Assembly (NCBI RefSeq): GCF_041053055.1 | Contig: NZ_CP163443.1 | Coordinates: forward strand, 992,001 to 1,056,000 | Origin: Streptomyces sp. R41 | GTDB lineage: Bacteria; Actinomycetota; Actinomycetes; Streptomycetales; Streptomycetaceae | DNA length: 64,000 nt | Direction of reading: 5' to 3' | Part shown: positions 1 through 64,000 of the stretch, piece after piece | Position numbering within the stretch: the first letter of the stretch is position 1 | How the letters are laid out: every line of letters starts with the position of its first letter | Notes under the pieces: model-generated | The model's database searches: none | What the model was told of the DNA's origin: nothing | The model's input: only the letters and a program-made list of their open reading frames with translations | Program-made: the position numbers and the translations under genes

Positions 1-840
1 ACCCACACCCTCGGCGCCACCGTCGACCTGAGCGCCGACACGGTCGAGGCCGGGCCACCAGGCCTGGACATGCTGCTCACCAGCCGCCACCGGGTGCGCC
101 GCCTCCTGGGCGACGTACACGACGACTGGGACGACGTCGCCGACGAGGTCCACGCCCAAGGCCCGGCCCTGCTGCGCGGCGCCCGCTCCCTCGACGAACT
201 CCACGCCCCGCAACGTCTGGCCCACGGCGAGAGCGCCGACCCCGAAGAGCTGCTCCTGGACGCAACGCGCGCCGAACACGCCCGGCTCACCGAGCAGGTC
301 CAGCAGCGCCGTGCCGCCCTCCACGCCCCCGAGACGACCTGCGCACTGTTCTGGCCCGCGCAAGAGTTCGCCCAGCTCCTCGACCGCTGGCCCGTCTTCG
401 CCGACGACTACGGCACCGACCACGCCGTACACCTGCGCCAGGTCGAACAGCTCCTGCGCACCTACTCGGACTCGGGCATGCCCCGCCTGGGCACCGCCCG
501 CGGCACCCTCGACGACTTCACCGCCTATGCCCGCGACGAGAACCAGGACCCCACGGCCCGCGGACTGCGCGCCTCCTACGCCGCCGACCTGGCCGCCCGC
601 GGCCAAGCCCATGCCTGGCCACCACCCCGCAACGGCCCCTGCTGGTGCGGCGCAGAGCGCAAGTACAAGAAGTGCCACGGCAACCCCGCCTTTCACCCAC
701 ATCTAGCCAGGATGCCCCGGCCTTCAGGCTGGGGAGGAATGGCTTCCTCGGTCTTGCGGCGCGGAGCGCCGCAGCATCGCTGCGCAGCACAAAGCCCCCA
801 GGGCGGCCCCGAGTTGACCTACTTTGTTCGGGCTTACTAG
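1..840 (+). pseudogene. SEC-C motif protein, 5' outside window, 3' end displaced by an IS
   Basis: The frame is open from base 1, so the gene starts before the window. Near residue 215 it has a SEC-C zinc-binding motif (GPCWCGAERKYKKCHG), a small metal-binding module found at the C-terminus of SecA and of many uncharacterised proteins. The reading frame should end soon after this, but it runs into the left end of a TnpB element at about 697. The last ~48 residues before the stop at 840 are therefore element-encoded. Joining 696 to 2079 restores an open frame to a TGA at 2289-2291. The function is unknown. The SEC-C call is firm; the restored C-terminus is inference. Confidence 0.7.
715..734 (+). 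repeat. Left-end hairpin of the TnpB element
   Basis: CCCCGGCC and GGCTGGGG pair around a TTCA loop with one G-T wobble. It lies 18 bases inside the inferred left end and mirrors the right-end hairpin. Confidence 0.65.
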
Positions 841-850
841 GGTCTTCTGT

Positions 851-2005
851 GTGAAGATTGTTGCGCAGGTGAAATTGCGGCCCCGGTCGGCTTATGACGC
901 CGACACGCTGGCCGCGACCCTGCGTGCCTGCAACCGAGGTGCCAACTGGGTCTCCACGGTGGCGTTCGACAAGGGCCTCAAGCGCCGCAACGAGTTGCAG
1001 GACGAGGTGTACTACGACCTCAAAGCCACCTTCGATCTGTCGGCGCAACCGGCGGTGCGAGTGGTGAAGAAGGTCGTGGACGCCTACGCGACGATGGCCG
1101 GGAACATCAAGGCCGGCCACCTGACCGGCAAGGCCAGGCGCAAAGCGGAGTCCAAGCCGATCGTCTTCCGCGAGGACGCGGCCCAGCCGTTCGACGACCG
1201 GTGCCTTACCTGGAACCTGGACGAGAAGACCGTCTCCATCTGGACCGTCGCGGGCCGGATCAAGGGCGTGCCGTTCGTGTGCTCGCCCGAGGCACTGAAG
1301 ATGCTCCAGTACCGCAAGGGCGAGTCCGACCTGATGCTGCGTGACGGGACGCTCTATCTCGTCGCCACCATCGACCTGCCCGAACCCGCAGCGTATGAGC
1401 CTGACGGCTTCCTCGGCGTGGACCTCGGCATCGTCAACATCGCCACCACGTCGGACGGAAAGATCATGTCCGGGCGGAAGGTGAACCGCTACCGGCGGCG
1501 CATGAACCGCCTGCGCCAGAAGTTGCAGGCCAAGGGCACCAAAAGCGCCAAGCGCAGGCTGAAAGGCATCCGCCGCCGCGAGGCCCGGTTCGCCGCCGAC
1601 ACCAACCACCACATCGCCAAGACAATCGTCAAGACCGCTGAACGCACCTCGCACGGGGTCGCCCTGGAAGAGCTGAAGGGCATCCGGCAGAGGGTCACGG
1701 CCAAGAAGGAACAGCGGTACCGGCTGCACTCGTGGGCCTTCGCCCAGCTCGGCGCGTTCGTCGAGTACAAAGCACGGCGGGCAGGTGTGCCCGTGGTCTT
1801 CGTCGACCCGCGCAACACCTCCCGCCAGTGCTCCGAGTGCTGGCACACCCACCGCACCAACCGGGTGTCCCAGGCCTGGTTCGCGTGCCGCTCCTGCGGA
1901 GTGGTGATGCACGCGGACCGCAACGGCTCCCGCAACATCGCCCACCGTGGCGAGGCTGTGTGGCAGCGGGGCGCAGTCAACCGCCCCAACACCGTCAAGG
2001 TGTAG
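851..2005 (+). CDS. tnpB: RNA-guided nuclease TnpB (IS200/IS605 OrfB)
   Basis: This is a 384-residue TnpB, a Cas12-like nuclease guided by an RNA made from the element's right end. The RuvC acidic residues are visible: D191 (VDLGIVNIAT), E273 (ALEELKG) and D356 (HADRNGSRNI). Between the last two lies a CSEC...CRSC zinc ribbon. The GTG at 851 is preferred because it begins the usual VKIVAQVKLRP N-terminus; a start at 824 would lie in the left-end region. Length and active site look intact, so the nuclease may be functional. Confidence 0.9.
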   Translation: MKIVAQVKLRPRSAYDADTLAATLRACNRGANWVSTVAFDKGLKRRNELQDEVYYDLKATFDLSAQPAVRVVKKVVDAYATMAGNIKAGHLTGKARRKAESKPIVFREDAAQPFDDRCLTWNLDEKTVSIWTVAGRIKGVPFVCSPEALKMLQYRKGESDLMLRDGTLYLVATIDLPEPAAYEPDGFLGVDLGIVNIATTSDGKIMSGRKVNRYRRRMNRLRQKLQAKGTKSAKRRLKGIRRREARFAADTNHHIAKTIVKTAERTSHGVALEELKGIRQRVTAKKEQRYRLHSWAFAQLGAFVEYKARRAGVPVVFVDPRNTSRQCSECWHTHRTNRVSQAWFACRSCGVVMHADRNGSRNIAHRGEAVWQRGAVNRPNTVKV

Positions 2006-2078
2006 GACGTAGGCCAGACGCCACAGCCAGTGGCGGACAGGACTTACAAGCCTCGGGCTTCAGCCCGAGGTAGTTGAC
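1900..2078 (+). ncRNA. Candidate omega RNA (reRNA) scaffold of TnpB
   Basis: TnpB elements make a non-coding RNA that overlaps the 3' end of tnpB and runs to the right end, with the guide just outside. Here 73 non-coding bases separate the tnpB stop from the end and contain the right-end hairpin. The 5' limit is a guess. The call rests on family knowledge and element layout only. Confidence 0.35.
2051..2070 (+). repeat. Right-end hairpin of the TnpB element
   Basis: CCTCGGGC and GCCCGAGG form a perfect 8-bp stem with a TTCA loop, 8 bases before the inferred right end. In this family the sequence just beyond the end, here from 2079, would be the guide of the omega RNA. Confidence 0.65.
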
Positions 2079-2304
2079 CTGACACCGCGCAAACCCCGCA
2101 CGGCAAGCCCCACAGGCGAACCACCGCCACGCCGCAAGTCTCCTGCCGCTCCGACGGCGACCGGGGCCCGCAGCCCGCCGAAGAGGTCGACGAGGCCACG
2201 CGCGAAGCATCCTCTTCACGATTCCAACACCAAGCCATCACTGGCTGATCACCGATTGGATATGCTGCTGGCGCTCCATTCGCACCACTGAGGGGGGATT
2301 CCTC

Positions 2305-2799
2305 ATGTCCATGCGCCACGCCCTGGCTGCTGCCGCCGCTGCAGGCACGCTCGCCGTCGCTGCTGCCGCACCGGCCCAGGCCACCGAGTACTCATCCGCG
2401 TTGAAGGTCAAGGGTGTCCAGTACGACGCACCCGGCACCGACTCCAACAGCTGCTCCACCGGCAACACCAAGGACGAGTACCTGACGATCAAGAACTACT
2501 CGTCCAGCACGACCGTCAACCTCAAGGGCTACGTCGTCAAGGACGCCGCCGGCAACCACTTCACGTTCCCCGCCAGCCACTATCTCCAGCCCGGCGACTA
2601 CGTGAAGCTGAGGGGCGGCCGCGGCACCGACTCCGACGCCAACAACGTCGTCTACCGCCAGAACTGCAACTTCATCTGGAACAACGACAAGGACACCATC
2701 TACCTCTACAAGCCCTCCGGCAGCAAGGCAGACGTCCACTCCTACACCAAGACCGGCTCCGACCCCGACCGCAACGGCTACGTCACCTTCCACGGCTGA
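2305..2799 (+). CDS. Secreted lamin-tail (LTD) domain protein
   Basis: This 164-residue protein has a classic Sec signal peptide of about 26 residues ending APAQA, then one compact beta-rich domain. The domain matches the LTD fold seen in many Streptomyces exported proteins: EYLTIKNYSS, NLKGYVVKDAAGNHFTFP, LQPGDYVKL, IWNNDKDTIYLY. LTD domains are thought to bind proteins or nucleic acid and often accompany secreted nucleases; here the domain stands alone. A GAGGGGGG ribosome site lies 7-8 bases before the ATG. Two cysteines in the mature part could form a disulfide. The substrate is unknown. Confidence 0.85.
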   Translation: MSMRHALAAAAAAGTLAVAAAAPAQATEYSSALKVKGVQYDAPGTDSNSCSTGNTKDEYLTIKNYSSSTTVNLKGYVVKDAAGNHFTFPASHYLQPGDYVKLRGGRGTDSDANNVVYRQNCNFIWNNDKDTIYLYKPSGSKADVHSYTKTGSDPDRNGYVTFHG

Positions 2800-2991
2800 C
2801 ACGCCACCAGCACTCCCGGACGCGGCCCTCAGGTGGCCAGCCCGGGACAGGCTGACCACCCGCCCTCCGGAAGAAACCACGTACGGTCCGAGACAGCGAC
2901 CCTCGGCAGCGGCAGCACTGTCGCCGTCTTATACGGGATGGCATCCGGCCGCACACGAGACGCCCCACGGCACTGAACGATCGGACTACCT

Positions 2992-3261
2992 GTGAGTGCT
3001 GCTGGCTCCGGCGGGCGGATCCAGCCCGCCCGGTCCGGTGATCCCTCCCGCGTCGGCCCTTACCGCGTCGTCGGCCGGCTCGGCGCGGGCGGCATGGGCA
3101 CTGTGCACGCCGCAGTCGCCCCCGACGGGGTACGGGTGGCGGTCAAGGTGATCCACTCCGTGCAGGCCCAGGACCCGGAGTTCCGTGCCCGGTCCGGTAG
3201 GGTCCGGTCTCCCGACCGGCCGTACCAGCGGCTTCCCAGGTTCAGAGAGCGATTCGCATGA
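2992..3261 (+). pseudogene. N-terminal stub of a Ser/Thr protein kinase
   Basis: The first ~68 residues are the N-lobe of a Hanks-type kinase. GPYRVVGRLGAGGMGTVHAA is the glycine-rich ATP loop and VAVKVI holds the ATP-anchoring lysine. After PEFRAR the sequence leaves the family and stops at residue 89. The catalytic loop, DFG and all later parts are missing, so it cannot be an active kinase. The break point is near 3195. Confidence 0.75.
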
Positions 3262-3611
3262 CCAGCCAGCAACCAACAACGACCCTGTGGCGCCCCACCG
3301 GCCCCAAGGAGCTGGACCTGGTCCGCGATCTGAACTGGCGTGCGTGGCCGCCCCGGCTTCCCGAGCAGCCGATCTTCTACCCGGTCCTCAACGAGGACTA
3401 CGCGATCAGGATTGCGCGGGACTGGAACGTGAAGCACGACGGTGCCGGCTTCGTCACCCGATTCGAGGTCGAGTCGGAGTTCTTGAGCCGGTATCCCGTC
3501 CAGCAGGCCGGCGGGCGGACGATCCTCGAGCTCTGGGTTCCGGCTGAGGAGCTGGACGAATTCAACGCCCACATTGCCGGCGAGATCCAGGTGGTCCACG
3601 AGTTTCGCTGA
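3258..3611 (+). CDS. Conserved hypothetical (annotated as ADP-ribosylation/crystallin J1 type)
   Basis: A 117-residue soluble protein with the pattern TLWRPTGPKELDLV...FYPVLNEDYAIRIARDWN...LELWVPAEELDEFNAHI. I recall this as a common short Streptomyces family often labelled ADP-ribosylation/crystallin J1. No catalytic residues can be pointed to. It has no signal peptide or membrane segment. It follows the kinase stub by overlap, but that reflects a rearrangement and not an operon. Confidence 0.7.
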   Translation: MTSQQPTTTLWRPTGPKELDLVRDLNWRAWPPRLPEQPIFYPVLNEDYAIRIARDWNVKHDGAGFVTRFEVESEFLSRYPVQQAGGRTILELWVPAEELDEFNAHIAGEIQVVHEFR

Positions 3612-3662
3612 AGTAGGGAGGCTTGCTGACGGGGCATGCCGGCCCGGTGCGATGATCGCGGC

Positions 3663-3791
3663 GTGACTGCTGTGATCACGGCGTCGGAGCCGTCTTGGAT
3701 AGCCCCGTTCACCGGACTGAGCCCTCGCCAATTGGGCAAGTTGGTGACCGCGCTGCGGCGCGACGCGAGGACGAGTGCCCACGGGTGGTAG
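3663..3791 (+). pseudogene. IS5-type transposase N-terminal fragment
   Basis: GTG opens a 42-residue frame containing EPSWIAPFTGLSPRQLGKLV, the usual N-terminus of a Streptomyces DDE transposase family with an N-terminal HTH. It stops early after a rearrangement. No catalytic part follows. Confidence 0.6.
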
Positions 3792-4078
3792 TTCCGAAGC
3801 CGGCGCGGGATGACGTGTCTGACGGCTGCGGAGGTCGTTGAAGAAGGCAGCGCGCACAGGCACCCCCCGGCAGATGCGCGGCATGTGAGGGCCCGAACCC
3901 CCGCCCGGATTCGGGCCCTCACCTGCGTGGTCGCGCTGGCGTGGGGGCTGCTGTCGGCCTGAGAAGCCGTATCTGAACCGAACATGATCGCTTGATTTCC
4001 GCTGGTCAGGCATGGTCTAGTTCGGAATGAGGGAGGCATGCGGCGTCTTGTTTCGGCTCCGTGATCGAGGGGTGCGCG

Positions 4079-4606
4079 ATGGCGTCGGTGCTGGGAATGC
4101 TGGAGGAGCGGGAGACAGCGGCCCGGGTGCGGGTGGAAGGGCTGCGGGAGGAAGTCGCGCGGCTGGCCGGGGTGTTGGAGGCCGCGGAGATCGAGCTGGA
4201 CCGGCGGGTCATCGCGCGGGAGGAATTGGTCGAGGCGCTGGCGGTCTCTGCGGCGGAGTCCGGGACCGGGACCGAGGCGGAGGAGGAAGCGGCGCCGTCG
4301 CTCGCGCCGGTGCCGGGCTCGACGGTGCCGCCCTGGAGGGAGGGGCTGCCGGTGACAGTTCTGGCGCCGGACTATCAGCGGATTCTGGGCGTGCTGGACC
4401 AGCAGCGGTCCACGGGTCACGGGCCGCTTCGAGCCAAGGAGATCGCGGTGGAGCTGGGCCTTGGGGCGACGCCGGCGAAGGCCGAGGGGTTGCGGTCGAA
4501 AGCCCGGCGCCTGGCGGAGCGCGGTTGGCTCCTCCTGGAGGCGTCGGGGGCGTGCAGTGCCGGCCGGCGGCCCGTGGCCGTGCCAGACGCCGGCTCATCC
4601 GTGTGA
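4079..4606 (+). CDS. Hypothetical protein with N-terminal coiled coil and C-terminal winged-helix-like region
   Basis: A 175-residue protein. Residues ~5-65 are heptad-rich and charged (LEERETAARVRVEGLREEV), predicted coiled coil. A Glu/Ala/Pro linker follows. The end (GPLRAKEIAVELGLGATPAKAEGLRSKARRLAERGWL) looks like a winged-helix DNA-binding segment. ATG at 4079 is chosen over GTG 4061 because GAGGGG lies just upstream. Similar genes are often found next to insertion sequences in Streptomyces, and IS relics lie on both sides here, so an IS-associated accessory role is possible but unproven. Confidence 0.6.
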   Translation: MASVLGMLEERETAARVRVEGLREEVARLAGVLEAAEIELDRRVIAREELVEALAVSAAESGTGTEAEEEAAPSLAPVPGSTVPPWREGLPVTVLAPDYQRILGVLDQQRSTGHGPLRAKEIAVELGLGATPAKAEGLRSKARRLAERGWLLLEASGACSAGRRPVAVPDAGSSV

Positions 4607-4691
4607 TCATCGACCACCGGATCATCGCCTCGCTGGTAGCGGGCAGAGTCTCGTAGTCCCGGGCCAGACGGCGGGAGTTCATCAGCCAGGC
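4580..4691 (-). pseudogene. IS5-type transposase C-terminal relic
   Basis: The minus strand reads AWLMNSRRLARDYETL followed by SEAMIRWSMI, the conserved C-terminal segment of IS5-type transposases. Nothing upstream of it matches, because group II intron sequence adjoins directly. It fades out near 4580. Confidence 0.55.
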
Positions 4692-4795
4692 GGATGGGTC
4701 GGCCGCACGGTGAGGGGTCTGCCGTAGCAGGTCCTTTTCCGCGCGGCCTCCCGCCGAACCGGACGTGACGGTTTCCCGTCATCCGGCTCTCCAGT
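4692..4795 (-). ncRNA. Group II intron 3' relic (domains V-VI)
   Basis: On the minus strand, 4789-4756 forms a 34-nt hairpin with GAGCCGGA...TCCGGTTC arms and a GGGAAACC tip, the size and pattern of group II intron domain V, including the AGC triad. A GC-rich domain VI-like stretch follows and then transposase coding sequence. No reverse transcriptase remains upstream. The intron appears to have sat in the sense orientation of the IS5-type transposase. Confidence 0.6.
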
Positions 4796-5132
4796 GACTA
4801 CAGCGTGAGCGATTCAGGCTGCTCGCGCAGGACACACAGCGCCGTTGCGGCGATCTGCATTTCGCATACCTCCCGGGTCTGGTGTGTCCGAGTCACCTGG
4901 CCCCCTTCGCCCGATGTGGACGGCTTTCAGTCAACGGGAAGCCCACATCACCTGGACCTTCATCACCCTCATGGTCCGCCGCCTCACCAAGCCTCCCCGA
5001 CCACCGCGCACGTCATCCCACCCCGTCGAGCCGGTGAAGGCGGCCGGCAAGCCCAGGCCCATACGCATTCGGATGCAGCAGCCACAGACGATCCGCCTGG
5101 CCTCCGCCGCCTTGTGCTGAAGCCCAGGTTCC
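4796..5132. other. Intergenic, no gene seen
   Basis: Several overlapping short frames occur but none has a convincing start, ribosome site or family pattern. The stretch separates the intron relic from the first 51-bp direct repeat. Confidence 0.4.
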
Positions 5133-5183
5133 GTCAGCGGAGACATGCACCCGGGGACGCGAACCGATACCCCTTCATGCAGA
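5133..5183 (+). repeat. 51-bp direct repeat, copy A
   Basis: It begins GTCAGCGGAGACATG and ends CCCCTTCATGCAGA. It matches 7386-7436 at 50 of 51 positions. The two copies bracket the TetR/hydrolase block. Its origin is unknown; it could be the shared end of an IS or a recombination scar. Confidence 0.75.
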
Positions 5184-5252
5184 AAGTGCCTTCGACTCGG
5201 GCCGACAGAACCCCTCGACAGGGTTCATCGTCCCGGCTCAGGAGGCACTTTC
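5182..5252. repeat. Long imperfect palindrome of nested stems
   Basis: GAAAGTGCCT and AGGCACTTTC form the outer 10-bp stem. CGGG/CCCG and GAACCC/GGGTTC form inner stems. The structure abuts direct repeat A. It could be an IS end, a recombination site or an RNA hairpin; no gene lies inside. Confidence 0.6.
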
Positions 5253-5298
5253 GCGTTTCCGGCCGCCGCTTGACTCCGCCCCAACCTAAATGGCGAGG

Positions 5299-5913
5299 TC
5301 AGCGGACCGCCGCTTTCAGCGCCGCCTCGATGGCATTGGTCAGCGTGTCCAGATACTCATCGTCGCTGCTGCCCTGTAGGACCAGTACGCGGAATGCGAG
5401 CGGTGCGATCAGCAGGTCGGTGCCGAGATCTAGATCCAGGCCGGGGGGGAGCTCGCCGCGGTCAATCGCGGCCTGCAGGATGGTGCGCGCCGCCGCGCGC
5501 CGCGGTGCGGTCACTCCGGTGTAGAGCCCCTCCGCCAGAGCGTCGTCGTGACTGGCCTCGGCGAGCAGTCCGGCCCAGATCCGGGCGAGCAGCGGATTGG
5601 CCAGTTGACTGCGGAAGGTGGCAAGCAGCTCGCGGAGGTCACTGTGCAAGTCGCCGGTGGACGGCGTGTGTGGGAGTGTGTGGGTGACCCTGCTGCGGAT
5701 CAACTCGGCGATCATCGCCTGCTTCGAGGACCAGCGCCGGTAGAGCGCGGCCTTGCCCACACCGGCACGCCGGGCCACCGCCTCCATCGACATCCGCGCA
5801 TACCCGGCCTCGGCGAGTTCGGCGAAGGCCGCCTCGGTGATCGCGTCGGTCACCCGCTGCCGCAGGACCGCTCCTCCGGTCGCCGGCCGTCCCTTCTTCT
5901 GTTGCTCTGCCAT
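5299..5913 (-). CDS. TetR/AcrR family transcriptional regulator
   Basis: A 204-residue repressor. The N-terminal helix-turn-helix is clear (AFAELAEAGYARMSMEAVARRAGVGKAALYRRWSSKQAMI), and a C-terminal ligand-binding domain of the TetR_C type follows. ATG at 5913 is used; an in-frame ATG at 5925 adds four residues and cannot be excluded. It is divergent from the alpha/beta hydrolase at 6009. Two strong palindromes lie between them, so it most likely represses both itself and the hydrolase. The inducer is unknown. Confidence 0.88.
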   Translation of the reverse strand: MAEQQKKGRPATGGAVLRQRVTDAITEAAFAELAEAGYARMSMEAVARRAGVGKAALYRRWSSKQAMIAELIRSRVTHTLPHTPSTGDLHSDLRELLATFRSQLANPLLARIWAGLLAEASHDDALAEGLYTGVTAPRRAAARTILQAAIDRGELPPGLDLDLGTDLLIAPLAFRVLVLQGSSDDEYLDTLTNAIEAALKAAVR

Positions 5914-5932
5914 GCGCCCAAGCATAGCGAAC

Positions 5933-5948
5933 GGAACGGTCCCGTTCC
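5933..5948. promoter_or_regulatory. TetR operator, proximal copy
   Basis: GGAACGG and CCGTTCC form perfect 7-bp arms around TC, 20 bases upstream of the regulator's ATG at 5913. The arms are the same as in the second palindrome, centred 39 bases away. Confidence 0.75.
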
Positions 5949-5970
5949 ATGTGTTACTCTATGAGTAAGA

Positions 5971-5988
5971 CGGAACGGTTCCGTTCCG
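5971..5988. promoter_or_regulatory. TetR operator, hydrolase-side copy
   Basis: CGGAACGG and CCGTTCCG form perfect 8-bp arms around TT, 20 bases before the hydrolase ATG. Binding here would block transcription of the hydrolase. Confidence 0.78.
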
Positions 5989-6008
5989 TTCATCGAAGGG
6001 AGCCGGAG

Positions 6009-7178
6009 ATGAAGTTCCTCTACGACGACGAGTCCTTCTCCTTCGAGGCACTGCGGGCCGCGGGCTACGCCGCCTACGCCGGCGCCGACCTCGGCGAAGT
6101 CCTTGTCACCTGCCGGCAGATCCCAGAGGGAGACGAGGAAGCCTGGTCGGCCCAGTGGGCCTCGACGGCGGCGCGCATCGAGCGCACCGGCCGGGACGCG
6201 CTGGCCGCCGGTCACCGGGTCAGCGCCCGGGAGGCGCTGCTGCGCGCGTCGAACTACTACCGGACCGCGGACTTCTACCACCGCGAGGACCCCGCCAACG
6301 ACGCCGAGTCGGCGCGGCTGGCCAAGGCCTCCCAGCAGACCTTCGCCGACGCGGCCGCCCTGCTCGACACGCCGGCCCGCGCCCTGCGCATCCCGTACGA
6401 GGACACCACGCTGCCCGGCTACCTGTTCCTCGTCGACGACTCGAGCACCCCTCGCCCGACCCTCATCTACCACGGCGGCTACGACTCCACCCTGGAGGAG
6501 AACTACTTCGCGCTGGCTGCCGGCGCGCTGCGGCGCGGCTACAACGTCCTCACCTTCGACGGCCCTGGCCAGGGCAGCACCGTCCGCGACCAGGGCCTGC
6601 ACTTCCGGTACGACTGGGAGGCCGTGGTCACCCCGGTCGTCGACTTCGCGCTTACCGTGCCCGAGGTGGATGCCGAACAACTCGTCCTGGTCGGCACCAG
6701 CCTGGGCGGCTACCTCGCCGCCAGGGCGGCCGCCTTCGAGCACCGCATCGCCGCGCTCGTGCTGCACGACGGCGTCGACGACTTCCACGAAGTCGCCCAA
6801 GCAACCGCCCACCGCGCCGCCGCGACCCCCGGTGGCATCGAGGCGCTGATGGCGCAGAACACCATGGTGCGATGGGTGGTACGCAACGGCCGCTGGACCT
6901 TCGGCGTGCCCGACTTCGACCAGCTGGTCAAGGCGACCGAGGCATACACCCTGGCGGGCATCGCCGACCGCATCACCTGCCCGACCCTCGTCCTCGACGC
7001 CCTGAACGACGTGTTCTTCAAGGGGCAGCCGCCGCGTCTGCTCGACCAGCTGACCTGCCAGAAGGAACTGATCTCCTTCCGGGAGGACGAAGGTGCCGGC
7101 GAGCACTGCCACGAGGGCGCGATCTACCTGTTCCACCAGCGCACCTTCGACTGGCTCGACACCGTGCTCGCCAGCTGA
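6009..7178 (+). CDS. Alpha/beta hydrolase (esterase/peptidase-like)
   Basis: A 389-residue soluble hydrolase. An N-terminal helical cap (~1-135) precedes the core. Core motifs include LIYHGGYDS (oxyanion region), FDGPGQG, the nucleophile elbow GTSLGG with Ser231, LVLDALNDVFF for the acid, and EHCHEG for the catalytic His. The layout resembles the FrsA/2,6-dihydroxypseudooxynicotine hydrolase group. The ATG at 6009 has GGGAGCCGGAG upstream; longer in-frame starts fall inside the operator. It is divergent from tetR and probably induced when the repressor binds a ligand, perhaps its substrate, which is unknown. Confidence 0.87.
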   Translation: MKFLYDDESFSFEALRAAGYAAYAGADLGEVLVTCRQIPEGDEEAWSAQWASTAARIERTGRDALAAGHRVSAREALLRASNYYRTADFYHREDPANDAESARLAKASQQTFADAAALLDTPARALRIPYEDTTLPGYLFLVDDSSTPRPTLIYHGGYDSTLEENYFALAAGALRRGYNVLTFDGPGQGSTVRDQGLHFRYDWEAVVTPVVDFALTVPEVDAEQLVLVGTSLGGYLAARAAAFEHRIAALVLHDGVDDFHEVAQATAHRAAATPGGIEALMAQNTMVRWVVRNGRWTFGVPDFDQLVKATEAYTLAGIADRITCPTLVLDALNDVFFKGQPPRLLDQLTCQKELISFREDEGAGEHCHEGAIYLFHQRTFDWLDTVLAS

Positions 7179-7385
7179 CCTCGCAGGCCGCTCCGAGGGC
7201 ACGGGGACGATCTCTCTCGGTGTCATCGCCTCCACGCCCCGCCCGCGCGCCTTGCCACTCAGGGGTAGGGGGATTCCGGGGCCGTGTCACGGGGCCAGCT
7301 CGCCTTGCGTCGTCTCCGCCACGGTCACCCAAAGCCGGGTGCGGGAAGCAGGCCCGCGAGTCAGAAGACCCTGCGGATACGCGTG

Positions 7386-7436
7386 GTCAGCGGAGACATG
7401 AACCCGGGGACGCGAACCGATACCCCTTCATGCAGA
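7386..7436 (+). repeat. 51-bp direct repeat, copy B
   Basis: Second copy of 5133-5183, differing only by A for C after GACATG. It lies 208 bases downstream of the hydrolase. No palindrome like that at 5182-5252 follows this copy. Confidence 0.75.
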
Positions 7437-7534
7437 TTCACTCACGGAACGTCACAGATCAGCGGTTCTGAAACAGCTTCTGAGCTTGTTCTTTATCAAC
7501 GACGGCCGAAGCCTCTGTTGCTGTGTGGTGGTGT

Positions 7535-7813
7535 TCAGCGATGTGCGTCCAGGTATGCGTCGTGCTCGGCGTAGTGGATGACTGCCTGGCATTTCTCCAA
7601 GGGGCTGGGCCGGGCTCCGTGCCGCCAGGACGACCACACGTCGAGGACGTCTTGGGCCAGTTCGACTTCGAGTAGATAGGCAAGGTCGTGCGGCGGCGCG
7701 TCGAATGCTGCGACGGCCGCGTCTGAGGCGGCCGTCCATGGCTTGGCCGCGTAGATGACCGCTTCGGCAGGCTGTTCTTCAAGGGACTGCAGAAGGTCCA
7801 GGAGAGAAGGCAC
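7535..7813 (-). CDS. Hypothetical protein, 92 residues
   Basis: A GTG-started, acidic, helix-rich protein (SLLDLLQSLEEQPAEAVIYAAKPW...AQDVLDVWSSWRHGARPSPLEKCQAVIHYAEHDAYL). It has no signal peptide or membrane segment. Composition and codon use look coding, but the family was not recognised. Confidence 0.5.
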   Translation of the reverse strand: MPSLLDLLQSLEEQPAEAVIYAAKPWTAASDAAVAAFDAPPHDLAYLLEVELAQDVLDVWSSWRHGARPSPLEKCQAVIHYAEHDAYLDAHR

Positions 7814-7937
7814 GCTGAGAGAGTAAGACGCTCGTCTCGAACTGCTCCCCGAACGAGGTCACCCACCTGGGGATTCGCCGGACGTGGGGGCGGCCTTCAT
7901 CTGATCATGTGCTCCGACCAAGGTGCACGTGACCACG

Positions 7938-8521
7938 ATGAAGGCCGTGAGGGTGAGTCTGCTGCCGGATGCTGTCCGGAGGGAAGCGTTCGCGGAGGCG
8001 TCACGCTTCCGGGGCGAGTTCTACGAGTGTCTGACCGCCCGGCGCGACGAGTTGTTCGAGCTGGTGGACGCGGTGCTGTGTGCGGACGGTGCGGTGAAGT
8101 CCCCGGTGGACTTGACGCTGCTGCCCGAGCATCGTCGCGGGCACGGAGCGATGTACGGCGGTCTGAACCACGGCCGGATCGACGTCGACCGCCTGCGGAC
8201 GGTGCTGGCCGGCCTGCCGCTGCCGCGTTTCGACGGCGGGCGCCTGGTCCTGGCGGTCGATGTGTCGCCGTGGCTTCGCTCGGACGCGCCGTGCTCAGCG
8301 GAGCGGCTGTTCTGCCACGTCTACGGCCGGGCGAAGACGGCGTCGCAGTTCATCCCGGGCTGGCCCTACTCCTTCGTCGCCGTGCTGGAGCCGGGCGCCA
8401 CGTCCTGGACCTCGATCCTGGACGCGGTCCGGCTCGGCCCAACGGACGACGCGACCGCGATCACCGCCGCCCAGCTCCGAGGAGTCGTTGAACGGCTCAT
8501 CACCGCGGGCCAGTGGCAGGC
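7938..8521 (+). pseudogene. DDE transposase N-terminal remnant (same family as 58370-59815)
   Basis: About 194 residues align throughout with the intact transposase at 58370: FRGEFYECLTARRDELFELVDAVLCADG, HRRGHGAMY, LAVDVSPWLRSDAPCSAERLF and IPGWPYSFVAVLEPG. The first catalytic Asp (DVSPWLR) is present. The match ends at GQWQ near 8515; the second Asp and the Glu are lost. The frame then runs into an unrelated gene. Confidence 0.8.
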
Positions 8522-8994
8522 CGGGCCTTCTCGCCTGCACCCCTGTCGCGGCCGCCGCTACGGACACCGATTCCGCCCACGCCAAGGGCAGAGGCCGGGT
8601 CATCACAGTCATCGGCCACCTCGCGCAGCAGACCCGCTTCCCCGTCAACCCCGGCGGCGCCCCCGCCCAGGGCGATCGGACCGCCTTCCGCTCGATCCTC
8701 TTCGACAAGGACGACAAAAAGCAGGTCGGCGAGACCAACGGCACCTGCACCACCACCCGGGTCGACAACGGCGGAGCGGAGGAGTGCGTCGTGACCTACA
8801 ACCTCCCGGGCGGCCAGCTCACCGTGCAGGGGATGGTCTTCGGCATCCTCACCCAGGGCCTCCCGACGATCCCTCCCCCTTCGTTCGACAACGCGATCAC
8901 CGGCGGCACCGGGGACTACGACCGGGCTCGTGGCTCGGTCCACGCCGACACGATCGCTACGGGCACGAGGCGCTTCACGATCGACCTCGACTGA
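8522..8994 (+). pseudogene. Allene-oxide-cyclase-barrel-like secreted protein, N-terminus lost
   Basis: The frame reads LLACTPVAAAATDTDSAHAKG, the end of a signal peptide, and then a beta-barrel-like domain: VITVIGHLAQQTRF, FRSILFDKDDKKQVGETNGTC, CVVTYNLPGGQLTVQGM, ITGGTGDYDRARGSV. This pattern is typical of the AOC/dirigent-like family. The start codon and first part of the signal peptide are replaced by transposase sequence. A terminator follows at 9003. It may be untranslated, or made as a fusion product. Confidence 0.6.
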
Positions 8995-9002
8995 CTGACC
9001 CT

Positions 9003-9033
9003 GCCCCCGCCCGGTGAGAAGTCTGGCGGGGGC
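9003..9033 (+). terminator. Rho-independent terminator
   Basis: GCCCCCGCC and GGCGGGGGC form a 9-bp stem with a 13-base loop, followed by TCCTTTA. It lies just after the AOC-like gene. Confidence 0.75.
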
Positions 9034-9079
9034 TCCTTTACGTGACGCAGTCTCAGCAGTGGCGATCCCAGACGTCGCC

Positions 9080-9170
9080 GCGTACGGCATGGCCAGCCCT
9101 CGTTGACCCCCCGCCGCACCATCAGCACCCGGCCCTCACGGACCTCGATCACGGCGGCGTCTCCCGGCAT
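9080..9170 (-). pseudogene. Possible NUDIX hydrolase N-terminal relic
   Basis: The minus strand reads PGDAAVIEVREGRVLMVRRG and then loses similarity. This resembles the first beta strands of NUDIX hydrolases, but the NUDIX box is absent. The call is weak. Confidence 0.3.
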
Positions 9171-9529
9171 CCCTCCGCGGTCGTCGACCCGGTCAGTCAC
9201 CCCGGCCGGTAGGCGGGCCCCTCCTCGATAATTGCCGCATTCGCTGACCCGGGCAGAAGGTCGGCCATCATCACGGCACCGAGGAAGGCCCACCCGCTTA
9301 CCCGGGTGGTGTCAGTTCTCATCGACATTTTCCGACACCGCGATCGACAAGCGCTCTCCGAAGTCGTCGACAAGTGCTGCCCGTTCTCGGTTCAGGCACA
9401 CATTCCGTGAGGACACCGGTCAGGGGGACGAGTGTTCGAAGTCGTCCCACTTCCATCCACTGTCGGGGAACTGCTCAAGCAGGGCAGCCAGCGAAGCCGC
9501 CTGGTGGATGGCGGACCACGCTGGGTACG
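9171..9529. other. Intergenic, no gene seen
   Basis: No supported gene, hairpin or repeat was found. It looks like joined fragments between the AOC-like gene and the next reading frame. Confidence 0.35.
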
Positions 9530-9769
9530 ATGCTCGGCGAGTTCCGCCAAGTGCGGGCCAAACTGAGCGTGCCGATCGCCGGGAAGTCCGGCGCCGAGGG
9601 CCTGACGGTGGTCGAGAGCACGATGGACCTGCTGTGGACGGGGCAGACCAGCCGTCACGGCAACCTGCAGGAGACTCGGGAGGAGACCGTGCAGGAGGCG
9701 GTCATGGCGGTGCACCTCGCCGCGAGTCTGGTGCAGTTCTTCGTGTCGGGGGCCGTGCAGCGCTCCTGA
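9530..9769 (+). CDS. Hypothetical protein, probably a C-terminal fragment
   Basis: A 79-residue frame: MLGEFRQVRAKLSVPIAGKSGAEGLTVV...QTSRHGNLQETREETVQEAVMAVHLAASLVQFFVSG. It is helix-rich with a TSRHGN turn, which is reminiscent of HEPN or abortive-infection C-terminal domains. There is no good ribosome site, so it may be the tail of a broken gene. The function is not assigned. Confidence 0.4.
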   Translation: MLGEFRQVRAKLSVPIAGKSGAEGLTVVESTMDLLWTGQTSRHGNLQETREETVQEAVMAVHLAASLVQFFVSGAVQRS

Positions 9770-10227
9770 CCCGCGTGCCGTCCAACTGCGGGCCGCCAGG
9801 ACATCGTGCCCGTGTCCTGGCGGCCCGCAGTGTTCGCACGGCCCCGCCATCCTGTGCAAAGACTGCCCGTTGACCTATTCGGCATCTGGACAGATCAGGA
9901 CGACCCCGGTCCCCGGGAAGCCGGAGACCTCGACGCCGAGCCGTCCCGCTGACTCACCCCTTGCGCAGCTGCAGGTGCGGCCGGATCCAGCTGAACCTGG
10001 TCACAGCCGCAGGTGAACGGCCCGCACTGCCGACGAAGCCACATCACGTCCACCATCGGCAGGTCCCTGGTCTCGTTGCTCAGCGTGGCTCATCGATGAA
10101 GCGCGGTGCAGCACCTAGATTTGCCCCGCCCTTCCAGTCTGCGTCGGCTACGGGTTGCAGTGGGCTGCTCTGACGGCAGGAGGGCTGCCACACCCGTCGA
10201 TTCGGACGCACACCTCTGGGAGAGGCC
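9770..10227. other. Intergenic, no gene seen
   Basis: No frame with coding character was found. The last ~100 bases should hold the promoter of the metallo-hydrolase, but no clear -35/-10 pair was identified. Confidence 0.35.
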
Positions 10228-11340
10228 ATGACGACAACTCCTGGCGGGGAACCCATTCCCCCCGTCGCTCACGACCCGGCCAGCCGTCGCAGCTTCCTGA
10301 AGTACTCGGCACTGGCAGCGTCGGTACCCGCGCTGCAGTCCGTACTCGCAAACCCCGCTGCGGCCACTGCCGCACCGGGCGCGTACGCGCCCGTTCCGCC
10401 CACCGCAATCGGTCCGCAGATCCCCGCGAAGGGCTATCTGGTCCAGGAGATCGGCACGCGGCTGTACTGGCTGACGGACGGCTTCTACCAGATCATGTTC
10501 CTGGTGACCAAACGTCACCAGGACAAGAGGCAGCGTGTCATCGTCGTGGACGCTCCCCCGACGCTGGGGGGCAACATCCTCCGCGCGATCGAGGAGGTGG
10601 CACCGGGTGCCCGTATCAGCCACCTGGTGTACTCCCACTACCACGCGGACCACATCGGCGCGGCGGACAAGCTCCGCGACGCGAGCCTCCCGAAGCTAGT
10701 GATCATCGCTCACGAGCAGACCGCCCACCTGCTGAAGCAGGTACCCGAGTCCAGCCGGCCGCCGATGCCGAACCGCTCCGTCTCCAGCCGCTACCGTCTA
10801 GAGGTGGACGACCAGGTCCTGGAGCTCCACTACAAGGGCCCCAACCACAGCCAGGACAACCTGTTCATCTACGCGCCGCGGCAGAGGGTCCTGAACGTCG
10901 TGGACATCGTCTACCCCGGCTGGGTCCCGTTCAGGAACCTCGTCGTGTCCACCAACATCCCCGGCTGGCTCAACGCGCACAACCAGCTCCTGGAGTTCGA
11001 CTTCAAGACCTACATCGGCGGGCACCTGACCCGTCTGGGTACCCGGCAGGACATCAAGATCCAGCAGGAGTACCTGCGCGACCTGGAGCACTACGGCAGG
11101 AAGGCCATCACCGAATTCGTCAACGTGGGACCCCTCTTCGCCAAGTACCCGGGCAACCCCTGGGCCGTGTTCAAGGAGTACCTCGACATCCTCACCCAGA
11201 CCACGGCCGACGCCGTCACCCCGGCCTGGACCAGCCGGCTCGGCGGCGCCGACGTCTTCACCTTCGACAACGCCTGGACCATGGTCGAATCCCTGCGGCT
11301 CGACCACAAAGTCCTCGGCCCCTTCGGCACCCTCCCCTGA
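10228..11340 (+). CDS. Tat-exported metallo-beta-lactamase-fold hydrolase
   Basis: A 370-residue protein. The N-terminus carries a twin-arginine signal (SRRSFLKYSALAAS) and an Ala-rich cleavage region, so it is exported folded. The zinc motif HYHADHIG lies near residue 133, with further ligand candidates in NHSQDN, VDIVYPGW and GGHLTR. This is the class of periplasmic or secreted MBL hydrolases that act on lactones, esters or alkyl sulfates; the substrate cannot be told. The GGGAGAGGCC ribosome site supports the ATG. It stands alone on the plus strand. Confidence 0.88.
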   Translation: MTTTPGGEPIPPVAHDPASRRSFLKYSALAASVPALQSVLANPAAATAAPGAYAPVPPTAIGPQIPAKGYLVQEIGTRLYWLTDGFYQIMFLVTKRHQDKRQRVIVVDAPPTLGGNILRAIEEVAPGARISHLVYSHYHADHIGAADKLRDASLPKLVIIAHEQTAHLLKQVPESSRPPMPNRSVSSRYRLEVDDQVLELHYKGPNHSQDNLFIYAPRQRVLNVVDIVYPGWVPFRNLVVSTNIPGWLNAHNQLLEFDFKTYIGGHLTRLGTRQDIKIQQEYLRDLEHYGRKAITEFVNVGPLFAKYPGNPWAVFKEYLDILTQTTADAVTPAWTSRLGGADVFTFDNAWTMVESLRLDHKVLGPFGTLP

Positions 11341-11794
11341 GCCCGACTCTGCCAGGCCGACAGTGGGTTCGAAGAGATCTCCTCGTGCGGGGGTAATCCC
11401 CCCGTTGGTGGTATCGCCCGGGCAGCGAATACTGTCTGCCAACACACGGCCGCGACCAGCAATTGGCCCCCGCGAGGCCCGCCGTCCCGGAACTGGCGGG
11501 CCAGCGCCCCGAAAGGCGCCGTCGCGGGGTAACCGGAACCTACGCCTCCGCTAGTCAAAACGGAAGACCCCTGTTTTCCGCAGCGGCCGGGCCCCACTCA
11601 TGGGCGGCTGGGCCGGAGTCTCAGCACAGTTCTCCGAGCTCGCACGTCACTACCCTCCGAAGCCTGGCTGTCCCACGCCCAGACCAGCATCTCGCGCCAC
11701 AGCCTCGTTAACGTGGGTAGACACCTTGTAGAACAGCGGGTGACGCGGGGATGGCGCATCACGTTTCCGGCGTCACCAATCAGGAGTCGGTTAC
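11341..11794. other. Intergenic, no gene seen
   Basis: Between the MBL gene and the recombinase fragment I see no convincing gene, tRNA or terminator. If the recombinase once bounded an integrative element, an att site could lie here, but none was recognised. Confidence 0.35.
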
Positions 11795-11950
11795 TCATCT
11801 CCATCTTGCTGCATCGCCAGAGCAAATGCGGGCATTGGCGACTTCCTCGTGACCATCGATACATCCGTGGTATCGCCGGTGGATCACCTCCGGGGAGTTG
11901 CCGACACGCCGGGCCACTTCCGCGATCGGCACGCCGGCGTTCAGCCACCC

Positions 11951-13378
11951 GATGGTGTCCCTTGTCGTGGTGTACGGGATCAGTGGCTGGGAGTGCGCGG
12001 GCGTCTGCCCGGGGCGCACTTCCACGGGTGAGGACCGCTCCCTGAACAGGAGGTGGGCCATCGCGTAACTCTCCTTGGTGAACGCCCAGTTCAACCACGA
12101 GGAGTGCACGATGGCCCTGTCCCAGTCTGAACTGATACGGCTGCTTGAGTCACTACGCTCGACCGACGGAATCGAGCTCATCCGCGCCATCGCCGAGCGA
12201 ATGGTGCAGGAGTTGATCGAGGCCGAGGCGAGTGCTCACATCGGTGCGGAGTGGAACGAGCGCACGCCGACGCGGACCAACGTCCGCAACGGGCACCGCG
12301 AGAAGGTGCTGACCACGCTGGCCGGCGACCTGGACCTGGAGATCCCCAAGGTCCGCACCGGCAGCTTCTTCCCCAGCCTGCTGGAGCGCCGGCGCCGCAT
12401 CGACCAGGCCCTCTACGCGGTCATCATGGAGGCATACGTGCATGGCGTCTCCACTCGCAGCGTCGATGACCTGGTCAAAGCCCTGGGCGGGGACAGCGGG
12501 ATCTCCAAGTCCGAGGTCTCGCGGATCTGCACGATGCTGGATGAGCCGCTGACCGCATTCCGCACCCGCCCGCTGGACCACGTCCGCTTCCCCTACGTCT
12601 ACTTGGACGCGACCTACTGCAAGGCGCGGGTGAACCATCAGATCGTCTCCCGGGCCGTGGTCGTCGCCACCGGCATCACCGAGGACGGCAACCGCGAGGT
12701 CCTGGGCCTGATGGTCGGCGACAGCGAGAGCGAGGCGTTCTGGAAGGAATTCCTGCGCTCGCTGCGAGAGCGCGGCCTGTCCGGGGTTCGCCTGGTCATC
12801 ACCGACCAGCACGCCGGGCTGGTCGCTGCGGTCCGCAAGGTGATGCTCGGCGCCGCCTGGCAGCGGTGCAGGGTTCATTTCCTGCGAAATGCCTTCAGCG
12901 TGATCGACCGGGATTCCGGTGAAATGGTCGCCGCGACGATCCGCACGATCTTCACCCAGCCCACCGCCGGCCTCGTGCGCACGCAGCTGGACACCGTCGC
13001 AGACATGCTCGGCACCCAGTTCCCCAAGGTCAAAGCGATGCTGCTGGAGGCGAAGGAGGATCTGACCGCGTTCGCGGACTTCCCGCCGCGGCACTGGAAG
13101 AAGATCCAGTCGACGAACCCGCTGGAACGGGTGAACCGGGAGATCAAGCGCAGGATCGATGTCGTCCAGGTCTTTCCCAACGACGACGCGCTCATCCGGC
13201 TGGTCACCGCCGTGCTCTTCGAGATGCACGACGAATGGATCGCCTTTCCCCGCCGCTACCTCCCCGAAGGCAGCATGGGCGAGATCTACCGCGAACTCCC
13301 CGAAAGCGACCCGGCGCTGCCCAACACTCCAAACACGCCCGCCAGTTGATCCCCAACACCACGACGAGGGACACGACC
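11951..13378 (+). mobile_element. IS256-family insertion sequence, copy 1
   Basis: A 1428-bp element. The ends are inverted repeats: GATGGTGTCCCTTGTCG at left, and GGTCGTGTCCCTCGTCG as the reverse complement at right. An 8-bp target duplication AGCCACCC sits at 11943-11950 and 13379-13386. This direct duplication marks a simple transposition into the recombinase gene. Copies 2 and 3 encode the same protein. Confidence 0.9.
12111..13349 (+). CDS. IS256 family transposase
   Basis: A 412-residue DDE transposase of the mutator type. Catalytic D166 (YLDATYCKAR), D232 (VITDQHAGL) and E339 (STNPLERVNREIKRR) are all present. The ATG at 12111 is preferred over the upstream TTG at 12075 because GAGGAG lies seven bases before it. 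Length and catalytic residues are normal, so it should be active. Confidence 0.93.
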   Translation: MALSQSELIRLLESLRSTDGIELIRAIAERMVQELIEAEASAHIGAEWNERTPTRTNVRNGHREKVLTTLAGDLDLEIPKVRTGSFFPSLLERRRRIDQALYAVIMEAYVHGVSTRSVDDLVKALGGDSGISKSEVSRICTMLDEPLTAFRTRPLDHVRFPYVYLDATYCKARVNHQIVSRAVVVATGITEDGNREVLGLMVGDSESEAFWKEFLRSLRERGLSGVRLVITDQHAGLVAAVRKVMLGAAWQRCRVHFLRNAFSVIDRDSGEMVAATIRTIFTQPTAGLVRTQLDTVADMLGTQFPKVKAMLLEAKEDLTAFADFPPRHWKKIQSTNPLERVNREIKRRIDVVQVFPNDDALIRLVTAVLFEMHDEWIAFPRRYLPEGSMGEIYRELPESDPALPNTPNTPAS

Positions 13379-13807
13379 AGCCACCCCGTGATGCACGCAT
13401 GCCGCAGGTCATACGGGCGCCCGGCCAACGGCGATTCGACCCGCTCCGGCGGGAGGGCGTACTCCCGCGCTTCCTCCCACACGCGCCAGTATGTGGATGA
13501 GCCGACGACTCCCCCGCGCTCGTTACCGAACACCCGCCCTTCCTTGGCAGTCCCGAACTCCTTCCGGTGCGCCCGGAGGATGGCGACAAGGACGGGCGGG
13601 ATGGGGACCGGACGGTCCGCGGCTGCCTCACGCACCTTCAGGCCCCGGCGGTCGTGGCGCGCTCCACCTGGACGCCATGAACCACGCCCGCTCCACGGTG
13701 TGTGGGCCGACGGCGGACGGGATGGAAGCTGGGGTAAGTGGTGGGTTGAGGCAGGGCGGTGGCGATGGTCTTGCCGCTCCGGTTCATGCCGCCAGTCGAC
13801 TCACGGA

Positions 13808-14167
13808 TCAGAGAATCGGCTGGCGGGCTCGGGCCGCCTCGATGTCCGGGACATGCACTTCGGCCCAGAGTCGTACGGCGCGGAGTGGGATGAGCAGAGA
13901 GCGGCCCAGCGGTGTCAGGGCGTACTCGACTCGGGGCGGGTTCTCGTCGTACTCGTGGCGGCTGATCAAACCGTCGGCTTCCAGGGAGCGCAGGGTTTCG
14001 GTCAGGACCTTCGGGGTGATGCCCTGGATATGCCCCTTCAGTTCGGTGAAGCGGCGAGGTCCGTCGTCGAGGGCGTTGACGACGAACACCGTCCAGCGGG
14101 CGCCGATACGGTGCAGCACCGTGCGGCTCGGGCAGGTCGCCGCCATCACGTTGTACGCCTTGCCCAT
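13808..14167 (-). CDS. HxlR family transcriptional regulator
   Basis: A 119-residue winged-helix protein. It has the N-terminal redox-type cysteine (ATCPSRTVLHRIGARWTVFVV), the recognition region RRFTELKGHIQGITPKVLTETLRSLEADGLI and the wing EYDENPPRVEYALTPLG. HxlR proteins often sense electrophiles or quinones through this cysteine. It is divergent from an SDR oxidoreductase across a 79-base gap that holds a palindrome, the usual arrangement for control of the adjacent enzyme. GGGAGCAGC precedes the ATG. Confidence 0.9.
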   Translation of the reverse strand: MGKAYNVMAATCPSRTVLHRIGARWTVFVVNALDDGPRRFTELKGHIQGITPKVLTETLRSLEADGLISRHEYDENPPRVEYALTPLGRSLLIPLRAVRLWAEVHVPDIEAARARQPIL

Positions 14168-14189
14168 TGCTGCTCCCAGTTCCGTTGAA

Positions 14190-14201
14190 GATACCGGTAT
14201 C
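14190..14201. promoter_or_regulatory. Probable HxlR operator
   Basis: GATACCGGTATC is a perfect 12-bp palindrome in the divergent gap. A half-site-like ATACCGT follows at about 14209. Confidence 0.6.
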
Positions 14202-14246
14202 AAATCCATACCGTTACACCCGATCCTACGAGAGGGAGTGAGACGC

Positions 14247-14951
14247 ATGGAGCGGATCCTGGTCATCGGCGGTGCACGGGCGCTCGGCGCGGCCGTCGCG
14301 AGGCGTGCGGTGGAGGACGGGTACGACGTTGTTGTCGGTGCCCGCGATCTGGCTGCGGCCGACGTGCTGGCGCGCGAGATCGGCGCCACCGCGGTGCGGG
14401 TCGATCTGCAGGACGAGTCGACGCTCGCGGCCGCGGCGGAGCGGCTGAAGGAGGGAATTGACCACATCGTGACGACCGGTTCGGCGCCGCACGATGTTCG
14501 CGCGACCGAGCTGGATCGCGACAAGCTGCTGGCTGCGTTCACGGCGAAGGTGGTCGGCCCGATGCTGGTCGCCAAACACTTCGCATCGGTACTGCGGCCG
14601 ACCGGGTCAATGGTGCTGTTCTCCGGTGTTGTCGGCTGGCGCCCTGGGCCGGGATCACTCGTCAAGGGGGTCACGAACGGTGCGGTCGAGTACGCCGTGC
14701 GCCACCTTGCAGCGGATCTAGCGCCGGTACGGGTCAATGCCGTCTCGCCTGGTGTCGTCGACTCGGGCGCATGGGATCGCCTTGGTGACAACAAGACAGG
14801 CTTGTTGAGCAAGAGCGCGGCCGGGACCTTCGTCGGACGCTACGGCGAAACCAACGACGTCGTCGACACGGTGGTGTGGCTCCTCCGTGCGGGTTTTGTC
14901 TCCGGCGAGACGATCCACATCGAGGGCGGCGCCCGCCACAAATCCGCCTGA
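14247..14951 (+). CDS. Short-chain dehydrogenase/reductase (SDR)
   Basis: A 234-residue Rossmann-fold oxidoreductase. The nucleotide-binding loop is GGARALG, where a classic SDR has GxxxGxG. The usual Tyr-x3-Lys is not standard: VKGVTNGAVEYAVRHLA covers that region, with no YxxxK. PVRVNAVSPGVVDSGAW and a C-terminal GETIHIEGG match the family. The odd active site means the activity could be non-classical. GAGGGAG precedes the ATG. It is probably controlled by the divergent HxlR regulator. Confidence 0.85.
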   Translation: MERILVIGGARALGAAVARRAVEDGYDVVVGARDLAAADVLAREIGATAVRVDLQDESTLAAAAERLKEGIDHIVTTGSAPHDVRATELDRDKLLAAFTAKVVGPMLVAKHFASVLRPTGSMVLFSGVVGWRPGPGSLVKGVTNGAVEYAVRHLAADLAPVRVNAVSPGVVDSGAWDRLGDNKTGLLSKSAAGTFVGRYGETNDVVDTVVWLLRAGFVSGETIHIEGGARHKSA

Positions 14952-15339
14952 TGGCTAGCTGGCGAGTGCTTTCGAGCTCGCGAGATCCGCACTGTCCGCC
15001 CAGGTGGGCGTTTCGCAGGTCAGAGCGGCACTCGCCTCACCTCGCTCCTAAAGCGGGGATCGTGGGCCGCCGGTCTGGCCGTACAGCAGCGAGGTACAGC
15101 AACCGTCCCGACCGGACCCAACCGCGGCAGCGCCGCATGACCGTCTGATCAGCCGAGCGGGCCCCAGCGACCGCCCCGCCGGTAGCTCGCATCGAGAGGG
15201 TCAGGGACTTCGCAGGCCCGTCAGCTGCAGCGCGCTGGCTTGTCTGAGCCATCGACGCTTCACCACCCTCAGCCTTTCACCTCGAACGAGCTGATCCAAC
15301 TCTGTGGAACGTGCATGGTGTTGGTGCAAAGGTGACGGA
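14952..15339. other. Intergenic, no gene seen
   Basis: Short frames only. No hairpin or promoter was confidently placed between the SDR and the methyltransferase. Confidence 0.35.
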
Positions 15340-16038
15340 ATGACGCGAGCCGAGACTGCTTACCACGGAGAACTGGGCGACTACTTCGCAGCCCTTGCCA
15401 CGAACAACGCCTCCAACGCCCACACCGATCGGCCGGCCATGCTCAAACTGGCCGGGGACGTGGGCGGGATGCGGGCACTGGACGTCGGATGCGGAGCCGG
15501 GCACTACGCAGCCGAGCTGCGGAACCGCGGGGCGGCGAAGGTGATCGGGGTTGAGGGCAGCGAGACACTACTGCGCGCCGCGCGCGAGCGGCTCGGGAAG
15601 GGGGTCGAGCTGCACCACCATGACCTGGAGGAGCCGTTGACGTTCCTGAAGGACGCCTCGTTCGACCTTGCGGTGATGGCGCTGGTCTATCACCACATTG
15701 AGGCGCGCAAGCAACTGCTCGCCGAGCTGCGGCGCGTGCTGCGCCCCGGTGGAGCGCTGCTCGTATCCACCACGCACCCGGCCGCTGAGTGGACATGGTT
15801 CGGGGGCTCGTATTTCGCCAACGAGCGCGTCGAAGCCCCTCTCGACGGGGGGTTCACCATCCACTATCGGCGGATGACGCTGGAGAAGTTCCTCGGGGAG
15901 CTGCTCGGCGCCGGGTTCGTGCTGGAGCAACTGGTGGAGCCGCGGGCCATGGAGGAGGCGCGCGAAATCGATCCGCGCCGGTACGAGAAGACCCATACCG
16001 TGCCCTACTTCTTGGCCGTCCGGCTACGCCGCCCTTAG
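15340..16038 (+). CDS. Class I SAM-dependent methyltransferase
   Basis: A 232-residue methyltransferase. Motif I is ALDVGCGAGHYAAEL (near residue 50), the acidic SAM ribose position lies in VIGVEGSE, motif II/III is FDLAVMALVYHHI, and post-motif is LRRVLRPGGALLVST. The C-terminal part (FGGSYFANERVE...HYRRMTLEKFL) would form the substrate cap. The substrate is unknown. The ATG at 15340 (MTRAETAYHG) is the likely start; an in-frame GTG at 15304 adds residues with no ribosome site. A terminator follows at 16069. Confidence 0.88.
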   Translation: MTRAETAYHGELGDYFAALATNNASNAHTDRPAMLKLAGDVGGMRALDVGCGAGHYAAELRNRGAAKVIGVEGSETLLRAARERLGKGVELHHHDLEEPLTFLKDASFDLAVMALVYHHIEARKQLLAELRRVLRPGGALLVSTTHPAAEWTWFGGSYFANERVEAPLDGGFTIHYRRMTLEKFLGELLGAGFVLEQLVEPRAMEEAREIDPRRYEKTHTVPYFLAVRLRRP

Positions 16039-16068
16039 CTGCTCCGTTTCCCTCACCAACACTCGACA

Positions 16069-16104
16069 CCCCCACTCGGGCCGCTCCTGGGCCGTCCGAG
16101 GGGG
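16069..16104 (+). terminator. Terminator after the methyltransferase
   Basis: CCCCCACTCGG pairs with CCGAGGGGG around a 16-base GC-rich loop, followed by CTTGTT. Confidence 0.6.
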
Positions 16105-16449
16105 CTTGTTGGTCGGAGGGGCACAGTCAGAGACCCGACCCCTCACTTCTTCGGCTTCTAGTCAGAGCCGAACTTGCTGTTCATGGCTCTTCCTCAAGGA
16201 CGTGAACATGATGTCGTTACGACTGCTTGCGGCTTGCGGCTGATGACATCAGCGGCTGACACCAACAAGCACGAACAGCGGCGGTCGAGGCCGGACCCCA
16301 GGGGATGATCAGCCGAGGCGCAGGGGCCGTTGGCCGACGTTGATAGGCCCCCGTGATGGACCTGATAAGGATGAGGCCAGACTTCAAAGCCTTCGTACCG
16401 CGCGGGCGCCGTCCTCAATCGATGGGCGGGGCCCCGCTGTTTGACTCGG
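16105..16449. other. Intergenic, deletion junction likely
   Basis: No coding frame. The truncated trypsin-like gene ends here, so the 3' part of that gene was probably replaced by this sequence. Confidence 0.35.
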
Positions 16450-16914
16450 TCATTGAGTACCCATCGGCAACAGCACCCCGACGGCATGCTCGCTCTGCCG
16501 TACCCAGTCGCCGGGTCGGGCCCCCGGGCTACCCTGCACGTTCGCGTCGGGGAACCCAACACTCTCGCATGCCAGCTCGGCGGCGCCTGACACCTCGGCC
16601 AGCCGCGGCCTGGCGGAGGCCGGGGCCTGCCACAAAACTGCGCCAGGATCGTCCGAATTCACTTCGAGGACCGCCAAGTCCCAGTCCGGATCGTCGGCCA
16701 CCACACGCATCGGCACCCACGGCGCGACAGCTTGCCCGGCCAAGTCCATGCCAACTCGGCGCACGATTCGTGCCAGCACCCGGACAGGCGACCCCTTGCC
16801 CACCACATGCAGAGCGGTGAGCACACCAGCGGCACCGAAAGCCACCCCCGAGCCGGACCGACCCGGCGCAGCCCATACCTCGACGAGCCGGTCCTCCCAC
16901 AACGAGTCCGTCAT
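16450..16914 (-). pseudogene. Trypsin-like serine peptidase, C-terminus missing
   Basis: A 154-residue frame reading VWAAPGRSGSGVAFGAAGVLTALHVV, with the catalytic His in ALHVV, and DPDWDLAVLEV with the catalytic Asp. It stops before any GxSG serine motif. Full-length members are usually much longer proteins in which the peptidase precedes a STAND ATPase and repeat or effector domains. It starts seven bases after the trypco2 stop, so the two form an operon. As it stands it cannot be proteolytically active. Confidence 0.7.
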
Positions 16915-16921
16915 CGTGCCG

Positions 16922-17224
16922 CTACCTGGGTGGCACGGGCTGCTGGCCGTGCACCGTCAACGACTTGCCGTCCATGAGCGGTTCCAGCGACAGCACGAGC
17001 GTTTGGGTCCGCTCGCCGCCGGCCTTCACCCCACCGCCGGCCTCCACGACATACCAACGGATCCTTCCCGAGCCGTCCTTCTCCTGCCGCGTCACGGTCT
17101 CCAGGGTGAGCGTCACCCCGGTGACCTGGAACCGCACCTCGCGGTCCCGGCCCGTTCGCCAGGCCTCCTCAAGCTCGTCGCGCAGCCCCTCAAGCACGAC
17201 TGCCAGTCCCGGTTCGTCCGCCAC
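16922..17224 (-). CDS. Trypsin-co-occurring domain 2 (trypco2) family protein
   Basis: A 100-residue protein: PGLAVVLEGLRDELEEAW, EVRFQVTGVTLTLETVT, GRIRWYVVEAGG, TQTLVLSLEPL. This is the small domain found encoded beside trypsin-like peptidases in bacterial conflict systems, where it is thought to regulate or be cut by the peptidase. It starts with GTG behind GGGAGGCGC. Directly downstream is the truncated peptidase gene, which fits the known pairing. Upstream is a lower-GC stretch likely to hold its promoter. Confidence 0.72.
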   Translation of the reverse strand: MADEPGLAVVLEGLRDELEEAWRTGRDREVRFQVTGVTLTLETVTRQEKDGSGRIRWYVVEAGGGVKAGGERTQTLVLSLEPLMDGKSLTVHGQQPVPPR

Positions 17225-17515
17225 GAGCGCCTCCCACCTGATGAGCTACCTGAGCCCCATTTACTACCCGCTCGATAGCACTACACAATGGCTGACAGTT
17301 CATCAGTATCAGCGCATGACTGCAGCTATCGCCATTTTCCGGTACAAAACAACAGAAAAATGCTCCAGGGTTGTTACTCCTCTTGAGAAGTTGCTGAGAC
17401 CCCAGGCCAGCGGCGCACGCAGGCCGGTCGTTAGGAGCAGAACCCGCCAGCAGTTCCCTGCGCCTAACCCACCACGTCTGTCCTGCCGCGTTCACACCAC
17501 TCGCCGATGGTGGCG
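17225..17515 (-). promoter_or_regulatory. Lower-GC leader upstream of trypco2
   Basis: This stretch is visibly richer in A and T than its surroundings (for example around 17270-17390) and has no coding frame. It likely contains the promoter for the minus-strand trypco2 operon, but no clean -35/-10 pair was assigned. Confidence 0.35.
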
Positions 17516-17731
17516 TCATGCAGGAGCACTACTCCGGCCCCGGGACTGGGCCCGTAGGTCCTCGTCGATGACGATGGCGTTTCCATCCTCGGGAAACCAG
17601 CTGCCGGGCAGCTCGGTGTTCGTCGACAAACTGAGCTGGCGGGCCTTGTACACGGACCGCTGCGATCCATGGACCGCCGTTTCTGTTTTCCGACCGTCAA
17701 GCCCCTGGCAGGCGGCCCGGGAGGTCGCCAT
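17516..17731 (-). CDS. Small hypothetical protein
   Basis: A 71-residue frame: GRKTETAVHGSQRSVYKARQLSLSTN, then ELPGSWFPEDGNAIVIDEDLRAQSRG. The middle looks protein-like, but the ends may be frame extensions. The family was not recognised. It could be a fragment. Confidence 0.3.
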   Translation of the reverse strand: MATSRAACQGLDGRKTETAVHGSQRSVYKARQLSLSTNTELPGSWFPEDGNAIVIDEDLRAQSRGRSSAPA

Positions 17732-17752
17732 GTGCGCGATCTGCCAACCGGG

Positions 17753-17959
17753 TTATCCCAGGCCGCTGGGGCACTGGATAGACGCGGAGTGGTCTCTTGA
17801 ACTGGGACGGTAGGGCTCGTCCAGCCACCTGGGCCGACGCGACAGCAACAGGCGACGCGGGACCCAGGCACTGATGCCCTGGCCCCGGAACTTGATCGAA
17901 TAGGGCGGCTTGCTGAGCGCCTTCACGATCTCGCGCTGCGAGAACTCTTCACCGGCCAC
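17753..17959 (-). pseudogene. Hypothetical protein fragment
   Basis: The frame reads AGEEFSQREIVKALSKPPYS then IKFRGQGISAWVP, and loses coding character before its stop. The frame is open upstream as ELRALKGRAEARRR. It looks like the N-terminal part of a broken gene. No family is claimed. Confidence 0.35.
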
Positions 17960-18062
17960 GCGTCTCCGAGCCTCGGCCCGCCCTTTCAGCGCGCGCAGCT
18001 CTGATCGAGATCGGCGGCGCGCTGATGTTCAGAGCTGTTTCCGCAGCCCGCGTGTCGGCCGT

Positions 18063-18737
18063 TCAGCCGAGACCAAGACTGCTGAGTGCCGTAGTCCAGT
18101 CGGTGACGATGGCCTGCTGCGCGGCGGTGAGGGTGACCTTGCCGGAGCAGACCGCGGTGTGCAGTTTCGTCTCCACTGGGTCCTTCTTGTTGTTGACCCC
18201 GATCCCCGACTTGTGCCCGGGGTCCGGGGGTTCGACCCACAGGTTCCGCGGGTCGTTGGGGTCGCCGCCGAGCTGAAGGCTGATCAGGTGGTCGTACTCG
18301 GCATCCCCCAGGCGCCCGGTGTAGCCGTGGGAGGCGGCGTTCAACTCCTTCTCCTTGCCGGTGACGGACGTAGAGGGGCGGATGCCGGAGGTGTAGCCGC
18401 CCTTGCGGCAGATCGTGGTCCTCAGGTTCGCCTGAGTGACGGCAGGGGAGATCGCGCCGGGCGTGCACTTCGGATCCTCCAGCGGCTCCCCCTTTTCGTA
18501 CCGGTAGTGGCAGGAGCCCGCATCCGGCTGCTGCTGCACCGTGTACGTCTCCTGCGGCCCGGCCCCGACCGCGATGCCCGATCCGGATGCTCCGCCCGCG
18601 CCGCGGGTTCCCGACGGGCCTGCCGCCGGCGTCCCGTTCGGGGACGCGGTCGTTCCACCGAGCGAGCCAGGCGAGCAGCCGGCCACGCATACGGCGGCGA
18701 GCAGCATGGACGACGCGGCGCGGGCAGTGGAACGCAT
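18063..18737 (-). CDS. Lipoprotein with HNH-like nuclease domain
   Basis: A 224-residue exported lipoprotein. The lipobox VAGC lies at about residue 21, followed by a Gly/Ser/Pro-rich linker. The C-terminal domain (~95-224) has EYDHLISLQLGG, NDPRNLWVEPP and NNKKDPVETKLHTAVCSG. The DHL...GG...NLW spacing is that of small extracellular HNH-type nucleases, with His in DHL and Asn in NLW as likely active-site residues. Four cysteines could form disulfides outside the cell. GAGGGG lies eight bases before the ATG. Nuclease activity is inferred. Confidence 0.65.
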   Translation of the reverse strand: MRSTARAASSMLLAAVCVAGCSPGSLGGTTASPNGTPAAGPSGTRGAGGASGSGIAVGAGPQETYTVQQQPDAGSCHYRYEKGEPLEDPKCTPGAISPAVTQANLRTTICRKGGYTSGIRPSTSVTGKEKELNAASHGYTGRLGDAEYDHLISLQLGGDPNDPRNLWVEPPDPGHKSGIGVNNKKDPVETKLHTAVCSGKVTLTAAQQAIVTDWTTALSSLGLG

Positions 18738-18895
18738 GACGACCCCTCACGAGCAGGCAACGGCTGAACGTATGCTGCCCCAGCCGATCGTCACCACACC
18801 GCGCGGGGTGCCACGCGAAGGAGCACACACTCCGTCTCCGTAGGACGCGCAGACGGTAATTCACACCGCGTCTGATCCTGCCGCCCGCGCCCGTG

Positions 18896-19255
18896 TCAGG
18901 AGACTGGAAGTTGACCGAGCTGCCGTCCCCGGTCGGCCTCTGCCGCCGCGAGATCCGCCAGTTCGCCTGCCTCGGTGAAACACGGCCCGTTCCAGGTGTC
19001 CGGGGCGGCGATCACCTGCACGCGCACCGCGGTCCCGAACCGCTGCGCTGCCTCGTACAGGCGCTGCAGGACCTTGAGCGCCCGGACATCGAGCGCGCCA
19101 ATGTACGTGCACCACGTCCGCGAGGCGCGGTGGAAAGCGGCGACGGAACGCAGCAGTTGACGCTGCTCTTCGAAGGCGGTCGGGTCTGCGGGGGCTGCGG
19201 CGGCGGTGACCTCCAGCAGCCACCGTGCTGAATTGGAGTGAGGGATCGACGTCAT
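18896..19255 (-). CDS. Hypothetical protein, 119 residues
   Basis: A helix-rich soluble protein: SARWLLEVTAAAAPADPTAF, EEQRQLLRSVAAFHRASRTW, ALKVLQRLYEAAQRFG, RVQVIAAPDTWNGPCFTEAGELA. The frame is open upstream to 19459, but the MTSIPHS start fits the onset of coding character better. The family was not recognised. Confidence 0.5.
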   Translation of the reverse strand: MTSIPHSNSARWLLEVTAAAAPADPTAFEEQRQLLRSVAAFHRASRTWCTYIGALDVRALKVLQRLYEAAQRFGTAVRVQVIAAPDTWNGPCFTEAGELADLAAAEADRGRQLGQLPVS

Positions 19256-19532
19256 ACCGCGGACCGTAGTGGCCGGCACTGACAAAGCCGCCAAAGGGCA
19301 GTGCTCCGCACGAAGCAGATCGACGGACAGAAGTACAGCGACCCGCGGCGACGTGGCGTTGTTTTCGAGGCGCCGAAACCGCCCCGAGCGTGTGCGGCCC
19401 CTTTGAGTGCCAGCACCCTGAAGGCGACTCGCGAGTGACCCCGGAGACGCGGAAGACACGGTTTACATGGTGGTGGATCCGGGCCAGGAGCAGAATCGAA
19501 GCGACCTCAGGGCACTCACAGAGGAGGCGCCC

Positions 19533-20102
19533 ATGACCGATCTTCCGGTTTCCCACGCCGCGATCACCCGGCTGATCACCTACCCGTTTCCCCCAGGGCA
19601 GAGCTCCCGATACGGCATCGGCTCCGTGCAGCAGGCGACGGCAGCACTTCAGCAACCTGCGGATATCGCACAGATGCTGAGTGCTGCCGCCGCGACCACG
19701 CTCGGCATCGTCATCTTCAGGCAGCCCGCCGCTGACGAACTTCGCGACCCAGAGGTGTCGGCGAAGATGCTCGACATCAACCGTGCCACCCTCGACCGCT
19801 GGAGTTCAGGCCTCACCAACTCCGAACGCATCACGGAGATCATGCCAAAACCGGTGAAAGGCCACTGGGAGTGGACCGGGGCCGGATACATCTTCCACCC
19901 AGACCTACCGCGCGGTGGCCCGGATCCCGGGCCAGACCCTGACCACCCGGAGTACGGTGAGTACGGCATTGAGGGCGTCATCGCTTCTGGAGCGCAGTGC
20001 ATCACGGTCGCCGAGACGCTCGAGGACGGACCCCTTCAGACCGTCATCAACGACGTAGGAGCGCGCCTCATCGAGTTCGGCACACCCCGACTCGGCACGT
20101 AG
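19533..20102 (+). CDS. Hypothetical protein, 189 residues
   Basis: ATG behind a strong GAGGAGG site. The sequence contains HAAITRLITYPFPPGQSSRY, a small-residue-rich segment (MLSAAAATTLGIVIF) and a proline/aspartate-rich loop (RGGPDPGPDPDHPEYGEYG). There is no signal peptide at the start and no clear membrane span. I do not recognise the family. It is a single gene on the plus strand. Confidence 0.6.
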   Translation: MTDLPVSHAAITRLITYPFPPGQSSRYGIGSVQQATAALQQPADIAQMLSAAAATTLGIVIFRQPAADELRDPEVSAKMLDINRATLDRWSSGLTNSERITEIMPKPVKGHWEWTGAGYIFHPDLPRGGPDPGPDPDHPEYGEYGIEGVIASGAQCITVAETLEDGPLQTVINDVGARLIEFGTPRLGT

Positions 20103-21058
20103 CTTCCCTGGTTCCGTGCGTCAGCGTGGCCGTCGCGGGGTGACTGAGAACCGCACTGCGAACGTAGTCGAAGGGCAGCACGCCGTCGGGTGTGCGGCCG
20201 ACAACTGCGGTCGTTCTCTCTTCACTTGTTCCTGTGACCCCGATATCCGTGGGCCTCGGCTGTGCTGCTGGCAGGCCGGGGCCCGCACCGTCTTTCGTCA
20301 TGTCGCTGTCCACGGGCGAATGTCGGCTCCATGTTCCTGACGTGGTCTCCTCATTCCTGCGCAAGCGCCAGGCCCCGTAGGGCCGGCACACCCCGAACCT
20401 GTGGCCCGTCTGGATCGCCACGCCGCTGGCGCTTGCGGCCGACGGCGCCCTTGGTTGGGCGATGCAGCTACGTCTACGACCACGTCGCCCAGGCGGCCGC
20501 TGACCACAGGCGCCGCCCTCGTCGGCACGGCGAGTTCAGCCGCCTCCGCGTTGGTCGACAGCAGCCGCTGTTGTCCGCGGGCGAGTCCGACGGCCGCCGC
20601 GGTGTCACGGATCAAGTGCGGCTGGTGCGGTCCGACGCACGTAAGCGGAACAGAAATGGGTGGTTGAGCGTTCATCCATACGTGGCTGCGGAGGGGACAG
20701 TGTCCCCGGGCCTACCCACAGCCCATGGGGACGATCGTCCGGCTGAAGCCCCATGGAGCCTTCCGCCGCGAGGCGACCGCCCTCCGCACGTCACCACCTA
20801 CGCCCCGGCTGGCCTCCCCCGTCCAGCCGGGGCTTCGCGTTGCGCCGTGCCGCACCCCAAGTCCACCGCGCAGCGCACCCCGGCGGCCACTGCGAGCGTG
20901 AGGGCGGGGCCTCGCGTCGCCATGTACAGAGCCGTTCTAGGTGCGCGATATGCCCGCCTTTTCATGTGTCTGTTCGATCATGCTAGCCTCCGCGAAGATC
21001 AACACCTGGGCGGACTGACCAACTGCGCAGGCACACAACAGAATTGAGGGGGAAACGC
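20103..21058. other. Long intergenic region, no gene seen
   Basis: Nearly 1 kb without a supportable gene. All frames are short and overlapping. It contains one strong hairpin (20803-20832), and the last 60 bases should hold the promoter of the nuclease gene. Remnants of a deleted gene are possible. Confidence 0.4.
20803..20832 (+). terminator. Strong hairpin, probable terminator
   Basis: CCCCGGCTGG and CCAGCCGGGG form a perfect 10-bp stem with a 10-base loop, followed by CTTCG. No intact gene ends just upstream. Confidence 0.55.
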
Positions 21059-22418
21059 GTGAAGCTCACCAGGGCGAGCTGGATCGCCTTTGGCATAGCG
21101 GGCCTGCTGGGAACGGCACTTGCTCCCAGCGCCGCCGCGAACGAGGAGCCGCACGACGGGGGGCGTGTCGTCTGGACGCGCTCGGCCGAACCGGAAGCGC
21201 CGTTGCCGATCGGGAGCCTGTACGCGGTACGGACGTCGAAGGTCGGCGAGTCCACGGCCCATCACGGGGACGTACGCGGAGGATCCCGGCGCCGTGCCAA
21301 CAGGCATGGAGCGCGAGGAGGAGCTGGCCCGCAAGGGCGGCCAGACCTATGTCGCGGACGGAACCGGTCCGGTGGCGGTCCGGCGGCTGCAGCGGGCGGG
21401 CGGCGTCATCGACTTCGCCGCGTGCGAAGCCAACCAGGCAGCTGGCGGAAAGGCGGGGGTGGTCCTTGACCACTTCAACTTCTGCCGGCACGGATTCAAC
21501 ACCCTGACGAAGCTCGACGGCCAGGGTCGCGTCGAGGGCCAGGTGAAGTTCACCGAGATCGAGGTGGGCACAGGCATGTCCGGTGCCCGGAAGGCCACGA
21601 TCTATGTGAAGACCAAGGACCTGCGCGCGTATGGCGTCTTCAGCCCGTCCTTCGGAACCAAGATGACCATCAAGCCGGGTTCCGGCGGCAGCCCGGCGCA
21701 TCCCGGATCGTGCGTGGCCAAGATGGACACCGGGGCGACCTACACCGATGTCATCGGGGCCTGGGGCGACAAGTTCCTGGCCTACGACGTCCAGTCGCCC
21801 GAGGCGAACGCCAGCACCAGCCGGATCGACAAGGTGGCCGCCTGCACGTTCCAGACTCACTACAAGGTCGAAGGCAGCCGCGGCGCCTCCCCGTGGAGCA
21901 ACGGCCCGGACGGCGGCCTGCGCTTCGACTCGGCCGACTACCTCGCCCCCTACGGCACGCAGGGCGCCATCTTCGACCGCATCACCCCGGTCATGCACTA
22001 CAAGCGCACCGACACCGAGGTGAAGGCCGTCGCCGAGCACGTCTTCGACGCCATCCATGCCCCCCAGCTGACCTACCCGCAGAAGAGTGACAAGGACATC
22101 CCGGGCAGCATCTGGAACGGGCAGTGGCAGCCGCTGCACCGCAACTACCCCAAGTTCAACCAAGCCTCCAAGGACATCTCCACGAAGAACCGCACGGCCA
22201 AGGACGCCGCCTGCGCCGGACTGACCAAGGGGGAGAACGAGCAGTGCGACGAATTCCCCCTCGCCTCCACCAAAGAAGGCGCCGGCAAGGGCGACGGCAA
22301 CTTCTCCGTCAGATACGTCCCGCAGTCTGACAACTCAAAGGCAGGCGCCCGGCTGAGCAAGTGGTACGGCCAGGACCGCATCCTCGACGGCGACGCCTAC
22401 GGCATGGCCGTCGACTAA
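21059..22418 (+). pseudogene. Secreted NucA/NucB-type deoxyribonuclease, frameshifted
   Basis: GTG at 21059 behind GAGGGGGAAAC opens a Sec signal peptide (TRASWIAFGIAGLLGTALAP, cleavage after SAAA). The frame holds to about 21265 (SKVGESTAHHG). From there the family continues in another frame (TYAEDPGAVPTGMEREEELA). The ~430-residue product ends in a NucA/NucB domain with CDEFPLASTKEGAGKG and AGARLSKWY. Such enzymes are extracellular DNases. Unless the shift is a sequencing error, only a ~70-residue secreted stub is made. A perfect bidirectional terminator follows. Confidence 0.75.
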
Positions 22419-22429
22419 CCCAGGCGTTG

Positions 22430-22457
22430 GGGGCCTCCCAGCATGCTGGGAGGCCCC
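22430..22457. terminator. Bidirectional terminator
   Basis: A 28-base perfect palindrome, GGGGCCTCCCAGCA and its exact complement, sits between the convergent nuclease and the gene ending at 22471. Confidence 0.85.
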
Positions 22458-22470
22458 ACACGTCAGCCGC

Positions 22471-22941
22471 TCATGCCCGCGGGACGAAGAGGAAGTGATA
22501 GGCCTCCAGCCCGGTGATCGGATACTGATGGCCCATCAGCTCATCGAACCGGGCCGCCGCGCTCGCGCCTCCCGAACGAAACACCCGCAATACGAAACGG
22601 CTGTCGGCGGGCACGGCGAACGAGAACTCGGGCCCGTCGATCGTGCAGACCACCAGGTCGCCGCTGCCACTGTGATACGGCCACTCCCCCAGCAGTTCGA
22701 ACTCCGCGCCCATCGGCTTGGAAAGCTCAGCGCCCATCTCCAGCGTCACTTCCACATCGTGCGCCTGCGCCTCGCTGCGCACCAGGACCGTGCCGTGGCT
22801 GACCTGTACAGGCCCGGCATCGACGGGAAGATCGGTCCAGAACGGCCGCTCCGGCTCGCCGGGCCGCCGGCTCTCGTCGATACCGAAGATCGAACGGTCA
22901 ATCTCTACCGTGCCGGACACACGGTCAGTGCTCACACCCAT
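22471..22941 (-). CDS. Hypothetical beta-rich protein convergent to the NucA/NucB gene
   Basis: A 156-residue soluble protein: VSGTVEIDRSIFGIDE, RPFWTDLPVDAGPVQVSHGT, VEVTLEMGAELSK, DLVVCTIDGPEFSFAVP, SRFVLRVFRSGG, EAYHFLFVP. It has the strand-rich makeup and WTD...GTV pattern of small inhibitor-like proteins. In Bacillus the NucA nuclease is paired with an inhibitor, ComJ. The neighbouring NucA/NucB gene suggests an analogous partner, but the similarity is only in outline. Confidence 0.5.
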   Translation of the reverse strand: MGVSTDRVSGTVEIDRSIFGIDESRRPGEPERPFWTDLPVDAGPVQVSHGTVLVRSEAQAHDVEVTLEMGAELSKPMGAEFELLGEWPYHSGSGDLVVCTIDGPEFSFAVPADSRFVLRVFRSGGASAAARFDELMGHQYPITGLEAYHFLFVPRA

Positions 22942-23045
22942 GCGACCGAGCCTATAACTGCCTCTACAGCATTGATCACGGCGTGACTTACCCGCCGAAG
23001 GGGCCCCAGGGCATGATCCTGCCCGAACCAGGCTGATGCTCCAAC

Positions 23046-23669
23046 GTGGAAGGAGTTAGTCGAGGTGCTGTTATCGTCCACTGCGTGGCGAGCGACGATG
23101 AAATCCTGGACTCGATCCGGCGGGAGTCTGCGCTCGCTGAGTTGCTATGGCAGGTTTGCGAATTCGATCTCACGCGTGGCGATCACGGTGAGGCTGTCCG
23201 GCTGTCGCCCGGGGTTGGCCTGGACGGCATTGCCGGCGACTTCACCGGCGGGACGTTCTTCCTCTGCGGTGATCGCGGCACAGCTCGGCCCGTGCTGTAT
23301 GCCACCTCCGAGGGACAGGCCGGGCTGATCGGCCAAAGCCTGGCTGAAGCACTGGAGATCATGATTGGACTGCCGTCCTGGCGGGACTGCCTGAAGTTCT
23401 CCGGATCCGGTGATCTAGAGGTAATGCGGACGACCGCAGCCCACCTTGGCCTCGACGAGCTCAGGGATGAACCGGAAATCGGCGCTGAACGAGTGCGCCT
23501 GGCGGCGGCGCTGGACCTCAAGCTCGGGTCCGTCCCGGTTTTGCTGGCTCGCCTGCATGCAGCGGTTTCCGCCACCCCACCTGATTTTGTACTCACCGTC
23601 AAGACCGGCGACGAGTACGAGTCCCTGTTCGGGCCATGGCTGCCGAGCCGCAATCCCGCCTGGCGGTGA
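23046..23669 (+). CDS. Hypothetical protein, 207 residues
   Basis: An acidic soluble protein: DEILDSIRRESALAELLWQV, VGLDGIAGDFTGGTFFLCGD, ARPVLYATSEGQAGLIGQSL, EALEIMIGLPSWRDCLKFSG. The GGTFFLCG and ALEIMIGLPSW blocks resemble SUKH/SMI1-like immunity proteins, though I cannot confirm this. The start is ambiguous between GTG 23046 and GTG 23085. It stands alone on the plus strand. Confidence 0.5.
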   Translation: MEGVSRGAVIVHCVASDDEILDSIRRESALAELLWQVCEFDLTRGDHGEAVRLSPGVGLDGIAGDFTGGTFFLCGDRGTARPVLYATSEGQAGLIGQSLAEALEIMIGLPSWRDCLKFSGSGDLEVMRTTAAHLGLDELRDEPEIGAERVRLAAALDLKLGSVPVLLARLHAAVSATPPDFVLTVKTGDEYESLFGPWLPSRNPAWR

Positions 23670-23857
23670 AAGGCAAGGCTGCGCGGTTCGGGATCGACGA
23701 TCAAGACGGTGGATCAGCCACCCTCAGGCGGCCATCAGTTCCCGAAGCCCGCAGACGCCAGTCATCACGAGATCCCCGACAGAGCCCGTAATTCCCCAGG
23801 TCTGACGTCACATAATTCCTCAGGTCTTGGCCGCGGTGTCGGTCTAGGTTGGCTGGC

Positions 23858-24382
23858 ATGGCAGTGCCGGGACGGAGATATCGCTATGTCGGGCCCATTG
23901 ATCTGAAGGGTCTTGTCCGGTCGGGTGGAGAGGGCGCGAGCATCCGCGCGGCAGCGGACTTCGCCCGATGGGTGTCGGCTCGCAGCGTGGAGGAGTTGGC
24001 CGAACCGTTCACCTTCGTGGTCGATGCCGAGGGCGTGCTCCGCTTGGCGCCGCGCCGCAGCGAGCATGTGGTCTGCGCGGGTGGGGGGACGGTGCTGAGT
24101 GCTGGTGAGATGAGCTTTCGCGAGGAGTCCGGGCGGTGGGTGGTCGACGAGGTCAGCAACCAGTCGACCGGATACTGCCCGGCCGTCAGCTCGTGGTCGG
24201 CCGTTGCGGAGGCTCTGGACCAGGTCGGGCTTGTTCGCCCCCGCGGGTTCACCCACGAGGTCGTGTTCCGTCGCTGCGTGTCATGTCAGCAGGTCAACGT
24301 CGTGCGTGAGGGCGACTTCGTCTGCGTCTTCTGCGATGCGGCCCTGCCGTCTGACTGGAACGTCGATCAGCGTCGGTGCTAG
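23858..24382 (+). CDS. Hypothetical protein with C-terminal zinc ribbon
   Basis: 174 residues. The N-terminal part is mixed alpha/beta (YRYVGPIDLKGLVRSG, RWVSARSVEELAEPFTFVVD). The C-terminus has two CxxC pairs, CVSC and CVFC, 15 residues apart, which probably bind zinc. ATG at 23858 is used. The family was not recognised. It overlaps the end of the minus-strand IstB relic by four bases. Confidence 0.55.
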   Translation: MAVPGRRYRYVGPIDLKGLVRSGGEGASIRAAADFARWVSARSVEELAEPFTFVVDAEGVLRLAPRRSEHVVCAGGGTVLSAGEMSFREESGRWVVDEVSNQSTGYCPAVSSWSAVAEALDQVGLVRPRGFTHEVVFRRCVSCQQVNVVREGDFVCVFCDAALPSDWNVDQRRC

Positions 24383-24958
24383 GCGGCCGGTGGCTTGCTC
24401 GCGGGGTTCTTGGGCCGCTTGTTTGGGCGGTAGCTGCGGCCGTTCATGATGACCTGGTGGCTGGCGTTGATCAGCCGGTCCGGCAGGGATTCGGCGACGA
24501 CGGGGTTGGGGAAGAGGGGACACCAGTCGCTGGGCGCCCGGTTACTGGTGATGATCAGGGACCGTCCCTGCCGTTCGGAGACGAGTTCGTAGAGGTCGTC
24601 GGCCTGTGGTGCGGTCATCTGGCGCATGGCGAAGTCGTCGAGGATGAGCAGGTCGGGGCGGATGAGTTCGCGCGTCCGCTTGTCCCAGGTGCGATCCGCG
24701 TGGCAGCCGGCGAGCTCAGCCAGAATCCGGCTGGTCTTGGCGAAGCGGACATGGGCGCCCTGGCCGATGCGAGGTGCCCGAGGTCTTGGGCGACGTGGGT
24801 CTTGCCGACCCCGACCGGGCCCAACAGGATGACGGACTCTCCGGCGTGGAGCCAGCGCAGGGCGGCCAGGTCGCGGATCTGGGCGGCGGGCAGCTTCGGG
24901 GAGGCGTTGAAGCCGAACCCCTCCAGCGTGGCTTGCTGCTCGAACTTCGCTTTGCGCA
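24379..24958 (-). pseudogene. IS21 helper ATPase IstB, truncated and frameshifted
   Basis: The Walker A motif GPVGVGKTHVAQDLGHLA is present, then the frame changes near 24770. The rest (MRQMTAPQADDLYELVSERQ, SLIITSNRAPSDW, LPDRLINASHQVIMNG) continues in another frame. The 5' end is cut off exactly at IS256 copy 2. It is unrelated in sequence to the istB at 44301. No istA remains beside it. Confidence 0.8.
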
Positions 24959-26386
24959 GGTCGTGTCCCTCGTCGTGGTGTTGGGGATCAACTGGCGGGC
25001 GTGTTTGGAGTGTTGGGCAGCGCCGGGTCGCTTTCGGGGAGTTCGCGGTAGATCTCGCCCATGCTGCCTTCGGGGAGGTAGCGGCGGGGAAAGGCGATCC
25101 ATTCGTCGTGCATCTCGAAGAGCACGGCGGTGACCAGCCGGATGAGCGCGTCGTCGTTGGGAAAGACCTGGACGACATCGATCCTGCGCTTGATCTCCCG
25201 GTTCACCCGTTCCAGCGGGTTCGTCGACTGGATCTTCTTCCAGTGCCGCGGCGGGAAGTCCGCGAACGCGGTCAGATCCTCCTTCGCCTCCAGCAGCATC
25301 GCTTTGACCTTGGGGAACTGGGTGCCGAGCATGTCTGCGACGGTGTCCAGCTGCGTGCGCACGAGGCCGGCGGTGGGCTGGGTGAAGATCGTGCGGATCG
25401 TCGCGGCGACCATTTCACCGGAATCCCGGTCGATCACGCTGAAGGCATTTCGCAGGAAATGAACCCTGCACCGCTGCCAGGCGGCGCCGAGCATCACCTT
25501 GCGGACCGCAGCGACCAGCCCGGCGTGCTGGTCGGTGATGACCAGGCGAACCCCGGACAGGCCGCGCTCTCGCAGCGAGCGCAGGAATTCCTTCCAGAAC
25601 GCCTCGCTCTCGCTGTCGCCGACCATCAGGCCCAGGACCTCGCGGTTGCCGTCCTCGGTGATGCCGGTGGCGACGACCACGGCCCGGGAGACGATCTGAT
25701 GGTTCACCCGCGCCTTGCAGTAGGTCGCGTCCAAGTAGACGTAGGGGAAGCGGACGTGGTCCAGCGGGCGGGTGCGGAATGCGGTCAGCGGCTCATCCAG
25801 CATCGTGCAGATCCGCGAGACCTCGGACTTGGAGATCCCGCTGTCCCCGCCCAGGGCTTTGACCAGGTCATCGACGCTGCGAGTGGAGACGCCATGCACG
25901 TATGCCTCCATGATGACCGCGTAGAGGGCCTGGTCGATGCGGCGCCGGCGCTCCAGCAGGCTGGGGAAGAAGCTGCCGGTGCGGACCTTGGGGATCTCCA
26001 GGTCCAGGTCGCCGGCCAGCGTGGTCAGCACCTTCTCGCGGTGCCCGTTGCGGACGTTGGTCCGCGTCGGCGTGCGCTCGTTCCACTCCGCACCGATGTG
26101 AGCACTCGCCTCGGCCTCGATCAACTCCTGCACCATTCGCTCGGCGATGGCGCGGATGAGCTCGATTCCGTCGGTCGAGCGTAGTGACTCAAGCAGCCGT
26201 ATCAGTTCAGACTGGGACAGGGCCATCGTGCACTCCTCGTGGTTGAACTGGGCGTTCACCAAGGAGAGTTACGCGATGGCCCACCTCCTGTTCAGGGAGC
26301 GGTCCTCACCCGTGGAAGTGCGCCCCGGGCAGACGCCCGCGCACTCCCAGCCACTGATCCCGTACACCACGACAAGGGACACCATC
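24959..26386 (-). mobile_element. IS256-family insertion sequence, copy 2
   Basis: The same 1428-bp element in reverse orientation with the same terminal repeats. The 8 bases outside the ends (TTTGCGCA and GCAGCCAC) do not match, unlike copies 1 and 3. This points to loss of one flank by recombination or an adjacent deletion. Confidence 0.9.
24988..26226 (-). CDS. IS256 family transposase
   Basis: 412 residues with the same protein sequence as the copies at 12111 and 31345, with the DDE triad intact. The start is assigned as for copy 1. Confidence 0.93.
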   Translation of the reverse strand: MALSQSELIRLLESLRSTDGIELIRAIAERMVQELIEAEASAHIGAEWNERTPTRTNVRNGHREKVLTTLAGDLDLEIPKVRTGSFFPSLLERRRRIDQALYAVIMEAYVHGVSTRSVDDLVKALGGDSGISKSEVSRICTMLDEPLTAFRTRPLDHVRFPYVYLDATYCKARVNHQIVSRAVVVATGITEDGNREVLGLMVGDSESEAFWKEFLRSLRERGLSGVRLVITDQHAGLVAAVRKVMLGAAWQRCRVHFLRNAFSVIDRDSGEMVAATIRTIFTQPTAGLVRTQLDTVADMLGTQFPKVKAMLLEAKEDLTAFADFPPRHWKKIQSTNPLERVNREIKRRIDVVQVFPNDDALIRLVTAVLFEMHDEWIAFPRRYLPEGSMGEIYRELPESDPALPNTPNTPAS

Positions 26387-26601
26387 GCAGCCACGTAGTC
26401 CGAGTCGTCGATGTCTGCCGATCCTGCCGCGGCGATCAGCACGATCTCCTCCAGCATCGCCTGGGTCTCCCGCTGGTAGCCGCACGCCTCGCACAGGCCG
26501 GCCGACCGCTGTGCGCCGCAGTCCGCGCACGGCCGTGCCTGCCGGGCCGCCTCAGCGGCCTGGACGGCCGTGCGCTCCTGCTCCACCCGGATCTGCGCCA
26601 C
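26387..26601 (-). pseudogene. Zinc-ribbon hypothetical protein cut by IS256
   Basis: The minus frame from a GTG reads VEQERTAVQAAEAARQARPC, then ADCGAQRSAGLCEACGYQRE and MLEEIVLIAAAG. A CxxC-x8-CxxC zinc-binding pattern is visible. It runs straight into the IS256 end, so the C-terminus is lost. This type of short Cys-rich protein is common on actinomycete integrative elements. Confidence 0.5.
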
Positions 26602-26845
26602 CCGCCTGCCCTACCGCGAGCGACGCGCCCGGCTGGAGGGGTGTTCGAGCGGCCCACTGCCGGAGACCTGCTCGCCGGGGGCGTGGCAGGACTGAGCCAG
26701 GTCCCGCCGGCCTGCTCGACCACCTCGGTGGACAGGATCTGCGGCGGCTTCCGGTGACTGGTCGGCCCGAGCCCGTTCGCGCTGCGCCGAGGCGAACGAA
26801 CCGCGTGTGCGGGCTACTACGCCCACTGGCATGAGGCGACGGGTG

Positions 26846-27172
26846 TTACTTCTCGGCCGTACCGGGTTCCCCGCTGATGGACTCCTGATAGACGTCCGCA
26901 TAGGTGCGTGAGTCCTTGACCAGGTCGTCGCAGAACGCGGCGACATCGTTGCCGATGAGTTCCAATACCCCCTTGCCCGCGGCGACGCCCTCCTCGAAGA
27001 AGTCGACGATCCCGGGGAGCAGGGGCCCGTCAGGCAGGTCGACCGGTCCGACCTTGAACAGGTACTTCTGCATCTCCTTGTAGACGATCTGGTAGTCCGG
27101 CGGGAGCGCCTTGACCCGAGCCATATGCGCCCGCCACTGCTTCTTGCCCTCGATGATGTCCTGGATGCCCAC
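26846..27172 (-). CDS. DUF1048 family protein, second copy
   Basis: A 108-residue helical protein: IEGKKQWRAHMARVKALPPD, YQIVYKEMQKYLFKVG, FFEEGVAAGKGVLELIGNDV, AAFCDDLVKDSRTYADVY. The ALPxDY and GNDVAAFCDDL blocks are characteristic of DUF1048. It is the last gene of a padR operon and starts one base after the preceding stop. The role is unknown; these proteins always sit with PadR regulators. Confidence 0.82.
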   Translation of the reverse strand: MGIQDIIEGKKQWRAHMARVKALPPDYQIVYKEMQKYLFKVGPVDLPDGPLLPGIVDFFEEGVAAGKGVLELIGNDVAAFCDDLVKDSRTYADVYQESISGEPGTAEK

Positions 27173-27173
27173 G

Positions 27174-27530
27174 TCAGCCTCCCAGCCGGTTCAGTTTCCT
27201 TGCGACGTTCCTGTTCAACTGCTCGCGCCACCGGTCGCGATAGGTTCGAGCCCCTTCTCCACCGGCCAGCGCCCTGCAAAAGCCTCGGATGTCGTCGCCG
27301 AGGACCTCGTGGACGCTCTGCCCGTCCGCCGCTGTTTCTTCGAGCAGCCCCAGGGCGGCATCGAGGATCGGCATCAGGTTGCGGCCGGTGAAGTCCCCAT
27401 GGGGAAAGAGGTGGGCCTTGATCTGTTCCCACGCCGCCCGGTAGTCGTCTGGCAGGGCCTCGGCCCGGGCTTCGAACGCCTTCCAATCCCTGGTGAGATC
27501 GCTGCCTGTGATGGTCTCCCAGAAGTTCAT
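27174..27530 (-). CDS. DUF1048 family protein, first copy
   Basis: 118 residues with the same pattern as its neighbour: DWKAFEARAEALPDDYRAAW, HEVLGDDIRGFCRALAGGE. Its ATG overlaps the padR stop as ATGA (27530-27527), so translation is coupled. The two copies are diverged paralogues, not a recent duplication. Confidence 0.83.
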   Translation of the reverse strand: MNFWETITGSDLTRDWKAFEARAEALPDDYRAAWEQIKAHLFPHGDFTGRNLMPILDAALGLLEETAADGQSVHEVLGDDIRGFCRALAGGEGARTYRDRWREQLNRNVARKLNRLGG

Positions 27531-27853
27531 CTCCCGCCCCCCTTGAGCCTGTCGATGCGTGATGAGACGTACTGCCATTTCGCCCAGAACTTCGCGAGTT
27601 CCTCGCGTCCGGCTTCGTTGAGCGCGTAGAACTTGCGTGGCGGACCGACCCCGGATGGTCGTTTCGTCACCTGGACGAGTTTGTTCCTCTCCAGTCGCAG
27701 CAAGATGGTGTACACCGTCCCCTCGATGACGTCGGCGAAGCCGATCTCGTTCAGCTGACGAGTGATGGCGTATCCGTAGGTTTCCTCGGTGCCGATGATT
27801 TCGAGCACGCACCCTTCGAGCGTGCCCTTCAGCATCTCCGTCAGGTCGTCCAT
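27527..27853 (-). CDS. PadR family transcriptional regulator
   Basis: A 108-residue winged helix: LKGTLEGCVLEIIGTEETYG, YAITRQLNEIGFADVIEGTV, YTILLRLERNKLVQVTKRPS, PPRKFYALNEAGREELAKFW. This is the PadR domain with a short C-terminal helix. The ATG at 27853 has GAGGAGGA upstream. It leads a three-gene operon with two DUF1048 genes and probably autoregulates through the repeats at 27877-27923. Confidence 0.9.
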   Translation of the reverse strand: MDDLTEMLKGTLEGCVLEIIGTEETYGYAITRQLNEIGFADVIEGTVYTILLRLERNKLVQVTKRPSGVGPPRKFYALNEAGREELAKFWAKWQYVSSRIDRLKGGGR

Positions 27854-27876
27854 CGCGAGTCCTCCTCGGCCTAGCA

Positions 27877-27923
27877 GTACTGCGTAGTACCGAGTACCAC
27901 TATACGGTATCACCGAGTAGTGG
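27877..27923 (-). promoter_or_regulatory. padR promoter and probable operator
   Basis: GTACT-GCGT-AGTAC (27877-27890) and CCACTA...TAGTGG (27897-27923) are inverted repeats. On the minus strand TATAGT between them is a good -10, so a bound repressor would cover the promoter. Confidence 0.55.
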
Positions 27924-28414
27924 AGGATGTCAGCGCGGCAGTCTTGCCTTCTGCAGGCTTGGGGCTTCCCCTACCGCAACACGCTGAACTTGACAGAGAA
28001 TCCGCCGGCTGGGGCACCAAAGACACACTCGACACCACCCTTGTCGAACCCGAGATGGTCGTAGAGGTGAGCGCCGACATCTCCCTGGACGCGAGCGGAC
28101 GGTGGCGGCACCCCGTCCGGCTCGAGCGCAACCAGGCCCGACCTGACCGCCGCCGACGTGGCCCCGTGGACTGCTTTCCCCCAGGGGTGGCGGCAGCCGC
28201 GCCGCCCTTCAGCGCAATCTTCAGCTCCAGGACCTGCCCTGATCACGTCGGCCCTGTCAGGGGCGGCCACCTGAGCGACGCCGCGACGGCACAGAGGGTG
28301 CATCGGCGCTGTCCGGGGCAGGGCGCGCATCCGGTCCTCGACGCGGGGCGTGACTACGGCGCCCCCGCGATCTGGCCGCCGGCTTTGTCCGAGGTGGGGA
28401 CTACTCTCGCTCGT
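27924..28414. other. Intergenic, no gene seen
   Basis: Long frames on both strands lack starts and family patterns. Treated as non-coding or decayed. Confidence 0.35.
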
Positions 28415-28829
28415 ATGACCGACGCCTCCGCATCCGACCCGTTCGATTTCCCGGCAGACCTGATCAAGGCGCAGAAGGAGGCGGCCGACGCCCACGCGAA
28501 GCTGCACGGCCTCGTTGCCGTGGTCGCGCGAACCGCATGACGGGTGGGAGGCGCCGGAACCGGCGCACGGCGGCGTCCTGCACGGCTATCAGTCGTCACG
28601 CCCGGCCACCAAGGGATGGACACAGGCGGAGACAGCCGAGTACGCCCGGCTGTGGGAACAGTGGCGAGAGACCGCCGCTCGCGTCTACACGCACCAGTAC
28701 TGGCAGCACCATCGCGGCGAGGACGCCATCAAGGCCCGCCAAGCCCTCAAGCAGGAACCCGGCGCGCAGCCCGTCCTGGAAGTCGAGGCCTCCAAGCCCG
28801 GCCAGGACGATTTCGCCGCCACTGGCTGA
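28415..28829 (+). pseudogene. Integrative-element hypothetical protein, frameshifted
   Basis: ATG at 28415 gives DPFDFPADLIKAQKEAADAH, then the frame shifts near 28512. The continuation LPWSREPHDGWEAPE, HGGVLHGYQSSRPATKGWTQ and EYARLWEQWRETAARVYTHQ lies one frame over. Together they make a ~138-residue protein of a type I recall from Streptomyces integrative elements, often near transfer genes. One single-base indel explains the break. Confidence 0.55.
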
Positions 28830-28908
28830 CTTCAACCCCCGGCGCCTATGGGACGTCGCGTTGTTCGTACACCAGCACAGGCACCTCGGGGGCAAACGCG
28901 CGACGTTC

Positions 28909-28940
28909 GGGGCGGCGCCGACCAGATGGTCGGCGCCCCC
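28909..28940 (+). terminator. GC-rich hairpin, probable terminator
   Basis: GGGGCGGCGCCGACC pairs with GGTCGGCGCCCC around AGAT (one bulged base), 80 bases after the preceding frame. Confidence 0.6.
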
Positions 28941-28998
28941 GTCATGACCAGCGACGATAGCGAGATCCGGGGCCACACCGGACAGACCCGACGGAAAG

Positions 28999-29039
28999 GG
29001 CATGGCCCGTCGCTACGGGGGAGAGCGACGGGCCATGCC
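28999..29039. other. 16-bp perfect hairpin
   Basis: GGCATGGCCCGTCGCT and its exact complement flank a 9-base loop. No T-tract follows. The bases beyond resemble the sequence near 49240 (TCCACGGTGCCAC), so this may be a recurrent Streptomyces hairpin element. Confidence 0.5.
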
Positions 29040-29173
29040 TGTCTCCACGGTGCCACGCGCACCTCGGGCGTGTGCGGTTCTGGGTGAGCTCGCCTGTCCT
29101 CACCCGCCATCACGGAACCGAGCGGCGCGATCGAGGGGACCTGGTGCTCTGCGAGGCACCGCTGAGCTTGGTC

Positions 29174-30658
29174 TTAGTAAGAAACGTGAGGGCTCGTGAG
29201 TGCGGCTCCGAAGTAGCCCTTGGTGCTACGGACGGTGATGCCGGCGCTCTTGCCGCACAGGTTGACCGAGCCGCTGAGGACGGGGCCGGAGGCCGAGCCG
29301 CGGGCGATCCACAGGCAGCCGTCGCTGTTCTCCCTGGGAACGCCGACGACCGTCTCGGCCTTGCCGTCCTTGTTGAGATCGGCGAGGTGGACGGCCGCGC
29401 CGAACAGGTCGCCGCTCTCGGCGGTGCCGGGCACGCCCGCCGTGTCCTGGGTGTATCCGACAGCCTTGGCCGTGGTCAGGCCGGAGGCGGAACCGCGCAG
29501 CAGGACGGCCGTCCCTGCATACACGCGTGTGCCAACCGCCTCGCTGGGGGAGCCGACGAGGACGTCGGCGTACCCGTCGGCGTTGACGTCACCGACGCTG
29601 AGCGACTGGCCGAACTGGTCGCCGTCCTCCGCGGTGCCAGGGACGCCCGCCGTGTCCTGGTGGAAGACCTTTGGACGCTGGTCGGCGGTGATGCCCTGCG
29701 CACTGCCGTAGAGGACCTGGATCTCGCCGCCGCGGTGTGCGGCGCCGGTCGCGTTCAGGAGGGAGTCGTCGTCCGCGATGCCAGTGACCAGGTCGCCGTA
29801 GCCGTCGCCGTTGATGTCGCCGATCTGGCCGGTGTGGCCGTCGGCGTAGGGGAGTTTGGTGAGGCCGGGCGGTGCCGAGTCCCCGTCGCCGGCGCCGTGG
29901 TAGAAGGACACCGGCCCGCGGAGATCGCCGGTCGTGGCGCCGGGCAGCCAGAACTGCTCCGCCTTGCCGTCGCCGTTGACGTCGCCCATCACGACGCCGC
30001 GGGTCTCCCCGAAGTACGAATCCCGGTAGCTGTAGGCGGCCTTGCCGGTGCGCGTGAAAGGCCCGCCGTAGGAGGCACCCTCGCAGCGCGAGCCGATACC
30101 CACCTCCGGATCACCGTCGCCGTCCATGTCGCCCGTGGCCAGGGACATCCCGAAGCCGCAGTACGTCCTGCCGTCCCCGTACCCGGCGGGCGGGGAAATG
30201 CTGGTGCCGCCCTGCAGCCCACTGGGCCCGCCCCACACGACGGTCACGGAGCCCCGGGAGTTTTTGCCGCCGACGCCTTCATCGGGCGTGCCGACGAGCA
30301 GATCCGCATACCCGTCCCGGTCCAGGTCGGCACTGGCGACTGTCGTACCGAAGGCATCCCATTCCTCGGGGTCGCCGGGGATCCCGGAGGTGGCCTGCGT
30401 GATGACCGCCCGGCGCGTGGTGCTCACCGATGACGCCGCCCCGTACAGGACGACGACGGCGCCCGCTTCCTCCACCGATCCGTTGGCAGCGTAGGGCGCG
30501 CCCACGACCAGGTCTCGGTAGCCGTCACCGTTGAAGTCGTCTTGGACAGCAGCGGTGTTGGCCCCCTTGTAAGGCGCAGTTGCGGAAGCCGTCGCCGGAG
30601 TGAGGGTGACGGCGAGGAGGGGGGCGAGCACGGCCGCGACCGTGACTGCTCTGTGCAA
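29174..30658 (-). CDS. Secreted FG-GAP (integrin-alpha-like) repeat protein
   Basis: A 494-residue exported protein. It has a Sec signal peptide of ~27 residues, then at least six FG-GAP blades. Each blade carries a calcium-type loop: DFNGDGYRDLVVG, DLDRDGYADLLVG, DMDGDGDPEVGIG, DVNGDGKAEQFWL, DINGDGYGDLVTG, DVNADGYADVLVG and DLNKDGKAETVVG. Such beta-propellers bind ligands or surfaces outside the cell; no enzyme domain is attached. TTG at 30658 is the start, with AAGGAG seven bases upstream. Confidence 0.9.
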   Translation of the reverse strand: MHRAVTVAAVLAPLLAVTLTPATASATAPYKGANTAAVQDDFNGDGYRDLVVGAPYAANGSVEEAGAVVVLYGAASSVSTTRRAVITQATSGIPGDPEEWDAFGTTVASADLDRDGYADLLVGTPDEGVGGKNSRGSVTVVWGGPSGLQGGTSISPPAGYGDGRTYCGFGMSLATGDMDGDGDPEVGIGSRCEGASYGGPFTRTGKAAYSYRDSYFGETRGVVMGDVNGDGKAEQFWLPGATTGDLRGPVSFYHGAGDGDSAPPGLTKLPYADGHTGQIGDINGDGYGDLVTGIADDDSLLNATGAAHRGGEIQVLYGSAQGITADQRPKVFHQDTAGVPGTAEDGDQFGQSLSVGDVNADGYADVLVGSPSEAVGTRVYAGTAVLLRGSASGLTTAKAVGYTQDTAGVPGTAESGDLFGAAVHLADLNKDGKAETVVGVPRENSDGCLWIARGSASGPVLSGSVNLCGKSAGITVRSTKGYFGAALTSPHVSY

Positions 30659-31036
30659 CGGAACTCCTTGGCGGGGCGGCGGGGACTACAGAGTGACGAG
30701 AGCGACGGAGCCTGAAACTCAGTCGCCCCACTGGACACACGAAAGCCCCTCAAGGTTGTGCGCGACTGCCTACCCTCTCAGGGACGCATCCGCTCACTCA
30801 GACCATAGAGAACAAGCTAAGTGGGGCACCCGATACGTCTTTTAGAGGCGGCGGACGAGGCCGGCGGTGAACCACTGCACGAGGGTGACGGCGAGATGGA
30901 CAGCCATCTCTGCCTGCTGCTGAGTTTCGTGCTGCGTGGGGTTCCTGACTGCTGCGGGTTTCGTCATCGAATCTCAGCGATTCTCAACTTCTGTTACAGC
31001 CGGGGTGTTGTCGGTGGCGGTCGGTAGGCTGACCGG
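30659..31036. other. Intergenic, promoter region of the FG-GAP gene
   Basis: No gene seen. The part next to 30658 must carry the minus-strand promoter. The part next to 31037 is probably the left end of the broken tnpB element. Confidence 0.35.
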
Positions 31037-31184
31037 GTGATCGTTACGCATGCCTACCGGTTCGCTTTGGACCCGACGGCTGGCCAGGTCGGGGCGCTAC
31101 TGCGGCATGCGGGTGCGGGTCGGGTGGCGTTCAACTGGGGTCTTGCGCGGGTGAAGGCGAACCTCTCCCAGCGGGAGGCTGAGC
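31037..31184 (+). pseudogene. TnpB N-terminal fragment interrupted by IS256
   Basis: GTG opens VTHAYRFALDPTAGQVGALL, then VAFNWGLARVKANLSQREAE, the usual start of IS200/IS605 OrfB (TnpB). IS256 copy 3 enters at 31185. After it, at 32613, the frame resumes as ERSYGVPDG and soon stops. Only ~60 residues were left even before the IS arrived. Confidence 0.75.
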
Positions 31185-32612
31185 GATGGTGTCCCTTGTC
31201 GTGGTGTACGGGATCAGTGGCTGGGAGTGCGCGGGCGTCTGCCCGGGGCGCACTTCCACGGGTGAGGACCGCTCCCTGAACAGGAGGTGGGCCATCGCGT
31301 AACTCTCCTTGGTGAACGCCCAGTTCAACCACGAGGAGTGCACGATGGCCCTGTCCCAGTCTGAACTGATACGGCTGCTTGAGTCACTACGCTCGACCGA
31401 CGGAATCGAGCTCATCCGCGCCATCGCCGAGCGAATGGTGCAGGAGTTGATCGAGGCCGAGGCGAGTGCTCACATCGGTGCGGAGTGGAACGAGCGCACG
31501 CCGACGCGGACCAACGTCCGCAACGGGCACCGCGAGAAGGTGCTGACCACGCTGGCCGGCGACCTGGACCTGGAGATCCCCAAGGTCCGCACCGGCAGCT
31601 TCTTCCCCAGCCTGCTGGAGCGCCGGCGCCGCATCGACCAGGCCCTCTACGCGGTCATCATGGAGGCATACGTGCATGGCGTCTCCACTCGCAGCGTCGA
31701 TGACCTGGTCAAAGCCCTGGGCGGGGACAGCGGGATCTCCAAGTCCGAGGTCTCGCGGATCTGCACGATGCTGGATGAGCCGCTGACCGCATTCCGCACC
31801 CGCCCGCTGGACCACGTCCGCTTCCCCTACGTCTACTTGGACGCGACCTACTGCAAGGCGCGGGTGAACCATCAGATCGTCTCCCGGGCCGTGGTCGTCG
31901 CCACCGGCATCACCGAGGACGGCAACCGCGAGGTCCTGGGCCTGATGGTCGGCGACAGCGAGAGCGAGGCGTTCTGGAAGGAATTCCTGCGCTCGCTGCG
32001 AGAGCGCGGCCTGTCCGGGGTTCGCCTGGTCATCACCGACCAGCACGCCGGGCTGGTCGCTGCGGTCCGCAAGGTGATGCTCGGCGCCGCCTGGCAGCGG
32101 TGCAGGGTTCATTTCCTGCGAAATGCCTTCAGCGTGATCGACCGGGATTCCGGTGAAATGGTCGCCGCGACGATCCGCACGATCTTCACCCAGCCCACCG
32201 CCGGCCTCGTGCGCACGCAGCTGGACACCGTCGCAGACATGCTCGGCACCCAGTTCCCCAAGGTCAAAGCGATGCTGCTGGAGGCGAAGGAGGATCTGAC
32301 CGCGTTCGCGGACTTCCCGCCGCGGCACTGGAAGAAGATCCAGTCGACGAACCCGCTGGAACGGGTGAACCGGGAGATCAAGCGCAGGATCGATGTCGTC
32401 CAGGTCTTTCCCAACGACGACGCGCTCATCCGGCTGGTCACCGCCGTGCTCTTCGAGATGCACGACGAATGGATCGCCTTTCCCCGCCGCTACCTCCCCG
32501 AAGGCAGCATGGGCGAGATCTACCGCGAACTCCCCGAAAGCGACCCGGCGCTGCCCAACACTCCAAACACGCCCGCCAGTTGATCCCCAACACCACGACG
32601 AGGGACACGACC
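31185..32612 (+). mobile_element. IS256-family insertion sequence, copy 3
   Basis: 1428 bp with the same terminal repeats as copies 1 and 2. The target duplication GGCTGAGC lies at 31177-31184 and 32613-32620, so this is a clean, recent insertion into a tnpB relic. Confidence 0.92.
31345..32583 (+). CDS. IS256 family transposase
   Basis: 412 residues, same protein as at 12111 and 24988, with the DDE triad intact. The start is chosen from the GAGGAG site as for copy 1. Confidence 0.93.
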   Translation: MALSQSELIRLLESLRSTDGIELIRAIAERMVQELIEAEASAHIGAEWNERTPTRTNVRNGHREKVLTTLAGDLDLEIPKVRTGSFFPSLLERRRRIDQALYAVIMEAYVHGVSTRSVDDLVKALGGDSGISKSEVSRICTMLDEPLTAFRTRPLDHVRFPYVYLDATYCKARVNHQIVSRAVVVATGITEDGNREVLGLMVGDSESEAFWKEFLRSLRERGLSGVRLVITDQHAGLVAAVRKVMLGAAWQRCRVHFLRNAFSVIDRDSGEMVAATIRTIFTQPTAGLVRTQLDTVADMLGTQFPKVKAMLLEAKEDLTAFADFPPRHWKKIQSTNPLERVNREIKRRIDVVQVFPNDDALIRLVTAVLFEMHDEWIAFPRRYLPEGSMGEIYRELPESDPALPNTPNTPAS

Positions 32613-32620
32613 GGCTGAGC

Positions 32621-32918
32621 GCTCCTACGGCGTCCCGGATGGCTGACAGGGTCCGTCGATCTCGGCGGACCCAGCCCAGCCGTATGGAGGCCGTAACCTC
32701 TATCTCTATGCGCGGGGCTTGTCTGAGGCACGGGCGTACAGCCGCTCATAGAGCGTGCTGTGAGCTTGTGTGTCAGACCTGCGCGAGGCCTCGATCAGGT
32801 CTCGGGCACAAGCCTGGCTATGTTCACGAGTTACGGGTTCTGGCACAGATCTTGGGGAGCTGTCGCGGAGAGTGACGGTGTGTTCGATTGGAGGGAAGGT
32901 ATACGAGCTCCAGGCACG
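32621..32918. other. Intergenic, decayed sequence
   Basis: Downstream of IS256 copy 3 no gene is supported. Fragments such as NLYLYARGLSEARAYS appear without a frame. Confidence 0.35.
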
Positions 32919-33329
32919 TCAGCGTTCACGCATTCTGGTCCACCACCAGCCGAACGTCGCCAACTCGATGTAGTTGGGTTCAGGCAAAGTGCGGCGCTCG
33001 AATTCCTCATCGATGCGCGTGATCAGTCGGCCCAAGTCCCGCTTGGCTCCCAGAGGAAGGTGCCGCATCGCCCACTCCAGGTCATCACGGGCATCGTTTA
33101 TCCCGGGCGAGCAGAACGCGGAGGCATCCAGGTATCGGCCAGGTTGCTCGAAAGCCCACTCGATACGAGAGAGCGCGTTAGCGACCGCGTTGGGCCACAT
33201 CTCTTGGTCTTCGACCCTGCGGATCGCTGCACGAGTCCGCGCGGAGACACCGTGGACCTTCAGGACCGGACACTGCCATCGTGGCCGGCACCGCTCTGCG
33301 CGGACGGCCTTGGGACGCCTACGCGGCAT
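32919..33329 (-). CDS. Hypothetical protein, 136 residues
   Basis: A basic N-terminus (PRRRPKAVRAERCRPRW) and a helix-rich remainder: NAVANALSRIEWAFEQPGRY, INDARDDLEWAMRHLPLGAK, RDLGRLITRIDEEFERRTLP. Codon use looks coding. No family was recognised. It may be a complete small gene beside the ISL3 element. Confidence 0.45.
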   Translation of the reverse strand: MPRRRPKAVRAERCRPRWQCPVLKVHGVSARTRAAIRRVEDQEMWPNAVANALSRIEWAFEQPGRYLDASAFCSPGINDARDDLEWAMRHLPLGAKRDLGRLITRIDEEFERRTLPEPNYIELATFGWWWTRMRER

Positions 33330-33433
33330 CGCCCTTTCGGATCAACATGAGACCATCCTGCCACGGCTGGGCACCTACCTGGGCCTCGATCCGCACGCCC
33401 GCCGCAGGTGTTCCTGCTATCGGTCCCGGCGTA

Positions 33434-35213
33434 GATCTTGGGTGGCGTCTCGGGTTGCTATTGGAGCAGGATCATCTTGCGGAGTAGTTCGAATCCGGCT
33501 CGTCCGTAGAGCTGCCTCTTGATCTTCTTGATGCGATTTACCGCCCCCTCGATGCTGCCGGAGCTCCAGTCGAGGGTGAGTCCTGCTGTCACTGCGTCGA
33601 GGTCTCGGAGCAGGTGGAGTGCGAAGCCGGTGAGGCCGGGTAGTTGGCTGGCGTCGACCGCGTCGATCCAGGCAGGGAGCCTGGCCCCCAGACGGTCGCT
33701 GAGTATCTCGCCGAAGTCACGGACATGCCCGGCAGCCGTGTCCAGTTCGGGGCAGCGTGCCAGGACATCCTTCAGGCCGGCACGGTCGTCCTCGCTCAGC
33801 GCGGTGGGGTGCCGGGTGAGCCAGCCGGTCATCTGGCGCACCGTCGGAGGCCGGGGCGGCGCGCCGGTCGGAGCCCCGCGGAGGGTGGCGACGTGGGCGC
33901 GGACCATCTGGTAGGTGACGGGCGCGTTGTTGGCAACGAGTTCGCTGTGTAGGCGGGTGACGCTGGTGCATCCCTCGGCGAATCGGCGCTCCAGATAGGG
34001 CTTGTAGGGGTCCAGCCTGCTGGGTCGGGGACGGTTGTCGCGGATGGTGTCCTGCCAGCGCGTGGCGCTCGCGTACCGGAGTACGGTGTTCAGGCCCCAG
34101 CCCAGGTGCCGGGCGATCGCCCGGCGTGAGTGGCCTTGGGCGAGCATCTCGTGGACCAGGGTGTGCGCGGCCTTCTTACGTTCGGCCCGCCGGCCGAGGG
34201 GTCCCGAGCCGCTCAGCGGCCGGCCGGACTCCGGGCAGGTCGCCTCCGGCAGTGTGCCGCTGGTCGACGGGCTGCGCAGACAGTCTCGGTGGGCGGCGAC
34301 ACAGGTCTCCACGGCCCGGCCGAGGCCCTGCCACAAGTGAAACCGGTCAGCGACCTGCAGAGCGTCGGGGGCGCCGCGCCGGGCCCCCTCGGCGTAGGCG
34401 CCTGCCCGGTCCCGGCAGATGATCTCCACTCCTGAGTGACGGACCAGCCACGCGGCCAGCGGCCCGGCTGCACGTGTCGGGAGGACATCGACCACGCGAT
34501 GGTCTTCGACGCTGGTCAAGACGGTGGAGTAGGTTTGGCCGCGCCGGATCGCGAAGTCGTCCACGCCCAGCACACGCGGCGTGCTGAACTGCGGATCGGG
34601 CAGTGCCATGACCCTGCGTAACAAGGTCATCCGTCCCGCGCCGAAGCCCAGCTGAGCAGCCAGCCGAGCACCGGCCCGCCCGGCCAGGGCGAGCCCCACT
34701 CGCTCCAGGGCATGGTTGAGCCGAGTGGTGAACCGTGCGTGCGGGGCGGCCAGCCGGGAGAACGGCTCGGCGAACGTCCGACGCGGGCAGTCCGCCGACC
34801 CACAGATGAAGCGCCGGACTGTCAGCCGGATCACAAAGCCCTGCTCAGCGAGCGGAAGGTCCTTCAGCCTGCGCAGATAACGGTCGTGGACACGGTCCGA
34901 GAAGCGGCTGCAGTCCGGACATGCAGCCCCGGCCGCGCGGCCTCTCGCCACCACCTCGACCATGCCGAACGCGGCCGTCATCGCCTCGACATCCACCTCG
35001 TCGATCCCCTCGAACACCAGCGAGTCCCAGAACAGTGCATCGGTCGACATGACCAGCACCATCACCGTCCACAGCCGACCACGGCAGAGACGGCCCAGCG
35101 ATTGACGGAGCGTCAGTTCTGTCTTCTTGACGGCAAGGCGTACGCGGTCTCACGCGACCCAGCCCCTCGCAATCGAACACCGAGGTGACGCTCCGCAACT
35201 ACTCCCCAAGATC
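33434..35213 (-). mobile_element. ISL3-family insertion sequence
   Basis: An intact ISL3 transposase is flanked by GATCTTGGG at 33434-33442 and CCCAAGATC at 35205-35213, a 9-bp inverted repeat with weaker similarity further in. No clear 8-bp target duplication was seen, so the ends are provisional. Confidence 0.55.
33458..35065 (-). CDS. ISL3 family transposase
   Basis: 535 residues. The N-terminal zinc finger is CPDCSRF...RRFICGSADCPRRTF. An HTH region follows. The DDE core has LGVDDFAIRRGQTYSTVL, ICRDRAGAYAEGARRGAPDA and GLTLDWSSGSIEGAVNRIKK, and the protein ends RQLYGRAGFELLRKMILL. All three acidic residues are in place. Translation may instead start at the ATG six codons in (35047). It appears functional. 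Confidence 0.92.
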   Translation of the reverse strand: MMVLVMSTDALFWDSLVFEGIDEVDVEAMTAAFGMVEVVARGRAAGAACPDCSRFSDRVHDRYLRRLKDLPLAEQGFVIRLTVRRFICGSADCPRRTFAEPFSRLAAPHARFTTRLNHALERVGLALAGRAGARLAAQLGFGAGRMTLLRRVMALPDPQFSTPRVLGVDDFAIRRGQTYSTVLTSVEDHRVVDVLPTRAAGPLAAWLVRHSGVEIICRDRAGAYAEGARRGAPDALQVADRFHLWQGLGRAVETCVAAHRDCLRSPSTSGTLPEATCPESGRPLSGSGPLGRRAERKKAAHTLVHEMLAQGHSRRAIARHLGWGLNTVLRYASATRWQDTIRDNRPRPSRLDPYKPYLERRFAEGCTSVTRLHSELVANNAPVTYQMVRAHVATLRGAPTGAPPRPPTVRQMTGWLTRHPTALSEDDRAGLKDVLARCPELDTAAGHVRDFGEILSDRLGARLPAWIDAVDASQLPGLTGFALHLLRDLDAVTAGLTLDWSSGSIEGAVNRIKKIKRQLYGRAGFELLRKMILLQ

Positions 35214-35476
35214 GGTGCCTGATCCCGGTTTCGACAGCAGTTGTTCAGTGCTTCGGGAGGCACCCGGGCCGCGGCGTGTTCGATGTTCACGAGAAGCGAC
35301 AGCACTCGCGCACGCCGATGAGGCGTTGCCGCTCCAGGCAGACCCTACGAACTACGGGATGCTCCAGCGGTGCGGATGGTCGGGATCGGTGGGCAAGCGA
35401 AGACGTTGAGCTCGCCGGAGCGGCCCACGGTGACCTCGGTGGGGGTTGCGGACCGAAAGGCGGGCCGGTCTCGGTC

Positions 35477-36046
35477 CTAGCGGCCGGCCCTCGGGTGCCA
35501 CTCGCGGCGGAGGAGGCCGAAGACCCAGGAGTCGGAGACGTCGCCGTTGACGACGCAGTCCTCGCGGAGGGTGCCTTCGCGGACGAAGCCGAGCTTCTCC
35601 AGGACCCGGGCGCACGCCACGTTGCGGGTGTCGGTCTCGGCCTGGACGCGGTTCAGGTCCAGGGTGTCGAACGCCCACCGCAGGACGGCGTGCGCGGTCT
35701 CCGTGGCGTAGCCGTGGCCCCACGCGGCGGCGTCGAAGACGTAGCCCAGGGACGCGCTGCGGAAGTCCGGGTTCCAGCTGGTCAGGCCGCACCAGCCGAT
35801 GAACGCGCCGTCGGAGAGGCGGTCGACGGCCACCCGCGATCCCGTGCCTTCCTCCTCGATCGTCCGGCAGGTCGCGATGAAGCGCTGGGCGCGGGCCGGT
35901 TCGGTCCACGGCGGGGAGTCCCAGTAGCGCAGCACGTTGGCGCTGCTGTGCAGCGCGTAGAGCGACGCCGCGTCGGCGTCGGTGAACGGCCGCAGTCGCA
36001 GGCGGGCGGTGTGCAGCTCGGGGGTGGGCAAGGTCATGCGGGGCAT
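35477..36046 (-). CDS. GNAT family N-acetyltransferase (RimJ/RimL-like)
   Basis: A 189-residue acetyltransferase: ELHTARLRLRPFTDADAASL at the N-terminus, GWCGLTSWNPDFRSASLGYV, the acetyl-CoA loop AAWGHGYATETAHAVLRWAF and NVACARVLEKLGFVREGTLR. This is the RimJ-type layout. The substrate could be a ribosomal protein, an antibiotic or a small amine. ATG 36046 or 36037 are both possible. Confidence 0.88.
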   Translation of the reverse strand: MPRMTLPTPELHTARLRLRPFTDADAASLYALHSSANVLRYWDSPPWTEPARAQRFIATCRTIEEEGTGSRVAVDRLSDGAFIGWCGLTSWNPDFRSASLGYVFDAAAWGHGYATETAHAVLRWAFDTLDLNRVQAETDTRNVACARVLEKLGFVREGTLREDCVVNGDVSDSWVFGLLRREWHPRAGR

Positions 36047-36065
36047 CCTGCCGCGTCCCGCTCAC

Positions 36066-36097
36066 CCCCGACCATCCGTTTATCCGGACGGTCGGGG
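36066..36097. terminator. Hairpin upstream of the acetyltransferase
   Basis: CCCCGACC/GGTCGGGG plus TCCG/CGGA form a long stem with one mismatch. It lies between divergent genes and not after one, so it may be a leftover terminator. Confidence 0.4.
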
Positions 36098-36146
36098 CCG
36101 CGTACGGCCGCGGTGACGCCGGACGCGCCGGATGGGCGGTGAGTGC

Positions 36147-36443
36147 ATGGCGAGCAAACGGCGGCCGTACTGGCGCGCCTTCGGGACGCCGACCAGCCTC
36201 GTCCTGTACCGGACCCCGGACGGATGGAGGTACGCCGTCCACTTCACCGGGCCGGCCGGGATCGCCGACGGTACTCTTGCCGGTCCTCCGCCCTCGATCG
36301 AGCCGGACATCGCGCAGGCGGCCCTGGTTCAGAAGGTGGAGGAACTCATCCACCGCCGGCTCGACGTCCTCTGGCACGCACCCGATCAACCGGATTGGTG
36401 GACCGGCACGGTCACCGTCGCAGGGCCGCTTCCACCTGCCTGA
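36147..36443 (+). CDS. Hypothetical protein, 98 residues
   Basis: A soluble protein: RRPYWRAFGTPTSLVLYRTP, GWRYAVHFTGPAGIADGTL, DIAQAALVQKVEELIHRRLD, PDQPDWWTGTVTVAGPLP. ATG at 36147 has GGTGAG upstream. The family was not recognised, but composition and start look genuine. Confidence 0.5.
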   Translation: MASKRRPYWRAFGTPTSLVLYRTPDGWRYAVHFTGPAGIADGTLAGPPPSIEPDIAQAALVQKVEELIHRRLDVLWHAPDQPDWWTGTVTVAGPLPPA

Positions 36444-38301
36444 AGCCGGCGCACCGATGCAGTCGGAGCACTAGACCCCGACGGCGTCGGCCATCGCACC
36501 CCAGCAGCAACTCTCCGTGCCAGTGCTGCTGTCGAAACCCGTGAACATTTCGATTCCCTCTCGGGCGGCGGCTGCCTCCCAAACCGGTGTACATCCGCTG
36601 CCCGTTCTCGGGCTCTGGTCCACTTCGTGTGGTCGCGTACGCAGCGTGACTGTCGATCTTCTCGTGATGGTGGCTGAGATAGCCCGAAAATCGCCCGGCC
36701 GGTGTGCAGTGTGGCCGACAGTGCTGCGCCGTGAACGAAGTACGGCCGCAACTCGCAGAGTTACTGTTCCCCTCGCTGCAGAACGTGTTGGTGGAGTCGG
36801 TCGAGGTGACCGACAGGGTCGTCCGAGTCGAGGCCCTGAGCACTGCCCGGCAAGCGACCTGCCCGGGCTGCGAGCGTCCCTCAGGGCGAATACACGGCTC
36901 CTATCTGCGCTTTCCCCATGACCTGCCAACTGCGGGCAAGTCCGTCGTGGTGGCATTGAGGGTGCGCCGGTTCGTCTGCGCGGAAGCCTCCTGTCCGCGC
37001 AAGACTTTCGCCGAGCAGGTGCCGGGACTCACCCGCCGGTTCGGCCGGCGGACGGAACGGCTGCGATCGACGCTCATCTCGGTCGGCCTCGCGCTCGCGG
37101 GCCGAGCCTGGGCTCGCATGACGGACATCTTCGGGACGCCGGTCAGTCGGAACACCCTGCTGAGGCTGATCGCCTCACTCCCGGATCCGCCCACTGTCAC
37201 GCCCCGCGTGGTCGGCGTGGACGAATACGCCCAGCGCAAGGGACGGATCTACGGAACTGTGCTCATCGACGTCGAAACACGTCGTCCGATCGACCTCCTG
37301 CCCGACCGGCAGGCGGACACGCTCGCGGCCTGGCTCGCCGAGCGGCCCGGCATCGAGATCGTCTGCCGTGACCGAGCTCCCTTCTTCGCCGACGGCGCCA
37401 CCCGCGGCGCCCCACAGGCCCTCCAGGTCGCCGACCGGTGGCATCTCTGGCACAACCTGGGCGAAGCCGCCGAGAAGTGCGTCTACCGGCACCGCGGCTG
37501 CTTGCGCCCCACGCCAGAACAGCCGGAGGAACCCCGGGAGGAGCCGGAGTCGGCCACGTCATCGCCCTGGCCGACAGGGCACCGGTTTGCCGAACGCACC
37601 CGCGCCAAGCACGCCACCATCCACGCTCTCCTCGCCGCCGGTCACAGCAAGCGGTCCGTCGCCCGACAGCTCGGCATGACCGGCAACACGATCTTGCGTT
37701 TCGCCCGCGCCGCCACCCCGGAGGAGCTGTTCACCGGCCAGTGGCAAAACCGTGCGACCAGGCTCGACGCCTATAAGCCCTACCTCGATCAGCGCTGGCA
37801 GGAAGGCTGCACCAACGCCTGGAAATTATGGGAGGAGATCAAGGAACAGGGCTATCCCCGCGGTTACGCCGGCGTCCGCGACTACGTCAGCAGGAACCTT
37901 CGCGGCAAACCCCAACCCATCGGCCCTCGTCCGCCGTCGGCCCGCGCCGTCACCCGCTGGATCCTCACCCACCCCGATGCCCTGCCCGAAGGCGACCCGA
38001 TTCAGCTCAAGGCCGTCCTGGCCAACTGCCCCGAACTGACCGCACTTGTCGACTACGTGCGTTCTTTCGCCCACATGGTCACCGAACTGCAAGGCGACCG
38101 ACTGCCGGAGTGGATCGCATCCGCCCGAACCACCACCGACCTGCCAAGCCTCAGCCGATTCGCCCAGCACCTCGAACGCGACCTTGACGCGGTCATCGCC
38201 GGCCTGACCCTGCCATGGAGCTCAGGCGTCGTCGAAGGACACGTCAACAGGATCAAGATGCTGTCGAGTAGCCGGGGGCATTTCAGCCCCCGGCCCTCAC
38301 A

Positions 38302-38335
38302 GAACCGTACGTAACGATCTCTCGTTATACGGCTC
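38302..38335 (-). ncRNA. Group II intron domain V
   Basis: A 34-nt hairpin on the minus strand: GAGCCGTATAACGA, tip, then TACGGTTC. It holds the AGC catalytic triad at the 5' side and is followed by a domain VI stem and the intron 3' end. It has the same length as the relic at 4756-4789 but a different stem sequence. Confidence 0.82.
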
Positions 38336-38347
38336 TTGCTGCCCTGG

Positions 38348-39610
38348 TCACCAGACGACGGGGACTGTTGGTACCCAGGCCCAGTGGGCGAAGAACCGGG
38401 GCCGCTGGGTAACGGTCCTGTTCCACGCTTCCTGCGCCTTCTTCCGTCCCCGCAGTCGTTTGTATTTCTTGCGGATCCAGCGCATCAGGTAGGCGTTGAT
38501 GCGCCCCAGGAGGGGATACAGCGCCGACCGGTAGAAGGCACCGTAGTACTGCATCCAACCTCGCACGACTGGATTGATAAGCCGGGCGAGATCCGCTTCA
38601 GAGACCTCAGTGTGCAAGTGCAGCCGCCAGGACCGCACCCGCCTACTGATCTTGTTCAGGGCGTCGTTGCTGATCGCCGGATTGAAGCCGGTGAACATTT
38701 TCCCGGTCTTCAACCGCACCTGACGGGCCCGGAACGTGAACCCGAGGAACGTGAACGCGGTGTGCTCGTGGGAGCCGCGCCGGTTGCTGTCCTTGCAGTA
38801 CACGACCCTGGTTTTATCCGGGTGCAGTTCCAGTCCGACCTCGCCCATCCGCTGCTGAAGTGCCGCGAGCACATGGTGTGCTTGGGCCTCGCTGACGCAG
38901 TGGACCACCGCGTCGTCCACATAGCGTTCGAAGACGACGCCGGGGAATTCCCGGGTCATCCATGCATCGAACGCATAGTGCAGAAACAGATTCGCGAGCA
39001 CGGGCGAGACCGCGGAACCTTGCGGGGTTCCCCGGTCCCGGACCTGCAACGAGCCGTCGGGCAGCATCATCGGCGCTTCCAGCCACCGCTTGACATACAG
39101 CACCACCCACGGCAACTCGGTGTTCGCCTCGACCGCCTTGACGACCAGGTCCCACGGCACAGTGTCGAAGAACTTCCGGATGTCCAGATCGATCACCCAG
39201 TCCGTCCTCCAGCACCGCTGTCGGCAGGCCATCACCGCGTCGAGCGCGGACCGCTGGGGACGATAGCCATAGGAGTCCGGATGGAAGATCGTCTCGACCT
39301 TCGCCTCCAGTTCCTGGGCCACGACCGTCTGCGCGATCCGGTCGGCAACCGACGGCACGCCGAGGATTCTCATGCCACCGCCGTGCGCCTTCTCGATCTC
39401 CACCGCGCGCACCGGCTGCGGGAAGTACGACCCTGAAGACATCCGATTCCAGATCTTGTAGAGATTGTTCTTCAGATCGGCCCCGAACTCCGCGATCGTC
39501 TGTCCATCCACTCCGGGTGCGCCCTTGTTCGCCTTGACCTTCTCCCACGCCTCCCAGACCGCCCGCTTCGAAATCTCGAACGGCTTGTCTGGTGCTTTCA
39601 GCTTGTTCAC
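38348..39610 (-). CDS. ltrA: Group II intron reverse transcriptase/maturase
   Basis: 420 residues. The RT domain includes GAPGVDGQTI, VPSVADRIAQTVVAQELEA, FHPDSYGYRPQRSALDAV, DLDIRKFFDTVPWDL, RDRGTPQGSAVSPVLANLFL and the catalytic YVDD at residues 230-233. A thumb and maturase region follows (RSWRLHLHTEVSEADLARLI, VRGWMQYYGAFYRSALYPLL). No HNH endonuclease domain follows, so integration probably uses replication-fork primers. It supports splicing and retrohoming of its own intron. Confidence 0.95.
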   Translation of the reverse strand: MNKLKAPDKPFEISKRAVWEAWEKVKANKGAPGVDGQTIAEFGADLKNNLYKIWNRMSSGSYFPQPVRAVEIEKAHGGGMRILGVPSVADRIAQTVVAQELEAKVETIFHPDSYGYRPQRSALDAVMACRQRCWRTDWVIDLDIRKFFDTVPWDLVVKAVEANTELPWVVLYVKRWLEAPMMLPDGSLQVRDRGTPQGSAVSPVLANLFLHYAFDAWMTREFPGVVFERYVDDAVVHCVSEAQAHHVLAALQQRMGEVGLELHPDKTRVVYCKDSNRRGSHEHTAFTFLGFTFRARQVRLKTGKMFTGFNPAISNDALNKISRRVRSWRLHLHTEVSEADLARLINPVVRGWMQYYGAFYRSALYPLLGRINAYLMRWIRKKYKRLRGRKKAQEAWNRTVTQRPRFFAHWAWVPTVPVVW

Positions 39611-40311
39611 ACGACTCCTCCCGGATCACTTCCGGTTGATCGAACAAACCAGCCACGGACAACCCGGTCCCTTCGCTCCACCCCCATTACAGGGACTTCA
39701 CCGCTACTACGAACCAGTCCGCCGGCGCGCTCGGCGACGGTACTCAATCCCTTACGGGGTCACCGCTTGGGACACTCCCTCTCCCCCGCCCACACGGGCA
39801 GGGCATATCCGGGCGCGCCTTCTCCTGTTCCACACGGAAGCCGCAGACCGGGCTCACGTCGTCTACATGCCGGACACCGCCTGGCCAGTAAGCGGAACAC
39901 CCGCCAGACTCCTCCCGGGATCCGCTTGACACCCCGGTTTTGATGTCGTCGGTATCTGTTTCGACACGTCAGCAACGATTCACTTGCGTTCGTCTTCCCG
40001 ATCCCCACCTGACGCCTCATGGGCGCCTTTTCCTCATCGCTCACCACGACGGTCTTCAGCCAACGCAGCATGAGGTGGTTTGGAGCCTCCCTCCGCAGGG
40101 CGACTCCGAAGGGCCAAAACCTTCATCATCCGTGCAGCACCGCATCAAGAACTCGACCTACATCGACTCCCCTCTGCGTTCAGGACACACCAAGCGGCAG
40201 ATGTACGGTCGCGCGGGCTTCAAGCTCCTGCGCAAGCGGGTACTGCTTGCCTCCTGACCTCACTGTCGGTGGCCAATGCGACGATCTCCCGACGGCCAAG
40301 CGAGGAGAGAA

Positions 40312-40749
40312 ATGGGCACCTGGGACATCGGCCCCTTCGATAACGACACCGCCGCCGACTTCGGAGGTGACCTGGACGAGGCAGCACTGGAAGAACGCGA
40401 AGCCATGATCCGCAGCGCGCTCAAACGCGCCGCTGACCCTGCGGACTTCCTGGATGCCTCCGCCGGCGAGCGAGCAGTGGCCGCGGCCGCCCTAGTCGCT
40501 GCCCAGCACCCGGATGGCGAACTGACATGTTCCAACTACGGTCCGTCAGAGCCGCTGCCAGAGTTGTCCGCAGACCTTCGAACACTCGCCGTCGACGCTC
40601 TGGACCAAGTAGCCTCCGAGCGGTCTGAACTCGCCGAACTTTGGGACGACGCTGCGAACGGCTCGAAGTGGCGCCACGACATCACCCGCCTTCGCTACGT
40701 CCTTGACCCTCCGGTCCCTCCACAAGAGGAAACCCTCTTCGACGTCTAA
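40312..40749 (+). CDS. DUF4259 domain-containing protein
   Basis: 145 residues starting MGTWDIGPFDNDTAADF, the hallmark of DUF4259, followed by AADPADFLDASAGERAVAAA, LVAAQHPDG and LRTLAVDALDQVASERSELA. GAGGAGAGAA precedes the ATG. It is a small acidic cytoplasmic protein of unknown function, sometimes near toxin or defence genes. Confidence 0.87.
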   Translation: MGTWDIGPFDNDTAADFGGDLDEAALEEREAMIRSALKRAADPADFLDASAGERAVAAAALVAAQHPDGELTCSNYGPSEPLPELSADLRTLAVDALDQVASERSELAELWDDAANGSKWRHDITRLRYVLDPPVPPQEETLFDV

Positions 40750-40835
40750 GCGATCACCCACAGTGTCGGGTCACAGAAATCGGACCAGAGCCCGTTCTCG
40801 CGGACAGAGCCACATAGGGATGTCAGGCTTCTGTG

Positions 40836-41749
40836 TCATTGCCAGGAAGCGTTCGCAGGGTTCCAGTGTCCTTGCGCGCTGCCGTCGAGCAGCGGGTTCA
40901 GGAACGTCTCGGCAGCCTGGGCCGCTTCGGGGAAGGTGCCGCATCCTTGCAGCCCGATGACCAGTGCGGCGGCGGCTGGGTAGTTGTCGTGCCAGGCGGG
41001 CCCCGGCGCTTCGAAGGACTTGGGCAAGGTGAGGTCGATGCTGCGCTGGCAGCGTTGGTCGGCCTCCCGGTGAAGGTCTTGATAGACCGCCCGCCCGTTG
41101 ACCTCCTCCTGCTGGCTGATCAGCAGCAGGTCGGCCAGGTCGCGGTAGCGGCTGGATGTCCCATCACCATGGCGCTCGTACAAGGCGCAGATCTTGTCGG
41201 CGATGTGGTCGATGAGGGGGTAGAGACGGAGACGAACAGTGGGCCAGTCGACGGGCCACGGCAGGTCGCCGGCGGAGGCCAGAGGACTGATTTCAGGGGT
41301 GCCGGCGAGGGAGCGGCGGACCGTGATGTCGACCTTGACGCTGTCGACTCGGGTGGGGCCAAGGAAGACCTGGAAGTGCTGCGAGCCTCCGCGGGCGGGG
41401 TCGGCTGCGGAGGTGCACTTGCCGGGTGCGAAGCGGAGGAAATCGTTGAGCGCGCAGGCGGCAGCCTCCAGGACGCGCTTGCGTGCCTCGTCCGGGGTCA
41501 GGTCGGGATGGGCGGCCTGCAGGTCTCTGTCGCCGCTGAGGCGGGCGGCTCCCCGGTAGCGGACGAGGAGAGCCTGGCCGCCTTTGATAAGCCATCCGTC
41601 GGGGTCCTGGGTGAAAACCCGGGCTGCGAGGCGGTTGAAGTAGAAGATCCGCATGAGGTCGGAGACGTTCATGCCCGTCTTGACATCTTCTTCGCTGACT
41701 GGTTCAGCGCAGCTCTGAAGGCCGTTGGAGTCGAGTAGGTCTTGCCCAT
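40836..41749 (-). pseudogene. AbiEii/AbiGii-type nucleotidyltransferase toxin, frameshifted
   Basis: The main frame (from 41672) has GWLIKGGQALLVRYRGAARL then SGDRDLQAA, the nucleotidyltransferase core with the SxDxD-type acidic pair. Later come HIADKICALYERHG and SSRYRDLADLLLISQQ of the AbiEii family. The expected N-terminus (GKTYSTPTAFRAALNQSAKK, ATG at 41749) is in another frame that stops at 41675, so one indel separates them. No AbiEi antitoxin gene is adjacent. A GTG/ATG restart at 41672 could still give most of the protein. Confidence 0.75.
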
Positions 41750-41755
41750 CAATCG

Positions 41756-41802
41756 CCCCCCCTGGCGTGCTGACTTGAGTCCGCAGACTCTACGCCGGGG
41801 GG
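41756..41802. other. GC-rich hairpin upstream of the AbiEii gene
   Basis: CCCCCCCTGGCGT and ACGCCGGGGGG can form an 11-bp stem with one bulge and a ~24-base loop. It lies in the leader of the toxin gene and 36 bases from the IS21-type left end. Confidence 0.4.
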
Positions 41803-41846
41803 TGACCGTCGCTCAGCTTGGCTTCGTAGGTGACGGTTGACGCCAC

Positions 41847-41915
41847 TTGTAGGTCAGTTCTGACTCCACCCGGTGCGTGGGGGTGCTGATTTTGTAGGTG
41901 AGAAATGACTCCACC
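41847..41915. repeat. Left terminal direct repeats L1 and L2 of the IS21-type element
   Basis: Two 24-bp copies, 41847-41870 and 41892-41915, identical at 20 of 24 positions. Both end TGACTCCACC. Confidence 0.75.
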
Positions 41916-41952
41916 TGGCGGCCCCGCTGTGGCGGGTTGAGCCCGTGTCGGG

Positions 41953-42912
41953 TCACCACTGGGTGACGAGCGGTGTGTCCGGTCCGTGCTGCCGCCAGGT
42001 TTCGGTGAGGCGGGCGAGGCGGGTGGGGGTGGCGATGCCGCGCACGGTTGCGATCCTGCCGCCTGTAATGTCGAATGTCACGGCGCCGATGACCTGGTCG
42101 CCGATCACGAAGAGAATGGCGGGGGCGCCGTTGACGAGCGCGTAGTGGATGGCGGGCATGCCGCCGGCAAGTCTCCGTTTCGCGGGTGTGGGTTTGAAAC
42201 CGGCCCGTGCGATGGCGGCGATGCGCTGCGGAGTGTCGTACCGCAGCAGCGTCTTGGCCGGGCCGGCGGCGTTGGAGTCGGCGATCGCGGTCGCGTCGTC
42301 GGTGAGCAGAGCCACCAGACGTTCGGTGCGGCCCGAGGAGGCAGCGGCGAGGAATTCCTCGACGATCCTGCGGGCGGATGCCGGGTCGACTTCGCCGCCG
42401 CTAGGGCGCGCGGCGGTGATGCGGTGCCGGGCCCGGTGGAGGTGCTGCTGGCTTGCGGATTCGGTGATGTCGAGGATTTCGGCGATCTCGGCGTGGCTGT
42501 GGGAGAACGCTTCGCGCAGGACGTAGACGGCCCGCTCGAGGGGTGACAGGCGTTCCATGAGCGTCAGCACGGCCAGGGAGACCGATTCGCGCTGCTCGAA
42601 CGTGTCGGCCGGGCCGAGCATCGGGTCGCCGTCCAGGAGCGGTTCGGGCAGCCAGGCGCCGACGGTGCGTTCGCGGCGGGCCTGTGCCGAGCGGAGCCGG
42701 TCGAGGCACAGGTTGGTGACGACCTTGGTCAGCCATGCTTCCGGCACCTTGATCCACTGCCGGTCGGTGGCCTGCCAGTGCAGGAACGCGTCCTGCACGG
42801 CGTCTTCGGCGTCGGCGGCGGAGCCCAGCAGCCGGTACGCCAGCGAGGCCAGCCGGTTCCGGCTGGCCTCGAACCGGTTGGTGTCGAAGCGATCAGTGGC
42901 GGTGCTGTCCAC
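41953..42912 (-). CDS. sigJ: ECF41-type RNA polymerase sigma factor with SnoaL-like C-terminus
   Basis: 319 residues. Region 2 is FEASRNRLASLAYRLLGSAA then DAEDAVQDAFLHWQATDR; region 4 is LSPLERAVYVLREAFSHSHA then EIAEILDITESASQQHLHRA. The C-terminal ~110 residues form a SnoaL-like domain (RRIVEEFLAAASSGRTERLV, LLTDDATAIAD, PAIHYALVNGAPAILFVIGD) that modulates activity in this group in place of an anti-sigma factor. GTG 42912 sits behind GAGGAAGG, 23 bases after the oxidoreductase stop. Sigma/oxidoreductase pairing is typical of ECF41 loci. Confidence 0.87.
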   Translation of the reverse strand: MDSTATDRFDTNRFEASRNRLASLAYRLLGSAADAEDAVQDAFLHWQATDRQWIKVPEAWLTKVVTNLCLDRLRSAQARRERTVGAWLPEPLLDGDPMLGPADTFEQRESVSLAVLTLMERLSPLERAVYVLREAFSHSHAEIAEILDITESASQQHLHRARHRITAARPSGGEVDPASARRIVEEFLAAASSGRTERLVALLTDDATAIADSNAAGPAKTLLRYDTPQRIAAIARAGFKPTPAKRRLAGGMPAIHYALVNGAPAILFVIGDQVIGAVTFDITGGRIATVRGIATPTRLARLTETWRQHGPDTPLVTQW

Positions 42913-42934
42913 GCGGACCTTCCTCGTCAGGCGG

Positions 42935-44134
42935 CTACGCGACCGTCCTCTCGGCTGCCGCATCCGGTACGGCGGCCAGGTGGCGCTTGAGCTTGGGCAG
43001 GCCGAAGGTCGGGTGCGAGGTGGTCCACAGTGACATCTTGAGGATGCCCGCCTTGATCCGCGCGGCCTTGCGGCCGCCCACATACTTCGGCTTTGCTTGC
43101 GCTTCGTTGTCGACGATCTGCAGGATCCCGTCCCGCCGCCCGAGGCTGATGTGGTTGCCCAGGTACTCCAGCTTGGTGTTCGGGATCTTGCGGCCGGTCA
43201 GGCGTCCCACGATCGCGGCCGTGGCCTGCATGCCGGTGTAGCCGGCCGAAGCGCAGGACATCGGCAGCGGCCGGCCGTTGTCGCCGATGGCGTAGGCACT
43301 GTCGCCAGCGGCGTAGACGTTCGGGTGCGAGACCGACCGCATGGTGCGATCGACGACGATCCGACCGTTCTCGGTGACCTCCAGCCCGCTGGCGGAGGCG
43401 ATGGGGCTGACCGCGAACCCGGCCGTCCACACGGTTGTATCGGATGCCAGGGCGATGCCGTCGGCGCACAGCACCCGCGTCGCTTCGACGGCTTCGACGC
43501 TGATGTGCTCCAGGACGGTGACGCCCAGCCGGTCGCAGGCCCGGCGCAGGTGGCCGCGGGCTCCGGCGGAGAGCGGGGCGCCCAGCTCGCCGCGGGCGAC
43601 CAGCGCCACCGACAGGCCGGGCCGGGATTCGGCGATCTCGGTGGCGGTCTCGATGCCGGTCAACCCGTCGCCGACGACCAGCACACTCCCGTCCTCGTCC
43701 CGCCTACTCAGGCTGTCCAGGCGCTCGCGCAGGCGCAGCGCCGCCGGACGACTGGTGACGTGGAAGGCGTGCTCGGCCACGCCGGGGACGCCGTGGTCGG
43801 CGACGTGGCTGCCGAGCGCGTAGAGGAGGGTGTCGTAGCCGAGCTCGCCGCCGCCTTCGGCGTCGGCCACGGCGACGACCTGCCGCTCGGGGTCGACGGC
43901 GGTGACACGGGCCAAGCGAAGCCGTATCCCCGTGCCCGCAAAGACGTCGGCGAGCTGTGGAGCCTTGATCTCCTGGCCGGACGCGAGCTGGTGCAGCCGC
44001 AGCCGCTGGACGAAGTCCGGCTCGGCGTTGATCACGGTGATCTCGGTGTCCGCCGGGGACAGCCGACGGGCCAGGGTCCCGGCCACGTAGGCCCCGGCAT
44101 AGCCGGCGCCGAGGACGACGATGCGGTGCTTCAT
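42935..44134 (-). CDS. NAD(P)/FAD-dependent oxidoreductase (NDH-2-like)
   Basis: 399 residues with two Rossmann folds. The FAD motif VVLGAGYAGAYVAGTLA is at the N-terminus, the NAD(P) motif VLVVGDGLTGIETATEIAE near residue 155, and the second FAD motif VYAAGDSAYAIGDNG near 275. The protein resembles type II NADH dehydrogenases and related disulfide-reductase-fold enzymes. It is first in an operon with the ECF41 sigma factor and probably a target of it. It sits inside the IS21-type element. Confidence 0.9.
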   Translation of the reverse strand: MKHRIVVLGAGYAGAYVAGTLARRLSPADTEITVINAEPDFVQRLRLHQLASGQEIKAPQLADVFAGTGIRLRLARVTAVDPERQVVAVADAEGGGELGYDTLLYALGSHVADHGVPGVAEHAFHVTSRPAALRLRERLDSLSRRDEDGSVLVVGDGLTGIETATEIAESRPGLSVALVARGELGAPLSAGARGHLRRACDRLGVTVLEHISVEAVEATRVLCADGIALASDTTVWTAGFAVSPIASASGLEVTENGRIVVDRTMRSVSHPNVYAAGDSAYAIGDNGRPLPMSCASAGYTGMQATAAIVGRLTGRKIPNTKLEYLGNHISLGRRDGILQIVDNEAQAKPKYVGGRKAARIKAGILKMSLWTTSHPTFGLPKLKRHLAAVPDAAAERTVA

Positions 44135-44300
44135 GTGCTGCTCCTGTCGGTTCGCTTGGCTCTCCGTGACTTGAGCGGAACAGCGCCCCGATTACTGACA
44201 GGAACCACATGTGGCGTGCGTCACAGCACGGCAGTGGCTACCTTGCACCGTGAGTCACGGATAGGAGTCCGGTCCCCACAGCAGAACGGCGCCGTCTTCG

Positions 44301-45104
44301 TCAGCCCGCAGAGACCGCCGCGGCCTGCTGTGCGGCGCGGGCGCGGGTGGCGGCCAGACGGTAGGAGTCGGTGCCGGTCTCGATGATGTTTCCGCCGAAC
44401 GTCAACCGGTCCACGATGGCCGCGCAGAGCCTTGGATCCGTAAAGGTTTTGGTCCACCCAAAGGATTCGTTGGAGGCGATCGCCACAGAATTCTTTTCCT
44501 CACGCTCCGTCAAAACCTGGAACAGCAGCTCCGCCCCGCGACGATCAAGCTCCATATGCCCTAGTTCGTCAATACAGAGAAGGTCGACGCGGCCGTAGCG
44601 GGCGATGGTCTTGGCCAGCAGCTTCTCGTCGGCGGCCTCCACGAGCTCGTTGACGAGCTTGGTGGCCAGCACGTACTTCACCCGGTACTCATGCATTGCC
44701 GCCTCGGTGCCCAGCGCGATGAGCAGGTGTGACTTGCCGGTTCCGCTGTCGCCGATCAGACACAGCGGCAGGCCCTTCTTGACCCAGTCGCACTTGGCAA
44801 GGGTGTGGATGGCGGCCGCGTCGATGACAGGGTTGGCGTCGAAGTCGAACTGCCGGATCGACTTCTCACGCGGAAAGCCGGCCGCCTTGATCCGGCGCTC
44901 CGAGCGGCGCCGTGCCCGGTCGTCGCATTCGGACAGCAGCAGTTCGGCCAGGAATCCGCGATACGTCATCTGGTCACGGAGGGCGGCTTCGGCCAGTTCG
45001 GGGTACTGGGTGCGGATGGTGGGCAGCCTGAGCATCCGGCATGCCTGGTCCACGGCGGTGTCGGCGGCCTGTTCGGTCAGTCCGCGGTTGCGCTTGGCGG
45101 TCAC
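44301..45104 (-). CDS. istB: IS21 helper ATPase IstB
   Basis: 267 residues. Walker A is LIGDSGTGKSHLLIALG and Walker B is RVDLLCIDELGHM; the sensor region is VAIASNESFGW. This AAA+ ATPase selects the target and activates IstA. The GTG start at 45104 overlaps the istA stop as GTGA, so translation is coupled. It looks intact. Confidence 0.94.
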   Translation of the reverse strand: MTAKRNRGLTEQAADTAVDQACRMLRLPTIRTQYPELAEAALRDQMTYRGFLAELLLSECDDRARRRSERRIKAAGFPREKSIRQFDFDANPVIDAAAIHTLAKCDWVKKGLPLCLIGDSGTGKSHLLIALGTEAAMHEYRVKYVLATKLVNELVEAADEKLLAKTIARYGRVDLLCIDELGHMELDRRGAELLFQVLTEREEKNSVAIASNESFGWTKTFTDPRLCAAIVDRLTFGGNIIETGTDSYRLAATRARAAQQAAAVSAG

Positions 45105-46768
45105 GGTGCCTCTTCCTGGTATGCCTGGCCGTCGGCGGCACGCCGGCGGAATCGCAGCAGCTGGTCGTAGGCGGCTACCGACGGCAGCGGCCTGGGGTCG
45201 GGCGGCAGCGCGGCCAGGCGCCGCTCGGTCAGCGAGGTCACCGTCGCCCCGCCATCCACCCGGCGCGGCGCAATGTCCTGGCTGGCCGACTGGTCGGCGC
45301 CCTGGTCGACCTCGCCCCACTTGCGGGCCTCCAGGGCGACCGCGTCGGCGGTCAGCGCGCCAGCCCGCAGCGCAGTCGCGATCCCGGCCACCACGTGCTC
45401 GTGGACCATGTGCCGGTGCAGCAGCAGGACGGAGATGAGCGCCCGGGTGCCCTCCGCGTCGCCGTGGGCGGTGCATGCGGCCTGCCACCAGGCGTCGTGG
45501 ACCGGGGTGAACTTGCCCGCCGAGCGGGCCTGGTCCAGCGCGGTCGCCCCGGGCAGCGCGCCGGGCTTGCGGACCAGCGCTTCCAGGTAGTGGTCCAGCT
45601 CCAGGCGGGAGCCGCCCTTGGCGATCAGCCGCTCGTGGCGGGCGACTTCCTTGTGCGCGTCGTAGACCACCAGCTCGGAGGCGTGCAGCACGACCCGCAC
45701 CATCCGGCCGATCAACCTGACCGGCACCGAGTAGTGGTTCGTGCGCACGCTGACCTGGCTGTAGCGATTCACCCGCAGCGAGGACACCAGCCCGGTCTCG
45801 AACTCCTCTTCCGGCAGCGCCACCAGCAGCGGGCGCTCGACGGCGAACATCTCACCGATGGTCAGCGCCCGCTGCATGATCCGGCGGGCGTCGTCCTCCT
45901 CATCCCAACGCTCCACCATCGCGTTCAGCTCGGCCAGCGAGGCGACTTTCGGGACGGGGACCAGGTGGTTTCTGCGGAACCAGCCGATCTGCCCCTCGAC
46001 GCCGCCCTTCTCATGGGCGCCCTCGATGCCGGGATTGCAGTAGAAACTGTTGATCGAGAAATGGGACCGGAACGCCGTCCAGCGGTCGCTTTCCACCCGG
46101 CCCCGGGTGTGGCCCAAAACCTGGCTAACCGCGGCGCGCAAGTTGTCGTAGCGGACCTTGCCGCGCGGCACGCCGCCCAGCACTTGAAGCGCGTGGACGT
46201 GGCCTTCCAGGAACGCTTCCTTCCCGCACGAAGCGAAGATCTTGTGCACGGCCTTCCCGCTGAACGAAAGGCGCAGCGAGAACAGGAACACCTTGGTGGA
46301 CACTCCGTCCAGGTGGATCCACACGTCCCCGAAGTCGACCTCCGCCTCGTCACCGGGGCGGTGGGTCTGCGGCACGAACGCCTGCGGCGGGCCGCGGCCC
46401 TCCTCCCTCCGGATCTCCGGACGGCGTCCGGCGATGCAGGCGCGGACCATCGAATACGTCACGCCCTGTGCGTCGTGCTCGTCGATCAGCCGGTCGAAGA
46501 CCCGCTTGACGGTGTGCCGCTGCTTGCGCGGCGCGTCCAGGTCATCCCGCAGGATCTCGTCGATCGTCGCCTTGAACGGATCCAGGCGCGAGATCCGGGG
46601 TGGAAGCTGCTTGCGCGGCGGCGGCGCCACCGACTCCAGCGCCATCGCGACCGTCCTGCGGCCCACCCCGTACTTGGCCGACAAAGCCCTGCTGGACAGC
46701 CCTTCGACCCGAGCGTCATGGCGTATCGCCGCGTACAACTCGACCTTCGAATAGGGCACTTGAGCCAC
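45101..46768 (-). CDS. istA: IS21 family transposase IstA
   Basis: 555 residues. It has an N-terminal HTH (VEGLSSRALSAKYGVGRRTV), then the RNase H-like core with DEAEVDFGDVWIHLDG, VRYDNLRAAVSQVLG and EGAHEKGGVEGQIGWFRRN supplying the D, D and E residues. A C-terminal region interacts with IstB. It reads toward the passenger genes through istB. It looks intact. Confidence 0.94.
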   Translation of the reverse strand: MAQVPYSKVELYAAIRHDARVEGLSSRALSAKYGVGRRTVAMALESVAPPPRKQLPPRISRLDPFKATIDEILRDDLDAPRKQRHTVKRVFDRLIDEHDAQGVTYSMVRACIAGRRPEIRREEGRGPPQAFVPQTHRPGDEAEVDFGDVWIHLDGVSTKVFLFSLRLSFSGKAVHKIFASCGKEAFLEGHVHALQVLGGVPRGKVRYDNLRAAVSQVLGHTRGRVESDRWTAFRSHFSINSFYCNPGIEGAHEKGGVEGQIGWFRRNHLVPVPKVASLAELNAMVERWDEEDDARRIMQRALTIGEMFAVERPLLVALPEEEFETGLVSSLRVNRYSQVSVRTNHYSVPVRLIGRMVRVVLHASELVVYDAHKEVARHERLIAKGGSRLELDHYLEALVRKPGALPGATALDQARSAGKFTPVHDAWWQAACTAHGDAEGTRALISVLLLHRHMVHEHVVAGIATALRAGALTADAVALEARKWGEVDQGADQSASQDIAPRRVDGGATVTSLTERRLAALPPDPRPLPSVAAYDQLLRFRRRAADGQAYQEEAP

Positions 46769-46815
46769 CCAGGGCTAGCTGATGCACTCCGATACTCTCA
46801 CCGCAAGGCCCCCAG

Positions 46816-46903
46816 TGGAGTCAGAACTCACCGACATCAACTGTCCGCCGACAGCACTGGAGTCAAAACCCACCCACCGCTGGCCTCAAAACTGACCTAC
46901 AAA
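46816..46903. repeat. Right terminal repeats of the IS21-type element
   Basis: Three inverted copies: 46816-46835 (TGGAGTCAGAACTCACC), 46858-46875 (TGGAGTCAAAACCCACC) and 46881-46903 (CAAAACTGACCTACAAA). Their complements match L1 and L2. Confidence 0.72.
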
Positions 46904-46981
46904 GCCACAGGGGATTTGCTGATGACGCAGACTGTTGGGGCTGATGGGATCCCCGATGCACGATGGGCTTCGGGCTCCGTC

Positions 46982-48898
46982 TCACAGCTGCGGGTCCGCG
47001 TGGTAGCGGATGAGGGCCAGGCGGCGCCGTTCGAAGTCGTCGGCCTGCTCGGTGATGTAGCCGGTGGAGATGGGCTTGTTGTACTGGGCGGTGATCCCGC
47101 GGGCAGCGCACTCCTGCGCAATGGCGTCCGGCGACAGTTGGTCGCTGCGCATCCGGTGCTCGGCCCAGACGTTGTAGACACGGGAGGGCAGGAAGTAGCG
47201 GCGCAGGGTGGACGGGCTGACCGGCTTTCCACCGCGGCCATGCATGCCCTTCTGCACGAGGTAGGCGGACAGTTGCTCGGCGGTGGGTTCGTCGCCGTGC
47301 TGTGTCAGGTAGTCCATCCACGCGAGGTAGTACCGGTCGACGACGGTGAGGTCGCTTCCCTCGGCAGGGCTCTGCGGCGGCGGTTGCTCTTCGATGGCAG
47401 CGTTCACCCGCAGGGCTCGCTTCTCCTTGGCTGCGTGCGCTCCTGCGTCGGCGGGCACCGATTCAGGATCCCCCTCTGATGGGCGAGGCTCATCAGCGGT
47501 CTGCTCGCGGGGATCTGCAATCGCCTCGTCGACTGGCAGTTCAGCGTCGCCGAACTCACGCTCCTGGAAGCTCGCGACGAAGGCCGCCAGCTCCTCGCCC
47601 GTGAAGGGCCGGCCATCGGCGCCCGCGACGCCGTCCCGCTCGTACACATACGCAGCAAGGACGCCGGCATCGGGATAGGCCCCGTACTGCTGCGCGTACG
47701 TGAGCCAGGCGTTGTAGAAGTAGTCGTCCCACGACAGTTCATCGACCGCCTGCTGCGGATCACCGGAGTCGGTCCCGGCTTCGATCGGCAGGCCGTAGCG
47801 CTGCTTCAGGACCCGGAGCAGCGGCTGCAGTTGTTCATCGGAGAGCGGGCCGCCGGCTGCGGTGGAGATGCCGTACTCGTCTTGGAGCCAGAAGGCGAAC
47901 TGAGCGGGCGTGGGCTCGGACTCGAAGTTGGCGAGCCAGGACTGGTAGGCGTCGGCAAGCCGCCCGACGCTCCGCTCGTCCGCCCCCTCCGGGCCGTGAG
48001 ACTTGTCCAGTTCTGCGAGCGGGTCCTGCCGCACGGGGTGCGGCTCGGCGCTCCCCGGCTGCGCCAGTTCCCTCTCCTGGTCCGCGGTGGCCCGTACGGG
48101 GCTCTGCCTCTGGGCCGCAACCGGGGGCCGCTCGACGGTGAACTGGATCGGTGGCTCGTCGATGCCGGCGGCGGCCAGGCCGGCGGGCGCTGTCTCGGCG
48201 AGGGGGACGCCGTAGCGGGCGAGCCGCAGCGGCATCATGGCCTCGACCGGGGCCTTGCGCCGCCAGGCGCGGCCGAAGCGGGAGCGCAGGCGGGCCTGGT
48301 AGACGAGGCGCTCCTGCTCCAGCTTGATGACCTGCTCGTAGGAGCGCAGTTCCCACAGCTTCATGCGGCGCCACAACAAGAAGGTGGGGAGGGGGGAGAG
48401 CAGCCAGCGGGTGAGGCGGACGCCCTCCATGTGCTTGTCGGCGGTGATGTCCGCGATGCGGCCGATCGCGTGCCGGGCCGCCTCGACGGTCACGACGAAG
48501 AGGATCGGGATGACGGCGTGCATGCCGGTGCCCAGCGGGTCCGGCCAGGCCGCCGCGCCGTTGAACGCGATCGTCGCCGCCGTCAGCAGCCAAGCCGTCT
48601 GACGCAGGAGCGGGAAGGGAATCCTGATCCAGGTCAGGAGCAGGTCCAGGGCGAGCAGGACGCAGATGCCCGCGTCGATGCCGATCGGGAAGACGTAGGC
48701 GAAGTTCCCGAAGCCCTTCTTGACGGCAAGTTGGCGGACGGCGGCGTACGAGCCCGTGAAGCCGATACCGGCGATGATGACCGCACCGGTGACGACCACG
48801 CCGATGAGAATCCGGTGTGTCCGAGTCAGCAGGATCCGGTCTCCCCGAGCCGGGCGGGGTATTTCGCCGCTCCCCGTACTCACGTCCCACTCCCCCAT
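46982..48898 (-). CDS. DUF2637 membrane protein (SpdB-like) with three C-terminal repeats
   Basis: 638 residues. The N-terminal ~170 residues hold four hydrophobic segments (ILIGVVVTGAVIIAGIGF, AYVFPIGIDAGICVLLALDL, TAWLLTAATIAFNGAAAW, VIPILFVVTVEAARHAIG), the DUF2637 domain of Streptomyces spread/transfer proteins. The C-terminal half has three related units of ~60 residues: WLANFESEPTPAQFAFWL, WLTYAQQYGAYPDAGVLAAY and WMDYLTQHGDEPTAEQLSAY, each followed by a GxPxS-type turn. A role in conjugative spread of an integrative element or plasmid is likely. Confidence 0.82.
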   Translation of the reverse strand: MGEWDVSTGSGEIPRPARGDRILLTRTHRILIGVVVTGAVIIAGIGFTGSYAAVRQLAVKKGFGNFAYVFPIGIDAGICVLLALDLLLTWIRIPFPLLRQTAWLLTAATIAFNGAAAWPDPLGTGMHAVIPILFVVTVEAARHAIGRIADITADKHMEGVRLTRWLLSPLPTFLLWRRMKLWELRSYEQVIKLEQERLVYQARLRSRFGRAWRRKAPVEAMMPLRLARYGVPLAETAPAGLAAAGIDEPPIQFTVERPPVAAQRQSPVRATADQERELAQPGSAEPHPVRQDPLAELDKSHGPEGADERSVGRLADAYQSWLANFESEPTPAQFAFWLQDEYGISTAAGGPLSDEQLQPLLRVLKQRYGLPIEAGTDSGDPQQAVDELSWDDYFYNAWLTYAQQYGAYPDAGVLAAYVYERDGVAGADGRPFTGEELAAFVASFQEREFGDAELPVDEAIADPREQTADEPRPSEGDPESVPADAGAHAAKEKRALRVNAAIEEQPPPQSPAEGSDLTVVDRYYLAWMDYLTQHGDEPTAEQLSAYLVQKGMHGRGGKPVSPSTLRRYFLPSRVYNVWAEHRMRSDQLSPDAIAQECAARGITAQYNKPISTGYITEQADDFERRRLALIRYHADPQL

Positions 48899-49408
48899 CT
48901 GAGCCTCACAACTGAGCAGATCTCACACTCCCACGATGCGCCGCAGGTTGTGACTCTTCGGGTCCGCTTGTCGTGGATCGTCGACGAAAAGTGATCACTT
49001 GCGTGCTTGATGCGCACCAGTGTCAGCTGCGGGAGCTCACCCTCTTTACGCCGTAACTGGGTCGCCCAGATGTGCGCGACCGCGACCACCGACCGCGCCA
49101 CCGGGGACCCGGGCCAGCCCGGTGTACGGATCCGCCTGTATGCCGACCTCCGGCAGGCTCTCCCCCTCGACCCGCCACGGCCGTAACTGAGTCCTCCAGC
49201 ACGCAGTGAGGCCTGCTCCGCCACCACGGGGGGAGTGACGGACCAGGCCTGCGTCCACGGTGCCACACCCACCCTTAACGCGCTCGCCCTCTGGGGAAGT
49301 CGGCGCAGGTGCGGCTCCGTGACAGGAACAGGATCGGGATGGCGTCCCGCCAAGTGGTGTAGCGGGACATGACCCTTCTTGGGTGGACGTGGCTACCTGA
49401 AGGCGCCG
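48899..49408. other. Leader region of the DUF2637 gene, no gene seen
   Basis: About 510 bases without a supported gene. A block near 48920-49020 and TCCACGGTGCCAC near 49254 resemble motifs seen elsewhere (29045). Probably regulatory leader sequence. Confidence 0.4.
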
Positions 49409-50044
49409 TCAGGTGAACGCGGCTGCCGGCAGCTCTGCCTCCGTCTTCTCCCACGGGAGGTAGATGCCAAGCTCGCCCTCCAGGAACCGCAGGAACGCGA
49501 CGTCGCCCACCTCGTTACCGCTGTGAACGAAGCCAAGCGCCACTTCGGCTGGGGCGCCGTTCGTAAGGTGCGGCTGGCCGGGCTCGAAGGACGTCACCGG
49601 CTCGCCGTGGAGGGCGTAGTCGACGCGGCTGAAGCCCTTCGCGTTGCGATGGATGCAAAACGCCCGCCCGCGCTGGGACAGCGCCGCCAGGTAGGTCCCC
49701 GTATGGCAGTGGAATTCCTCCAGCGCATACGCCCAGCCCGCCACCGAGCCCGCTCGGACGATGGTGTCCGGCGGGGCGGGCAGAAAACCCCCGTTCGTCA
49801 GCCGGGCAATCGCCGCTTCGTCTTCCCAGTCCAGGAAGTCGAGGTCACTGATGTGGTCCTCCTCATCCCTGAGCAGCAGCTCGTGTGCCGCGGAGCGGGT
49901 CAGCGGGACAATGTGACGCTCCTCGGCGCCGACGCTGCGCAGCAGCTCGTACGGCGAGAGACCCTCGCTGAGTGTGAGCGTGAAGCTGATGTTGTAGACA
50001 TTGGCTATCCAGCGCAGCCCGTTCTCCGTACATCTCCGGTTCAT
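49409..50044 (-). CDS. DUF6461 domain-containing protein
   Basis: 211 residues: FTLTLSEGLSPYELLRSVGA, GWAYALEEFHCHTGTYLAAL, FCIHRNAKGFSRVDYALHGE, VTSFEPGQPHLTNGAPAEVA. The LSxGLSPxELLRxLGA opening and the EPGQP loop are those of DUF6461, a family widespread in actinomycetes and often near polymorphic-toxin or immunity genes. ATG 50044 has GGGAGGG upstream. The function is unknown. Confidence 0.75.
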   Translation of the reverse strand: MNRRCTENGLRWIANVYNISFTLTLSEGLSPYELLRSVGAEERHIVPLTRSAAHELLLRDEEDHISDLDFLDWEDEAAIARLTNGGFLPAPPDTIVRAGSVAGWAYALEEFHCHTGTYLAALSQRGRAFCIHRNAKGFSRVDYALHGEPVTSFEPGQPHLTNGAPAEVALGFVHSGNEVGDVAFLRFLEGELGIYLPWEKTEAELPAAAFT

Positions 50045-50510
50045 CAAGCGGCCCTCCCTGCATGGTGGTCCGCCGCGATGGCAGCCCCCGCGAGCAGAAC
50101 CTAACGCTCGGCGCTCACACCCACTGGCGGTAGGCCGGTCGCCCACACCACTTGGTGGGACACGACCAGGATCGGTGCGGGGCCGCATGCGGGCCCACAG
50201 CAGGGCAAGCACGGCGGCCGCGTTCGCGCGGGATCGGTCCCAGACGGCGAAGTAGTCGGTATGTAGCTGGTCGAACTCCTCATCTCGGCCGGGCTCGACG
50301 CGGATGCCGCGGCCGCGGCCGAACACGAGGTTGATCTGCCGGTTCTGCTCCAGGCTCAGGCCTCGGAGGGGTGGCACCGGCTGGACTTGGTGGTCTACCA
50401 CCATGACCGGCCCGTGGCTCGCCAACAGTGACGAACCCGGCCGGTAAGAGCAGCAACTGCGCAACGAGCAACACGCCGACCCCGCAGCCGCGGAGGCCTG
50501 GCAACCGAGG
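50045..50510. other. Intergenic with a possible broken frame
   Basis: The minus strand shows a short protein-like run (DEEFDQLHTDYFAVWDRSRA) continuous with the DUF6461 frame, but it has no start or family. Treated as a fragment. Confidence 0.3.
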
Positions 50511-51770
50511 TCAGGCGATGGAGTGAAGGAATGCTTTGGCAGCAGCCAATTTGCCTTTGTAAGCATGCGGCAGCCGTCCATGCAGCGCTTCGAAGAGCTG
50601 AACCGCTTCCCGCGCAGCATCAATGGCTTTCACCCGTTGTCCCACCCCCTGCTGTTGCACGCCAATGTTGTACAGGGCGGCGGCGAGGTCGGGAGTGTGG
50701 ACGTTTCCTTCCACTTCAACCAATTTGCGGTATAGATGAAGTGCCTCCGCAGCAGCCTCTAAGCCTTCCATCCGTCGTCCTGCCTCGTGCAGCATGGCTC
50801 CGAGAACGAGCAGGGCACGGGCGAGATCGGTGGTGTATTGAAGCCCCCGCACCAGTCCCCGCCACAGTTCAACGGACTCTTGGATGGCTTCCAGCCCCTC
50901 CGCCGGCCGCCCTACAGCATCCAACAGCACCCCGAGGGTGTGCGAGACGGCAGCAAGTTTTGAGGCATGGCCCTTCTGCCCGATAACCCCCCGCAGCAGG
51001 GATGCAGACTCCTGGACGACTTGCAGTGCTTCCGCCGACCGACCTGCCTCACCTAGGTCCGTACCGAAGCTGTGCAAGACGCTGGCGAGACCGATGATGT
51101 GGGCGTCCGGGGCCACCTCCACCAGCCCTCGCCACAGCTCAACCGACTCCCGGGTGGCCTCAAGCGAATCGTCCCACCTCCCCAGCGCAGGCAGCCGCAT
51201 TGCGAGCTTGTGTAGAGCGTCGGCAAGACCGATGGTGTGGGCGTCTGGGGCCACTCTCACCAAGTCCCGCCATAGGTCCACCGACTCCTGGGCAGCTTCC
51301 AGTGCTACCTCCCACTGCCCCACCGCAGCCCTCTGCTCTCCGAGCTCGCGTAAGGCGTCGGCAAGACCGGCGGTATGGGCGTCCGGGGCCACTTCCACCA
51401 ACCCCCGCCATAACGCAACCGACTCCTGCACAGCTTCCATCCCCTTCGTCGGCAGCCCCATTGCAGCCTGCCGCTTCGCGAGCTCGCGAAGCGCTTCGGC
51501 AAGACCGGCGGTATGGGCGTCCGGGGCCACCTCCACCAAGCCGCGCCACAACGCAACCGACTCCTGAAGGGCCTTCAGCGCTTCCAGGGATCCCGACCAC
51601 GATCCCGATCCCTGGGCAGCCAGCTGCTTCGCTAACACGTGGAGAGCGTCGGCAAGACCGTCGCTGTGGACATCCGGGGCCACCGCCGCGGTGCTGGCCG
51701 CGGCCCGTCTGGTGTGCTGAGGATCGCCGCCGCCCTCGACCAGCGCGTCTCCGTCCTCGTCGACTGAGCC
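50511..51770 (-). pseudogene. Tetratricopeptide-repeat protein, N-terminus missing
   Basis: About ten helical repeats of 40-48 residues, each containing ESVALWRGLVEVAPDAH or a variant and AEALRELAKRQAAMG. The frame is open back to ~51770 without a proper start and meets the end of the methyltransferase gene. In Streptomyces such tails end large proteins with N-terminal NTPase or CHAT-type domains, which are absent here. A GTG at 51683 could restart translation to give 390 residues. Confidence 0.75.
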
Positions 51771-51772
51771 CG

Positions 51773-52426
51773 TTACGCCTCGGCGCGCACCAGCAGCGTG
51801 CCGATGTGCCCCGGCTTCGGTGCGTCGATGATGCGCGCCTCCGCGCTAGTGAATCCGGCAGAGAGCAGCAGGCGCTCCCACACCGCGGGGCGGTAGCTGT
51901 AGCGATAGGTGAACATGGCCTTGCCCGCGAAGCCGCCCTTGTACATGCCCTGCGGACCGTACGCGCCCGGGATCGCGGGCGGCTGGGAGAATACGAAGAC
52001 ACCACCCGACGCCAAGTGCTCGCGCACGAGCGGGAACAGCCGGGACGGGTCGGTGAACCAGACCGCACCGAAGATCGAGTACACCGCGTCGTACCGGGCG
52101 CCGTCGGCGGTGAGCCAGTCGAGGACCTCGCCCTGCTCGATGCGCACACCGAGCGGCGCCCACCGCTCGCCCGCGAGTTCCGTCATGCGCGGCGACAGGT
52201 CGACACCGGCCGCCTTCACCCCCTCCTGCGCGAGGTGGGCGAGGGCGCGGCCGGTGCCGCAGCCGATCTCCAGCACCGATTCCGGGGTGCCAAGGAGTTC
52301 AGGGCCGGGGCCGTGGCCGGCGTACTGCGTCCAGCAGAACGAGGGCTCGGCGTCCGCGTCGAACGCGCTTTTGGCGTAGGTGTCCCACAGTTCGGTCTCG
52401 GCGGGGATGTCGTGGGGTACGGGCAC
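51773..52426 (-). CDS. Class I SAM-dependent methyltransferase
   Basis: 217 residues. Motif I is VLEIGCGTGRALAHLA (near residue 51), followed by AAGVDLSPRM, YDAVYSIFGAVWFTDP and LVREHLASGGVFVFSQP. The insert AYGPQGMYKGGFAGKAMFTY would shape the substrate pocket. GTG 52426 has AGAGGA upstream. It is the last gene of a minus-strand run that starts with an XRE regulator, so it may modify a small molecule or peptide made by that operon. Confidence 0.87.
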   Translation of the reverse strand: MPVPHDIPAETELWDTYAKSAFDADAEPSFCWTQYAGHGPGPELLGTPESVLEIGCGTGRALAHLAQEGVKAAGVDLSPRMTELAGERWAPLGVRIEQGEVLDWLTADGARYDAVYSIFGAVWFTDPSRLFPLVREHLASGGVFVFSQPPAIPGAYGPQGMYKGGFAGKAMFTYRYSYRPAVWERLLLSAGFTSAEARIIDAPKPGHIGTLLVRAEA

Positions 52427-52501
52427 AGTTGTTCCTCTGGTCGTCGGGATGCGGGAGCCCCCGCCCTCGGGAGCCGTGAGGACGGGGGCGACTGTAGCGG
52501 C

Positions 52502-53002
52502 TCAGTGGCTGTCGGGGACCTTGTCGTCGCAAGGTGAGCAGTCCGCGCCGTCGATGGCCCATAGCTCTTCGTCGATGGCCCATCCCTGGCTCTTGAGGAA
52601 GTCGCCGGTGCGCAGGCACAGGCCGTCGCTGCGGCGCTCGATGAACGGTGCGTGATGCTTGAACCGGCCGCCGTTGTAGAGGCGGCAGATGCCCCACCAG
52701 ACAGGTGTGTCGAGGATCAGCTGGTGGACGCCGATGTCGACGAGCTTGCCGACGCCGAGGTGCACGTCCGGGTTTTCGATTGAACCCATGACGTACATCA
52801 CGCCGTTGGAGAGGATCCGTTCGGCCATGTCGCGGACCATGGTGTGGTCGCGCAGAAGCAGCGCGATTTCGCGGTCCCAGATGCTCATGGCGGAGTCGAA
52901 GACGTTCACGGTCAGCTCGGTGATGTGCGGGGCGACCGCGTTGAGGAGTTCCTTCGGGTCCCGTGTACCAGTGCGGGCGGGTTGTTCGAGGGTGACGGTC
53001 AT
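52502..53002 (-). CDS. Conserved hypothetical protein in the XRE operon
   Basis: 166 residues: ELLNAVAPHITELTVNVFDS, IALLLRDHTMVRDMAERILS, NGVMYVMGSIENPDVHLGVG, WWGICRLYNGGRFKHHAPFI, ending with Cys pair CSPC. It has no signal peptide. AGAAGGGAAC precedes the ATG. I do not recognise a named family. The HH and CxxC residues could bind metal. Confidence 0.65.
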   Translation of the reverse strand: MTVTLEQPARTGTRDPKELLNAVAPHITELTVNVFDSAMSIWDREIALLLRDHTMVRDMAERILSNGVMYVMGSIENPDVHLGVGKLVDIGVHQLILDTPVWWGICRLYNGGRFKHHAPFIERRSDGLCLRTGDFLKSQGWAIDEELWAIDGADCSPCDDKVPDSH

Positions 53003-53214
53003 GGACGTTCCCTTCTGGGGTGTCGTGCCGTGCCTTGCGGAGGAGCCGCCCCGGGGCTCGACCTGTCCAGGGTTGGGGCCCGGGGCGGCGCTTGGCACCC
53101 GTCCCGCCGGAGTCCTTCCGGGACCTCCGACGGGACGGGCATCTGTGGGTGCGGCCCTGACCCGGACGGCCGCCTTAGGGCCCCTGTTGCCGGGGCGGGC
53201 AGGGTGCGCGGTCG

Positions 53215-53706
53215 TCAGTGACGGCGCACCGTGTTGGCGCAACTGCTGTGAATCTGGCCAGCTGTGGCTGCGCCTCCGGACTGGCTGACGTTGTCGTAGG
53301 GCTGCGAGTCCTCGCCCTGCCTGATCGGCTTGTCGCAGGTCAGGCACATCGTGACGCCGGTCAGCGCCTCGTAGTGGTCACACAGGGCAGCGAGCGAGCG
53401 GCTCAGCTTCCGGGCGTATGCGAGGGCTCCGTGTGCGCCGGGGCCAGGTGTGGCGCGAAGCTTTCCTCGGGCCTCACCGATGCAGGCGAGCGCGCAGTAC
53501 CGGGGGATGTCGTCTTTGGGCTGCTTGAGCGCAGCGACCTCGACCTCGGGGATGAGGAGCTCCATGTGTCCGCGCAGGGTGTGCGTGAGTGCGCCCACGC
53601 CCTGGACGGTGGTCGCGTCCTCGTCGGGCGGCAGAAGAAGAGCGATGGTCTGGCGCATGGTGGCCAAGTCCACGGGACTGGCACCAGGCACTGCGACGGC
53701 CTTCAC
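53215..53706 (-). CDS. DUF6415 family protein
   Basis: 163 residues: LRGHMELLIPEVEVAALKQP, KDDIPRYCALACIGEARGKL, HGALAYARKLSRSLAALCDH, YEALTGVTMCLTCDKPIRQG. The KDDxPRYCALACIGEA block identifies DUF6415, annotated in Streptomyces as linked to natural product biosynthesis. The GTG start overlaps the previous stop (GTGA), so it is coupled to the gene at 53703-53909. Confidence 0.78.
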   Translation of the reverse strand: MKAVAVPGASPVDLATMRQTIALLLPPDEDATTVQGVGALTHTLRGHMELLIPEVEVAALKQPKDDIPRYCALACIGEARGKLRATPGPGAHGALAYARKLSRSLAALCDHYEALTGVTMCLTCDKPIRQGEDSQPYDNVSQSGGAATAGQIHSSCANTVRRH

Positions 53707-53909
53707 CGGATTCCACCTGCCTGCCCGTGAAGCGGGCAGGCGCAGTCCGGGAACCTCGTGTTCATCCCTTCCTGCTCAGGCATGTAGTCACGGGGCACGC
53801 TCACCGTGGCGCGCGGCGGGCTGACGATACCCTCGCGGGTGACCGTGTAGACCGAGATCGTCATCTTTGCGCCCTGTGGGCGCGGGTGATGCCGGGCTGT
53901 ACCGTTCAT
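53703..53909 (-). CDS. Small hypothetical protein in the XRE operon
   Basis: 68 residues ending YTVTREGIVSPPRATVSVPR, MNTRFPDCACPLHGQ. The ATG at 53909 overlaps the stop of the preceding gene (ATGA) and has GGGAG upstream; an ATG at 53864 is an alternative. The CACPLH pair could bind metal. Confidence 0.6.
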   Translation of the reverse strand: MNGTARHHPRPQGAKMTISVYTVTREGIVSPPRATVSVPRDYMPEQEGMNTRFPDCACPLHGQAGGIR

Positions 53910-54205
53910 CGCGTCGACGCTCCCTCGCTGGTTTGAGCGTTGGCCATGCCCCGGGGCCGTTCGCGCGGCTCGCGGGGACTGATGCTTTCCGCCGGGTGCG
54001 CAGGCGCCCTGCCAGGGCGGCAGCCGCAGGTGACGATGAGCCACTCGCGGCTGCTGCCGCGGACGACCACCACGCCGGCAGCGCGCAGGGGCAGGTTGAC
54101 GGCACCGCAGTAGAAGCACGCCTCGCCGTGAAGGCGGACGATGCTCACTGAGGGGTCGACGACCGCCCGAGCGAGCGGGAGTGCATCAGGCATCCCCATT
54201 CCCAT
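53906..54205 (-). CDS. Small Cys-rich conserved hypothetical protein
   Basis: 99 residues: PDALPLARAVVDPSVSIVRL, HGEACFYCGAVNLPLRAAGV, VVVRGSSREWLIVTCGC. CFYCGAV with TCGC suggests a zinc knuckle. This is a recurrent Streptomyces protein found beside XRE regulators. The ATG at 54205 has AGGAA upstream; 54193 is an alternative. Confidence 0.65.
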   Translation of the reverse strand: MGMGMPDALPLARAVVDPSVSIVRLHGEACFYCGAVNLPLRAAGVVVVRGSSREWLIVTCGCRPGRAPAHPAESISPREPRERPRGMANAQTSEGASTR

Positions 54206-54287
54206 CTGCCGATTCCTGCGCGTGGGACAGATGGTGGGGGCATGGAGGAGCCACAAGTACCCCGGCGAGGGGTAGTTGGGGTACAGG

Positions 54288-55475
54288 TCAGGTGGCGGCG
54301 CACCACTCAGCGAAGTTGGTGAGCGTCTCGGAGTCGGCCCGCTTCAGCCGACGGAGCGTGGCGGCGTCTTCGCGGACCCAGGGGTGTTCGCGCGTGTGCT
54401 GTGGGGCGATGCGACGGGCGACCTTCAGCGACTCGAAGGCGTCATCAGCGACTCCCGCCCACAGCTGGGCACGGGCGAGTTCGATGTAGAAACCGCTGCG
54501 CCGCTCGGCTGGCAGGCTGGCGGGCGGCTTCCATTCGCGGGCAACGTCGAGCGCCTGGCCGACGTGGTCCCCACCGAGACTGACGGCAACGGACACCTCG
54601 TGGGTCCTTACGGAGTCGGGTCCGAAGGCTGTGCCGTAGTAGACGTCTTCGGGTACTCGATCGGCAAGGGCGCGGGACTCGCTCAGGTGTGTCTCTGCGG
54701 CGTCCGCGTCGGAGGACCGGCCGGCGATGACGGCGGCTCGCATATGGAGGGCTCCGCGCGCCGCGGTCTCCGTTGGGGTAGTGGGCTCCGGGGCGGCGTC
54801 GAGCGCGAGCTCCAGGGAGCGGAGCCCGGCAGCGTGCGCCCGCGCGGCGAAGTAGGTCTCGGTGCGGACGTAGGCGACGGAGGCGGCGAGCAGTGGGTCT
54901 TCGGCCTCTGGGCTGGCCCACCGCATGATGTCGACCATGCGTGCGGAGAGGTCGCGGGCGCCGAACTTGTAGGCGACAGCGTCGGCCGAGCGGTAGGCGC
55001 TGACCACAAGGCTGGCCGCGTCGGCCCGCTCGTGTGCGGGCGCCGCGTGGTAGGCGCGAGCGAGTTCACTGAGGAGTGCGGGAAGCCTGCGGGCGATGCG
55101 TGTGTACTGGGCGCCGAGTCGCCACTTGGCGGCCTCGTCTACCGCTATCCGCAGTTCATGCATGGGACGGACTGGCCCGTCTTCGGGCAGATCGTAGGTG
55201 ACGATAGCAGCGGAGAGAGCCGGTAACGCTTCGCGGACCTCTGTGTGGGCGGGGCCGCGGTCGCTACGCAGGCGAGACGGGTCGACGCCGAGAGCTCCGG
55301 CGATGGCCTCCAGCGTCGCGCCGGTGACGCCTCGCTCTCCTCGCTCGATCTTGCGGACCGTCCCGAGGGCGACTCGGGCCGCATCCGCGAGTTCCTGCTG
55401 CGTCATCTTCGGACGGACGACGCTGCGGTAGTAGGCGATTCGTCTGCCTACTCCGCCGTCGGTGTGTGCGGGCAT
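54288..55475 (-). CDS. XRE family transcriptional regulator with TPR-like C-terminus
   Basis: 395 residues. The N-terminal HTH is PKMTQQELADAARVALGTVR then KIERGERGVTGATLEAIAGA. The long C-terminal part is a helical TPR-like sensor (LLAASVAYVRTETYFAARAH, RSGFYIELARAQLWAGVADD). This layout is common in Streptomyces regulators of secondary metabolism and development. GGAGACAGT precedes the ATG. It heads the run of small genes to 51773. Confidence 0.87.
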   Translation of the reverse strand: MPAHTDGGVGRRIAYYRSVVRPKMTQQELADAARVALGTVRKIERGERGVTGATLEAIAGALGVDPSRLRSDRGPAHTEVREALPALSAAIVTYDLPEDGPVRPMHELRIAVDEAAKWRLGAQYTRIARRLPALLSELARAYHAAPAHERADAASLVVSAYRSADAVAYKFGARDLSARMVDIMRWASPEAEDPLLAASVAYVRTETYFAARAHAAGLRSLELALDAAPEPTTPTETAARGALHMRAAVIAGRSSDADAAETHLSESRALADRVPEDVYYGTAFGPDSVRTHEVSVAVSLGGDHVGQALDVAREWKPPASLPAERRSGFYIELARAQLWAGVADDAFESLKVARRIAPQHTREHPWVREDAATLRRLKRADSETLTNFAEWCAAT

Positions 55476-55575
55476 ACTGTCTCCAGTTCGGGCATCCACT
55501 CCGAACGGTACTCGCGCGGAGACGCTGCGTGTACGCGAACGGCCCCACCAGCTCGGTGGGGCCGCTTCGTTGAGG

Positions 55576-56217
55576 TCAGCGTGCAGCAATCTCGATCAGC
55601 TGGCTCAGGGTCTCGATGCGCCAGTCCGCTTCCTTGACGACCGCCGGATCGTCGGCCCACAGATGCCCCCACGGTCCCCGCCGCAGATGCGCGACACGCA
55701 GGCCTGCCGCACGTGCGGGGCGGACGTCGTTCGCCGGGTGATCGCCCACGTAGAGCGCCGTGTCGGCCGGGGCCTGCGCGAGCTCCAAGGCGCGCTGGAA
55801 GAACTCTGGTGCGGGCTTGGCGACGCCCAGCTCCTCGGAGGTGACAATGAGGTCTGCTGGCAGGTCGAGCGCTCGCAGCAACTGGCCTGCTCGCGCCGTC
55901 TGGTTGCCTGCGATGACGACGCGGACTCCGTTCTCGCGCAGCGCGGTCAGAGTGGGGCGGACGTCGCGGTAAAGGTCCGTCTCATCGAGGTGCTCGCCGC
56001 GGCCGGCTGCCTCGCGGGCCGCGTACTCGGCGGCAATGTCGATGCCTGGCCGGATGAGTCGAAGTGCTGCGGCGTTGTCATGACCTTGGGCGACGACAGC
56101 CCCGACGAGGGCGGAGAGCGTGTGCCGCGATACGCCAAGCCAGTCGGCCCAGGAAGCCCAATAGCGGTCGTCTCGGGTGATCGTCTCGCCGACGTCGAAC
56201 AGGATGGTGTCAATCAC
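55576..56217 (-). CDS. HAD family hydrolase
   Basis: 213 residues. Motif I is TILFDVGETITRDD, in which the second Asp of the usual DxD is replaced by Gly (DVGET). Motif II lies in VVIAGNQTA, motif III in GVAKPAPEFF (Lys), and motif IV is YVGDHPANDVRPA. It is probably a phosphatase-like enzyme; loss of the second Asp suggests altered chemistry, as in dehalogenase-like members. It starts with GTG, 101 bases upstream of the XRE gene on the same strand. Confidence 0.85.
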   Translation of the reverse strand: MIDTILFDVGETITRDDRYWASWADWLGVSRHTLSALVGAVVAQGHDNAAALRLIRPGIDIAAEYAAREAAGRGEHLDETDLYRDVRPTLTALRENGVRVVIAGNQTARAGQLLRALDLPADLIVTSEELGVAKPAPEFFQRALELAQAPADTALYVGDHPANDVRPARAAGLRVAHLRRGPWGHLWADDPAVVKEADWRIETLSQLIEIAAR

Positions 56218-56281
56218 GCCTGGGAGCCTACGGTGTCACGCAGGTAGGCCCGTTGTCAGTGTTCGACCGTAGTCTGTAGAC

Positions 56282-56895
56282 ATGTCCCGCAGCCCCGAAC
56301 GCCCTGGTTCCGCGCGGTCTGCTGCCGATCTGAACGAGCAGATCCGCAGCCTGTGACTGCGTGCGGGCGGCACTCTGTCGGCGGCCGAGCGGCGGGAGTA
56401 CGAGGCTCTCCTCATCGAGTGGGCTGCCGCTGTGCGCGCCGAGGTCGTGAAGGCGCCGGTTCCAGGCGGCAGTGATCGAGGTGCACTCCGTGGCGAACAT
56501 GATTCGCCTCGAAGGGCACCTCGATCCCGCGATCGTCCTCGGCCGCTTCGAGCGGAAGCTCGCGACGCCTGGCACTCTGGCCCGAGCAAGGGAGTATCTG
56601 AACTTGCTCCGCGCCACCCAAAGCGAGTTGCTGCAGGCGTACTTGGAGCTGCGCCTGGTCGCCAATCCTGAGCCGCTGGAAGCCGCGAACAAGGTCCTGA
56701 CGCGAGTGTCCGCAATAGCGGCCCCTGGCCGGCGGTGGCCTACAGGCCGACGAAGCCATTACCTCGGTGGTCGAGGCGCAGCGCGAGTTCACCGACATCT
56801 GCCGAGATGATCTGTGGTACCTGCCGAAGTGGTGGCAGGTATACCGGCCCGCCTGGTGGAAGGCGCGCCGCTGGCGCAGACGCCGGACTAATTGA
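56282..56895 (+). pseudogene. Degenerate hypothetical gene: one nonsense codon, two frame changes
   Basis: ATG at 56282 reads SPERPGSARSAADLNEQIRS, then meets TGA, then continues AAERREYEALLIEWAAAVRA. The next block (EYLNLLRATQSELLQAYLEL) is in a second frame. The last (EAITSVVEAQREFTDICRDD, LWYLPKWWQVYRPAWWKARR) is in a third, ending at 56895. The order fits one ~200-residue protein. The family is unknown. Confidence 0.6.
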
Positions 56896-57517
56896 TCGTC
56901 CCGGTCCAGTGCGGGTCTTCGGCCAGCAGGTCGGCTTGCTCGTCCATGCGGGTCATGGTGACCACAACCTTGGTCCCATACGTCTTGTCGAGGGCGCTCT
57001 CGCTGGTGAAGGTTCCGGTCTGCGCCGGCGCAATGCGTCCCGTCATGGATCGTGAGCCCTTCTCAACGGACAGCATGGTCACCTCGCCGCCGTTGGTGGC
57101 CCCCTGTTCGCTCTCGGACCGCTGGTCGAGGTCGAGTGGCTTCTTGGTGCCGTTAGTGATGCTCCAGGTCACGCGGTACCCGGTCTGACCGGCTTCGGGG
57201 CGGTCGTCCCACTCGCCGAACTGTGTGAGCCTGCGGATGTTGGTGATGGTGACTTTCACGCCGTCGTTGTAGGCGAACGTGTCGCCGACCGCGAGTTCGG
57301 TGTTCGGCTGCTTGTCGGCCGGTGTCGCGCTGGAACACTGATCGATCCAGTCGGACTGCGAGAGCGTCGAGTCGGGGCCGCAGTCGGGCGACTTGGATGA
57401 GCTGGGGGCGCCGGCCGTGGCTCGTTCGGCCTTGCCTTGCTGGTGGTCTGCCCCGGCGCATGCGGTGAGTGTCGCCGCGAGGATGGCGACGGTGATGAGC
57501 GCAGTTCTGGCGTGCAT
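56888..57517 (-). CDS. Lipoprotein with DUF4352-like domain
   Basis: 209 residues. The signal ends in a lipobox (TLTACAG, Cys at about 20), followed by a Ser/Pro-rich linker. The domain from ~75 on is beta-rich: LAVGDTFAYNDGVKVTITNI, GYRVTWSITNGTKKPLDLDQ, APAQTGTFTSESALDKTYGT. This matches the Ig-like DUF4352 fold of exported actinobacterial lipoproteins. GGGGGG lies upstream of the ATG. The role is probably ligand binding at the cell surface. Confidence 0.75.
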   Translation of the reverse strand: MHARTALITVAILAATLTACAGADHQQGKAERATAGAPSSSKSPDCGPDSTLSQSDWIDQCSSATPADKQPNTELAVGDTFAYNDGVKVTITNIRRLTQFGEWDDRPEAGQTGYRVTWSITNGTKKPLDLDQRSESEQGATNGGEVTMLSVEKGSRSMTGRIAPAQTGTFTSESALDKTYGTKVVVTMTRMDEQADLLAEDPHWTGTIN

Positions 57518-58369
57518 GGTCCCCCCAAGGACAGTACTGAGCGCCGCCAGTGTGGGGAGGTACCGCCCGTACGGCGAGGGTATGCGCATGAGTCGTGGCC
57601 GATTTGTGACGGAGGCAAGTTCCCGTCCCCACAAGGGCGTAGGTCTGGTGACCCTCAGCCGTAACCCGTGACGCTCCCGCCTCATGATCCGCTGAGGAGA
57701 GTGTGGCCCCCGGGCGGGGTCAGGGCGCCTGCTCTCCGGGGAGGTACGCGGGCGCCGACGTGCAGGCGCAGGCTCGTTTTCCCCCCCGTGACGGGTCTGC
57801 CTCTGCTCGCATGAGCCGCCCGGGCACCCACCCCCCTATCGCTGCCAAGGGCGCTCTGGGAACTCACGGGGCTCATCGGGCTTCGGATTCCTGGGGCCGC
57901 GCCAGACTTCGCGAGCGAACCAGGAGCAGTACGGCGATGACGCCGGAGCCGATGCGGCCTCCGATGCTGCCCCGCAGGAACACGCCGCAGGCGGCGCCCA
58001 CTCCCGCAAACCCGATCCAGAAGGCGCACCGGGTACCCCGGTCGCGTTCACCCTGGCCGCCCCCGCCGTCGCGCGCCTCCCACGTGGATTCGGCCCCTGC
58101 GCGGCGGCTTGAGCCGGGATCTGACCCTCTCTCGGGTCGACGTCAGGCTCAAGCCGCGCCAGGACGCGCTCGCAGCCGAGCCCTGACACCTCAACTACGC
58201 CTGCGGAAGGCGGCCACGCCGTAGCCGGCGGGGCAGGGAGCGCTGTTTGTGACTTGGGACGTTGGAAAAGGCTCAATGAGCCACGACCTCGCCAGAAGAC
58301 CCGCAGCGGCCTGCCGAAATAAAACGAACCCCCATCCCTGAACAGCAATCAGCTGCAGGGCCCTGGGGA
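57518..58369. other. Intergenic, possible membrane-protein fragment
   Basis: No complete gene. On the minus strand, 58070-57873 reads GTRCAFWIGFAGVGAACGVF then IGSGVIAVLLLV, two membrane-like segments, but it has no start codon. The stretch near 58190-58369 leads into the transposase and may hold the IS left end. Confidence 0.35.
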
Positions 58370-59815
58370 GTGAAAGTGCCGGAACCCGGCGATGATCGGG
58401 AACCGCTCGCAGAGCTGTCGAGCTTTCGAGCGAACTTCTACAACTGCCTGACGGCGCGGGCAGACGCATTCTTCGACCTGACGGACGCCTTGCTGTGTGC
58501 GGACGGCCCGGCCCGCACACCGGTGGAGCTGTCGCTGACCGCTGAACACCGCCGCGGATACGGCTCCTTCTACGCGGCTTTGAATGACGGCCGCCTGGAC
58601 ACCGATCGACTCCGCGACCTGCTGACCCGCCTGCCGCTGCCGCGCTTCGAGAGTGGAAGGATCGTGCTGAGCGTTGACGTATCTCCGTGGTTGCGCAGCG
58701 ACGCGGCCTGCTCACCGGAGCGACTGTTCTGCCACGTCCACGGCCGCTCCCGCAGCACCGCCCAGATCATCCCGGGCTGGCCCTATTCCCTGGTCGCCGC
58801 CCTGTCCCCGGGCCCATCGTCGTGGACTGCCGTCCTGGACGCGGTTCGCCTGGGCCCCGAGGACGACGCCACCGCCGTCACCGCCACCCAGCTACGCGCG
58901 GTGGTCGAGCGCCTGGTGCGCGAAGGCCAGTGGCTGACCGGCGACCCGGAGATGCTGGTGGTGATGGACGCTGGCTACGACGTGACCCGCCTGGCCTGGG
59001 TGCTGCGGGACCTGCCCGTCGAACTGGTCGGCCGTCTACGCTCCGACCGAGTGCTGAGGGTTCCGCCGCGGCCGCTGTCCTTCACCTACCAACCCTTGGG
59101 ACGCCCGCCGAAGCACGGCGCGGAACTGCGGCTGGCCAAGCCGGATACCTGGCCCGTGCCCGCACTGGTGAGACTCAATGACACCGAGCGCTATGGAAAA
59201 GCCCAGGCCCAAGCCTGGGACAGGGTCCACCCCCGGCTCACCCACCGCTCCTCCTGGCTCGACCATGACGGCGAACTCCCCCTGGTCGAGGGCACTCTGA
59301 TCCGCCTGAAAGTCGACCGCCTGCCCGGCGATCGTGACGCACCACCACTGTGGCTGTGGTCCTCGAAAACCGGTGCCACCACCACCGACGTGGACCAAGC
59401 CTGGTCCTGCTACCTGCGTAGATTCGACCTGGAGCACACCTTTCGCTACTTCAAACAGGATCTGGGCTGGACGCGTCCGCGCCTGCGGAACCCGCTGGCG
59501 GCCGACCGCTGGACCTGGCTCGTGATCGCCGTCCACACCCAGCTCCGCCTTGCCGCCCCCGCCGCCACTGACCAGCGCAAGCCATGGGAGAAGAGCACCC
59601 TCCCCGGCACCACCATGACCCCGACCCGGGTCCGCCGAGCATTCCGGAACATCCGGCCCCGCCTGACCAATCCGGCCAGAGTTCCCAAACCCACACGGCC
59701 CGGCCCCAGGCGGCCCCCAGGCTCGAAGAACCGCCACCCCGCCACCCGCTACGACGTGGGGAAAACCATCAAACGACCCGAGACGCTGATCGAACGCGAT
59801 CAAGCTCGACGTTAA
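58370..59815 (+). CDS. IS701-like DDE transposase
   Basis: 481 residues. Catalytic positions: DVSPWLRSDAACSPERLF (first Asp), MLVVMDAGYDVTRLAWVL (second Asp) and FDLEHTFRYFKQDLGW (Glu). I recall this as a Streptomyces family named NF041680. The N-terminal 195 residues match the remnant at 7938. It appears intact. The element ends were not determined. Confidence 0.88.
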   Translation: MKVPEPGDDREPLAELSSFRANFYNCLTARADAFFDLTDALLCADGPARTPVELSLTAEHRRGYGSFYAALNDGRLDTDRLRDLLTRLPLPRFESGRIVLSVDVSPWLRSDAACSPERLFCHVHGRSRSTAQIIPGWPYSLVAALSPGPSSWTAVLDAVRLGPEDDATAVTATQLRAVVERLVREGQWLTGDPEMLVVMDAGYDVTRLAWVLRDLPVELVGRLRSDRVLRVPPRPLSFTYQPLGRPPKHGAELRLAKPDTWPVPALVRLNDTERYGKAQAQAWDRVHPRLTHRSSWLDHDGELPLVEGTLIRLKVDRLPGDRDAPPLWLWSSKTGATTTDVDQAWSCYLRRFDLEHTFRYFKQDLGWTRPRLRNPLAADRWTWLVIAVHTQLRLAAPAATDQRKPWEKSTLPGTTMTPTRVRRAFRNIRPRLTNPARVPKPTRPGPRRPPGSKNRHPATRYDVGKTIKRPETLIERDQARR

Positions 59816-59954
59816 GGAACAAGCTTACGGGCGGTCGGTGCAGGCGTCCGTGCGTTCGTCTAACGGTGGTTTTGTCGGAAGGGACCGTGACGGTGCCGTA
59901 CTGACCCGTGAAGCCGTGGCGAGTTGCCGGTGCCGGTGCTCTCGCGCTTGGCAG

Positions 59955-61079
59955 TCAGGATGGCTGGACTTGGTCGAAGAGGGCGAGGGCTTCGGCGGGG
60001 TCCGGGCTCACGAGGCGTTCCAGACCAGCCATCGTGATCTTCGCCCACCTGCCGGCCCGTGCCCACATCCGTTCCTCGAAGGCGCGGACGGCCTCGTCCA
60101 GATCTCCAGGGCCGGGGGCCGCGGCGATGGACTCGGCGAGTTCGGCGCCTTCCAGCATCGCGAGGTTCGCGCCCACCCCCAACGGGGGCATCAGATGGGC
60201 GGCGTCGCCCAGGAGCGTCACCCCGAAGACGTGGGTCCAGGTATGGGACACGGGCAGGACGTAGAAGGGGCGGTGGACGAACGCAGTGCCGTGGCAGAGG
60301 AGGTCGAGGACGGGAGCGGCCCAGCCGTCGAACAGAGCCAGCAGGCTCGATCGCACGGCCTCGGCGTCGGCCAGGTCCAGGTTCGTGTGCCAGTCCAGCG
60401 GGGCACGGAATTTGGTGTACACCTTCACGTGGCCGCCGCTGTTGCGCTGGGCGACGAGGCTTCGGTTCACGCCGTACACAGCCACGGAACCGTCGCCGAT
60501 CAACCGGGCAAGGTCAGGGTGGCGGGTGTCGACGTCGTCGAGGGAGGTCTCGATCGAGGTGACGCCGGTGTAGTGCGGCGTCACCGATGTGACTGCCGGG
60601 CGGATCCGGGACCAGGCGCCGTCCGCGCCGACCACGAGGTCGAACGTCTCCTGTCGCCCGTCCGCGAAATGGACCAGTACGCCATCCCGGGACCCCGGCA
60701 CCGCCTGCGTCACGCCCCGACCCCACTGGACGTCGAGAGGGCCGAGCAGCAGGTCACGGAGTTGCCCGCGGTCGATCTCGGGATTGGCCCGGTCATCTGG
60801 ACGGGGTCGCCAGTCGCGCAAGACGGTCCCGTCCGTGTCCAGGATGCGCATGGCCTGCCCCTCGGGGCGAGACAGCGCCTGGAACTCCGCCAGCAGCCCC
60901 GCCTTGTCCAGCGCGAGCTGGCCCAGCCCTTCGTGCAGGTCCAGAGTGCCGCCCGGAGGGCGGGCGTCGGGGGCGGGATCGCGTTCGAGGACGGTGACGG
61001 GGTAGCCATGGCGGTGCAGGACGCGGGCGAAGGTAAGGCCGGCAGGACCGCTCCCGACCACGGCGATACGATGTCTCAT
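59955..61079 (-). CDS. FAD-dependent monooxygenase (TetX/PHBH-like)
   Basis: 374 residues. The FAD motif AVVGSGPAGLTFARVLHRHG is at the N-terminus, the DG motif at DLVVGADGAWSRIRPAV (near 155), and the second FAD motif GVTLLGDAAHLMPPLGVGAN (near 285). This is a class A flavin monooxygenase that hydroxylates an aromatic or polycyclic substrate; TetX-type members inactivate tetracyclines. It is divergent from a TetR gene with an operator at its promoter, so it is probably inducible by its substrate. Confidence 0.88.
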   Translation of the reverse strand: MRHRIAVVGSGPAGLTFARVLHRHGYPVTVLERDPAPDARPPGGTLDLHEGLGQLALDKAGLLAEFQALSRPEGQAMRILDTDGTVLRDWRPRPDDRANPEIDRGQLRDLLLGPLDVQWGRGVTQAVPGSRDGVLVHFADGRQETFDLVVGADGAWSRIRPAVTSVTPHYTGVTSIETSLDDVDTRHPDLARLIGDGSVAVYGVNRSLVAQRNSGGHVKVYTKFRAPLDWHTNLDLADAEAVRSSLLALFDGWAAPVLDLLCHGTAFVHRPFYVLPVSHTWTHVFGVTLLGDAAHLMPPLGVGANLAMLEGAELAESIAAAPGPGDLDEAVRAFEERMWARAGRWAKITMAGLERLVSPDPAEALALFDQVQPS

Positions 61080-61083
61080 GTCG

Positions 61084-61094
61084 ATACACTGTAT
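61084..61094. promoter_or_regulatory. TetR operator and promoter of the monooxygenase
   Basis: ATACA-C-TGTAT is an 11-bp palindrome five bases from the monooxygenase start. On the minus strand TTGCGA and TACAGT, 18 bases apart, form a promoter whose -10 overlaps it. Confidence 0.6.
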
Positions 61095-61132
61095 TTCCCT
61101 ATTGCTCTGCATCGCAACAGAACGGTGTGACC

Positions 61133-61825
61133 ATGACTGTGTGGGACCGGCCGGAGCCGCCGGCTCAACCTGTGCCGCTCGACCGGGAGCGGATCGTCGC
61201 CGCCGCCATCGTGCTGGCCGACGAGGGCGGGCTGGAGGCGGTGTCGGTGCGCAAGGTCGCCGCCCGCCTGAACGCCGGCCCGATGCGGCTGTACGGATAC
61301 ATCTCCACCAAGCAGGAGCTGTTCGACCTCATGGTGGACGAGGTCCAGGCCGAGATTCTCCCCGAAGAGCAGCACGGTGAATGGCGGGAGGCGCTACGTA
61401 TCCTCGCCCATCGCACCAGGCAGGCCGCTCTCCGTCATGAATGGCTGGCCGACCTGCTCGGCGGCCGCCCAACCCTGGGCCCGAACGGCCTCGCCGTAAC
61501 CGAGGCCACGCTGGCCGCCCTCGACGGCCTCGCCGACATCGACACCGTCATGCACGCCGTGGAGACTGTCAGCGCCTACTTCACCGGCGCGATCAGGCGC
61601 GAGATCGCGAACCTGCGGGCCGAGCGCGCCACGGGCCTGTCCAAGCTCGACTGGCAGCGCGCCTCCGGCCCGCATGTGACGAGAATGTTGGCCACGGGCC
61701 GCTTCCCGGCGCTGGCCAAGGCCGTGTACGACGGCACGGACGTGGACGCCGAGACATCCTTCGCGACCGGCCTGGACTGGGTCCTGGACGCCGTGGCCGC
61801 CAAACTCACCCGGCCACCGGCGTGA
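61133..61825 (+). CDS. TetR/AcrR family regulator (TetR_C type)
   Basis: 230 residues. HTH: AAAIVLADEGGLEAVSVRKV then NAGPMRLYGYISTKQELFDL. The C-terminus has the tetracyclin-repressor-like ligand domain (LRHEWLADLLGGRPTLGPNG, AVETVSAYFTGAIRREIANL). It is divergent from the FAD monooxygenase and the probable repressor of it and of itself. ATG 61133 or GTG 61127 are both possible. Confidence 0.88.
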   Translation: MTVWDRPEPPAQPVPLDRERIVAAAIVLADEGGLEAVSVRKVAARLNAGPMRLYGYISTKQELFDLMVDEVQAEILPEEQHGEWREALRILAHRTRQAALRHEWLADLLGGRPTLGPNGLAVTEATLAALDGLADIDTVMHAVETVSAYFTGAIRREIANLRAERATGLSKLDWQRASGPHVTRMLATGRFPALAKAVYDGTDVDAETSFATGLDWVLDAVAAKLTRPPA

Positions 61826-61879
61826 CGCTCATCTCCTGCCGAATGTGAGCGAGGCCGAGGGCCGTACTGCTCAACGGGC

Positions 61880-62160
61880 ATGACAGAGTCCTTCACAGAG
61901 AACGCGGTCAGGGCGGCTGTGCTGAAACCGGAGGCGCGGCCGGTCCTGGTCGCGGAGCTGGGTGAAGTCGACGTCGAGTTTCCGGTCGTACGCCTCGGGC
62001 TGGATGCCGAGTTCGTGGGTGGAGTACTCGCCGAACCATTTGATGTGCTCGGTCAGGTACGGCGAGATGTGGGCCAGGTCCTCCGGGTCGATCTCCCAGC
62101 CCTCTTCCAGGAGCTGGCGGACGATCTCCGCGATGTCCAGGGCGGCCGAAGAACCCACCC
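61880..62160 (-). pseudogene. Tn3-type transposase C-terminal relic
   Basis: The minus strand reads ALDIAEIVRQLLEEGWEI, PEDLAHISPYLTEHIKWFGE and YSTHELGIQPEAYDRKLDVD. I recall this as the C-terminal segment of Tn3-family transposases in Streptomyces. Nothing upstream on that strand continues it; integrase sequence adjoins at ~62165. Confidence 0.5.
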
Positions 62161-62243
62161 GGTGGGGACCCTGGGCAGCGCCCTGCCCGATCAAGGAGGC
62201 TGAAGTCTCCAACCGCAAGCGCGTAAAGCGGCGCAGGGCCCGC

Positions 62244-63494
62244 ATGGACCAGCGAACGCGCGAGCGACTGCCCGTCCTGGAGACCTTCGTCCGGGCTGCG
62301 GCCGATCACCACGCCCAGCATTCGGCCCGTCTTCAGGCCCTGCTCGCCGTTCCGCCCGGTGCCACCTTCACGATCGGTGACGCGGTCTTCGTCCGTACCA
62401 AAAACGCGACGACCGCTGGCGCGAGGGACGAGCATGGCACTCTTCGCCATTTCGGCCAGGCCGAGCATCGCGCGTTCTGGGCCTGGGCCGCGGTGGAATT
62501 CCTCCGCCACACCGGCGCCCGCATCAAGGAGATGCTGGAGATCAGCCATCACGCGATGATCCAGTACCGGCTGCCGACCACCGGCGAGATCGTCCCACTG
62601 TTGCAGATCGCTCCCTCCAAGACCGACCAAGAGCGAGTCGTGCTCGTCAGCCCGGAACTGGCCGACGTCCTGGCCACAATCATCCGACGTGTCCGCGACC
62701 CGCGGACCGGTGCCCTCCCGCTCCTGTCCGCCTACGACTATGAGGAACGCGTCTGGAACCCACCGTCCCCGCTGCTGTTCCAGTGGGACCGCGGCGGCGA
62801 GAGATCCCGCATGTCGGGCGAGTTCATCCGCAGCGCGCTGGGAGAGGTCCTCGCCTTCATCGGCCTCACCGACTCAACCGGCCAACCTCTGGTCTTCGCG
62901 CCGCACGACTTCTGCCGTCTGTTCATCACCGATGCCATCCGCTCCGGCCTCCCGCCTCACATCGCGCAGGTCATCGCCGGTCACGCCAACATCAACACCA
63001 CGATGGGCTACAACGCGATCTATCCGGAAGAGACCATCGAAGCCCACCGCGCCTTCATCGCCCGCCGCCGCACCCTCAGGCCGGCTGAGGAGTACCGAAC
63101 CCCGACCGACGCCGAGTGGGAGGACTTCCTCGGCCACTTCGAACGCCGCAAGCTCTCCGTCGGCACCTGCGCCCGCGCCTATGGCACCGCCTGCATCCAC
63201 GAACACGCCTGCGTCCGCTGCTCCCTCCTCCGGCCCGACCCGGCACAGCGCGGTCGGCTCGTGGAGATCCACGGCAACCTCCTCGACCGCATCACGGAAG
63301 CCGAGCGGGAAGGCTGGCTCGGAGAAATCGAGGGGCTCCGCGTCTGTCTCGCCGGCGCCCAATCCAAAATCGACCAGATCGACTCCTCATCCGGCGGCAT
63401 GGCGATCAACCTCGGCATGCCGCGCAAGGCCCCGGCTCGAACCGCCCTGAAGGAGGGAACAGCGTCGCTGAGACAATCACGGGATCAGCAATGA
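62244..63494 (+). pseudogene. Tyrosine recombinase, N-terminal half lost, catalytic Arg replaced
   Basis: 416 residues from ATG 62244; the frame is open further upstream into the Tn3-type relic. The catalytic domain has EFLRHTGARIKEMLEISHHA (first Arg), HDFCRLFITDAIRSGLPPHI, VIAGHANINTTMGYNAIYPE (His and Tyr) and a Cys-rich tail (CARAYGTACIHEHACVRC). The family motif is HDFRR; here the first Arg, the catalytic HxxR position, is Cys. The N-terminal core-binding domain is missing. It is most likely an inactive integrase relic. Confidence 0.75.
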
Positions 63495-63714
63495 GATCCG
63501 GTTCGACTGCCAGCACCGTGGCGACGGCGGTCCGCTCGTGGTCGTCCCCCACATCGACGGAGCACCACTCACCGGGCTGATCGACGGGTTCGAGATCGCG
63601 GCTGGGATGCAGCCTGCAGGTGATGCGTACGGCGGTCCGATCCCGAAGTTCTTCCGGTTCGGTCCGATGCAGGACCACTTCCTCGGACTGTCCACTAGGA
63701 GCGTGGGTCAGTAA
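63481..63714 (+). pseudogene. Hypothetical protein fragment
   Basis: The frame reads NEIRFDCQHRGDGGPLVVVP, HIDGAPLTGLIDGFEIAAGM and YGGPIPKFFRFGPMQDHFLG to a TAA. It is clearly protein-like and resembles a common Streptomyces hypothetical family, but has no start codon and seems cut at both ends. Confidence 0.5.
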
Positions 63715-63836
63715 CGGGCAACCGGCCGGTGGTCGGGTCGGCGGTTCACTGCGGTCGCCTGGTGAGTGGCTTCGGGACTGGTGAGGTGGGCGGCGGTCCT
63801 GGGATTTCGGTGCTTGGGGCTGGTCGGCCCGGCTGG

Positions 63837-64000
63837 TCAGGCAATCGCTGCGGTGATGCCGGCGCTTCCGACGTGCCGGAAGATCTTGCGGAGGTTGTGG
63901 CAGGCGGCCAGCAGGCGCCACTCGCCTCGGGCGCCGTCTTCACCGCGTAGGAGGAGCTGGCGTCCGCTCTGGCAGGTCATGATCTGACCGAAGGCGGGTT
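63837..64000 (-). pseudogene. IS1182-type transposase C-terminus, runs off the window
   Basis: The minus strand encodes AFGQIMTCQSGRQLLLRGED then GARGEWRLLAACHNLRKIFR, ending at a TGA (63837). LLRG...EWxLLAACHNLRK is the C-terminal signature of IS1182/IS5-type DDE transposases. The upstream part lies beyond base 64000, so completeness cannot be judged. Confidence 0.7.

Follow-up and report, generated by a model that had tools for sequence, protein, structure and literature searches.

Genes and ends of the window element

The window, a 64,000-nucleotide stretch of DNA from Streptomyces sp. R41, contains an istA-istB pair on the minus strand. The istA gene, for an IS21 transposase (45101..46768, minus strand), matched NCBIfam model NF033546 at 208.4 bits (cut-off, 160), and istB, for a 268-amino-acid AAA+ helper ATPase (44301..45107, minus strand), matched NF038214 at 234.9 bits (cut-off, 200), in agreement with an earlier sequence-only reading that placed the pair at the right of a transposon. 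istB lies directly downstream of istA, and the two reading frames overlap by 7 bp. Judged by the annotated homologue in a related element, L123, the true start of istA may be 46759.

An operon of an ECF41-like sigma factor gene and an FAD-oxidoreductase gene occupies the slot that separates the left end of the element from istB. The sigma factor (41953..42912, minus strand; 319 amino acids, with the start set after the annotated homologue in plasmid L128) has a Sigma70_r2 domain at residues 14-77, a Sigma70_r4_2 domain at residues 113-163, and then about 155 more residues that form a long C-terminal extension. Its best NCBIfam models were SigX4 and SigJ, each under cut-off, and no ECF41 model was among its NCBIfam matches. 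Directly upstream lies the gene for a 399-amino-acid FAD/NAD oxidoreductase (42935..44134, minus strand; Pyr_redox_2, 132.8 bits against a cut-off of 26.1), which is itself preceded by a candidate ECF41-type promoter, TGTCAGT-n16-CGCT (44174..44200, minus strand). The candidate is near, but not an exact match to, the ECF41 consensus TGTCACA-n16-CGTC (PMC3426412), and copies of the operon elsewhere have a similar TGTCAG motif. The window pair resembles the described ECF41 factors with a COE partner gene, for a carboxymuconolactone decarboxylase, oxidoreductase, or epimerase (PMC3426412), in having an ECF sigma factor beside a Pyr_redox_2 oxidoreductase and a candidate TGTCA-type promoter, but it differs in lying inside a transposon.

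The earlier reading had also proposed that 41838-46909 is a single transposon segment. One transposon segment is what we find, but its real limits are 41819-46907 (5,089 bp), with a repeat of about 22 bp present three times at both ends. The left end module (41819..41952, plus strand) starts with the terminus TGGCTTCGTAGG and has repeats at 41819-41845, 41847-41868, and 41892-41913, followed by about 39 bp of further conserved sequence; the two inner direct repeats had been recognized, and the outermost third copy, starting at 41819, had been overlooked. At the right end (46816..46907, minus strand; terminus AAAGCCA), the three inverted copies noticed before are all present (46816-46837, 46858-46879, and 46881-46902), with the outermost repeat running over 46881-46907. 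Repeat spacing is 23 and 45 bp at the left end and 23 and 42 bp at the right end, and the termini are of the TG..CA type, with 15 of 20 terminal bases matching. As had been noted, no IS21-type end adjoins istB in the element, and a search for an exact target duplication of 4 to 9 bp at its borders found none.

The lack of a duplication, together with the conventional position of IS21 ends 26 to 125 bp past istB, would fit an ordinary IS21 that inserted by a chromosomal operon, with the repeats on the far side being due to chance or unrelated. However, the outermost 137 bp at the left were found again at 88-93% identity in four elements with other contents (L112, L113, L123, and L124), three of which have an exact 6-bp duplication. 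In these four, the match is flanked by other sequence, and left-end similarity ceases at 41955. Because of this recurrence the window repeats are beyond chance, and a simple IS21 beside an operon is ruled out, its probability being next to nil.

A cargo slot in related elements

Close elements with similar ends and istAB 91.5-94.5% identical have other genes in the slot, namely, DUF6518, DUF6221 plus STAS, a methyltransferase, or a tautomerase. Different cargo lies between such ends in L123, L124, L125, and L044 and also, in transposase-free form, in L116 (a cold-shock gene) and L112. The istA genes of five close elements are 91.7-94.7% identical, but L125 and L044 have left ends that are only 73-81% like those of the others, which favors an exchange of blocks between elements. 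Pfam searches of the open reading frames in L141, L148, and L112 gave no match, no product name could be assigned to the slot content of L147, L149, L151, and L113, and the N terminus of the L112 slot product reads like that of a secreted protein.

An exact target duplication of 6 to 7 bp was present in 6 of the 10 elements with homology-defined ends; between randomly paired sites of the window, exact 6- to 8-bp matches occur at a rate of 8e-4. The window element, the G164 copy described below, and L046 have no duplication, and L112, with just 7 of 8 bp, was scored as lacking an exact one. Outside the 10 are loci with one end missing (L041, L042, L048/L109, L114, L115, L117, L126, L127, L130, L131-L136, and L210-L212) and the remnant L128; L207, L208, and L097 were left out of the analysis. 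In L041/L126, L042/L108, L127/L130, and L110, the right end and istAB were present and the left end was not found; the L108 contig starts 386 bp before istB, and an IS3 lies where the left end of L127/L130 was sought. A terminus-pattern scan matched mostly look-alike TCGTAGGTGAG..GACTCCA sequences, and a scan with a longer terminus gave matches in 38 of 392 genomes, look-alikes still included. The short target duplications beside many of the ends show that these are true ends. The window copy, having no duplication, is therefore old, or one of its flanks was rearranged or deleted after insertion.

Homologous istAB elements ending directly after istB had been named earlier as a counterexample to the cargo-bearing transposon. 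Among 35 wider-clade loci, from which the shortened sequence L153 had been dropped, none had an end adjoining istB; such ends occur in distant conventional IS21 elements. Ends supported by duplications of 6 to 9 bp were placed 380 to 5,667 bp past istB at 15 of the 35 loci, a selected count in that duplication helped choose the termini and the remaining 20 are without placed ends. Three of the 15 (L142, L159, and L161) come from a relaxed second look, with 8 to 10 of 20 terminal bases matching. The 20 conventional IS21 controls comprised 9 with resolved ends, 26 to 125 bp past istB (L178/L179 and L180/L181 each being one element twice), 7 without an istA-istB pair (L174, L175, L176, L188, L190, L192, and L193), and 4 without placed ends (L183, L184, L186, and L187). 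Resolved controls L181, L185, and L189 lack a duplication, and L189 also lacks TG..CA. The chosen end of L191 ranked below a non-TG candidate at 316 bp, and L187 has a non-TG candidate end 563 bp past istB (18/20 and 6 bp). In an IstB tree, the 35 clade rows and 9 controls split on a 100/98 branch. In the window element, the left terminus and the istB stop are 2,482 bp apart and enclose two extra genes, versus 26 to 125 bp in the conventional controls.

A one-off composite could have arisen if a deletion removed the left end of an IS21 and the unit was closed by that of a second copy beyond a resident operon. Such a patchwork is consistent with the lack of duplication at the window, G164, and L046 and with the large deletions reported for the IS21-family element ISPve1 (PMC3281130), but elements that have exact duplications and different cargo share this left module and slot, and no end lies beside istB at the 35 wider-clade loci. 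We consider this account of the window element improbable and the same route a possible origin of the first cargo capture. We conclude from the comparison that the stretch from left end to istB is a cargo slot in the clade, in which varied genes lie between similar ends and beside nearly the same istAB.

The operon at other sites

The left end and operon are present in genome G164 with both IS ends and different flanks (96.3% identity over 2,452 bp), and similarity to the window begins precisely at the transposon terminus; istB is absent from this copy and istA mostly so. Streptomyces goshikiensis plasmid L128 kept the operon and the part of the left end that begins midway through the third repeat. 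The junction of left end and cargo is the same at all three sites, and neither L128 nor G164 has a working istAB or a duplication. The complete element was not found elsewhere in its own genome or in 60 relatives, and 0 of 437 plasmid records with a match covered 80% of it. Thus, occurrence of the segment as a unit at a different site held for the left end and operon but not for the complete element. The suggested empty-site search, with the right flank as query, found none among 295 genomes; G235 has the right flank at 94%, with neither the left side nor the element present, also within 16 kb.

Most operon copies examined lack IS ends: at 10 loci in genomes of the same genus and on plasmids L129 and L209, neither an IS end (5 or fewer mismatches) nor a repeat (4 or fewer mismatches) was found in any of the 12. 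In L209, similarity begins at 41947, the border of module and cargo. The IS-free copies, several operon copies being plasmid borne, have other neighbors, and none places the operon at the window's chromosomal site without IS21. These copies, and the lack of working istAB or duplication in G164 and L128, could mean that the operon spread by plasmids, conjugation, and homologous recombination, with the IS21 ends as hitchhikers and the copies at other sites not due to IS21 transposition. That is unlikely, as G164 similarity begins at the terminus and both IS ends are there, which fits transposition of left end plus cargo rather than recombination in the flanks. The second site in G164 and the IS-free copies support the earlier proposal that the regulatory pair is cargo, and we infer that the window operon is transposon cargo; the stress regulon that would move with it in that proposal is a putative one. 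With high probability, the segment is one IS21-family transposon with a two-gene cargo, in a clade that has a cargo slot between left end and istB.

Proposed mechanism and relation to known systems

Transposition and cargo capture are inferred from sequence. By analogy with published IS21 biochemistry, IstA bound to the repeats of the two ends would pair the TGGCTT..AAGCCA termini, IstB would act as the target-capturing ATPase, and all DNA between the termini would move, so that the sigma factor/oxidoreductase operon would travel together with its own promoter. Homologous recombination between copies could swap left end and cargo as a block, because the elements share DNA on either side of the slot (the left end and istB-istA). 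The chances are about even that the Streptomyces and Nonomuraea IS21 clade is a gene-cassette platform with block exchange, one self-contained function per element, and transposase-free cassettes moved in trans. The functions delivered would be the ECF41 operon, asparaginase/nitrilase genes with a LacI regulator, methyltransferases, acetyltransferases, and kinases.

The IS21 family is described as having two open reading frames within terminal repeats L1/L2 and R1/R2, and its IstB is likened to MuB and TnsC (PMC10122671). The window clade shares with IS21 and IS5376 istA and istB, TG..CA termini, several terminal repeats, and a short target duplication, in close elements though not at the window element, but it differs from that description in that each end has three repeats and a slot follows istB (2.5 kb in the window element and, measured from the terminus to the istB stop, 0.4 to 5.7 kb across the clade). 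A transporter IS (tIS) is an IS whose copies carry passenger genes that have no part in transposition (PMC3129680, PMC9330008, PMC7986276), and the literature searched gave no IS21 example. The window element is a probable member of a transporter-IS clade of IS21, and movement as one unit is suggested indirectly by the left end and cargo at the second site in G164: its passenger operon lies within IS ends and occurs elsewhere without an IS, as in tIS, but here a whole clade shares the layout, with variable cargo in a single slot. Mobile insertion cassettes (MICs) have IS ends around a nontransposase gene and are movable in trans (PMC3129680). L116 and L112 resemble the MIC layout so described, although their ends belong to the IS21 clade. 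The MICs known so far belong to the IS4 family in Bacillus. Tn5053/Tn552-type elements have a DDE transposase with an AAA+ partner, and their cargo is bounded by ends that contain several transposase-binding repeats. The window clade is like them and Tn7-like elements in these respects but has a two-gene IS21 machinery, neither a target selector nor a resolvase was seen, and the cargo is mostly a single gene or a pair.

Because IS21 is described and annotated as istA-istB only, slot genes are taken for ordinary host genes. Should the slot be general in the clade, many Streptomyces accessory genes, regulators included, would be mobile cargo whose borders can be defined, and the IS ends would be a simple handle for finding them. 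Related to the MuB/TnsC-assisted cargo transposons but small and built on two genes, the clade would also permit asking how far apart the ends can be.

Borders of the window element and copies of its cargo

The window lies in a host genome that is one contig of 10.46 Mb. Profile matches identified istA, istB, a Pyr_redox_2 oxidoreductase gene and an ECF sigma factor gene on the minus strand between the repeats of the IS21-type transposon, where the sequence-only reading had placed the istA-istB and oxidoreductase-sigma pairs. That reading's left border, 41838, was moved to 41819 by alignment to related elements. Both of the left repeats it described are present, but the left end consists of three, at 41819, 41847 and 41892, which are mirrored by the three right repeats already recognized (spacing 23 and 42-45 bp). 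The termini are TGGCTTCGTAGG and, on the opposite strand, TGGCTTTGTAGG, and, as reported before, no target duplication was found at the window copy. An AbiEii-type nucleotidyltransferase gene (40836-41672) lies directly left of the element. To its right is a DUF2637 protein gene (46982-48898), a stretch with some match, often of only ~670 bp, in 289 of 295 same-genus genomes. CTGATGACGCAG, just outside the right end (46918-46930), is common to the window and the right flank of the NBC_01669 element (L041), which could indicate either chance or a similar target.

The same cargo was found at other sites. Genome G164 carries window positions 41819-44268 at 96.3% identity, beginning exactly at the terminus and followed by an istA remnant, an insertion of ~1.3 kb and the right end; the flanks are unlike those of the window, and no target duplication was seen. 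On a Streptomyces goshikiensis plasmid (L128), 41899-44241 is present at 96.6%, a stretch that covers the operon and half of the third left repeat. A complete window element was found at no further place in its own genome, 60 relatives and the plasmid records searched.

Cargo between istB and the left end

The ends of 10 close elements were placed by homology, with duplications not used, and an exact 6-7 bp duplication was present in 6 of the 10, versus 8e-4 for random pairs of places. Three plasmid elements with both ends have istAB 93.1-94.5% identical to that of the window; S. canus (NZ_CP108710, duplication CCCGGC) carries DUF6518, just over the cut-off, NBC_00989 (NZ_CP108729, GTTGAC) carries DUF6221, STAS and one unnamed gene, and NBC_00455 (NZ_CP109338, GGACGC) carries a methyltransferase. 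NBC_00154 (L044, istAB 91.5%, GCCTGGC) carries a tautomerase. Two elements lack a transposase: one of 691 bp in G280 with a cold-shock gene (CTGCCG) and one of 881 bp in G308 (L112) encoding a protein without a Pfam match (7/8 bp duplication). AGTTGG flanks the G131 element (L113), and no duplication was found for the window, G164 or S. turgidiscabies (L046). A further ECF sigma gene of SigX4/SigJ type, matching the first part of those models only, is present in L115 (7617-8318), ~1 kb inward from a left end belonging to this clade; a right end was not found at this locus.

Among five close elements, istA identity is 91.7-94.7%, whereas the NBC_00455 and NBC_00154 left ends reach only 73-81% identity to those of the other elements and to each other. 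Pairwise comparison found no common sequence in most slots; overlaps were 412 bp at 88.6% (NBC_00989/S. turgidiscabies), 114 bp at 91% (S. turgidiscabies/S. ureilyticus), 86 bp (NBC_01669/S. canus) and 49 bp (NBC_00989/S. ureilyticus). Recombination between elements may exchange the left end together with the cargo.

For the wider clade, another 35 loci were taken whose istAB shows about 65-80% identity (L153 was dropped), and ends were called where TG..CA termini were accompanied by a duplication of 6 bp or more. Both ends were found in 15 of the 35, with 380-5,667 bp between left end and istB stop. Their slots encode DUF4279 (L152), a methyltransferase with a CPT-type kinase (L163), a methyltransferase (L142, L161), YdjC (L167), peptidase S51 (L162), an APH-type kinase (L164), SMI1/KNR4 (L172) and a TPR-like protein below the cut-off (L145). 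An 8,264-bp element (L159, G011:C28; 7-bp duplication) carries genes for a LacI regulator, an asparaginase and a nitrilase-type hydrolase, plus one for a 408-aa protein without assignment, and slot genes of 5 of the 15 have no Pfam name (L141, L147, L148, L149, L151). In duplication-free loci, GNAT, YunG, DUF4440, kinase-like and methyltransferase genes are likely cargo. Related elements ending beside istB, which the initial reading had named as evidence against travelling cargo, did not appear in this clade: no such end lay within 200 bp of istB in any of the 35 loci by either the stricter or the relaxed test. We conclude that the 15 of 35 support the cargo-slot layout, although the proportion is not an unbiased rate because duplication served as a criterion and 3 of the 15 (L142, L159, L161) were recovered only when the loci were re-examined with a relaxed test.

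Among 20 control IS21 loci from other Actinomycetota, ends lay 26-125 bp past istB in 9 (L177, L178, L179, L180, L181, L182, L185, L189, L191), which represent 7 different elements. Some are weak (no duplication in L181, L185 and L189, the last also without TG..CA), and in L191 a non-TG candidate at 316 bp ranked above the end used. The remaining 11 had no istA-istB pair or gave no clear ends. An IstB tree of 44 rows has a 100/98 branch parting 35 Streptomyces/Nonomuraea rows from 9 controls, some on long branches. A candidate left end was located 1.5 kb from istB at L045, a Nonomuraea locus, and it lacks a duplication.

ISL3-type insertions at IS21 ends

ISL3-type sequences were observed inside end repeats of the window-element clade: at L210:5001-7764, within the third left repeat and with the 8-bp duplication GAGAAATG, and at L113:8690-10520, at the right end. 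In L128 (5988) and L109 (10705), GGCTCTGGTCCAC interrupts the element at a repeat; this sequence is also present at window position 36611, next to the window's own ISL3 transposase gene. ISL3 elements may prefer these repeats as sites. On the NBC_01334 plasmid (L210:5089-7707), a SAM methyltransferase gene (5141-5890) apparently lies between the insertion's own ends, a possible ISL3 transporter IS. Window positions 36704-39610 contain the ISL3 transposase gene, then a group II intron-type reverse transcriptase/maturase gene on the opposite strand.

The operon as an independent unit

The operon (~41948-44226) was found without istAB at 10 same-genus loci (L012-L020 and L023; 76-88% identity) when 61 genomes were searched and the flanks read; plasmids also carry it in this form, for example in NBC_00390 (L129) and NBC_00841 (L209). 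None of these 12 operon stretches has an IS end or repeat of the window-element group, and their neighbors are unlike each other and unlike the window's. L209 becomes similar to the window at 41947, where the left end gives way to the cargo. Given the IS-free copies, the differing neighbors and that starting point, we conclude that the operon is, as judged from sequence, an independent unit that got into an IS21.

In published work, pairing of the terminal repeats is the task of IstA, and integration in vitro requires IstA as well as IstB (PMC10122671); the cargo slot is compatible with this mechanism because nothing there demands ends near the genes. The terms transporter IS and mobile insertion cassette are already established in the literature (PMC3129680, PMC9330008, PMC7986276). 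No IS21 element with comparable passenger genes was found in the literature searched, a scope that left subscription reviews and ISfinder outside, which argues weakly that cargo-carrying IS21 is new. The operon retains a candidate promoter, TGTCAGT-n16-CGCT (44174-44200), and ECF41 factors switch on their partner gene's promoter, according to PMC3426412. By analogy, the mobile sigma-oxidoreductase pair would be a self-activating unit.
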